From: Chloroflexia bacterium
Lineage (GTDB): Bacteria; Chloroflexota; Chloroflexia; Thermomicrobiales; CFX8
NCBI GenBank assembly: GCA_030431755.1
Contig: JAUIIK010000044.1
Location: forward strand, 1 to 35,568
Direction of reading: 5' to 3'
DNA length: 35,568 nucleotides
Shown: positions 1-35,568 of the stretch, piece by piece
Layout: every line of letters begins with the position of its first letter
Position numbering within the stretch: position 1 is the first letter of the stretch
Notes under the pieces: generated by a model
What the model saw: only the letters and a program-made list of their open reading frames with translations
The model's database searches: none
What the model was told of the DNA's origin: nothing
Position numbers and translations under genes: made by a program

Positions 1-1232
1 CGCAACGCGGGGATGTTGTTGGGATCGTTGGAAAGAACGGCCAGGAGCGTGGCTTCCCATTCGGCGGTGTCGCCGGCTTTTTCCAGGGCGTCCGCCAGGT
101 TGAGCAGCGATTGTTGCGCGTTTTCCGATTCGTCGCGCTCCTCGTATATTTCCGCGAATTTCCGGTATATGCGCGGATCGTCGGGCGCAATATCCTGCGC
201 CAGATCCAGCAGGTCGAGCCGGTCGCCCGATTCGCCGTCGTCATCGTCCTCCAGGTCGGCATAAAGCGAAACCATATCGAGCAGCCGGTCGACGGCTTTG
301 GCGCCCTTGTCGTTTGCAGCCTGGATCGAGGCGAGCTTCATGCAAAGCTCCATGTCCAGCGGGTAGTCGTCAGCGATCCGTTCGTAGAGAGCCATACCCT
401 CCGCGCGCAGGTTCTCGGACTCTTCGGCGAGCAACAGGTCAGCCAGCTCCAGGCGATTTTCTCGCAGCTTGGGCTTGGCGCTATCGCCCAGGCGGCTGCG
501 CGCCTCGGTCAGAAGGCGCAGGACGCTCGCCCGGTCGATGTTCAGCTCCAATGCCGATTCGGCCAGGGTCACGGCATCGCTGTAATTATCGTCGGCCATC
601 GAGATATTGGCCGCCTTTTTATAACAATCGAACGCCGCCTGGTACTTCTCGAATTCGCGATAAAGTTCCGCGATCGACATATAGAAATCGAGCGGACGGT
701 CATGCAGGCAGAGCAACTTTTCGATGATCAGGTTCGCCTGATTCATGTTGCCGTCGCGCATATAAAAACGCGCCAGCCGAATCCCCTGGCGAAGCGCGTC
801 GGTGGCGCGATCCATCGAAAACAGGACCGTAAACAGGCTCTTGCGCGACGATATCTCCTCCGACCGGCCTGTGGAGGGATAAGTATCGAGCAACTCGATG
901 GCGCGATCGATCTGCCCCTCGTCGATCAGGACGTTCACCGCGCGGCCAATGCAGACGCCGACTTCTTGATGATTATTCTGACGCAGGTGAATTTCCGCCA
1001 GCCGGATGTATGCCTCCGGGTGCATCGGAGAGACGTCGCGAGCCCGCGAATAAGCCTGAATCGCCGCGCCGTGGTTGCCCAGCGACTCGACCGTCCCGGC
1101 AGCGTCAGGGTGCAGCACGACAGCTTCGGCCGCGCCCAGCGAGCGGGCCAACGTCAAGAGTTCGAGCGAGAGTTTGTGCGGTTGTCCGTCGACATCGACC
1201 TCGACCCATACCCACACGCGACGATCAGTCAT
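1..1232 (-). CDS. ETF-alpha-like N-terminus joined to TPR protein (partial, runs off left edge)
   Basis: The frame is open from ATG 1232 to the window edge (410 codons, no stop). AGAAGGAG precedes the start, and it lies 48 bp after the etfB stop, exactly where etfA is expected. Residues 1 to about 56 (RVWVWVEVDVDGQPHKLS, then LELLTLARSLG and VESLGNHGA) read like the N-terminus of electron-transfer flavoprotein alpha. From about residue 57 the protein switches to tetratricopeptide repeats (AIQAYSRARDVSPMHPEAY, RLAEIHLRQNN) that continue to the edge with acidic, Leu/Ala-rich helical pairs. The FAD-binding C-terminal half of ETF alpha is absent. GC is about 73% at 1081-1140 but about 48-57% over most of 541-1020, with more A/T-ending codons. 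This is either a real fusion/rearrangement or an assembly chimera. The reading frame is certain; the biological unity of the product is not. Confidence 0.7.
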   Translation of the reverse strand, partial: MTDRRVWVWVEVDVDGQPHKLSLELLTLARSLGAAEAVVLHPDAAGTVESLGNHGAAIQAYSRARDVSPMHPEAYIRLAEIHLRQNNHQEVGVCIGRAVNVLIDEGQIDRAIELLDTYPSTGRSEEISSRKSLFTVLFSMDRATDALRQGIRLARFYMRDGNMNQANLIIEKLLCLHDRPLDFYMSIAELYREFEKYQAAFDCYKKAANISMADDNYSDAVTLAESALELNIDRASVLRLLTEARSRLGDSAKPKLRENRLELADLLLAEESENLRAEGMALYERIADDYPLDMELCMKLASIQAANDKGAKAVDRLLDMVSLYADLEDDDDGESGDRLDLLDLAQDIAPDDPRIYRKFAEIYEERDESENAQQSLLNLADALEKAGDTAEWEATLLAVLSNDPNNIPAL

Positions 1233-1280
1233 CAAATCTCCTTCTATGTATCTATCTACCAACTTGCGGTCTGGGATGCG

Positions 1281-2063
1281 CTAGATAATCTCGGCACGCT
1301 TCAAATAGGCGATGATCTGCTCGACGCTGTCGCCGCCGTCATCGTGGATCTTGACGCCCTCTTTCTCGACCGACTCGGTCGCGAGGTTCGTGACACGTTC
1401 CTGGGCTCCAGCCTCGCCGACACTGGCAGCCTCGACACCGAGATCGGCGATGGACCGGGTATCGACCGGCTTGCGCTTCGCCTGCATCAGGCCGCGGAAG
1501 GTCGGATAGCGCGGCTCGGCGATGCTGGCAGTCACGGTCAGGACCGCCGGAAGCGTTGCCTGGATCGTCTGGACGCCGGTGTCGACCGCGCGCTTGACCG
1601 TGATCGTGTCACCGTCGATTGCGGCTTCACGAGCGAAGGTCAGCTGCGGCAGATCGAGGAGTTCGGCGAGCGCGCCGGGCACGTTACCGCTGTAGGCGTC
1701 GGTGCTCTCGGTCGCGCATATGACCAGGTTCGCATCGAGCGTGCCAATCGCGGCGGCCAGGGTTCGGGCCGTCCCAAGTGCATCGGACCCCGCCAGCGCG
1801 TCGTCGACGATATGGACGGCGTTGTGGACGCCCATCGCCAGCGCGCGCCGCAACGCATCGTCGGCCGCTTCCGGCCCCATGGTGAGCGCCGTAACCTCGC
1901 CACCGTGCGCATCGGCGAGTTGCAGCGCGATCTCGACACCATATTCATCAGCAGTGTCGAGGACGGACTCGCCAGGATCGCGGACGAGCCGGCGGCTCTC
2001 CGGATCGACAATCATGGGTAGATCGGGGTTTGGAACGTGCTTCACGCAAACAACAATATTCAT
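1281..2063 (-). CDS. etfB: Electron transfer flavoprotein subunit beta
   Basis: 260 residues, the normal ETF beta length. It starts MNIVVCVKHVPNPDLP, the family N-terminus, and contains the AMP-binding-type segment with VICATESTDAYSGNVPGALAE followed by LPQLTFA. ETF beta forms a soluble heterodimer with ETF alpha and carries electrons from acyl-CoA and other flavin dehydrogenases to the quinone pool via ETF-quinone oxidoreductase. AAGG sits upstream of ATG 2063, a weak ribosome site. The next gene downstream has a strong site and begins as etfA, so the two would be co-transcribed. Because that etfA is replaced after about 56 codons by TPR sequence, this subunit has no complete partner in the window. 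Confidence 0.93.
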   Translation of the reverse strand: MNIVVCVKHVPNPDLPMIVDPESRRLVRDPGESVLDTADEYGVEIALQLADAHGGEVTALTMGPEAADDALRRALAMGVHNAVHIVDDALAGSDALGTARTLAAAIGTLDANLVICATESTDAYSGNVPGALAELLDLPQLTFAREAAIDGDTITVKRAVDTGVQTIQATLPAVLTVTASIAEPRYPTFRGLMQAKRKPVDTRSIADLGVEAASVGEAGAQERVTNLATESVEKEGVKIHDDGGDSVEQIIAYLKRAEII

Positions 2064-2347
2064 AGAGAAACCTTACGCTGGATGTACGGGCCATCTTCGA
2101 GCGGTTCAGACCGCGAAACATCATAGGAGAGCGACGCTGCTAATTCAACCAAACCCGGTCTCAGCGTCACGCATGACCCGGCCAGCATGCGACCAGTCAC
2201 GCTATTTAGTGCGTATTCCTATATCGGGAAGTGCGGATCAACATGTACGCTTAACCCGGTCGCGCCGCCAGAGCGCTGAACGCTCGAAGGCGGCATCGCG
2301 ACCAGCAACCAACGTCCGTTGCAAGACTCAAAGGGGAGTGGGACGAC

Positions 2348-3184
2348 GTGGCAGCGACAGCCCTGGATTATCACAGCCTATGGTCGCAGAAAGTCTTCGC
2401 GACCGGCGCGCGTGTCAGCGAGATACGGTTCCGGCCGAATCACTTCTGCCCGATGCACTGGCACAAACGGCCGAGCCTGGGCATTGTGCTGAAAGGAGAA
2501 ATCAGCAAGCAGTTCACCAATTCCTCCGTCGCGATCCCTGCTAACGACGGCTACACGCTGCCCGAGGGAATTCTCCACAGCGACCGCTTCGAACCCGGTA
2601 GCCGCACTGTTGTCATCGAGCTCGAGCCGACGCACCCGCTGAGCGCCCAACGCCTCGATGTCTGCAGTCAGATCTTCGAACGCTGGCACAGGATCAAGGA
2701 TGAGCAGCTGCGCTGGCTCGGCCAGCGTCTGGCGCGCGAATTGCAGCGCCCCGACGAAGCCGCCGTGCTGGCGATTGACGGCTTGATCGGCGAGGTGCTC
2801 TCCGTTGCAACCCGTGCCGCCATCGATGTCGAAGAGTCCGAGATACCTGATTGGCTCATCGAGGCGCGCGACATTGCCAGAAACCAGATCAACCGGCGCG
2901 TCCCGGTGGCGGAGATCGCCGATCGCGTCGGCGTCCATCCCGCTTATCTCGCGCGCCGCTTCCGGGCCGAGTTCGGCGTAACGCCCGGAACCTATGCTCG
3001 CAATGCGCGGCTCGACTGGGCCGCCGGCCAGCTCATCGAGAGCGATCTGCCGATCGCCGAACTAGCGATCCAGGCCGGCTTCTCCGACCAGAGCCATTTC
3101 ACGCGGGCCTTCCGGCGCTACCTCGACCAGACACCGGCGCAGTACCGCGAGAGCTACCGGCGCTTGGGCGAAGTCGCGCGCTAG
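2348..3184 (+). CDS. AraC-family transcriptional regulator with N-terminal cupin
   Basis: 278 residues from GTG 2348, preceded by AAAGGGGAG; no closer ATG fits the family length. Residues about 20-90 resemble a cupin sensor domain (FRPNHFCPMHWHKRPSLG, with clustered His, then a glycine-rich turn and LPEGILHSDRF). Residues about 175-272 hold the double helix-turn-helix DNA-binding domain: PVAEIADRVGVHPAYLARRF, then LPIAELAIQAGFSDQSHFTR and FRRYLDQTPAQYR, the standard AraC signature. The ligand is not predictable. It converges with tenA; the two stop codons share the CTAG at 3181-3184. Its position next to divergently oriented etfB could mean it regulates that operon, but nothing in the sequence proves it. 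Confidence 0.92.
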   Translation: MAATALDYHSLWSQKVFATGARVSEIRFRPNHFCPMHWHKRPSLGIVLKGEISKQFTNSSVAIPANDGYTLPEGILHSDRFEPGSRTVVIELEPTHPLSAQRLDVCSQIFERWHRIKDEQLRWLGQRLARELQRPDEAAVLAIDGLIGEVLSVATRAAIDVEESEIPDWLIEARDIARNQINRRVPVAEIADRVGVHPAYLARRFRAEFGVTPGTYARNARLDWAAGQLIESDLPIAELAIQAGFSDQSHFTRAFRRYLDQTPAQYRESYRRLGEVAR

Positions 3185-3873
3185 GAAGCGGTGGCCGCCT
3201 CGGGCCAGCGCTCGCGCTTCCAGGCCATCTCCCAGAAGCCGAGCTCGTAGCGGCTGCTCAACACGAACGCGCTCCGGGCCGTCTCAATCTGGTCGACCCG
3301 CGCAGCGACCGCTAGCTCGTTGAAGCGCTCGATGGCCCAGTAGACAAGCTCGCCATACTCAGCGGAGGCGTACTCCTCGATCCAGGCCGCATAGCGTGCA
3401 TCCTCCGGCAGGCCCCGCTGCTGTAGCTCCAGGCCGATATCGTGATAGCCCCAATGGCAGGGCAGCGTCGCCGCCAGGCTAACCAGCAGATCACCTTGAT
3501 GGACCGACGCCAGAAGGTGGTTGCAATAGGCCTCGCAGGCCGGAGCGGGCTCGATGTTGTCCAAGCGCGCCGGATCGCCCTCGAAGCGCCCGTAGAGCGC
3601 TCGCAAGGCGTCGATCTCGGTATCCACCGTCGACGTCACCAGCCGGCTCAGCTGCGCCATCGACACGAGGTCCGGCGCGCTCGACGCGGCGATTGCAAGC
3701 ACCCGCACGAACCGCAGCAGGAACTGGTAGTCCTGCTCCAGGTAGTAGCGGAAGATCTCGGCCGGCAACGCGCCGCTGCCGATGCCCTGCACCGTTGGGT
3801 GCTCGATAGTCCGCCGATGCAACGCCGCCGTTTCCTCGCGCAACGCATCAAACAGTGGCTGAGGCACGCTCAA
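3181..3873 (-). CDS. tenA: Thiaminase II / aminopyrimidine aminohydrolase TenA
   Basis: 230 residues, the usual TenA length, all alpha-helical. The enzyme hydrolyses degraded thiamine pyrimidine (aminomethyl-HMP) to HMP for salvage, and thiamine itself more slowly. All expected catalytic positions are visible: Asp48 in LEQDYQF, Tyr116 in CEAYCNHL, nucleophile Cys139 in ATLPCHWGYHDIG, Tyr168 in WIEEYAS and Glu215 in LGFWEMAW. This places it in the Cys-type (TenA_C) class. It is the last gene of the thiamine operon and its start overlaps the thiS stop by 4 bp (3870-3873). It supplies HMP to ThiD, complementing the de novo thiazole branch encoded upstream. Confidence 0.95.
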   Translation of the reverse strand: MSVPQPLFDALREETAALHRRTIEHPTVQGIGSGALPAEIFRYYLEQDYQFLLRFVRVLAIAASSAPDLVSMAQLSRLVTSTVDTEIDALRALYGRFEGDPARLDNIEPAPACEAYCNHLLASVHQGDLLVSLAATLPCHWGYHDIGLELQQRGLPEDARYAAWIEEYASAEYGELVYWAIERFNELAVAARVDQIETARSAFVLSSRYELGFWEMAWKRERWPEAATAS

Positions 3874-4091
3874 CCGCCCCCGACCATCTGCAGCAGCTCG
3901 AGATGATCGCCAGCCGCGATTCCGGTTTCGTCAAAGTCGTAGCGCGGGATGATCTCCCCGTTTAGCTCGACGGCTACCATGCGGCGCTCGATCTCGCGCG
4001 CATCGAGCAACGCGCCAATCGTTGTGCCGGGCGCTACCTCGATCTCCTTGCCGTTGAGCGTGATCGTTTGTGTCGTTGTCTGTGATGTCAT
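3870..4091 (-). CDS. thiS: Sulfur carrier protein ThiS
   Basis: 73 residues with a ubiquitin-like fold pattern: ITLNGKEIEV, then PGTTIGALLDA, VAVELNGEIIPR and a C-terminal LELLQMVGGG. The terminal Gly-Gly is adenylated by ThiF/MoeB-type enzymes and converted to a thiocarboxylate that donates sulfur to ThiG for thiazole synthesis. No adenylating enzyme or glycine/tyrosine oxidase (ThiO/ThiH) is present in this window, so they must lie elsewhere. ATGA overlaps join it to tenI upstream and tenA downstream, indicating translational coupling. Confidence 0.96.
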   Translation of the reverse strand: MTSQTTTQTITLNGKEIEVAPGTTIGALLDAREIERRMVAVELNGEIIPRYDFDETGIAAGDHLELLQMVGGG

Positions 4092-4726
4092 GCGTCGTCA
4101 ATCTCCTGTTCAATGGTTCGCGCAAGCCGTGTCGTCGTCGCATGCGGATCGTCTGCCAACAGCAGTTCGCGTCCAATAGCGACCCCGTGGGCGCCGGCCG
4201 TGAACACCTGCGGCAACCGCTCGACGGTGATGCCGCCAATCGCGACGACTGGAATCTCTACTGCGGTGGTGATCTCAGCGAGCCAGTCCAGCCCGCGTCC
4301 CGGTTCGCCTTCTTTGCTCGGTGTATCGTAGATGTGGCCGGCGATGAGGTAGGACGCCCGCTGCTCTTCAGCTCGTTTCGCGCCGTCGACATCGTGGACT
4401 GAGCGTCCAACTAGTCGGCGTTCGCCCAAGAGCTGCCGGGCGTCCTCGACCTCGAAGCTGCGCTCGCCTAGCTGCACGCCGTCGGCCATTGCCAGCAACG
4501 CCACGTCGATACGGTCGTTGACAATGACGCGCGTGCCGGGGTGGCCAGACAGCTCACGCCGCAACGAGCGCGCCATGCGGAGCGCGTCGCCGCCGGAGAG
4601 ATCACGCATACGCAAATGGATCGCGCCGCAGCCGGCGCTAGCGCAGCGCGTTGCGATCCCAAGGAACTCGACCGGCTTGACGACGCCAAGCGGGCCGATC
4701 AGATGCAGTCTGGGAACGTCTGTCAT
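4088..4726 (-). CDS. tenI: Thiazole tautomerase TenI-like (ThiE paralogue)
   Basis: 212 residues, a TIM barrel of the ThiE/TenI superfamily. It keeps VIVNDRIDVALLAMADGVQLG and VVAIGGI, but the phosphate/substrate loop reads GRSVHDVDGAKRAE and then YLIAGHIYDTPSKEGEPGRG. That pattern (GRSVHS..., GHVF.T, PGRG) is typical of TenI, and His131 matches the catalytic histidine of Bacillus TenI. TenI aromatises the thiazole product of ThiG to its carboxylate tautomer. A true ThiE lies directly upstream, so this copy need not make thiamine phosphate. It overlaps both neighbours by 4 bp. The alternative is a second ThiE with altered specificity; the operon position next to thiG/thiS favours TenI. Confidence 0.85.
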   Translation of the reverse strand: MTDVPRLHLIGPLGVVKPVEFLGIATRCASAGCGAIHLRMRDLSGGDALRMARSLRRELSGHPGTRVIVNDRIDVALLAMADGVQLGERSFEVEDARQLLGERRLVGRSVHDVDGAKRAEEQRASYLIAGHIYDTPSKEGEPGRGLDWLAEITTAVEIPVVAIGGITVERLPQVFTAGAHGVAIGRELLLADDPHATTTRLARTIEQEIDDA

Positions 4727-5367
4727 TGCATTGCCTCAACGAGTTCTTGCGCCGCCGCGCGTGGATCGTCCGCGAAGAGGATGGCACTGACGACGGCAAC
4801 GCCGGCAGCTCCGGCCTCTAGCACACCCCGCGCGTTGGCCTGATCTATCCCTCCAATCCCGATACAGGGCAGAGCGACACGATCTAATGTTCGGCGAAAC
4901 GCCGGCAAGCCCAGCGCCGGGCCGGCGTCGGCCTTCGTTTGCGTCCCAAATACAGGACCGATGCCGAGATAGCTGGCACCGGCCGCGATGGCAGCCTGGC
5001 GATCTTCCTCAGCCTCGGGCGAATAGCCGATGACAGCATCAGGGCCGAGCAGCTCGCGCGCCACGGCCACCGGCAGATCATCGACACCCAGATGCACCCC
5101 GTTCGCGCCGCAGGCCAACGCGATGTCAACTCGGTCGTTGATCAGGAACAGGACGTCACGCTCACAGCAGATACGTCGTAAACGCTGCGCGGCGTCCAGC
5201 GCGACCCGGTCCTTCCAGCCCTTGGCGCGTAGCTGCACAGCCGTGACGCCGCCGTCAATCGCCGCTGAGACAATCGACGTCAACCGCTCAAGCGAGTCAA
5301 TCCGCGGATCGGTCACGAGGTAGCAGAAGAGCCGCTGGCGCACCTCGCTCTCGGCGGCGACGCTCAC
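4723..5367 (-). CDS. thiE: Thiamine-phosphate synthase ThiE
   Basis: 214 residues. ThiE joins HMP diphosphate and thiazole phosphate to give thiamine phosphate. The TIM-barrel signatures are present in order: YLVTDPR at the N-terminus, [13 protein letters not shown] (substrate Arg), [29 protein letters not shown] (metal/diphosphate Asp pair), [15 protein letters not shown] (phosphate loop) and CIGIGGID near the end. The start overlaps the thiG stop by 4 bp and the stop overlaps the tenI start by 4 bp. Confidence 0.95.
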
Positions 5368-6167
5368 CGGCTAATGCCGGTCGTCGGGCTGCTGGGGCTG
5401 GCCTGGGCGCGCTTCTCGATACGACCCGCGAGATAAGCGTCACGGCCGGCCTCGATGCCGGCCCGCATCGCCCGCGCCATGCGTGTCGGATCGCCCGCCT
5501 GGGCAATCGCCGTGTTGATCAGACAAGCGTCCGCGCCGAGCTCCATCGCCAGCGCCGCGTCGCTTGGCGCGCCAATCCCGGCGTCGACAACAACCGGCAC
5601 CGACGACTGCTCGACGATCATCTGGATGCGGTCGAAGTGCGTCAGCCCCTGGCCGGATCCAATCGGCGCTGCCAACGGCATCACGGTCGCGCAGCCAGCG
5701 TCCTCCAGCCGTTTGGCCAGCACCGGATCGTCCATGATGTAGGGCAGGACGGTGAACCCTTCGGCAACTAGCGTCTCGGCGGCTGCGAGCGTCCCGACCG
5801 GGTCTGGGAAGAGATACTTCGGGTCCGGTATGACCTCCAGCTTGACCCAGTCCGACAGACCCATCGACCGCGCCAGACGGGCTATGCGCACGGCTTCGTC
5901 AGCCGTGGCGCAACCGGCCGTATTCGGCAGGATCTGATATTTCTCCCAGTCGACGTCTTCAAGCACGCTACGGCTGGCGGGATCGTCGAAATCGATCCGG
6001 CGCAGGGCCACGGTGATCATCTCCGCGCCGCCGGCTTCGAGCGCCCCGTTCATCTCCTCGGACGAACGCCACTTGCCGGTGCCCATGATGAGGCGCGAGG
6101 TGAATTCGCGCCCGGCAATCGTGAGCCGGCTATCGGTCGTCGTCTGCTGTTGTTCAGATACGGTCAC
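5364..6167 (-). CDS. thiG: Thiazole synthase ThiG
   Basis: 267 residues, normal for ThiG. The enzyme condenses deoxyxylulose phosphate, dehydroglycine and ThiS-thiocarboxylate sulfur to form the thiazole phosphate. Visible signatures: [53 protein letters not shown] with the Schiff-base lysine Lys109, [10 protein letters not shown] and [14 protein letters not shown], followed by [20 protein letters not shown]. It is translationally coupled to thiD (overlap 6164-6167) and thiE (5364-5367). Confidence 0.97.
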
Positions 6168-6991
6168 GAGTACATCCTTTCGATCTGCGGTTGGTGTGCG
6201 TGAAAGTGGTTGATCGGCGATCTGCCGCCGCCGACAGCGTAGCCGTGCTTGAGTCCGGCATAGACAAAGGCCTTGCCCTGCGTGATCGCTGCGTCGAGCG
6301 CGAGCCCACGCGCGATTCCGGCGGCTATGGCAGCGCTCAGGCTACAGCCGGTGCCGTGCGTGTGATAGGTGTCGATGTGTTCGGCGCGCAGCCAGCGCTC
6401 GGTCGTGCCGTCAGTGAAGAGATCGTCAGCGCTATCGGTCCGGTGCCCGCCTTTAACGAGGACGGCGCGCGCCCCGCGCTCCAACATGATCTCCGCCGAC
6501 CGGCGCATGTCATCGTCGCCCTCGATCGCGACGCCGGACAGCGCCGCCGCCTCCCGAAGATTCGGCGTAATCAACCGCGCGCGCGGCACAAGCTCGTTTT
6601 GCAGGATGCCCATCGCGTCGGCTTCGAGCAGCGGATAGCCAGTCGAGGTGAACGCGACCGGGTCGACGACGACATGGAGGTCGGGGTAAGCATCGAGCGT
6701 CTCGACGACGGCTGCAATGATCTGGCGGTTGGCCAGCATCCCGGTCTTCGCGGCACGCGGGGCGATGTCGTCCATGACTGCCCGAATCTGCTCCGCAACC
6801 AGCCCGGGCGCCAGGTGAAAGGCGTCGCGCACCTCGCGCGTGTTCTGGGCAGTAACTGCGGTGATCGCGGAGGTTCCGAATGCGCCGAGCGCCGCGAAGG
6901 TCTTGAGATCGGCCTGAATGCCGGCCCCGCCGCCGGAATCGGACCCGGCGATCGTCAGAGCCGCCGGCCAGGCGTCGTTGGACGTAGACAT
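6164..6991 (-). CDS. thiD: Hydroxymethylpyrimidine/phosphomethylpyrimidine kinase ThiD
   Basis: 275 residues, ribokinase fold. It phosphorylates HMP twice to HMP diphosphate. Visible motifs are [20 protein letters not shown] (substrate loop), [40 protein letters not shown] and [18 protein letters not shown] (anion hole and catalytic region). It is the first gene of the thiamine operon, with GAGGAG upstream of ATG 6991. The leader above it carries a terminator (7046-7073) and a TPP aptamer (7097-7189). Confidence 0.96.
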
Positions 6992-7045
6992 GCCGTCTCC
7001 TCACTCTCCCTTCAGCAGGCGGCTCGCACAGACCCAGCGCATACG

Positions 7046-7073
7046 AAAAACCGCCGACTTCGACCGTCGACGG
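7046..7073 (-). terminator. Intrinsic terminator, expression platform of the TPP riboswitch
   Basis: Read on the minus strand, CCGUCGAC (7073-7066) pairs over 8 bp (one G.U) with GUCGGCGG (7058-7051) around a 7-nt loop, followed by UUUUU at 7050-7046. It lies between the aptamer and thiD. TPP binding would be expected to favour this hairpin and stop transcription before the operon. Confidence 0.85.
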
Positions 7074-7096
7074 TGCTCAAAGGGTGTCGCGTGCTT

Positions 7097-7189
7097 GGTG
7101 CCGTCCCTACGCTGGTACAAACCAGATCAGGTTCGGAGGGTTAGCCGACCTCGCGGCAGTCTCAGCGCCTGTGCGCTCCCCTGGCAACC
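7097..7189 (-). promoter_or_regulatory. TPP (THI-box) riboswitch
   Basis: On the minus strand the conserved THI-box order is complete: AGGGGAGC (7182-7175), GCUGAGA with CUGAGA at 7165-7160, then CCCUCCGAACCUGAU and CUGGUUUGUACCAGCGUAGGG ending at 7104. The closing P1 stem is GGUUGCC (7189-7183) with GGCACC (7102-7097). It sits about 105 nt upstream of thiD and precedes an intrinsic terminator, so it controls the six-gene thiamine operon by transcription attenuation. Confidence 0.97.
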
Positions 7190-7258
7190 GTCATTCTCTT
7201 AACTTGCTAGTCTACCAGTGCCGACGGATACACGCGGATACATGAGTGCGAGGCATCG

Positions 7259-7978
7259 ATGCAATTTGGCTACGACGGAGCGATTCTGGAGCTTGCGCCA
7301 ACGCTTGTCGCGGGCGTGCTCTGGTGCCGAAACATCGACAACACGCGCCAGGTGCAAGCTATCTCGGATCTACTACAAGATGCCACGAAACGCGCCAATG
7401 AGCGCTACCCGGAGAACGCGGACATCGCGCGCGACCCAGCTATCGCCGCCTGGCGCGAGATCTACTCGAAGCTCGGCCTGACACCCAATCGTTACCCGTG
7501 TGCCGCCGAGAGCCTCATCCGCCGTGCCGTCTCCGGCCAGCCGGTCCCAAACATCTCGCCGCTTGTCGATCTATGCAACGCCGTCTCACTCGACCACGCC
7601 ATCCCGGTCGCGCCTTTCGATCTGCGGCTGGTCGAGGGAGACTGCCTGGTGCGATTGGCAACTGGCGCGGAAGTCTTCCGGACCATCGGCTCCGCCGACC
7701 TCCAGCCCATCCCGGCCGGCGAAGCCGTCTACGCCGACGCGACGAACGAAGTGCTTTCCCGCCGCTGGAACTGGCGGCAGACCGGAAAAGGGGCAATCCA
7801 ACCAGCTACAGCCGACATCCTCATCACGACCGAGGCAGTCCACGCCGGAGGCCGCGAGACGGTCGAGCACGCAGTAGCGGCGCTCGCAGCCGGGATCGCA
7901 GACCACTTTGGCGTACATGCCACGACCGATGTGCTAGCGAGCGACAACCCGCACAGCGACCAGCCTGCGCCGGGCTAA
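7259..7978 (+). CDS. B3/B4 tRNA-binding-domain protein (PheT editing-like)
   Basis: 239 residues from ATG 7259. The sequence matches free-standing B3/4-domain proteins, related to the editing module of phenylalanyl-tRNA synthetase beta: AWREIYSKLGLTPNRYPCAAE, then LIRRAVSGQPVPNISPLVDL and NAVSLDHAIPVAPFDL, followed by GEAVYADATNEVLSRRWNW and ILITTEAVHAGGRETVEHAV. Such proteins are thought to act on mischarged tRNA or amino-acid analogues, but the substrate is unproven. It is transcribed divergently from the thiamine operon; the gap between them holds the riboswitch leader. Confidence 0.85.
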   Translation: MQFGYDGAILELAPTLVAGVLWCRNIDNTRQVQAISDLLQDATKRANERYPENADIARDPAIAAWREIYSKLGLTPNRYPCAAESLIRRAVSGQPVPNISPLVDLCNAVSLDHAIPVAPFDLRLVEGDCLVRLATGAEVFRTIGSADLQPIPAGEAVYADATNEVLSRRWNWRQTGKGAIQPATADILITTEAVHAGGRETVEHAVAALAAGIADHFGVHATTDVLASDNPHSDQPAPG

Positions 7979-8031
7979 GCTATCAGCCTGGATCGGTTGA
8001 ATCGCCGCACTACGGGACTGAAGGAGGCAGT

Positions 8032-8502
8032 ATGGACATCCTCGGGATCAAACACATGGCTATCGCGGTGCGCGACGTCGACACTGCGCTCGCCCAGTAC
8101 CAGCGCTTTCTCGGCGTCGATCCCGCCATTGAGCCGATGGACCTGACCAAAGGCGGCTCGCGCGAGGCCCACTTCGACTTCGGCGCTGTCGAGATCCAAC
8201 TCTGCCAATCCTATGAGCCCGGCCACCGCTTCGCGCAGCACATCGACCAGCATGGCGAGGGGCTGCACCACGTCTGCCTCTCCGTTTCGGACATCCACGT
8301 CGCGGTCGAGCAGGCACTGGCGGCGGGCGCGGAGCTCAAGGAGTGCTCCTCCTGCAACGTCACCGGCATCCACGAACACAGCGAGGGCTGGATCTGCTTT
8401 CTCAAGGGTGAATCCGTACCGGGCATGGAGATCGAATTCATGCAGGTCTACGAGCCGGATGAGGTCCCGGAACGCTTTCGCAGCAGTCCGCGCAACATGT
8501 AG
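8032..8502 (+). CDS. Glyoxalase/VOC-fold protein, methylmalonyl-CoA epimerase-like
   Basis: 156 residues from ATG 8032, preceded by AAGGAGG at 8021-8027; the frame is open further upstream but that part overlaps the previous gene. Two paired betaalphabetabetabeta modules are visible: IKHMAIAVRDVDTALAQYQ with metal-ligand His8, and GEGLHHVCLSVSDIHVAVEQ with a second His, ending with a Glu in MEIEFMQVYEP. The GEGLHH block is characteristic of methylmalonyl-CoA epimerases. There is no mutase gene nearby, so other VOC chemistry (isomerase, dioxygenase or lyase) remains possible. Confidence 0.8.
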   Translation: MDILGIKHMAIAVRDVDTALAQYQRFLGVDPAIEPMDLTKGGSREAHFDFGAVEIQLCQSYEPGHRFAQHIDQHGEGLHHVCLSVSDIHVAVEQALAAGAELKECSSCNVTGIHEHSEGWICFLKGESVPGMEIEFMQVYEPDEVPERFRSSPRNM

Positions 8503-8581
8503 CAGTTGCGGCACTCCGCGACTCTATCTAAACTGCCGCAGGCAGCAGCGGGGATAAGCTCGGGGAAAGGGTGGGTCTCCC

Positions 8582-9343
8582 ATGGAAAACAATCGCGTGT
8601 TGATGCAACAGGCGGTCGTTGAGTTTATCGGGCCCTTCGCGCTCGTATTTCTTGGCGCGGGCTCGATCATGATGACCGGCGGCGAGAATCTCGTCGCCAT
8701 CGGTCTGGCGCATGGCTTGGCGATCGGCGTGATGATCGCGGCCGCCGGCCACATCTCCGGCGGCTCATACAACCCGGCGGTGACGATTGGTTTGCTGATC
8801 TCCGGCAAACTGACGCCACAACAGGCGGTCACCTACATCATCGCCGAGCTGGCCGGCGGCGTGGCCGCGGCGCTGGCGCTCTTAGCCATCTTCCCGGAAG
8901 CGATGCGCAACGCTGTCGGCTTTGGCGTGCCCCAGGTCGGCGGCGCGTTCGAGCCATCGGCGGCGCTCTTCGCCGAGGTCATCCTGACCTTCTTCCTGAT
9001 GTTCGTGATCTTCGGGGCGGCGGTCGATCAGCGTAGCGACAAGTCCATCGCCGCCCTGGCCATCGGTCTAACGATCTCGATTGACATCTTCGCCATGGGC
9101 GCGGTCACCGGCGCGGCGATGAACCCGGCCCGGCACTTCGGCCCGGCGCTAACACACAATCTCTGGACCGACGCCTGGGTCTGGTACGTCGGACCAATCG
9201 CCGGCGCGGTGCTGGCGGCGTTGCTCTACAACGTGGTCCTGCTCGACCCCGAAGTGCCCGGCGCTGACCCCGGTGACAAAGAAGGCGCGCAGCTCCCCGA
9301 CCAGGAGCAGCCGGAGCCCCGCCGCAGACGGCGCCGTCGCTAG
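8582..9343 (+). CDS. Aquaporin / major intrinsic protein
   Basis: 253 residues with about six membrane helices and the two half-helix pore motifs: HISGGSYNPAVT (NPA at residues 64-66) and TGAAMNPARHFGPAL (NPA at 181-183, selectivity-filter Arg184). The channel would conduct water or small neutral solutes. Two departures from the common MIP pattern are visible. The first motif has Ser-Tyr where His-x is usual before NPA, and His185 replaces the common Ser after NPAR. The C-terminus is a hydrophilic tail ending in a run of arginines, presumably cytoplasmic. GGAAAGGG lies upstream of ATG 8582. Confidence 0.92.
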   Translation: MENNRVLMQQAVVEFIGPFALVFLGAGSIMMTGGENLVAIGLAHGLAIGVMIAAAGHISGGSYNPAVTIGLLISGKLTPQQAVTYIIAELAGGVAAALALLAIFPEAMRNAVGFGVPQVGGAFEPSAALFAEVILTFFLMFVIFGAAVDQRSDKSIAALAIGLTISIDIFAMGAVTGAAMNPARHFGPALTHNLWTDAWVWYVGPIAGAVLAALLYNVVLLDPEVPGADPGDKEGAQLPDQEQPEPRRRRRRR

Positions 9344-9376
9344 GGGTGGGTGAATCTCGCTGTATCCTGCACAATT

Positions 9377-9392
9377 GACAGTGCAGACTGTC
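9377..9392. promoter_or_regulatory. Small inverted repeat upstream of the PfpI-like gene
   Basis: GACAGT-gcag-ACTGTC, a perfect 6-bp inverted repeat ending about 5 bases before the ribosome site AGGAGGGA. It could be an operator or a minor RNA hairpin; the size also allows coincidence. Confidence 0.3.
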
Positions 9393-9414
9393 GATTAGGA
9401 GGGACACACACGAC

Positions 9415-9948
9415 ATGCCAAAGCTAACCGGAACATCGATCGCGATGGTGATTGCCGAGAACTTCGAGGACTCGGAAGCCGTCGAACCCAAGGAGCACCT
9501 CGAGTCGCTCGGTGCGCAGGTGACGCTGATTGGGCTCACGACCGGAACCGTCAACGGAAAGAAGGGCGCGACACTCGAAGCGAGCCACACCTTCAGCGAT
9601 GTCAGCGTCGGCCAGTTCGACGCGCTCGTCGTGCCGGGCGGCGGCGCGCCTGAGAACCTGCGCATTCACGATGAAGCGGTCGAGTTCGCCCGCGAATTCG
9701 TCGCCAGCGGCAAGCCGGTCGCGTCGATCTGCCATGGGCCACAGCTGCTCATCTCAGCCGATGTGTTGCGCGGCCGCACTGTCACCTGCGTCAACAAGAT
9801 CCGCGATGACGTCATGAACGCCGGCGCAAACTACGTCGATCAGGAGCTCGTCGTCGACGGCAACCTGATCTCGTCGCGCGTGCCGGGCGACCTGCCGGCC
9901 TTCAATGCGGCAATCGTTGAAGCGCTGGCCGCCGCCCCGGTCGCATAG
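9415..9948 (+). CDS. DJ-1/PfpI family protein (class I glutamine-amidotransferase-like)
   Basis: 177 residues, the PfpI/YhbO/general-stress-protein-18 size. The nucleophile elbow ASICHGPQLL contains Cys106-His107, and the N-terminal AENFEDSE supplies the conserved acidic residue next to the nucleophile. LVVPGGGAPENLR is the family glycine loop. Such proteins have been assigned peptidase, deglycase or glyoxalase III activity under stress, and the true reaction is disputed. AGGAGGGA lies upstream of ATG 9415. It is followed by a strong terminator hairpin at 9974-10005. Confidence 0.92.
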   Translation: MPKLTGTSIAMVIAENFEDSEAVEPKEHLESLGAQVTLIGLTTGTVNGKKGATLEASHTFSDVSVGQFDALVVPGGGAPENLRIHDEAVEFAREFVASGKPVASICHGPQLLISADVLRGRTVTCVNKIRDDVMNAGANYVDQELVVDGNLISSRVPGDLPAFNAAIVEALAAAPVA

Positions 9949-9973
9949 ACGGCCCTATAGCGCCTGACACAGC

Positions 9974-10005
9974 AGGAACGCCCGGCAAACACGCCGGGCG
10001 TTCCT
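9974..10005. terminator. Bidirectional hairpin between convergent genes
   Basis: AGGAACGCCCGGC (9974-9986) pairs perfectly over 13 bp with GCCGGGCGTTCCT (9993-10005) around a 6-nt loop. It lies between the stop of the PfpI gene and the stop of the convergent RDD gene. There is no long T-run on either side, so termination strength is inferred from the stem. Confidence 0.7.
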
Positions 10006-10033
10006 CATTCGTTGGAGGATCTCACGGCACTGA

Positions 10034-10618
10034 TCAGCCGCGCACCAACATGCAATCCCGCGCGATGTAGCGAATGCGTGACGAGGAGGAGCGCCGCCGG
10101 GATGAGTGCTGCGATTGGATCATCGGCGTGTGGTCGAGCGAGCGCTTCACATAGTCCCACATCGCCGGCGCATTGCCGTCAAGATCAGCGACGCGATAGC
10201 CAGTGATGTACCAGCCAAGCGAGCGCTGGGTCCGACCGGCGATGAGCGTGTGCAGCGCCTTCGAAACGGTGAACGTTGTCAGGACCGCTATCAGCGCGAT
10301 CATCGCGTCGAAGATCGAATTCAGACCATCCGGCCCGGCCTCCAGCTCGCCTCGGCCAATGCTGTCGAGCGGCACGATGACGGTATGTACGACGAGCAGC
10401 AGCGTGACGAACGGCAACAGGTCCACGACGTAGGCCAGCCCGAGCCGCACGTAGTCCATCGCTGGCGAATCCGTCCCGGGGTTGAAGTGCCGAAACTGTG
10501 GCTCCGGCGCTGGACTATGCTCCAGACCGCGCTCGCGCGCGCGGAACAAGTCGACAGCGTCGCGCGCCACCAAAAAGACAACAGCCAACACCACAATGAC
10601 AATGAACATCCGCCCCAC
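10034..10618 (-). CDS. RDD-family membrane protein
   Basis: 194 residues from GTG 10618, chosen because GGGAGGT lies about 6 nt upstream; ATG 10609 is the alternative. The first segment, MFIVIVVLAVVFLVAR, is a membrane anchor. It is followed by a polar linker and then an RDD-type domain: YVRLGLAYVVDLLPFVTLLL, a long second helix, and TQRSLGWYITGYRVADLDG before a basic tail rich in Ser and Arg. RDD proteins are small multi-helix membrane proteins, some linked to ion or solute transport, most uncharacterised. No functional partner is evident nearby. Confidence 0.75.
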   Translation of the reverse strand: MGRMFIVIVVLAVVFLVARDAVDLFRARERGLEHSPAPEPQFRHFNPGTDSPAMDYVRLGLAYVVDLLPFVTLLLVVHTVIVPLDSIGRGELEAGPDGLNSIFDAMIALIAVLTTFTVSKALHTLIAGRTQRSLGWYITGYRVADLDGNAPAMWDYVKRSLDHTPMIQSQHSSRRRSSSSRIRYIARDCMLVRG

Positions 10619-10780
10619 GTCGTACCTCCCGGAACGTGTCTCATGTGATCTCGCCGAACCGAGATCAGCTACGATCATGATGCACGCAGCAACCATCGCG
10701 CCGCTGTCAACCGCGATACATCCCAACGGTAGCGTGAGCTGCGCGCCCGGACTCGCACATCATCGCTCGGAGTACTTATA

Positions 10781-11329
10781 GTGAACTATCTGGCGCTACT
10801 GCGCGGTATCAATGTCGGCGGAAACACCAAGCTGCCGATGAAAGAACTCGTCACGGCAATGGAAGCTGATGGCTTCGATGAGGTCGCAACCTACCTCCGC
10901 ACCGGCAATGTGTTTTTTCGCTCTGAAGAGTCGGACAGCGCATCGCTGGCGACCCGGCTGCGCGAGATCGTCGAAAGCAACTTCGGCACGACGACGCCGG
11001 TCGTTATGCGTACCCTGCCGGAGATCGAGCGGACGCTGGACGCCAATCCGTTCCTCAACGACGAAAGCGACCTGAAGCTGCTCCACGTCATGTTCCTCGA
11101 TAGCGCGCCCGATGCGGCGGCAATCGCCACCCTCGATCCCGAGCGCTCGCCCGGCGACCGCTTCCACATCGACGGCCCGGACATCTACCTGCACTACCCG
11201 AACGGCTCAGCCCGCAGCAAGCTCTCAATTGACTACTTCGAGCGCCAGCTCGGCGTCACGGCCACCGCCCGCAATTGGAACACCGTCAACCGACTGGCCA
11301 CGATGCTCCGCGATCGTGCTGATTCCTGA
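10781..11329 (+). CDS. DUF1697 family protein
   Basis: 182 residues from GTG 10781 (GGAG upstream). It has the family signature YLALLRGINVGGNTKLPM, then ATYLRTGNVFFRS, ANPFLNDESDLKLLHVMFL and the C-terminal YPNGSARSKLSIDYFERQLG with TARNWNTVNRLATML. DUF1697 proteins are soluble and widespread, with no established biochemical role. It is transcribed divergently from the RDD gene with about 160 bp between starts. Confidence 0.93.
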   Translation: MNYLALLRGINVGGNTKLPMKELVTAMEADGFDEVATYLRTGNVFFRSEESDSASLATRLREIVESNFGTTTPVVMRTLPEIERTLDANPFLNDESDLKLLHVMFLDSAPDAAAIATLDPERSPGDRFHIDGPDIYLHYPNGSARSKLSIDYFERQLGVTATARNWNTVNRLATMLRDRADS

Positions 11330-11406
11330 TACCTATCTGTGCCGTTTGTCGCACCAGTCGCGGGGAAGTCATCCACGAACGCCCCCGCAAAGACGCCACC
11401 TGCCGT

Positions 11407-11569
11407 CATTCTGAGCGCAGCAAAGAATCCGACTCGTCTCTGGTCAGGAGCTCGTCTGCTGCGATGCGCGCCCGTCGCGTGGCTGGCAAAGAAACGATGC
11501 CCCAGAGCATCGGCGCACCTCGTTGTCTCCGAATCATGGCGAACTGGATACTGCGCTGCGCTCAGTATG
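11407..11569. repeat. Decayed inverted-repeat element in the 11330-11680 gap
   Basis: Arm 1 (11407-11430, CATTCTGAGCGCAGC...) and the reverse complement of arm 2 (11546-11569) agree at 20 of 24 positions, with about 115 bp between them. The core TTCTGAGCGCAGC is a sequence I have seen as a dispersed intergenic repeat in high-GC genomes. The surrounding 350-bp gap (11330-11680) has no convincing gene; an in-frame extension of the amidohydrolase into it has no family similarity. Confidence 0.5.
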
Positions 11570-11680
11570 GCGCCCCCGTTGGGCGATTTGACTGGCCAAC
11601 CCTCGGCGTTCTACCACCAACACTTCTATGATGGACACAGCGCAACGACGACCCGGAATCGCGAAGGCGAGGCAAGGACG

Positions 11681-13096
11681 ATGACGAAGCTACTGGCCGG
11701 TGGACCGGTAATCACTCTGGATGGCGATCGGCGGGTCATCGACCCGGGCGCTGTCGTTGTCGAAGACGATCGCATCGTCGCCGTCGGCCCACTCGACGAA
11801 TTCCGCGCCAACTACCCCGATGCCGAGGAGGTAGATCTCTCCAACGCCGCGATTCTGCCGGGGCTGATCGATAGCCACGGCCACGCCGGGCACGGCATGA
11901 CCAAAGCACTCGGCGACGGCGCGGACGACTGGCTCGAGCTCGTCGCCGAAATCTACTTCCGCCAGTCGGACACCGAGTTCTGGCGCGCCGAGAGCTTTCT
12001 GTCGGCCCTCGAACACATCGAGTTCGGCGTCACAACGTCACTCTCGATGACCGGCTCGATGCCACGCGTTGACGACCCAAAGTACGCAGTCGCTGCATCC
12101 CGTGGTTACGCCGAGCTCGGCCTGCGTCATATCGTCGCCCTCGGCCCGCCGAACACGCCCTGGCCGGCGACCTATCGCGATGTCGAGACCGGCCGCGAAA
12201 CGTCAATCGGGCTCGACGCGATGATGGAGACCGTCGGCGCGGCCATCGACCAGCTTAACGGCACGGAAGACGGACGCATCTCCGTCTTCGTCGGACCTTC
12301 TGCACTCGTTGCCGAGCTGGACAGCGAAGGCAACGCGACGCCCGCGGCCATCGAGGCGATGCGCCGGGTCTACCGCATGAGCGAAGAGCGCGGCGTCTAC
12401 ATCCACAGCCACGCCTACGCCGGCCAGCTCCTGGCGGCGGCAGAGAGCTATCCCGACATCCTCACCCCGAAGCTCACGCTGGCCCACTGCGCCGGCATCT
12501 CGCTCGATGAAGTCCAGATTATGGCCGACAACGGCGTCAACGCAACTCATGGCCCGCTGACGCACGCCTTCGCCGCCGCGCGCTTTCCGTTGACCGAAGC
12601 CCTCGAAGCTGGTGTCAACGTCCTGATCTCGACGGACGGCTCCGGCCCCGACCGCTCCTTTGACCTTCTCAGCCAGGGCCGCATCGCCGCCCAGCTCCAG
12701 CGCGCCTACTTCGCTGACACCTCGATCCTGCCGGCGGGCCGCATTCTCGAGATGATGACAATCGATCCGGCCCGCGCATTCGGGATGGACGACGAGATCG
12801 GTTCGCTCGAAGCCGGCAAGAAGGCCGATATCATCGCGGTCGACCTGCGCTCCGCCCGCATGGGCCCGCGCTTCATGCCGCTCGAACGCGTTGTCTACGT
12901 CGGCTCCGGCCTCGACGTTGAGTTCATGATGGTCGACGGCCAGGTGCTCAAGCAGGATCATCAGATCGTCGGGCTCGACATCGACACGATCCTCGACGAC
13001 GCCGACCGCGCCGCCCGCCAGACCTACGAGCGCGCCGGCATGCTCGACCGCCTGGCCTCGCACCCAACGACCTGGGGCAACACGCGCTACTCATAG
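11681..13096 (+). CDS. Amidohydrolase-superfamily deaminase/hydrolase
   Basis: 471 residues from ATG 11681, the start that matches the family N-terminus (KLLAGGPVITLDGDRRVIDP); GCAAGGA lies upstream. It is a cytosolic metal-dependent TIM barrel of the cytosine-deaminase/ATZ-TRZ type. Visible ligands are ILPGLIDSHGHAGHG, YIHSHAYAGQ, LTLAHCAGIS and LISTDGSGPD, followed by the composite-domain closing motif ARAFGMDDEIGSLEAGKKAD. The first metal motif is HGHAGH rather than the usual HTH. The substrate cannot be read from sequence; aminohydrolysis of a purine- or triazine-like compound is typical of the subgroup. It stands alone, convergent with an MFS gene. Confidence 0.88.
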   Translation: MTKLLAGGPVITLDGDRRVIDPGAVVVEDDRIVAVGPLDEFRANYPDAEEVDLSNAAILPGLIDSHGHAGHGMTKALGDGADDWLELVAEIYFRQSDTEFWRAESFLSALEHIEFGVTTSLSMTGSMPRVDDPKYAVAASRGYAELGLRHIVALGPPNTPWPATYRDVETGRETSIGLDAMMETVGAAIDQLNGTEDGRISVFVGPSALVAELDSEGNATPAAIEAMRRVYRMSEERGVYIHSHAYAGQLLAAAESYPDILTPKLTLAHCAGISLDEVQIMADNGVNATHGPLTHAFAAARFPLTEALEAGVNVLISTDGSGPDRSFDLLSQGRIAAQLQRAYFADTSILPAGRILEMMTIDPARAFGMDDEIGSLEAGKKADIIAVDLRSARMGPRFMPLERVVYVGSGLDVEFMMVDGQVLKQDHQIVGLDIDTILDDADRAARQTYERAGMLDRLASHPTTWGNTRYS

Positions 13097-13181
13097 GCGC
13101 TACGGACGCACAACGGCCATAGCCACCCCACGTGGCCGCGACTCGGCGCGTCGCCTCGTCTACCGTCGCTCACTACAGTTC

Positions 13182-14399
13182 CTATCGCACCTGCGCCCGC
13201 TCTATCGCGTCCGACGTCACTGAGCGCTGGAACGGTACGAGCATCGCCAGCGTCAGGACGCCTGCGCCGAGGAAGACCGCATCAAGCCCGAAGAGCTCCG
13301 CGACAACGCCGCCGGCAACCGTCCCGAGCGCGTTCGCCCCCCAGGCAATCGTCCGGTAGGCCGACGAGACTCTCCCGAGCATGTCAGCCGGCGTGATGCG
13401 CTGTTGCAGCGTCCGCGTCACCGTGCCCCAGATTGGCGCGCCGATGCCACCGATGGCAACGGCGATGGCCGTCAACCAGATGTTCAGCGTCAGCAGCGGC
13501 GCAAAGAACATCAAGGCGTTGCCGAGGATGTTGATTCCAATCGCCCAGCGCCGGCCAAGCCGGTTCAGAACGAAGCCGACCGAGAAGACGCCGACCGCGC
13601 CGCCGATGCCATCTGCGCCAAGCACCAGGCCATAGTTCCATTCGCTCAACCCCATCGGTCCCGGATCAAGCGCGTGCAGGACGAACGCGACGATCCAGGC
13701 TGTCCAGCAGGCGTTGATCACCCCGGCCATCAGGGTGATGCCGCGCAGCACCGGCTGATTCCAGACGACTACCAACCCGGCAGTCACGTCGGCATAGAGC
13801 GATCGCGACGCACTCCCTCCGGCACGATAGAAACCAGCGACAAGCAGCAATCCGACCACCGCAATGAGATAGGAGAAGCCACCCGCAACGACCGCCGCCA
13901 GCAGGCCGATGCCCACGAGCGCGCCACCGAGCGGTTGCGAAGTGATCTCGACGACCATCTCGGCCGCGACGAAGCGCCGGTTGGCGCTATCGAGCTGGTC
14001 AGCCTCAACGATCGCCGGCACAAGCGCCGTCACCGCCGGCTCATCGACGATCTCGGCCGAGCCGATACAGACGGCCACGACGATCGCCGCGGCAACCGCC
14101 GATAGATCGGTTGTCAGGGCCAGCGCCAGGAGCGCCAGTGATCCCAGGCGAATGGCGTTTGCGCCGACCAGCACACGCCGCCGGTCACGCCGGTCGACGA
14201 GCAGGCCGAGCGGGAGCCCCAGCAGGAGCCTGGGCGCAGTGAAGCCAAAGACAACTGCGGAGACGGCGAGCGGTGAGCCGGTCTCACCGGCAACAAAGAC
14301 CGGCAGGGCGATCTTCGCGATTGCACCCCCGAGCGTGCTGGCAACCGTGCCGAGCCACAGCAACCAGAACCGCCGAGCGGTTTCGGATAGAGACAACAT
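13182..14399 (-). CDS. MFS transporter (EntS/MFS_3-like exporter)
   Basis: 405 residues, 10-12 predicted membrane helices, no signal peptide. The N-terminus FWLLWLGTVASTLGGAIAKI, the loop LPLGLLVDRRDRRRVLVGAN and the second-half GRVSSAYRTIAWGANALG match the MFS_3 group of proton-driven exporters, which includes enterobactin and macrolide exporters. TGAGGAG precedes ATG 14399. The substrate is unknown. The upstream 420 bp are unusually long for a leader. Confidence 0.9.
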   Translation of the reverse strand: MLSLSETARRFWLLWLGTVASTLGGAIAKIALPVFVAGETGSPLAVSAVVFGFTAPRLLLGLPLGLLVDRRDRRRVLVGANAIRLGSLALLALALTTDLSAVAAAIVVAVCIGSAEIVDEPAVTALVPAIVEADQLDSANRRFVAAEMVVEITSQPLGGALVGIGLLAAVVAGGFSYLIAVVGLLLVAGFYRAGGSASRSLYADVTAGLVVVWNQPVLRGITLMAGVINACWTAWIVAFVLHALDPGPMGLSEWNYGLVLGADGIGGAVGVFSVGFVLNRLGRRWAIGINILGNALMFFAPLLTLNIWLTAIAVAIGGIGAPIWGTVTRTLQQRITPADMLGRVSSAYRTIAWGANALGTVAGGVVAELFGLDAVFLGAGVLTLAMLVPFQRSVTSDAIERAQVR

Positions 14400-14819
14400 T
14401 GAATGATCTCCTCAAGCAACGCGGCCCGCGGCTGTGCGGGCGGCGCTGGTGGATGACGGACAAGCGCATGTACTCCGGGCGAGCTGCCCGGCCATTCCTA
14501 TTGCCCGTCTTGTAAGGAGATCTACTGGTCAGCGGCCCGGAAGCCTGGATACCACCTGACTGGCGGACCGGATCTGCCGGTCGCCATGCCCCTTGCTGGC
14601 CTCGCGCTGCCCCCTACGCCTCGGGCGAGGGGGCGCAAAGACTCTCGGTGGTCACCATCAACCCTGTCGCTTGAGGATCTAGCCCGGCGGCACGCGCCGC
14701 CGTTGACCCCAGTCTAGCAGCAGCGGCGAGTGTATCGCAGTTCACAGCCAGCCGGTATCGCGCTTGATTTCCGGACGCTGCGCGCGCCGATATTCTGGAT
14801 ACAGATGAGATCGAGGCGG
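14400..14819. other. Gap upstream of the MFS gene and of RNA element 1; no gene seen
   Basis: There is no coding region with family similarity here. Several GC-rich hairpins can be drawn, for example GACCGG-aucug-CCGGUC at about 14575-14591, and GCCCCCT/AGGGGGC arms around 14609-14635. TTGATT at 14764 with GATATT at 14789 is a poor promoter candidate (19-bp spacer) for the element at 14820. No known riboswitch motif (T-box, SAM, cobalamin, ykkC) could be matched on either strand. Confidence 0.4.
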
Positions 14820-15101
14820 CCGGTTGAAGAAGCCGCGAGACGAGGCGAAAGGAGACAGCGGAGCGAGCCCACATTGTAAAGCGAAGTTTGGCCCCCCGCC
14901 GGACCCGAAGATGAAGAAGAAGCGGTTGGGGGCGGCAAAGAGACAGAAAGACTTCGTTGCAACGTGGGGTGTGAAGAATGCGCGCTCCGCCAAGCTCAGA
15001 AACCCGGGAGCGTAGAGAAGAACAGAAGACGCGGAAAACCCGGGGCGTCAAGACACAAGTGGTCAGGACGAATCGCAACGTCGCGCGGCTCCTTCAGCCG
15101 G
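14820..15101 (+). ncRNA. Candidate structured RNA element, copy 1
   Basis: 282 nt. The 5' end CCGGUUGAAG-A-AGCCGCG-A-GACG pairs with the 3' end CGUC-G-CGCGGCU-C-CUUCAGCCGG: a long helix interrupted by an A.C and an A.G mismatch, then a further GCGA/UCGC stem. Inside, GCGGAGCG (14858-14865) is fully complementary to CGCUCCGC (14983-14990), enclosing CCCAC/GUGGG (14868-14872 with 14964-14968). The 29-nt block 14984-15012 and GCGGAAAACCCGGG (15031-15044) recur in copy 2. It ends 46 nt before the start of the Tat gene at 15148, so it may be its leader. Family unrecognised. A DNA foldback/MITE is the main alternative. Confidence 0.6.
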
Positions 15102-15147
15102 AAGCAGTACAGGCGGCTCGAACGCGAGCCAAGACGAGGAGATCGAC

Positions 15148-15552
15148 ATGGACAAGCGCATCAATCGCCGTAGCTTTCTCAAGCGCGGCGCGGCCCTGGC
15201 CGGTGGCCTGGCGTTGACCTTCAGCACGTCGATCGCCACGCTGGCCGACGAATCCCAGCCGTCGCAGCAACCAGCCGGCGATAGCGTTCGCACCCGGACC
15301 TTCTTCGCCCTGGCGACGACGCGGGATGACCAGGACAAGGCCTGCGCCCGGCACGCGGCGAACAAGCTCTTCGCCAGCCCGGAGGCGGCAGATAGCAACC
15401 GCGCCCACCCAGGCTGCAAGTGCCAGGTCATCAAGGGCGGCGAGCTGCCCGAAGCCACCTGGTCTGCCCTGTTCGGGAACCCGAAGGCCATTCAGCGCGA
15501 CGCGGTCGACCGCCGTTGGGGCTGGGTTGGCCAAACACTGAAGACGAACTAG
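15148..15552 (+). CDS. Small Tat-exported Cys/His protein of unknown function
   Basis: 134 residues from ATG 15148, with GAGGAGAT upstream. The N-terminus is a twin-arginine signal (NRRSFLKRG, then hydrophobic LAGGLALTFSTS and a likely cleavage near ATLADES), so it is exported folded, perhaps with a bound cofactor. The mature part has Cys66-x2-His69 in CARHAANKLF, then NRAHPGCKC (His87, Cys90, Cys92), then GGELPEATWSALFG and VDRRWGWV. This core is shared with residues 84-145 of the larger Tat protein at 16703. A metal site (Zn, Fe or Fe-S) is inferred from the Cys/His spacing. It lies between RNA elements 1 and 2. Confidence 0.8.
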   Translation: MDKRINRRSFLKRGAALAGGLALTFSTSIATLADESQPSQQPAGDSVRTRTFFALATTRDDQDKACARHAANKLFASPEAADSNRAHPGCKCQVIKGGELPEATWSALFGNPKAIQRDAVDRRWGWVGQTLKTN

Positions 15553-15561
15553 ACGACAAGT

Positions 15562-15855
15562 CGGCTGCCGGCTGAAGAAGCCGCAGGATGACGTGAGAGG
15601 AGACAACGGAGCACCCACAGGCACAGAAGAAGCGGGCAACGCTCACCGCCGGGATCGAATCGAAACGGCAGCGGTTGTGGGCAGAAGACAGAGAGAAAGG
15701 CGCGCTTCGCCAGTGGGAGAGAAGCAAGAAAAGCTCCGCCATGCTCAGAGACCCGGGAGCGCACGTAAGAACGAAGGCGCGGTAAACCCGGGCTGCACGG
15801 ACCACAGCGGTCCGCGCGAAGCACGACATCCTACGGCTCCTTCAGCCGGTGGCCG
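15562..15855 (+). ncRNA. Candidate structured RNA element, copy 2
   Basis: The core 15568-15849 is 282 nt, exactly the length of copy 1. The terminal helix is CCGGCUGAAG-A-AGCCG-C-AGGAUG with CAUCCU-A-CGGCU-C-CUUCAGCCGG, then CGUG/CACG inside. Outside, CGGCUG (15562-15567) pairs with UGGCCG (15850-15855). Compared with copies 1 and 3 these helices differ in sequence but remain paired. CGGAGC (15607-15612) pairs with GCUCCG (15733-15738), and the block 15733-15761 matches copy 1 at 27 of 29 positions. It begins 10-16 nt after the Tat gene stop and is followed by a terminator at 15900, so it would be a 3' UTR element or a separate product. Confidence 0.6.
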
Positions 15856-15899
15856 GATGAAACAACTCAGCACACTCCAAACCCTCTCACCCTCCCCGG

Positions 15900-15925
15900 A
15901 AAGGCGCGCCACACGGCGCGTCTTT
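15900..15925 (+). terminator. Intrinsic terminator after RNA element 2
   Basis: AAAGGCGCGCC (15900-15910) pairs over 11 bp (one G.U) with GGCGCGTCTTT (15915-15925) around the loop ACAC, followed by CTGTTT. It closes a transcription unit of element 1, the small Tat gene and element 2. Confidence 0.75.
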
Positions 15926-16093
15926 CTGTTTGCGCGCAACCAGAGGAGAGTTGCTTCTTCGGCCTGCATCAGGGCGCCGGTCAAGCAACGCCAATGCGCA
16001 GTTCTCAGCACATGGTCCATTCACATGAATGCGTAGTCCTCTGGATGGCGGGTGTGTTGCCCGCCTCTATTATCGGAAGTGTTGAAAGCACAC

Positions 16094-16294
16094 GTGGCCG
16101 GTTGAAGAAGCCGGGCGACGTGGCGGTAAGGGGGCCGCAGGGCCGACGCCGGACAACGGCGCTGGCGCGGCGGCGGTCCGGGACTATCCCGGCCGTGTAA
16201 GTCCCACCGGCGACCGCGGCGGAGGTCACTAGGCCTTGCGGCTCTGCGGCATCACCCCGAAACGCCTCGTTGTACGGCTCCTTCAACCGGTCAC
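16094..16294 (+). ncRNA. Candidate structured RNA element, copy 3
   Basis: The core 16098-16290 is 193 nt. The ends are CCGGUUGAAG-A-AGCCG-g-GCGACG-u-GGCG and CGCC-u-CGUUGU-a-CGGCU-C-CUUCAACCGG, continuing outward as GUGG/UCAC. The pairing partition matches copies 1 and 2 (10 bp, A.C mismatch, 5 bp, mismatch, 6 bp, mismatch, 4 bp), while the inner helices are different in sequence. The interior is shorter and more GC-rich than copies 1-2, with clear hairpins CGCCG-gacaa-CGGCG and CCGGGA-cua-UCCCGG. It is not adjacent to a gene: it lies about 410 nt upstream of the large Tat gene, before that gene's promoter. Confidence 0.55.
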
Positions 16295-16401
16295 AGCGAT
16301 CACGACCAATGGAGGTCGCACAGTCCAGACAGCGACGTCTGGAGCATGGAACGCGGCAACATCGCCGCAAGGATGGATTGTTAGTCTATTACGAAGCAGT
16401 G

Positions 16402-16430
16402 TTGACACGTTGCTAACACTCCTCTAACAT
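16402..16430 (+). promoter_or_regulatory. Sigma-70 promoter for RNA element 4 and the large Tat gene
   Basis: TTGACA (16402-16407), a 17-bp spacer and TAACAT (16425-16430). The expected start near 16437 is about 9-14 nt before the first paired base of element 4, so this element would form the very 5' end of the mRNA. Confidence 0.7.
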
Positions 16431-16445
16431 CGCCTTAAGGCTGAC

Positions 16446-16650
16446 GCAGACCGGTTGCAGAAGCCGTATGAGGCGGACAGCGAGTGGATGGCGTGTGGAA
16501 GGTGAGCGGAAGCCGGAGCGCGGAGTCAGAGGCGTCGGATCAGACCGGCGCGGAGGCGATGCAATAAGAGCGAAGGTGGAAGCTCATCGGAAGCAGGTCG
16601 GAAGCTCGCACTAACAAGTCCAAGTCGTGCGGCTCCTCCAGCCGGTCTGT
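16446..16650 (+). ncRNA. Candidate structured RNA element, copy 4
   Basis: The core 16451-16645 is 195 nt. CCGGUUGCAG-A-AGCCGUAUGA pairs with UCGUGCGGCU-C-CUCCAGCCGG. The A.C mismatch is kept, and there is one extra C.C mismatch. The helix extends outward by GCAGA/UCUGU (16446-16450 with 16646-16650), a sequence different from the outer pairs of copies 2 and 3. The interior is purine-rich with repeated GGAAGC/GGAGC motifs and little similarity to the other copies. It ends 53-57 nt before GTG 16703 of the large Tat gene and sits directly after a strong promoter, which suggests a cis-acting leader. Confidence 0.6.
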
Positions 16651-16702
16651 CTATTTCTGAAGCCTGTACAGCTCGGGCGGGAAAGCAACAGGGGAACGCA
16701 CA

Positions 16703-17974
16703 GTGGAACGCAAACTCGATCGTCGGACACTTCTCAAGGGCTCCGCTGCGATTCTCGGTGGCGCAGCTGCGTCACTCTCGACCGGCCTGAGCGCATTCGC
16801 CGAACTCGGCAACTTCCAGTCAACACCGCAGGGCCAGACAACGCTGACCTGGTACGCGCTCGACCCCGAGTGGGGCGTCGGCCTCGATGGCTGCCCGATC
16901 GATCCAGCCGCCGTCCACCAGTCGACTCACGCGTGCCATGCCTGCAACTCCTGCCATCACCACGCCGAGAACAAGCTCTTCCCATCAATGACAGCCGCCG
17001 ATCAGAATCGCGCCCACGTTGGCTGCAAGTGCCTCGTCGTCGAGGGCGGCGAGCTGCCGGTAGAGACATGGGAAGTGCTCTTCGGCGCGCAGGACAACAT
17101 TGAGCGCGAGCAGGTCGACCGCCGCTGGGACTGGGTTGCCGATGCCCTGGCCGGCGAGCCTGAGCCAGCAGAGTACGCCTTCGACAATCCCGCATTCCTG
17201 CGCGTCTGGGAGCGCACCGATCTCCCGGTGCGCGAAGGCGTCGTCTCGCGCTCGTGGCTCTGGACCGACGGCCTGCCATTTACCGGCGGGTTGAGCGAGG
17301 ATTACGAAGAGGGGCCGTTTGGCCAGCGGCTCGTCCAGTACTGCGACAAAGCCCGCATGGAGATCACCGATCCGAACGCCGACGCCAGTTCGATCTGGTA
17401 CGTCACCAACGGACTGCTCGTCGTCGAGCTGATCACCGGCAGGATGCAGGTCGGCCACAACGCCTTCATCGACCGCGAGCCGGCCGTCGTCAACACAGCC
17501 GGAGACCCGGACGACGAGGACGGCCCGACCTACGCAACCTTTGGAGCGGTGCTCGACGCCGCGCCGCTGCCGGTGGGTTCGGTCATATCGCAGGGTATCA
17601 ACCGGGCCGGCAGTGTTGCCACGGATGTGCAAGCGTTCATTGACGAGGGCGTCAGCGTCGGCTACACGGACGAAGTCACGAACCACAGCATCGCCGCGCC
17701 ATTCTGGGATTTCATGAACTCCAGCGGTCCGGTCTATCAGGATGGTGAGTACATCGAGGCGCAGCTCTTCCTTGACCCGTTCTTCGCAACGGGCCGGCCA
17801 ATCGCCGAGCCATACTGGGCGCAGGTCCGGGTTGCCGGTGTACAGCAGTTCGTTCTGATCCAGTGCTTCGAACGCCGGGTGCTGACCTACACGCCGCAGA
17901 ACGACCCCAACTGGCGTGTCGAAGCCGGCAACGTCGGCCGCCATTACTACGCCTGGCGCTACGGCGCGGAATAG
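16703..17974 (+). CDS. Tat-exported Cys/His-rich protein with Chloroflexota secreted C-terminal domain
   Basis: 423 residues from GTG 16703 (AGGGGA upstream). The twin-arginine signal is DRRTLLKGSAAILGG with cleavage expected after about residue 33. Residues 64-110 are Cys/His-rich: Cys64, then HACHACNSCHHHAENKLF (Cys78, Cys81, Cys84, His85) and NRAHVGCKC (His105, Cys108, Cys110). C-N-S-C-H fits the CXXCH haem c motif, but Tat export of a c-type cytochrome would be unusual, so a Zn or Fe site is equally possible. The region 84-145 is homologous to the small Tat protein at 15148. Residues about 160-423 resemble a secreted-protein domain seen in Chloroflexota (LVQYCDKARMEITD, and FERRVLTYTPQNDPNW with VGRHYYAWRYG). 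Function unknown. Confidence 0.8.
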   Translation: MERKLDRRTLLKGSAAILGGAAASLSTGLSAFAELGNFQSTPQGQTTLTWYALDPEWGVGLDGCPIDPAAVHQSTHACHACNSCHHHAENKLFPSMTAADQNRAHVGCKCLVVEGGELPVETWEVLFGAQDNIEREQVDRRWDWVADALAGEPEPAEYAFDNPAFLRVWERTDLPVREGVVSRSWLWTDGLPFTGGLSEDYEEGPFGQRLVQYCDKARMEITDPNADASSIWYVTNGLLVVELITGRMQVGHNAFIDREPAVVNTAGDPDDEDGPTYATFGAVLDAAPLPVGSVISQGINRAGSVATDVQAFIDEGVSVGYTDEVTNHSIAAPFWDFMNSSGPVYQDGEYIEAQLFLDPFFATGRPIAEPYWAQVRVAGVQQFVLIQCFERRVLTYTPQNDPNWRVEAGNVGRHYYAWRYGAE

Positions 17975-18009
17975 CGCCGGTTGAATCTGGCCAAGCAGAC
18001 AACGCATTC

Positions 18010-18081
18010 GTAGGGCCGGGGCTCGTCCCCGGCCGGCGCACGCGAGCCAAAGATGCGGCCGGGGACGAGCCCCGGCCCTAC
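18010..18081. repeat. Perfect 26-bp inverted repeat between convergent genes
   Basis: The left arm 18010-18035 (GTAGGGCCGGGGCTCGTCCC...) and right arm 18056-18081 are perfect reverse complements around a 20-nt loop. It lies between the stops of the large Tat gene and the phosphodiesterase. It could act as a bidirectional terminator, but the exact 26-bp identity suggests a recently acquired dispersed palindromic element. I recall similar GGCCGGGGCTCGTCCCCGGCC repeats in other high-GC genomes. Confidence 0.8.
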
Positions 18082-18111
18082 ACGTCGACCGGTACTCTCA
18101 TCCTAGCCAAA

Positions 18112-19554
18112 TCAACTGAATTGCGGCATGTCCCGTTGGGTCGAGCTATGGATGTAGGTCGTGCTCCCGACGCGGTGTAGCTGCACGCGTGCATCGCCGC
18201 TCGTGTCGCGCAAGATTTCCGCGGCGACGATCGGACCTGACGCATCCGACGCTCGCAGTGCCTCGTGCAGCACCCGGCCATCGAGATCGTTTGGAATCGG
18301 CAAGTCGAGCAGCTGGAGCACGGTTGGCAGGATATCGGTCGCGCCAGCGGGCGTCGTCGGGGTGACTCCGGCGCGGAAGCTCGGACCGTGCGCGATAGCG
18401 AACCCGTGCATGTCCCACGGCGACAGCGTCCCATGCGACGCGACGAGTGCCGAATCCCCCGCCAATGAGACACTGTGTCCGGGCACTCCGAACTGATTCT
18501 CACGCTCCGTCCAACGCGTTGCGACGGCCAGAAGCGGCGCCCGAACGTTCGACCGACCATTCCAGAGATCCCGCAACGGAACGGTTCCAGGTGCGGTCGC
18601 GAGTTCAGGCTGCCCGGTCAGCACGACATCTACCCATGGTTGCGCTACCAGCCAGGCAATCAAGGCTCCGGTTGCGTCCGGTATCGCTGGTGGGCTTGCC
18701 GCGTAGATGAACTCGCCCGTTGCTGAGAACTCCGCCATCGAGACGCCGGTCTCGTCTGCCGCCTGATCGAGATATGCGCCAAGCGTCGCACCGTGCTCCA
18801 GCGTCGTGTGCCCGTGGTCCGACAGCACAAACAGGTCAACGCTCTCCCGCAACCCGCTGCGCTCCAGGGCAGCCAGCACCTGGCCGATGCACTGGTCGAT
18901 CCCGCGCAGCACCGCGATGGACCCCGCCGAACCAACCCCGGTGTAGTGCAGCGCATGGTCCAACTCGTCGATCCAGAGAACGATGACTCGCTTGAGCGGA
19001 TCATCGAGAAAGCACTCGGTCACTGCTCGGGTGACATAGCGGGCGCGCTCGAGCTCGATGAAGTCCCCGAGGCGCGCCGGCACTGGCCCGAGCCGCTCAC
19101 GTAGAGCGCCTGCCGTCGGACTGCCGTAGGTTGTGTTCAGATTCACGCTGTGGTCGCGTTGACGCGGGTTCCAGAGCATGCCGACCCCGCCGCTGCTGCT
19201 CGCGGCCACCGCCAGCCGTTCGCCACGCGCATGTAGCAAGTCGCCCAGCGATGGAACCAACAATGTATCGCCGCTTTCGCCGCCGAGGTCGACGAGCTGC
19301 CGCCAATTCGACGTGTCGACGACCTTGCCGCGATCCTCCATCAAGTTGCCGATGAGGCCATGCCGCCCCGGCGTCGTCCCAGTCGTCATCGTGGCCATCA
19401 CCGCGCGGGTATGCGGCGGGTAGATCGAGTGAAAGTCGGCGAACCGCACACCATCCACGGCTAGTCCGGCAACGACCGGCATGAGATCAGGGTCGAATTG
19501 ATCGGGGCGCAAGCCGTCGATGCCGATGATGAGCACTCGTCGTAGATCCGCCAC
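18112..19554 (-). CDS. Type I phosphodiesterase / nucleotide pyrophosphatase-like (alkaline phosphatase superfamily)
   Basis: 480 residues, no signal peptide. The metal-site signatures are in order: VLIIGIDGLRPDQFD (Asp13), SIYPPHTRAVMATMTTG with the probable nucleophile Thr49, VLWIDELDHALHYTG, LFVLSDHGHTTLEHG and a C-terminal MHGFAIAHGPSF. These define a two-zinc phosphodiesterase/phosphatase. The substrate is unknown; homologues act on nucleotides, phospholipid head groups or phosphonates. It is transcribed divergently from a phosphonatase-like HAD gene, which weakly supports phosphonate or phosphoester chemistry. Confidence 0.88.
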   Translation of the reverse strand: MADLRRVLIIGIDGLRPDQFDPDLMPVVAGLAVDGVRFADFHSIYPPHTRAVMATMTTGTTPGRHGLIGNLMEDRGKVVDTSNWRQLVDLGGESGDTLLVPSLGDLLHARGERLAVAASSSGGVGMLWNPRQRDHSVNLNTTYGSPTAGALRERLGPVPARLGDFIELERARYVTRAVTECFLDDPLKRVIVLWIDELDHALHYTGVGSAGSIAVLRGIDQCIGQVLAALERSGLRESVDLFVLSDHGHTTLEHGATLGAYLDQAADETGVSMAEFSATGEFIYAASPPAIPDATGALIAWLVAQPWVDVVLTGQPELATAPGTVPLRDLWNGRSNVRAPLLAVATRWTERENQFGVPGHSVSLAGDSALVASHGTLSPWDMHGFAIAHGPSFRAGVTPTTPAGATDILPTVLQLLDLPIPNDLDGRVLHEALRASDASGPIVAAEILRDTSGDARVQLHRVGSTTYIHSSTQRDMPQFS

Positions 19555-19647
19555 AGACTGCTCGCTTCCCCATGAACTCGCTCTGGATGCTAGTAATAGC
19601 GTGAATGATGATCGAAGAACAGCTTGCGACCGAGAGTGACGGAGACA

Positions 19648-20322
19648 ATGACCCCACAGCTACTGGTATCAGACTTTGCCGGGACGACCTTCCGCGACGA
19701 CGGCGCGGTGATCGCCGCCTACCAATCCGCGCTGACCCGCTTCGACCTGCCCTTCACCGACGCCGAGCTGACCGAACGTCGAGGCGCGAGCAAGCTGGCG
19801 GTGGTGACCGAGTTTGCTGCCCGCAAGCACCCGGAATCTGAAGTCGACGCGGTTGCCAGAGAGGCGCTCGAGGCCTTTCAAGCGGCGCTCATCGACGCCT
19901 ACGAGTCAGGCCCCGTCGCCGAGGTTGACGGAGCCGAGGCGGCGATTCGCCAGCTCCAGGAACTCGGCTGCCAGGTCGCCTTGACGACCGGCTTTCCCCG
20001 CCCGCTCGTCGATCTACTGCTCGACCGGCTCGGCTGGACCGAGCTCTTCGCGTTGACGCTCTCCGGCGACGACGTTGACGCGAGCCGCCCCGCGCCCTTC
20101 ATGATCTACCGGGCAATGCTGGATCTGAACGTTCCGGATGTGCGGCAGGTCGCAGTGATCGGCGACACGCCGCTCGACCTCCAGGCGGGCATGAACGCCG
20201 GCGCCGGCTGGGTCATCGGCGTCCTCAGCGGCGCGCACGGCATCGAGACGCTCGGCATCACCCGGCATACGCATATCGTGCCGTCCGTCGCCTGCCTGCC
20301 GGAACTCTTCGCAGCAGACTGA
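19648..20322 (+). CDS. HAD hydrolase, phosphonatase-like
   Basis: 224 residues from ATG 19648 (GGAG just upstream; TTG 19624 in the same frame is less likely). HAD motif I is LLVSDFAGTTFRDDG with nucleophile Asp9 and the AGTT typical of phosphonoacetaldehyde-hydrolase relatives. Motif II is VALTTGFPR. The motif III region is SRPAPFMIYRAM, with Arg where a Lys is common. Motif IV is VAVIGDTPLDLQAGMNAGAG. It resembles the PhnX-like subfamily whose substrate is not firmly known. A DapA-family lyase follows 90 bp downstream in the same direction and may be co-transcribed. Confidence 0.85.
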   Translation: MTPQLLVSDFAGTTFRDDGAVIAAYQSALTRFDLPFTDAELTERRGASKLAVVTEFAARKHPESEVDAVAREALEAFQAALIDAYESGPVAEVDGAEAAIRQLQELGCQVALTTGFPRPLVDLLLDRLGWTELFALTLSGDDVDASRPAPFMIYRAMLDLNVPDVRQVAVIGDTPLDLQAGMNAGAGWVIGVLSGAHGIETLGITRHTHIVPSVACLPELFAAD

Positions 20323-20412
20323 GCGGCGCGGCACTTCCAAGTCCGGGACGCTTCCGCTAGGATGGGTGTACTGGACTCGACGCACTACCAGACCTTCGCG
20401 GAGGAGAGAGAC

Positions 20413-21324
20413 ATGGCGCGTTTTCATGGTATCTGGCCGGCGATGCCGAGCCCGCTGACCGAGGATTTCGAAGTCGATGTTGAGGGCACTCACAACGTCG
20501 TCAACTGGCTGATCGAGAGCGGCGTCCACGGCATCTCGGCGCTCGGTTCAACCGGCGAGTGCGCCGGGCTGAGCAAGCAGCAGCGCCGCGACCTGCTCAA
20601 GGCGACGATCGACGCCGCCGACGGCCGGGTTCCGGTGATGGGCGGCGCAAACGGCACGCATTTCGCCGACGTCGTCGCGGATCTCGAAATGTGCGGCGAG
20701 GTTGGAGCCGTCGGCGCGCTAACGCCGCCGCCCTTCTACTACCCGCTCGAAACGCGCGGCGTCATCGACTGGTTTACCCAGCTAGCCGACGCCAGCCCTG
20801 TCCCGATCTTTCTCTATCACATCCCCCGCATGACCAAGGTCGCCATCGCCGTTGAGGCGGTCGAAGAGCTGGCCCGCCACAACAACATCGTCGGGCTGAA
20901 GGATAGCGACGGCCAGCTGGCCTACTTCGAGGAGGTCGCCCGGGTCGGCAACGAGGTCGACGACTTCAGCGCCTTCACCGGCAGCGACGCGATGATCTAC
21001 CCGGCCCTCTGCGTTGGCGGCCACGGCATCATCGGCGCCCACGTCAACGTCCTGCCCGCCGTCGAGCGCGTCATCTACGACGCCTTCCAGGCCGGCGACC
21101 ATGCCAAGGCGCTGGACAACCAGCGTGAGCTCGTCCGCACCGGCCAGGTGCCGCGCGTCGGCAACTTCCCGGCCGGCATCAAGGGCTCCCTCGCCGCCCG
21201 CGGTCTCTGCGGCCCCACCATGACCCGCCCGATCCCGAGCCTCACTGCCTCCGAAGTCGCCACCCTCAAGGACGCCATGACCGAGAGCGGCATCCTCGAA
21301 CGCGAGGCCGTCCCGGCGGACTAG
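20413..21324 (+). CDS. Dihydrodipicolinate synthase / N-acetylneuraminate lyase family protein
   Basis: 303 residues from ATG 20413 (GAGGAGAGAG upstream). It is a class I aldolase barrel: ISALGSTGECAGLS (pyruvate carboxylate-binding GSTGE at 45-49), PIFLYHIPRM with catalytic Tyr135, and IVGLKDSDGQ with Schiff-base Lys163, then FTGSDAMIYPALCVGGHGII. The family adds or removes pyruvate (or a related 2-oxoacid) to aldehydes. No other lysine-biosynthesis gene is present, and the neighbour is a HAD hydrolase, so a catabolic aldolase/lyase role is more likely than DapA itself. Confidence 0.87.
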   Translation: MARFHGIWPAMPSPLTEDFEVDVEGTHNVVNWLIESGVHGISALGSTGECAGLSKQQRRDLLKATIDAADGRVPVMGGANGTHFADVVADLEMCGEVGAVGALTPPPFYYPLETRGVIDWFTQLADASPVPIFLYHIPRMTKVAIAVEAVEELARHNNIVGLKDSDGQLAYFEEVARVGNEVDDFSAFTGSDAMIYPALCVGGHGIIGAHVNVLPAVERVIYDAFQAGDHAKALDNQRELVRTGQVPRVGNFPAGIKGSLAARGLCGPTMTRPIPSLTASEVATLKDAMTESGILEREAVPAD

Positions 21325-21329
21325 GACGG

Positions 21330-21453
21330 CCCTCATCCCCATAACCCCCTTCTCCCAATCCTAGGAGAAGGGGGAACCGATCCAGGCGACGACTTCAATG
21401 CCACCAGTATCACTCCCCTCTCCCAGCATTGGGAGAGGGGCTGGGGGTGAGGG
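21330..21453. repeat. Compound inverted-repeat element (CTCATCCCC...GGGTGAG type)
   Basis: Two nested perfect hairpins: CCCCCTTCTCC (21345-21355) with GGAGAAGGGGG (21364-21374), and CCCCTCTCCC (21415-21424) with GGGAGAGGGG (21431-21440). They are bracketed by GCCCTCATCCCC near 21330 and GGGGGTGAGGGC ending at 21453. This arrangement resembles the mobile palindromic intergenic repeats common in high-GC bacteria. It lies between the DapA-like gene and the ECF sigma gene and may also terminate transcription. Confidence 0.7.
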
Positions 21454-21543
21454 CTTCCCCGCTTCCTACAACCTGCAAACTCCACCCAATCCCTCGTTAC
21501 GTCCACCCTCCGCTATCGTTCAGGTTCGTAGAAGGGTGGTGTC

Positions 21544-22092
21544 ATGGCAGGGGATGTGCTCGTGCAACGGGCCAAGCAGGGCGATCGAGCGGCCCTCGAT
21601 GCCCTCTGCCAGCGCGAGTGGAAACCTGTCTATGCCATCGCCTATCGCGCCCTTCGCAATGTCTCCGAGGCGCAGGATCTGACGCAAGAGGTCTTCCTGC
21701 GGGCGTTGCGTTCGCTGCCGCGTTACGAAGAGACCGGCGCGCCATTTCGCGCCTACCTGGCGACCATCGCCCGCAATTTGATTCGCGACCGCTGGCGCAA
21801 GCACCGACCCCAGATCGTCGAGCTCGATCTCGCCGCGACGCTCCCGGACACGACCGACCTGCCCGAGGATCGCGCGCTCCAGAACGTCGATCGCGACAAT
21901 TTGCGGCGGGCGTTGCGCTTGCTTTCTGACGACCACCAGCTTGTGCTCCGGCTCCGCATCAACGACGGCCTGAGCGCCGCCGAAGCGGGTCAGGTCATGG
22001 GCCGCAGCCCGTCCGCCATCCGCCAGCTCCAGTACCGCGCCATGCTCGCCCTGCGGGCACACGTCATCGAGGAGAAGGAGAGCCGCACATGA
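21544..22092 (+). CDS. ECF-type RNA polymerase sigma factor
   Basis: 182 residues. Region 2 is ALCQREWKPVYAIAYRALRN, then EAQDLTQEVFLRALRSLPRY (-10 recognition helix) and FRAYLATIARNLIRDRWRKH. Region 4 is LRRALRLLSDDHQLVLRLRI followed by a helix-turn-helix, LSAAEAGQVMGRSPSAIRQL, for the -35. The stop overlaps the next start by 4 bp (ATGA, 22089-22092), the usual coupling of an ECF sigma to its anti-sigma partner. Confidence 0.95.
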   Translation: MAGDVLVQRAKQGDRAALDALCQREWKPVYAIAYRALRNVSEAQDLTQEVFLRALRSLPRYEETGAPFRAYLATIARNLIRDRWRKHRPQIVELDLAATLPDTTDLPEDRALQNVDRDNLRRALRLLSDDHQLVLRLRINDGLSAAEAGQVMGRSPSAIRQLQYRAMLALRAHVIEEKESRT

Positions 22093-25000
22093 CCGGTTCG
22101 TCACAACCGAACCCGCCAATCGAAGAGCGTCTCGACCAACTACTCGACGACATGTCCACCGGCATCAACGCTCGCGAAACCAAAGATCCAGAATTCTCCG
22201 ACTTCACCATGCTGGCCACGGCCATCAAGAGCGATGACGACGTTGACTGGCCGGAGGCTTCATTTCCTGCCCATCTGGCGGATGCTCTCTATGCCGAACT
22301 CGGCTCGCCGGCCGTCTCCACGCCGAACGGCCATGCCCCGGCACTCCCGTGGGACGAAGCAGCAAGCGACTCACCACGCGCCGGGACTCTCCCACAACCG
22401 GTGCCCCAGATGCCGGCGCTCGTCGACAAACGCGGCTGGCCTGGCACACGCCGCATCCTCGGGATCGCTGCCGCCATAGCGGGATTTGGGCTCCTGACGC
22501 TGGTGCTCATCGCCATCTTCCGAGGCTTCGAGGACGACAGCGCGCCCGCGCTCGGTGGCAGCGAGGAGCGCCACCCACAGCAGCTCGCGGTGACGATGCA
22601 GACCGAGCCACTCAACGGCAACCCCGACATCTTCCTCGTCAGCCTCGACGGCTCCGAGCCGGTCAACCTGACCAACCACCCCGCCAACGACGCCTTCCCT
22701 GCCTGGTCGCCCGACGGTAGTCTCGTCGCCTTCGTCAGCGACCGCAGCGGCGCCGACGCACTCTATTTCATGAACGCCGATGGCGGCGACTTGACAGAGC
22801 TATACGGACCATCCGAGGATGACGACTTACACCTCCGGAATCCCGTCTGGTCACCCGATGGAGACCTGATCGCACTCACCCAGCTTGACCGAGGCGACGT
22901 TCCCGGCGGATCACCAAGCCGCGTGGTGGTCATTGATGTCAAGGACGGCGCACAGTACGTGATCGATCTCGTCGACGGTTACGCAGCCCCTGGATTCGAC
23001 CAACAACTCACCTGGTCACCGGATAGCCGCTGGCTGATCTTCGAAGCCTTCTCTGATGATGATTCCCAACTCTTTGTGTCAGATGTCGATACAGCGCCAT
23101 CGGATCGCAGAGGCCTTCAAGTCACTGATCGCATCACCGGCAGCGCTGCCGGGTGGTCTAACAACGATGAGGTCGCGATCACCGACGGCAGTGAAATCAG
23201 AATCGTAGGCTTTGACTCCGAGACCGGTGCATTCGTCGAACGGCGCCGGATAGGCACCGAAACGGCCGGTACCGTTAGCAGCCCCTCCTGGTCGCCAGAT
23301 GGCTCGCATGTCGCAGTCACAGCCGGCGATTTTGGCGGCCACTCCGTCTGGATCGTGAACATAGATGATTCCATCCTGACGGAGATTCCCGGTTCAACCA
23401 CCGGCGTTTATCCAGTCTGGTCCGACGCTGGCCAACTCGCCTATCTGCGGGCCGGAATGGTCTTCTCCGCCGAGTCGACCGGCTACGAACTCACCGTCTA
23501 CGACCCTGAGTCCGCCTCCGTAACGCACCAGATCGACACCGGCGTCAGCGGCCCGCTCATGAGCCCGCCTGCCTGGCGACCAGGTGGAACGACGACAATG
23601 CCCGACCAAGCTGCGGAGCCGACGCCAACGGAGATCCCGGCAACGCCGCCAGCCGTCGCAACCGCTACCGCAATCGCAAACCAGGAACTCGTGCCACCGC
23701 AAGCCGATCTACAGGTTGGCGCCAACACCATCGAAGGCAAACTCGGCAGCTATTCCTGGCAATTCAGCGACCCAATCCAGACGACGAGCAGCGTCGTGTA
23801 CCGGCACATGCCCATCTTCATCGACGCGGCCTCGGTCAATCTGGATTCGGCACTCTCAATCCTCATTCATGGCGATGAATATAGCCGCCCACCAAACTAT
23901 GTAGAGATGCGTATCCACCAGATCGCCGGGGTAGTGGTGGCTCCAGGCGGGTCTCCTGACACCTTACCCGGCTCGCTCGCCTACCGTTTAGAAATGCGCC
24001 AAGAGCCGGTTGCCACGTTGACCGCAGACGATCCGACGCGACCGGAGTTCGAACCCGATCTGCCTCTGGGGAACTACGTGCTCTTCGTCGAGGCTAGTTG
24101 GGGTCCACACCCGCAAACTGGCCGTGAGATCTTTGTCACCTGGATCTTTGAGGTCACCGACGGTACTCGAATCCCGCCTGTTACCGCGCCCGCATTGGTC
24201 ATCAAACCCGTCAGCCTCTCGTGCCAGGAATCGGTGACTTGGGCTACAGCGAACTTGCCCGCAAACAGCGCTGCATCCCTCCTGGCGCACGAGGCGGGTA
24301 GCGACGCCTATTGGACGGTCATTGACGAGATGACGACGGGCCCAAATGGTGAACTCAGTGGCGAGCTATCGATGTCAATGATCTATCCAGGCTGCGATAC
24401 CGACGCAGACACCTCGGAGGGTATCAACATTGAAGTCGTGCTCGTGGTGCGACATGCAGACACAAACGACGTGATTGCTCGCGCAACGACCGAGTTGCGG
24501 TTGATTGGTCGGCCAAATCTTATCGACCAGGCGCCGGACTCTAATCCAGCCGCGATCAAGGCAATCGCGCAGGCCCGTGCGTTTCTCAACGACAGTGAAG
24601 CAGCGTTCTCCATTGATTCTATCGACACGGTAGATGACCAAACCACGGTAGTTCTTAGCCGTCCGGTCGCTGGTCGCGGGGACGATACGCAGTTCCGAGA
24701 TCTGTTCATTGTCGACGCTACCAACGATCAGTTGTTTGTCGCGGAGCTGTACAACAACACGACACTTGCCAAACCGCCTCAGCGCATCGAGGAAGCGGAA
24801 GCCCAGCGCATCGCCGAGGAGTTCTTGCAGCAGCACTACCCCGATTACACCGCACTATCACGATTCGTTCCGCCAGATACCATCGTCATTGCCTTCTCCG
24901 ATGAACGCTACGACGTCACCTGGGGCAAGCAAGTGCAGGGTGTCTGGCTACCAACAACCGTGAAGGTCGGCGTCGATCTGGATACCGGTCTAGTAGTGAG

Positions 25001-25313
25001 CTTCTCGCGCTGGGACTTCCCGTACGCGGGTTCCCTAAATCCGACGATTCAGGAAGCCGAGGCACGTACTCGCACAGAGCAGTTCATCCGCGTGGACGAC
25101 ACGCTTGACGGCGCTCGTATCGATAATGTCCGGCTCGCGGTTGTCTTCACCAACTTCTACGAGGATATTGTCGATGGCCGAGTCGTTCGTGAACTTGAAG
25201 CTCAATGGCGGCTCACCTGGGAGTTCGAATTGACCAACAGGCCAAGCCCGGATGCCGACGATTTCATCTGGATTGACGCGTCCGCAGGTGACCGGCTCAT
25301 TGCCGGTGGATAG
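22089..25313 (+). CDS. Large membrane-anchored presumed anti-sigma factor with TolB-like propeller
   Basis: 1074 residues. Residues 1-120 are a cytoplasmic acidic region (IEERLDQLLDDMSTGI; FPAHLADALYAELG) placed where an anti-sigma domain is expected, without an obvious HxxxCxxC zinc motif. Residues 123-144 form one membrane helix (RILGIAAAIAGFGLLTLVLI). Residues about 165-500 carry repeated TolB/WD40-like blades (FPAWSPDGSLVAFVSDR, NPVWSPDGDLIAL, LTWSPDSRWLIF, PSWSPDGSHVAVT). A Pro/Thr/Ala-rich linker (about 505-540) and beta-rich domains follow. Residues about 900-1074 hold two PepSY/YcdB-like repeats (EEAEAQRIAEEFLQQHYPDY; VKVGVDLDTGLVVSFSRWDF). It would sense an extracytoplasmic signal and hold the sigma factor. 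The anti-sigma role is inferred from overlap and topology. Confidence 0.8.
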   Translation: MTGSSQPNPPIEERLDQLLDDMSTGINARETKDPEFSDFTMLATAIKSDDDVDWPEASFPAHLADALYAELGSPAVSTPNGHAPALPWDEAASDSPRAGTLPQPVPQMPALVDKRGWPGTRRILGIAAAIAGFGLLTLVLIAIFRGFEDDSAPALGGSEERHPQQLAVTMQTEPLNGNPDIFLVSLDGSEPVNLTNHPANDAFPAWSPDGSLVAFVSDRSGADALYFMNADGGDLTELYGPSEDDDLHLRNPVWSPDGDLIALTQLDRGDVPGGSPSRVVVIDVKDGAQYVIDLVDGYAAPGFDQQLTWSPDSRWLIFEAFSDDDSQLFVSDVDTAPSDRRGLQVTDRITGSAAGWSNNDEVAITDGSEIRIVGFDSETGAFVERRRIGTETAGTVSSPSWSPDGSHVAVTAGDFGGHSVWIVNIDDSILTEIPGSTTGVYPVWSDAGQLAYLRAGMVFSAESTGYELTVYDPESASVTHQIDTGVSGPLMSPPAWRPGGTTTMPDQAAEPTPTEIPATPPAVATATAIANQELVPPQADLQVGANTIEGKLGSYSWQFSDPIQTTSSVVYRHMPIFIDAASVNLDSALSILIHGDEYSRPPNYVEMRIHQIAGVVVAPGGSPDTLPGSLAYRLEMRQEPVATLTADDPTRPEFEPDLPLGNYVLFVEASWGPHPQTGREIFVTWIFEVTDGTRIPPVTAPALVIKPVSLSCQESVTWATANLPANSAASLLAHEAGSDAYWTVIDEMTTGPNGELSGELSMSMIYPGCDTDADTSEGINIEVVLVVRHADTNDVIARATTELRLIGRPNLIDQAPDSNPAAIKAIAQARAFLNDSEAAFSIDSIDTVDDQTTVVLSRPVAGRGDDTQFRDLFIVDATNDQLFVAELYNNTTLAKPPQRIEEAEAQRIAEEFLQQHYPDYTALSRFVPPDTIVIAFSDERYDVTWGKQVQGVWLPTTVKVGVDLDTGLVVSFSRWDFPYAGSLNPTIQEAEARTRTEQFIRVDDTLDGARIDNVRLAVVFTNFYEDIVDGRVVRELEAQWRLTWEFELTNRPSPDADDFIWIDASAGDRLIAGG

Positions 25314-25316
25314 CGA

Positions 25317-25724
25317 TTAGTCGTCCTCTTTGTCGTCAGCTGGCGGGAGGGCGTAGCGGTTGATCAGTTCGCCCATCTCGCGGTGGAACTGGGAGTTGGC
25401 GACGACGCGGGTAACGCTCGCGCCCTTCGCCAGCTTGAAGAGCTCTACCTCGCGGTGTGGTCCGAACGCAAGCACCCGGACATCGGACTCGGCGATCTCC
25501 TCGATGCGCTCCCAGACCTCTTCGTCATCACCTGGCACCGTCATATCGACGATCAGGAGGTCCGGCTCGTATACCGCCAGCGTCTGGTCGAGCTCGTCGG
25601 GGTCGCGAATGACGATCATCTCGAAATCCAGCTTACGCCCAACATTTCGCACGGTGATGCCGAAGAAGACATCGCTGATCAACGCGATCACCGTGCCGCG
25701 CTCCTTGCGCGTGGCCGAGCTCAT
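25317..25724 (-). CDS. CheY-like / pseudo-receiver domain protein
   Basis: 135 residues, a single alternating beta-alpha domain: VIALISDVFFGITVRNVG, MIVIRDPDELDQTLAVY, then PDLLIVDMTVPGDDEE with Asp60 at the phospho-acceptor position, RVLAFGPHREVELFKLAKGA and VTRVVANSQFHREMGELI. The acidic pocket near the N-terminus of a classic receiver is reduced to one Asp, so phosphorylation is uncertain. There is no kinase or output domain nearby. It converges with the anti-sigma gene, 3 bp apart. Confidence 0.65.
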   Translation of the reverse strand: MSSATRKERGTVIALISDVFFGITVRNVGRKLDFEMIVIRDPDELDQTLAVYEPDLLIVDMTVPGDDEEVWERIEEIAESDVRVLAFGPHREVELFKLAKGASVTRVVANSQFHREMGELINRYALPPADDKEDD

Positions 25725-25870
25725 TGCGGCAACGGGGCGGGGTTTGGGATGGGGGAATAGTGAAATCCCGAATCCGGGTCAATCAACCTCAATCTGGATC
25801 TCAGCTGGACTTTCGCCATATCGACGCCCCTCTCCTAATCCTCAATCCCTCTTCCCCAATCCCTACGTTT

Positions 25871-26836
25871 CTAACCAGGGAGTTCGAGCGAGTCCACAAT
25901 CTCACGGGCAGCGTAGAGCCATTCCTCGGGGGTATCGTCGGGCACGGAACAACCGTTGGCCAAGATGAAGCGGCGACCGTTGGTCTGGGCGATGGCGTCC
26001 TCGGCTTCCTTGCGGATCTCCTCCTCGGGGCCGTTCGAGAGGGCGCCGAACTCGTGCCAGCCGCCCATCAGGCACTTACTGGTCCGCGAGCGCGCCTCCT
26101 TCAGGCTCGGGCCGGCCAGCCGGTCGGACCACGAGAGCACCTGCACCGGATAGTCGAGCACCTCGTCGAAGTGCAGATCCTGGTCGCCGTGAATGTGCAG
26201 GATATTGAGCCAGCTGTCGCGCGAGCCTTGCAGCGAGATCAGATCATACGGCCGGCCGACCTCGCGGTAGAGATCGCGGGTCATGATCGCGTCCGTGCAG
26301 CCCTGGAGCGCGAAGAACACGCCGTCTGCGCCGCTATCGAGCATGTGCTGGATGTGGGCCCGCAGGTTCTCGGCAATCGTCGCCAGCGCCTCGTGAATCA
26401 CTGCCGGCGACTGCTCGTAGTGCTCGAAGAAGAGATCGCGGGTTTCGGCGAAATAGAGCATCTGGCAGAGCGGTGAAAAGACGGTCATGATAATCGGCGT
26501 CTCGTAGCCGACGGCGTCACGCAGCGACTGGATCGACACAGCGCGCTGGTTGAAGAAGCGCGAGCGCTCGACGTCGATCGGCTCGATCAAGCGCCAATCG
26601 TCGAGCGTCTTGATCGACCGGCGTGGGAAGGGATACTCGATATCCGGCATGATCTTGATGATGTCGAGGTCGAAGCTGGCAGCAAAGAAGTCGAATGTCG
26701 CTTCGGCCATCCTGCGTCCGGAGCCCGCCGGCCGGAAGTGGTGCCAGAAGCAGACGGGTATGCGGTCGACCTCCTCACCGTGAACAGCCGCCATCACGCG
26801 TTCAGTTTTCGTCATCTCTCCGTAGTTCGATGCCAT
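25871..26836 (-). CDS. Uroporphyrinogen decarboxylase (URO-D) family protein
   Basis: 321 residues from ATG 26836 with GGGAGG upstream. It has the URO-D barrel pattern: MTKTERVMAAVHGEEVDRIP at the start, IPVCFWHHF, then LGSGADGV-like LDSGADGVFFALQGCTDAI, LHIHGDQDLHFDEVLDYPV, SWSDRLAGPSLKEAR and FILANGCSVPDDTPEEWLYA. The haem-pathway HemE signature (RQAGR) is missing, so this is one of the URO-D relatives. These include cobamide-dependent methyltransferases (MtaA/CmuA type), though many have no known role. Confidence 0.82.
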   Translation of the reverse strand: MASNYGEMTKTERVMAAVHGEEVDRIPVCFWHHFRPAGSGRRMAEATFDFFAASFDLDIIKIMPDIEYPFPRRSIKTLDDWRLIEPIDVERSRFFNQRAVSIQSLRDAVGYETPIIMTVFSPLCQMLYFAETRDLFFEHYEQSPAVIHEALATIAENLRAHIQHMLDSGADGVFFALQGCTDAIMTRDLYREVGRPYDLISLQGSRDSWLNILHIHGDQDLHFDEVLDYPVQVLSWSDRLAGPSLKEARSRTSKCLMGGWHEFGALSNGPEEEIRKEAEDAIAQTNGRRFILANGCSVPDDTPEEWLYAAREIVDSLELPG

Positions 26837-27017
26837 CGTGTGTCCTCCCGGAATTCCCCTAAAGGCAAGTCGTCAGTGTTGCGAACACCTTAGCACGCCT
26901 GGACGCTGAGACGGTTCCAGCGCCAGAGCGTAACCACTCTCCACAACCTGGATTTTCACTCGTGATGAAGCCGGTTCCCCCGACTGGCTTCAGAGCACAC
27001 TACCCCCCTTCCGTACA

Positions 27018-27033
27018 GGCTGTGGCCACAGCC
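27018..27033. promoter_or_regulatory. 16-bp perfect palindrome in the 26837-27229 gap
   Basis: GGCTGTGGCCACAGCC is its own reverse complement with no spacer. It lies about 200 bp upstream of the MBL gene and about 180 bp from the start of the URO-D gene, so it could be an operator for either divergent gene. The rest of the 393-bp gap has no gene. Function not shown. Confidence 0.35.
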
Positions 27034-27059
27034 ATGGGTATGCACACATGTTCCCGCAG

Positions 27060-27089
27060 TGAAGCCCGCTTTCCCCGAAGCGGGCTTCA
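27060..27089. terminator. 12-bp hairpin in the 26837-27229 gap
   Basis: TGAAGCCCGCTT (27060-27071) pairs perfectly with AAGCGGGCTTCA (27078-27089) around TCCCCG. It lies between the divergent URO-D and MBL genes, so it is not obviously a terminator of either; it may be an intergenic palindromic repeat. Confidence 0.45.
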
Positions 27090-27229
27090 CGCCTGTTACT
27101 CACGTATTGGCTTGTCCAATTCCATGCATTATGTCGCATTGCGATGGCTACGCCGTCTCGTGATGAAATGCAGATGCCTCTGTTGGTGTTGAATCAGAAG
27201 GTTGGTAACGAGTTATCGAGAGGGAGCGC

Positions 27230-27922
27230 ATGCAGACGACCGACCAGCTAACCGTCCGCAGATTCATTGGCGGTCCGATGCTGACGGCTTGCTATGTCGT
27301 GATTGCGCCCGGCGCAGAGAGTGTCCTGATCGACGCGCCACGCGATGCCTGGCGAGCCGCGTTGGAAACCGCAGACGAACTCGACGCGCCCGTGAGGCGG
27401 CTCATAGCAACCCACGGCCATTGGGATCACATCACGGACGCAAGTCTGGTGCGCGAGCTCGGCATCCCGCTTCTCGGCCATCCGGCCGACCGAGAGCTCT
27501 TCGAGAACCCGTCTGGGCAGCGCGCTGACCTGCCCTTCGTCATTGCGCCCGTCGCCATCGACCAGGAGCTGGCTGAGGGCGACCGGCTCGACCTCGCCGG
27601 GCACACGCTCCAGGTGCTGCATACGCCGGGGCACTCCTGGGGTGGCATCAGCTTGTGGCTCCAGGAACAGGATCTGCTCTTCACTGGTGACACCGTACTC
27701 AAGGGCGGGGCGGGCTATCTCGACCGCCCGGAGTGCGATCCGTGGGCGCTGGCGTCGAGTGTCCTTCGGATCGCGGCACTGCCCGAGGCGACAACACTCT
27801 ATCCGGGCCACGGCGCGCCAACGACCATCGCCGATGAGGATTGGCTTGTGCCGAATGCGAGCCGTGAGGATCTGGTCGCACTCTGGCGATCCGGCGCCGG
27901 GCGCTGGACTCCACGCCGCTAG
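27230..27922 (+). CDS. Metallo-beta-lactamase-fold hydrolase (glyoxalase II-like)
   Basis: 230 residues from ATG 27230 with GAGAGGGAG upstream. The dinuclear metal ligands are complete: THGHWDH (His62, His64, Asp66, His67), HTPGHSWGG (His135), LLFTGDTVLKGG (Asp154) and TLYPGHGAPTTI (His194). The short N-terminal TACYVVIAPGAESVLIDAP is the usual MBL opening. Thioester hydrolysis of the glyoxalase II type is likely, but the substrate is not determined by sequence. Confidence 0.92.
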   Translation: MQTTDQLTVRRFIGGPMLTACYVVIAPGAESVLIDAPRDAWRAALETADELDAPVRRLIATHGHWDHITDASLVRELGIPLLGHPADRELFENPSGQRADLPFVIAPVAIDQELAEGDRLDLAGHTLQVLHTPGHSWGGISLWLQEQDLLFTGDTVLKGGAGYLDRPECDPWALASSVLRIAALPEATTLYPGHGAPTTIADEDWLVPNASREDLVALWRSGAGRWTPRR

Positions 27923-27945
27923 ACGTCAGCTCCACAACAAGAAGG

Positions 27946-27995
27946 ACTCCGTCACCAACCGTGGAGCGCCATTGATCCCCGGTTGGTGACGGAGT
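27946..27995. terminator. Bidirectional terminator hairpin
   Basis: ACTCCGTCACCAACCG (27946-27961) is a perfect 16-bp reverse complement of CGGTTGGTGACGGAGT (27980-27995) with an 18-nt loop. It is placed between the stops of the convergent MBL and DinB-like genes. It lacks a T-run, so efficiency is inferred. Confidence 0.7.
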
Positions 27996-28002
27996 TGCCG
28001 GA

Positions 28003-28485
28003 CTACTGGCCGGTCGCGGCCTCGATGCTGGCCTGGTGCATCCCGATATGGCCGATAACGACCATCTCGATCCAGTTGCGGACCGGCAGCGGATCCGGCC
28101 CAAACGCCGAGACGACGGCGGCCGCGTCGAGGTCATCGTCCGACAGCGCGGCGATGCCTGCCGTCACCGCCGCCGTGCCTTGTTCGATCAGCGCCAGCGT
28201 TTCAGCCTGGTCCGGCGCAGCGAACTCTTCGGCGTGCGCGGCATTTGAAGCGTGGATGTCCTCCATGCTCACCGACGGCACATTGTCCGTGATAATCAGA
28301 TTGGCCAGTCCGAAGGTCGTCTCCAGGCTCTGCCCGATGTGGTGCGCCGTCGTGCCGACCGACCAGCCCTCGCCCTCACACGTCGCCTGCCATTGCTCGT
28401 CGCTGAGGCCGCGCACGAGATCGGCGAAGGCGCTTGCCGTGCCGTTGAATTCCTGCGAAAGCTCCGCGCTACTCTTGGCCATCAT
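28003..28485 (-). CDS. DinB-like four-helix-bundle protein
   Basis: 160 residues starting ATGATG at 28485 with GAGAGGG upstream. It has the DinB/mycothiol-dependent maleylpyruvate isomerase N-domain pattern: FADLVRGLSDEQWQATCEGE and GWSVGTTAHHIGQSLETTF, with a metal-ligand His near residue 49, then VRNWIEMVVIGHIGMHQASI, which supplies two more His. Metal-dependent thiol transferase or S-conjugate chemistry is usual for the fold; the substrate is unknown. Confidence 0.82.
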   Translation of the reverse strand: MMAKSSAELSQEFNGTASAFADLVRGLSDEQWQATCEGEGWSVGTTAHHIGQSLETTFGLANLIITDNVPSVSMEDIHASNAAHAEEFAAPDQAETLALIEQGTAAVTAGIAALSDDDLDAAAVVSAFGPDPLPVRNWIEMVVIGHIGMHQASIEAATGQ

Positions 28486-28518
28486 TGCCCTCTCTATCGG
28501 CTCCCTAGCCGACTAAAA

Positions 28519-28953
28519 CTACGCTGCGGCGCGCAAGCGGCGGAGTCCGAGAAACTGGATCGCCGCGAACACCGCGACAATCTCCGCCAGGATGCCGACC
28601 GTCCAGGCGCCAGCAGTCGTCAAGTCGAGCGCGCCTGTCAGCAGGATAGCGTAACTCGCCACCACCCAGGCGACACCGCCGCCAACAACGACCGCGCCGA
28701 GTGTCGTACTCAGGCGCTCGCGCCGGGACATCCAGACGAGTTCCGCAGCCCAGAGCAACACCCCCGCGCCAATCGCCGCTGGAACCCAGTTCGGCGTCAG
28801 GCCGGTGAACTCACTCAGCCAGCTCGACGCGGCGACCATAGCGGTACCAGCGAGCCCGCAGAAGATCGCGTCGCCTACGAGCGCCCGGCGCAAGAGCGAG
28901 TCAGCCGGCGTCTCCGACACCGTCGACATTGAAACCTGTGCTTGAGCGACCAT
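28519..28953 (-). CDS. Small integral membrane protein, four helices
   Basis: 144 residues from ATG 28953. AAGGAGG lies 8 nt upstream and fixes this start, although the frame is open much further. Hydrophobic segments lie at about residues 25-45 (ALVGDAIFCGLAGTAMVAAS), 57-75 (WVPAAIGAGVLLWAAELVW), 85-110 (LGAVVVGGGVAWVVASYAIL) and 115-135 (AGAWTVGILAEIVAVFAAIQ). No family recognised. It is divergent from the membrane protein at 29146. Confidence 0.75.
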   Translation of the reverse strand: MVAQAQVSMSTVSETPADSLLRRALVGDAIFCGLAGTAMVAASSWLSEFTGLTPNWVPAAIGAGVLLWAAELVWMSRRERLSTTLGAVVVGGGVAWVVASYAILLTGALDLTTAGAWTVGILAEIVAVFAAIQFLGLRRLRAAA

Positions 28954-29145
28954 GTTGTCCTCCTTCGGTCGCGAACTGCGAATCAGTAGGTCGAGCCTAT
29001 GCCGGAGGGCGCTGCCAGCGTCACTCATTGCCCTGCCATCCACTGCCGAATCTCGGGCGGTGCAGCAGCGTGGCAGTGATTGGCAGTCCCTCTGGTGACG
29101 ATGGCAGCGCGGAAAACGGCATGCTGAGCCTGAAAGGAGGATTCG

Positions 29146-29472
29146 ATGCAGTTCCTTATGACAAGTGCAGCTTGGACGCTGCCATACCTGCTGCTCGCAA
29201 CGGGTGGTTATGCCTTCACGCTGGGCGTCTGGGCCTGGATCACCGGCTCGAAGACAGTCGGCGGAACGCGGCGCGAGCTGCTTGAGATGGTGCGCGGCTT
29301 CCGGATCGCCGTGATCGGACTGGCCGTGACCGGCGTTGGCGTCTGGCTGCTGACGGACCAGACCTGGGTTCTGGTTGTCTCGCTGGCCGTTGGCGGCGAG
29401 GAGCTGCTGGAGTCCAGCGTCATCATCGCCGCGATTCGCGCGGATCCGCGCCGCGCTGGCGAGGCTACCTGA
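29146..29472 (+). CDS. Small membrane protein, three helices
   Basis: 108 residues from ATG 29146 with AAAGGAGG upstream. Three hydrophobic stretches are visible: LPYLLLATGGYAFTLGVWAW, IAVIGLAVTGVGVWLL and WVLVVSLAVGGEELLESSVI. The C-terminus is polar. No family recognised. Its 3' end overlaps the convergent gene at 29465 by 8 bp. Confidence 0.7.
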   Translation: MQFLMTSAAWTLPYLLLATGGYAFTLGVWAWITGSKTVGGTRRELLEMVRGFRIAVIGLAVTGVGVWLLTDQTWVLVVSLAVGGEELLESSVIIAAIRADPRRAGEAT

Positions 29473-30748
29473 CCGACGCCAGCTCGGCCGGCAGTCCGTC
29501 GAACGAGCTGGCGAGCTCCTCTTGCTCCCGCAGGTGCCCAGCAACAAGGCCGGCCGCCGAGGTCTGCCAGTTGTACAGCGTCCGCTCCGGCACATAGGTC
29601 CGAAACCAGTCGAGCACATCGAAATACGCAGGCTCCTCAAAGCTGTGGACCGCCGTGCTGCTGTAGGGCCGCATACCAACGACGTAGGGGTAATAGAGCG
29701 CGTTGTAGAAGCGCCATTCGTCGGTCGTCCCAAGCTCCTCGCCGGTCGCCGGCTTCAACCGCTCGATCGCGTCGGTCAGCACCAGCTTCAGCTCGCGGGC
29801 GCGTTCGAGCGTGGCCGGTTCGGCATTGCGGGCGCGCAAGCGGCGGTGGACCTCCGGCAAGTTCGTCAGCGGGCTCGTCGCCAGCTTGGTCAGATCGCCG
29901 TAGTGGCTCAAGGCGCGCCGGGTCAGCTTCGCGAACTCATCCTCGGGAATCGTCAGCGGGTCGGTCATGTTGACTCGCGGCAGGAGATTCTCGATCTCGC
30001 GCAGATGCGCCCGCTCCTCGCGGAGCCAGGGAACCCTGGCGAACGCGACCTGATCGAGGAGTCCCTGGACGCGGCTGAGATAGACCTGGGTCGCGATGGC
30101 GCCCACGAGCGCCCCATGCAGCAGCGTCAGCATCCCTGATGTTGCGCCGGTGCTCCACCACATCGCCAGCACGATCTGTCCGCCGAAGACCAGTGCGATC
30201 AAGAATGAGTAGTCATACGAACGAGCGACGTCCGTGATGACTGCCTCATCCGTCTGTCGATTGAAATCGTAGAGCGCATAACCGGCGAGGAGTAGCAAGC
30301 AGCACACGGCCGCAACGAACGCAACGCGACTGCCCACCACGCCAGATATCGCGTCCGCCACGGTGCTGAGGATGCCGTCGCCAGTGAAATCTGGCGTCAC
30401 CCAGTCCCCTCCTACGATGACGACAAGAATCAGAGTGACCACGGCTCCAGCAGCGAGCATCAGAAGCGGCTGCTGGTCGACCTCTTCTCGGCTCGGTGAA
30501 TCCGCCACAGCATCGCGCGGTTGGCGTCGCCGCTCCATGCCGTAGGCAACCATCGTGAGCGCAATGAAAAGCGTGGGCAGGACCGCGAATCCGCGGTTAC
30601 GTGTCACGACTGCTAGCAAGACAGCGCTGTAGACCAATGCGCCGCCCAACAAGCCAAAACCAACACCATCGGCCCGCCGGCTGTACAGGTAGAAACCAGC
30701 CCAGACGAGGTGTGCGAAGAGCAAAACTTCAGCCGCAGTGAGGAGCAC
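29465..30748 (-). CDS. Multi-helix membrane protein with a conserved soluble C-terminal domain
   Basis: 427 residues from GTG 30748, with GGAGG 4 nt upstream. Residues 1-230 hold about seven hydrophobic helices (for example LLFAHLVWAGFYLY, LLMLAAGAVVTLILVVIVGG and FVAAVCCLLLLAGYAL). Residues about 255-420 are soluble and cytoplasmic by inference: EDEFAKLTRRALSHYGDLTK, LATSPLTNLPEVHRRLRAR, WRFYNALYYPYVVGMRPYS and WFRTYVPERTLYNWQTSAAG. I have seen this last pattern in helix-turn-helix-containing proteins of Chloroflexota, so a membrane-tethered regulator is possible. Function unassigned. Confidence 0.7.
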   Translation of the reverse strand: MLLTAAEVLLFAHLVWAGFYLYSRRADGVGFGLLGGALVYSAVLLAVVTRNRGFAVLPTLFIALTMVAYGMERRRQPRDAVADSPSREEVDQQPLLMLAAGAVVTLILVVIVGGDWVTPDFTGDGILSTVADAISGVVGSRVAFVAAVCCLLLLAGYALYDFNRQTDEAVITDVARSYDYSFLIALVFGGQIVLAMWWSTGATSGMLTLLHGALVGAIATQVYLSRVQGLLDQVAFARVPWLREERAHLREIENLLPRVNMTDPLTIPEDEFAKLTRRALSHYGDLTKLATSPLTNLPEVHRRLRARNAEPATLERARELKLVLTDAIERLKPATGEELGTTDEWRFYNALYYPYVVGMRPYSSTAVHSFEEPAYFDVLDWFRTYVPERTLYNWQTSAAGLVAGHLREQEELASSFDGLPAELASVR

Positions 30749-30823
30749 GCGTCCTCCGGATCTCTGTCGGACGAACGTCTTGGCCGAAGTCTACGCTACA
30801 TGCTCTGTTGGCAGTGGAAGCAG

Positions 30824-31384
30824 CTAGCCGAGCAGCGCCTGCATCGCGCGCACGAAGAATGCGACGTGGGCGAGCTGGGCAATCCCGAGGGCAATCGCGG
30901 CCGGCCGCACGACGACCGTGCCGACGCGATAGCCGACTGACGGAGCCAGCAACGCGCCAAGCACCGCGACCTGCGCCAGCAGCGCCCCGACCATCAACCG
31001 GCCCGGCATCGCGGCGGCGAAGGCAAACCCGATGATCAGCAACGAAATGGCAATCGAGAAGAGGAATTCAACCAGGAGCATCCAGGCCTCGGTCGGCCCG
31101 AGGCGCGGCTCGACCGGTGGCGCAGCTTCGAGCGCGCCGTCGTGCGTCAGCAGCGCCGTCGCTTGCGGCTGGTCGAACGACGCGGCGAAGGCATACGCCA
31201 TCGAGCGCAGTGAAATGATCGTGAGTACAGCTGCCACGCTGACAGCCAGCCAGATCAACATCTCGCGGTATTCGCCTTCATCGGGGACCGGGGTCCACAG
31301 CCCCGTGACGTCCCTCTCAACCCTCAAGCTATTCAACGAACAGAAACCTCGTTGGATTCGCTCAAATTCAAAGACGGAGGTCAT
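30824..31384 (-). CDS. Four-helix membrane protein of unknown function
   Basis: About 186 residues if the ATG at 31384 is used; no convincing ribosome site is seen, and TTG or later starts (before MLIWLAVSVAAVLTII) are possible. Hydrophobic stretches are LIWLAVSVAAVLTII, WMLLVEFLFSIAISLLIIGF, LMVGALLAQVAVLGALLAPS and VVRPAAIALGIAQLAHVAFF. It is divergent from nadE, with about 57 bp between starts. No family recognised. Confidence 0.65.
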   Translation of the reverse strand: MTSVFEFERIQRGFCSLNSLRVERDVTGLWTPVPDEGEYREMLIWLAVSVAAVLTIISLRSMAYAFAASFDQPQATALLTHDGALEAAPPVEPRLGPTEAWMLLVEFLFSIAISLLIIGFAFAAAMPGRLMVGALLAQVAVLGALLAPSVGYRVGTVVVRPAAIALGIAQLAHVAFFVRAMQALLG

Positions 31385-31440
31385 GACTAGCCGGTTACAA
31401 TGGCCCCGTCGTGGAATCGTCCGCGGGAGGAAAGGTAAAC

Positions 31441-32169
31441 ATGGCGCTCGCAAACGAGATTGCTAGCTGGATTAGAGGCGAGATCGAGGGTGCGGGACTT
31501 TCCGGCGCCGTCGTTGGGCTCAGCGGCGGTATCGACTCCGCTGTCGTTTCCGGTCTATGCGCCAGGGCGGTCGGGCCGGAAAACGTCCTGGGCATCGCAA
31601 TGCCAGCTCATTCGATCCCAGCGGATGTCGCCGACGCCAAGCTGATTGCCGGGCACTGGGGCATCGAGTACCGCGAGATCGACCTCGGCAACATCTATGA
31701 CGCGTTCCTCGAACTGCTTCCGGACGGCTCGCAGCTCGCTGACGCCAACGTGAAACCGCGCCTGAGAATGATCACGCTCTACCACCACGCCAACACGCTC
31801 AACCGCATGGTCGTCGGCACCGGCAACCGCAGCGAGCTGGAGGTCGGCTACTACACCAAGTATGGCGACGGCGGCGTTGATCTCCTGCCCATTGCCAGCC
31901 TGCTCAAAGTGCAGGTCCGCGAGCTAGCGCGCGAAATCGGTGTGCCAGAGCGCATCATCGAACGCGCCCCCTCGGCCGGACTGTGGGAGGGCCAGACGGA
32001 CGAAAGCGAGCTGGGTATTACCTATGAACAGCTCGACGAGGCACTGGCGGCGATTGAGGCAGGCGACACCAGCGCAATCTCGCCGCGCGTGCTCGAACGC
32101 GTCCTGGCACTCAACCGTGGTTCCGCGCACAAGCGGCGGCTTGCGCCGATCTTCGTGCCGTCGGAGTAG
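31441..32169 (+). CDS. nadE: NH3-dependent NAD+ synthetase
   Basis: 242 residues from ATG 31441 with GGGAGGAAAGG upstream. It is an adenylate-forming amidation enzyme: deamido-NAD plus ammonia plus ATP gives NAD. The P-loop GAVVGLSGGIDSAVVSGL (SGGIDS at residues 28-33) and the later MVVGTGNRSELEVGYYTKYG, DLLPIASLLKVQVRELAREI and RAPSAGLWEGQTDESELG are classic NadE signatures. It lacks the glutaminase (nitrilase) domain, so it uses free ammonia. Confidence 0.96.
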   Translation: MALANEIASWIRGEIEGAGLSGAVVGLSGGIDSAVVSGLCARAVGPENVLGIAMPAHSIPADVADAKLIAGHWGIEYREIDLGNIYDAFLELLPDGSQLADANVKPRLRMITLYHHANTLNRMVVGTGNRSELEVGYYTKYGDGGVDLLPIASLLKVQVRELAREIGVPERIIERAPSAGLWEGQTDESELGITYEQLDEALAAIEAGDTSAISPRVLERVLALNRGSAHKRRLAPIFVPSE

Positions 32170-32182
32170 GCCGCAAGGCTGG

Positions 32183-33175
32183 CTAGCCGCGAAACTCCGC
32201 CAGCGCGCGCTGGTAGCCCTCGGGGTCGTTGGCATGCGTCGCGACGCACTCGCGCAGGAAGCGTTCCTGACGAGCGAGCAACTGCGACGCTTCCGCGTCA
32301 CTTAGGTCGCCCCAGTCCACGAGCGCCGCGATCATGCGCCCCGAGAAGAGCTGTGGCGCAGCGCGGAGCGGGTCACGCTCCACGAGCGCGCGCAGTGCTG
32401 GCGCGCCACGCTGTTCGACAACGCGGTCGACGCTCACGACCCGGCGGACCTCGTGTCCGTCGACCATCCCGCGCCGGAGCATCACGACGAGGTCCAGGCC
32501 GGCGACGTCAGCTGGCAGCACTTCGAGCGGGTAGCGCTGCAATGTAGCGAGCACATCCGACGCCGACCCGGCGTGCATCGTCGTTGCCAGCGGAAAGCCC
32601 CTGGCTAGCCCCTCGAAGAGATAGCGCACGCCACGGCCCCAGAGATACGTCGGCAGGTGGGCGCTGATCTCATTGCAAAGCACGTAGCGGTTCTCCGGGT
32701 CGAGCGCGTCGATGTAGGCGAAGCGCTCGTAGATGCCGCGGATGTAGATTGGGCGAGTCTGGGGGTCCATAAAGGCCAGCAGGGCGGTTAGCAACGTCGT
32801 CTTGCCGGCTCCATCCTCTTCTGCGGCCACAATAATGCTCCGCCGCATCTCGATGGCCAACGTGAGCAGCGCGGCCTCCCCCGCGCCGAGCATACCGGTC
32901 GAAATCAGGCGCGGAAGTGTCAGCGGATGCGGTGTCGCGCGTTCCAGCCCCCACCAACCGTAGGGCTCTTCATATTCTCGCGCCAGCTTGTCATCGATCA
33001 GCGTTCGGCTCTTCCGTTTCGTTCCGTGCGCCAGCCGCGCTTCTCGGCCCGCATTGCTCCCGACGAACGAAGCGCCGATGCTACTCCGATGGCGCCGTTC
33101 CAGTCGAGAGCTTGACGGTTGCTCCAGCGCCGGTGGCAACACGCCACGGGCGGCGAAGCGATTGCAGTCGCTCAT
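32183..33175 (-). CDS. Orphan CpaF/VirB11-like secretion ATPase
   Basis: 330 residues from the first ATG, but there is no ribosome site and residues 1-55 look unlike the family, so the true start may be downstream. The RecA-like core has LPRLISTGMLGAGEAALLTL, then a Walker A variant AEEDGAGKTTLL (Lys125; the first Gly of GxxGxGKT is replaced), the Asp-box-like YIRGIYERFAYID, ENRYVLCNEISAHLPTYLWG in the Walker B position and the His box PLATTMHAGSASDVLATL. Such ATPases drive pilus or type IV secretion, but no pilin, prepilin peptidase or TadB/C gene is nearby. Confidence 0.78.
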   Translation of the reverse strand: MSDCNRFAARGVLPPALEQPSSSRLERRHRSSIGASFVGSNAGREARLAHGTKRKSRTLIDDKLAREYEEPYGWWGLERATPHPLTLPRLISTGMLGAGEAALLTLAIEMRRSIIVAAEEDGAGKTTLLTALLAFMDPQTRPIYIRGIYERFAYIDALDPENRYVLCNEISAHLPTYLWGRGVRYLFEGLARGFPLATTMHAGSASDVLATLQRYPLEVLPADVAGLDLVVMLRRGMVDGHEVRRVVSVDRVVEQRGAPALRALVERDPLRAAPQLFSGRMIAALVDWGDLSDAEASQLLARQERFLRECVATHANDPEGYQRALAEFRG

Positions 33176-33234
33176 TGTAATGGCTCAAACTCGGGCGTGA
33201 TCCACGCATCCCGGTCAGAAACGCTGTAAGCCAC

Positions 33235-33243
33235 TGTTATACT
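33235..33243 (+). promoter_or_regulatory. Extended -10 promoter for the dehydrogenase operon
   Basis: TGtTATACT forms an extended -10 (TATACT at 33238-33243), about 53 bp before the lpdA start. The -35 position, TCAGAA at 33215, is weak, as expected for an extended -10 promoter. Confidence 0.5.
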
Positions 33244-33295
33244 GGAAGGGTCCGGCCAACTCACCGGACGAACTGCGTGAATCCGGCGAGAGAAA

Positions 33296-34699
33296 GTGAC
33301 GAATACCAATATGTCGGCGAATGAATACGACATCGTATTCCTGGGTGGTGGAACCGGCGGCTACGTGGCTGCAATCCGCGCGAGCCAGCTCGGCCTGAAA
33401 GCTGCGGTCGTGGAGAAGGATCTAGTCGGTGGCACCTGCGTCCACCGTGGTTGTATCCCGGCTAAATCATTATTGAAAGCTGCCGAGGTTGCCTCGACGG
33501 TGCGCAAGGCCGCCGAGTTCGGCGTCACTCCCGGCGAGATATCGCTCGACTACAACCAGGCCATGCGCCGCTCGCGCGACGTCGTCGACCAGAACTACAA
33601 CGGCATCCAGTATCTCTTCCGCAAACATAAGATCGACACCTTCACTGGCTGGGGCACGCTCGTCTCGCCGCGCGAGATTCGCGTCGAATCGGAAGACGGC
33701 GAAGCCCAGACGGTCAAAGCCAGCAAAGCGCTCATCATCGACACCGGCTCGACGCCGCGCGAGATTGAGGGTCTCGAAGCCAACGGCACAACGATTATCA
33801 ATAGCGACCACGCCACCTACAGCGGCGACCTGCCCAAGCGCGTCATCGTCCGCGGCGCGGGCGCGACCGGCCTGGAGTTCGCCAGCGTCTACCACGAGTT
33901 CGAGTCCGAGGTCACCATCGTCGGCAACATCGCGCCGAACGAGGATGCCGAGGTCTCACGCGACCTGGAACGCGCCTTCAAGCGCCAGGGCATCAATGTC
34001 ATCTCCGGCCACCGCCCATCGCCCGACGATTTCGAGGTCAGCGACGACGGCGTCACGATGAAGTACAACGACGACGTGATCGAAGCCGACGCGCTGCTCG
34101 TCGCCATCGGACGCTACGGCAATATCGAGGGTTTCGGACTGTCCGACATCGGCGTCGAGACGACCGAGCGCGGCTACATCAAGGTCAACGACTACATGCA
34201 GACCAACGTCGACGGTGTCTATGCCATCGGCGACGTGACCGGCCTCCAGCAGCTCGCGCATACCGCGATGCACCAGGGCGTCGTCGCGGTCGAGCACATC
34301 GCCGGCCACAAGCCACACACACTCGATTACAACAAGATCCCCTGGGTGACCTTCTGCCACCCGGAGATCGGCTCGGTCGGATTGACCGAGCAGGAAGCCA
34401 AGGACGCCGGCTACAACGTCAAAGCGGGCAAGTTCCCGATGACCGCCAGTGGCAAAGCGCGTGTCGACGGCGACACGACTGGCTTTGCCAAGGTCGTGGT
34501 CGATGCCGACACCGACACGGTTCTCGGCGTCCACATCCTCGGCCACCTCGCAACCGAGTTGATCGCAGAGGCCGGGCTGGCAATGATGTTCGAGGCGAGC
34601 GCCTGGGAGCTAGGCATCACCGTCCACGCCCACCCGACAGTTTCGGAGATCTTGCACGAAGCCGCGCTGGCAACCGGCGACGGCCCGCTGCACCTGTAG
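33296..34699 (+). CDS. lpdA: Dihydrolipoyl dehydrogenase (E3)
   Basis: 467 residues from GTG 33296 (ATG 33311 is the alternative). It reoxidises dihydrolipoamide of 2-oxoacid dehydrogenase complexes, passing electrons to NAD+. Motifs: FAD Rossmann VFLGGGTGGYVAAIRA; redox disulfide GGTCVHRGCIPAKS (Cys48, Cys53); NAD-binding VIVRGAGATGLEFASVY; second FAD motif GVYAIGDVTGLQQLAHTAMH; and interface base HAHPTVSE (His446 with Glu451). The NAD motif has GAGATG in place of the usual GGGxxG. It is followed by an E1 alpha gene, so it leads a complex operon. Confidence 0.94.
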   Translation: MTNTNMSANEYDIVFLGGGTGGYVAAIRASQLGLKAAVVEKDLVGGTCVHRGCIPAKSLLKAAEVASTVRKAAEFGVTPGEISLDYNQAMRRSRDVVDQNYNGIQYLFRKHKIDTFTGWGTLVSPREIRVESEDGEAQTVKASKALIIDTGSTPREIEGLEANGTTIINSDHATYSGDLPKRVIVRGAGATGLEFASVYHEFESEVTIVGNIAPNEDAEVSRDLERAFKRQGINVISGHRPSPDDFEVSDDGVTMKYNDDVIEADALLVAIGRYGNIEGFGLSDIGVETTERGYIKVNDYMQTNVDGVYAIGDVTGLQQLAHTAMHQGVVAVEHIAGHKPHTLDYNKIPWVTFCHPEIGSVGLTEQEAKDAGYNVKAGKFPMTASGKARVDGDTTGFAKVVVDADTDTVLGVHILGHLATELIAEAGLAMMFEASAWELGITVHAHPTVSEILHEAALATGDGPLHL

Positions 34700-34705
34700 C
34701 CGCAA

Positions 34706-34723
34706 CGGCGACAACGGTCGCCG
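34706..34723. other. Intercistronic hairpin
   Basis: CGGCGAC (34706-34712) pairs perfectly with GTCGCCG (34717-34723) around AACG, just after the lpdA stop. No T-run follows. It may stabilise the mRNA 3' end or attenuate read-through into the E1 gene. Confidence 0.4.
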
Positions 34724-34829
34724 AACAATCGAATAGCACGCAGCGCCCTGACCATTCGCGTCCGACCTGCGGCCCTCATCTAGCGAGGGCATACACGCGC
34801 GTCGGATAGACCACGACGGAGGCCACGCC

Positions 34830-35568
34830 ATGGCAACCGAAGCCAGGCACGAACGACCACCAGTTACGTCAGACGCATCTACCGAGGAGCCCGCCGACCT
34901 CGATCCCGACCTCATGCGGTCGATGTTCAAGACGATGCTTCTGGCGCGCGCCGTCGATGAGCGCATGTGGCAGATGAACCGGATGGGCGCGGCGCCCTTC
35001 GCCGTCTCCGGTCAGGGCCACGAAGCTGCCCAGGGCGGGATGGCCGCGGCGCTCGATATCAGCAAAGACTGGCTCGTTCCCTACTACCGCGACGTCACCC
35101 TCTCGATGGCCTTTGGCCTGACGGCAGAGGACATCCTGCTCGCGCAGCTCTCGCGCGCCGGTGACCCAACCAGCGGCGGTCGCCAGATGCCGAACCATTT
35201 CAGCGCCCGCGACCGGCGCATCTTCTCCGGATCGAGCGTCATCGCGACACAATTGCCCCATGCCACCGGCATCGCGTTCGCATCCAAAGCGCGTGGCGAG
35301 GACGCCGTCACGGTCGTCTGCTTCGGTGAAGGCGCGACAAGCGAGGGCGACTTCCACGAGGCGATGAACTTCGCGACGATCTACGATCTACCGGTCATCT
35401 TCCTCTGCCAGAACAACGAGTACGCCATCTCGGTGCCGACGAAGCTCCAGATGGGCGTCGAACGCGTTGCCGATCGCGCCCTGGGCTACGACATGCCGGG
35501 CGTGCGCGTCGACGGGCTCGACGCTGTCGAAGTCTATGGCGTCGCCCGCGAAGCCGTTGCGCGCGCCC
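34830..35568 (+). CDS. 2-oxoacid dehydrogenase E1 component, alpha subunit (partial, runs off right edge)
   Basis: 246 codons visible from ATG 34830 (GACGGAGG upstream). The thiamine-diphosphate enzyme decarboxylates a 2-oxoacid and transfers the acyl group to lipoyl-E2. Visible: FAVSGQGHEAAQGGMAAAL, VPYYRDVTLSMAFGLTAEDI, SGGRQMPNHFS, and the ThDP-binding motif FGEGATSEGDFHEAMNFA through CQNNEYAIS (Asn195-Asn196). The GGRQMPxHFS segment points to branched-chain 2-oxoacid (2-oxoisovalerate) dehydrogenase more than to pyruvate dehydrogenase. Its cofactor is the product of the thiamine operon at 3181-6991. Confidence 0.92.
   Translation, partial: MATEARHERPPVTSDASTEEPADLDPDLMRSMFKTMLLARAVDERMWQMNRMGAAPFAVSGQGHEAAQGGMAAALDISKDWLVPYYRDVTLSMAFGLTAEDILLAQLSRAGDPTSGGRQMPNHFSARDRRIFSGSSVIATQLPHATGIAFASKARGEDAVTVVCFGEGATSEGDFHEAMNFATIYDLPVIFLCQNNEYAISVPTKLQMGVERVADRALGYDMPGVRVDGLDAVEVYGVAREAVARA

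Follow-up and report, generated by a model that had tools for sequence, protein, structure and literature searches.

A stretch of 35,568 nucleotides from a Chloroflexia bacterium, hereafter called the window, contains four copies of a structured RNA that represents a real, new and rare family, strictly tied to one partner gene across three or more deep lineages of bacteria. The partner gene encodes an exported protein with a twin-arginine (Tat) signal and a domain rich in cysteine and histidine. The elements are probably control elements in the messenger RNA of the Tat gene. More specifically, we read them, with a probability of about one half, as structured RNAs in the 5' leader of the mRNAs for these rare Tat-exported Cys/His-rich proteins. 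Homology, structure, strand preference and gene association were observed directly, and from these we infer that the RNA acts in cis on the expression of the Tat protein. Two unnamed families are thereby added, one of RNAs and one of proteins, that are tightly linked across distant bacteria, and this linkage predicts that the stem with the A·C core controls, or partners with, the exported twin-arginine protein.

The RNA elements and Tat genes of the window

The first-pass annotation had proposed four segments on one strand whose ends pair with each other, and all four were confirmed on the forward strand, at precisely the coordinates given. Their 5' ends read CCGGYUGMAG-A-AGCCG and their 3' ends CGGCU-C-CUYCARCCGG. 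The 16 paired positions described for them resolve into 10 base pairs, the A·C mismatch and another 5 base pairs, a count from which element 4 departs by an extra C·C mismatch. Compared with 100 dinucleotide shuffles, the two end motifs match 14 and 12 times against means of 2.7 and 2.1, numbers that none of the shuffles reached.

The locus is arranged in the order element 1, Tat gene 1, element 2, element 3, a promoter-like site, element 4 and Tat gene 2. Element 1 (14820-15101, 282 nt, A·C at 14830/15091) is multibranched and ends 46 nt before the start of Tat gene 1 at 15148; element 4 (16451-16645, 195 nt, A·C at 16461/16635) ends 57 nt before the start of Tat gene 2 at 16703. Both are putative leaders, and their positions agree with the earlier statement that the two gene-proximal copies sit upstream of Tat protein genes. 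Element 2 (15568-15849, 282 nt, A·C at 15578/15839) starts 15 nt past the stop codon of Tat gene 1, and element 3 (16098-16290, 193 nt, A·C at 16108/16280) is not directly followed by a gene. A profile search found no gene remnant behind either of these two copies, which are not leaders and which a pure leader role leaves unexplained. Relative to shuffled sequence, elements 1 to 4 fold with z values of -7.55, -7.18, -7.97 and -5.99, respectively.

Elements 1 and 2 are about 69% identical and have the multibranched interior fold in common, with 10 of 68 consensus pairs changed on both sides; the interiors of elements 3 and 4 differ. Since elements 1 and 2 are separated by indels of 1-2 nt, they are not coding paralogues, and these indels together with an in-frame stop within element 1 ruled out a coding reading of the pair. 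The 16-mer occurs six times in the host genome, namely in the four elements and at two lone sites for which no 3' partner arm was found. The lone sites were therefore rejected as further copies and look like coincidences in coding sequence.

That the forward strand is the RNA strand is supported by the gene direction, by loops that are rich in A and poor in U, and by the promoter-like site before copy 4. In elements 1, 2 and 4, A accounts for 49-58% and U for 3-4% of the unpaired bases on this strand. The promoter-like sequence TTGACA-17-TAACAT (16402-16430, forward strand) ends 20-21 nt before element 4 and is the only strong sigma-70-like site within 14400-18200; a weaker one is present ahead of L032, one of the related loci described below. 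Summed over all 12 copies, four from the window and eight from related loci, the folding energy is -1094 kcal/mol on the plus strand versus -1012 kcal/mol on the minus strand.

Tat gene 1 (15148-15552, forward strand) encodes a 134 amino acid protein that comprises a twin-arginine signal, matched above cut-off by TIGR01409, and a C-x2-HAANKLFAS...RAHPGCKC domain, which AlphaFold models mostly with pLDDT values of 84-97. Tat gene 2 (16703-17974, forward strand) encodes 423 amino acids; its N-terminal part of about 149 residues is homologous to the gene 1 product and carries the motif C-x2-C-x2-C-x2-H...H-x2-C-x-C. The two proteins are 59% identical over residues 64-131, and the domain pattern C-x2-H-A-x-N-K-x-F...R-A-H-x2-C-x-C is common to both. 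Comparison of the domain with Pfam, PHROG, PADLOC and the PDB and a fold search revealed no relative, the only Pfam hit being a weak one to the TAT signal of gene 1, and no family matched the C-terminal extension of gene 2. The Tat partner constitutes a rare new family of small exported Cys/His-rich proteins that are probably metal-binding. Values for the pI of the domain, which span 5.1 to 9.3 across the family, give no clear indication of RNA binding.

Two other features of the window were recorded. An ordinary TPP riboswitch (RF00059, 67 bits) lies at 7086-7192 on the minus strand. At 18010-18081, between the ends of the convergent Tat gene 2 and a phosphodiesterase-like gene, a perfect 26-bp inverted repeat with a 20-nt loop is probably a bidirectional terminator; weak microRNA matches to it were dismissed as chance.

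Related loci and occurrence

A scan of the genome collection with Tat protein 1 yielded loci L032 to L037, and profile searches added L047 and L048 and then L050 to L052. In L036 the match is confined to the signal-peptide end (query residues 1-50). The full Cys/His motif is kept in eight related loci, four from a Thermoleophilia-like actinobacterial class and four from a second class, and in all eight the closing helix is found 5' of the Tat gene. With the window included, a same-strand element is directly 5' of all 10 genes in which the Cys/His core is conserved, that is, at elements 1 and 4 of the window (W1 and W4) and in L032, L034, L035, L037, L047, L048, L050 and L051. The mismatched A and C of the helix are located at 5913/5977 in L032, 5647/5743 in L034, 5648/5743 in L035, 5664/5807 in L037, 1344/1481 in L047, 1332/1481 in L048 and 1421/1464 in L051, and at 1395/1438 on the minus strand of L050. 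For L034 and L035 these positions come from the arm scan; a GNRA hairpin that had been considered as the helix site was rejected. The helix is absent from L033 and L052, whose Tat relatives have lost motif cysteines.

The surroundings of several of these loci offer additional observations. In L048 a TatA/B/E-type translocase gene (PF02416, E 6e-12; 2396-2521) follows directly downstream of the Tat-family gene. Genes for molybdopterin hydroxylase large subunits adjoin the RNA/Tat unit in L034 and L035 from about position 6436 (PF02738 and PF01315 in L034), and a similar-looking molybdopterin hydroxylase gene is located about 5 kb from the unit in L032 (1-1200). The cysteine-less relative in L033 is preceded by a strongly folding noncoding stretch of 740 nt (5250-5985), in which neither an Rfam match nor an A·C-core stem was found. 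In L052 a purine-rich structured leader (1290-1530) precedes a degenerate relative whose homologous region comes immediately behind a stop codon, with no start codon following it; this leader is possibly a decayed or different element.

Within Chloroflexota, the partner gene was found in a single genome out of 400. Carriers amount to 4 of 399 genomes in the actinobacterial class and 4 of 325, one of them weak, in the second class; a further 236 genomes contained no new carrier. The family is thus rare, at about 1% or less of the genomes sampled, and not a general feature of the phylum of the window. Nucleotide similarity searches of 100 related genomes, phages and plasmids returned no homologue, so the family can be reached only via the gene and the structure.

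The conserved closing stem

The arms of the 12 copies were aligned without any gaps. The core reads 5'-G-A-(A/U)-G-C-Y / GGCUCC-3', in which G10, the mismatched A11, G13, C14 and the entire GGCUCC, and hence the A·C mismatch, are invariant in all 12. The A-U pair that follows the mismatch is replaced by U·U in L034, L035 and L051. Outside the core, the helix has been rebuilt by compensatory change, with 12 of the 18 pairs changed on both sides. Covariation scores 0.537 in the family versus 0.209 in shuffles, and 41 cells are changed on both sides versus 14 in shuffles; no shuffle reached either value. Because shuffles do not keep relatedness, more weight is given to the slid controls, in which covariation does not exceed 0.11, and to the held-out homologue L050 discussed below.

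The mismatched A and C are separated by 43 to 261 nt. The smallest members (L050 and L051) consist of one hairpin each, about 73 nt long, and the largest are the 282-nt copies of the window, which indicates that the closing stem and its internal loop form the conserved unit, with an insert that is free to vary. The family illustrates clearly that the conserved functional part can be the closing stem and not the interior. The claim of a new RNA family is therefore supported in a modified form: what defines the family is the closing helix with its A·C core, and the folds of the interior differ from lineage to lineage. Whole elements fold with z values of -8.7 (L047), -7.8 (L051), -7.2 (L037), -6.6 (L048), -5.4 (L035), -3.8 (L034) and -2.6 (L032). 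The arm scores of L032, L034 and L051 alone are not beyond those of shuffled upstream regions; this upstream-only test is too weak for the shorter elements, and structure-level tests were used for them.

Specificity was assessed in several ways. At the gathering threshold, no Rfam 15 family matches the window elements or the related loci, and the E-value mode gave only sub-threshold matches over the window region, none of them on the elements. No description of such an RNA was found in the open-access literature. The check that the first-pass annotation had recommended was carried out, and homologues with significant covariation occur in two further bacterial classes. A model built from eight members, none from the second class, recovered the held-out L050 on the gene strand (36.6 bits, E 3.6e-6; the opposite strand scored 13.0 bits), and only one other match in 114 kb was strong. 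A model of the arms only misses long members, as it cannot bridge their interiors. The core pattern occurs at about 60 places in 299 genomes, and the flanks were checked at 31 loci, including one viral contig; an outer helix with 9-10 of 10 pairs is present only at G465, G575 and G618, each of which is a Tat locus, and the other examined loci do not exceed 7. When the descriptor was run over 366 kb, the 12 copies scored 15-18 of 18 pairs and everything else at most 14.

Possible function and alternative explanations

As a leader, the element would have its functional core in a closing stem or hairpin whose internal loop is fixed and formed by the A·C mismatch followed by A-U or U·U. The outer stem would be maintained by compensatory changes, and the variable insert would be closed by the stem. 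The core is too small to hold a metabolite and the interior lacks conservation. An unchanging small loop within a stem of otherwise exchangeable pairs, at the 5' end of a single gene's message, most likely serves as a protein-recognition site and not as a metabolite pocket. Across the loci, the distance from the end of the helix to the start codon varies between 4 and 57 nt, which argues against masking of the ribosome site as a general mechanism.

Tat substrates fold in the cytoplasm prior to export. On these grounds the folded, metal-loaded Tat precursor may be proposed as the reader of the core, and its binding would provide feedback from export or metal loading to synthesis. That a Tat metalloprotein, loaded with metal in the cytoplasm, binds the A·C-core hairpin of its own mRNA in such a feedback system is a speculative and rather doubtful extension of the leader reading. 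If true, synthesis would be set by the amount of folded precursor awaiting export, and the RNA would be a sensor of Tat export or metal loading. To our knowledge, RNA control tied to Tat substrates has not been described.

A different role, possible but on the unlikely side, is that of a noncoding structured RNA that stands alone, or of a partner RNA for the Tat protein. It would be transcribed from a promoter of its own, be genetically linked to the Tat gene, and act in trans or within a ribonucleoprotein. Such an RNA would account for four copies in one locus, two of them without a gene directly after, for the elaborate interiors of up to 261 nt that are conserved between elements 1 and 2, and for the promoter-like site preceding element 4. 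It fits poorly with the eight related loci, each of which has one same-strand copy immediately 5' of the gene, and with the dispensable interior of the hairpin-only members.

The stems are very stable, vary in interior length and lie near presumed 5' ends, as would be expected if the helix blocked mRNA decay or were cut by a double-strand nuclease and the insert were filler. A generic processing or stability stem, however, needs no invariant GGCUCC and A·C in 12 of 12 copies while its outer pairs exchange freely, and we regard this role as unlikely.

In L037, L047 and L048, the RNA may be inside the coding region. No start codon is found between the RNA and the twin-arginine motif in these three loci, the frame is open through the RNA, the A-to-C distances are all 2 modulo 3 (143, 137 and 149), and an in-frame ATG or GTG lies just 5' of the RNA (regions 5640-5850, 1321-1510 and 1297-1510, respectively). 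The RNA could then encode an N-terminal extension or be removed before translation, with the leader-only cases derived from this state. As an account of the whole family this is improbable: both window genes and L032, L034, L035, L050 and L051 have ordinary start codons after the RNA, the A-to-C distances in loci with such start codons fit no common frame, elements 1 and 2 differ by indels of 1-2 nt, and no conserved catalytic core for splicing is present.

The inverted repeats are long, enclose variable interiors and occur several times at one locus, features that also recall a recombination site or a small transposon (MITE) bounded by terminal inverted repeats. A scatter of such ends without a gene link, named by the first-pass annotation as the finding that would refute an RNA family, is contradicted by copies that keep strictly to homologues of the same Tat gene. 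The copies are restricted to this locus in the host genome and recur in distant lineages 5' of that gene family, their arms differ in sequence between genomes yet stay paired, base composition is strongly strand-asymmetric, and the searched plasmid, phage and viral sets held no similar element. A DNA-level origin is accordingly very improbable. Chance or a base-composition artefact of GC-rich DNA, which the weak arm scores of three loci might suggest, is negligible in view of fold z values down to -8.7, the clean score gap in 366 kb and the recovery of L050 by a model of other members.

Comparison with known systems

Conserved terminal inverted repeats around a variable middle are also seen in integron attC sites, retron ncRNAs and group II introns, but no conserved attC or intron core sequence is present here. 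The neighbouring proteins that were inspected in the window and the related loci included no integrase, reverse transcriptase or maturase, and no intron family of Rfam matched. A ligand-binding aptamer of the riboswitch kind was not recognised in a family whose interior is not conserved across lineages and whose invariant part comprises about 10 nt in a stem. The large ornate RNAs OLE, GOLLD and ROOL resemble elements 1-3 in combining a closing stem with an elaborate interior; in contrast to them, the present RNAs are smaller, their interiors are not conserved across lineages, no Rfam family matches and hairpin-only members exist.

Closer parallels are provided by the orphan cis-regulatory and candidate structured RNA motifs of Weinberg and Breaker (e.g. 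PMC2864571), which likewise emerged from comparative genomics with one gene family downstream and with covariation. The family described here differs from these motifs in having no Rfam 15 match, in the conservation of the closing stem only, in being very rare, and in an interior that ranges from a simple hairpin to a multibranched fold. Protein-binding autoregulatory leaders of the ribosomal-protein type also bear a small conserved internal loop in a 5' leader hairpin whose flanking pairs covary, an arrangement that works like a protein site. The gene product sets the present family apart from them, being an exported Tat protein, which is a candidate reader of the RNA, and not a ribosomal protein.
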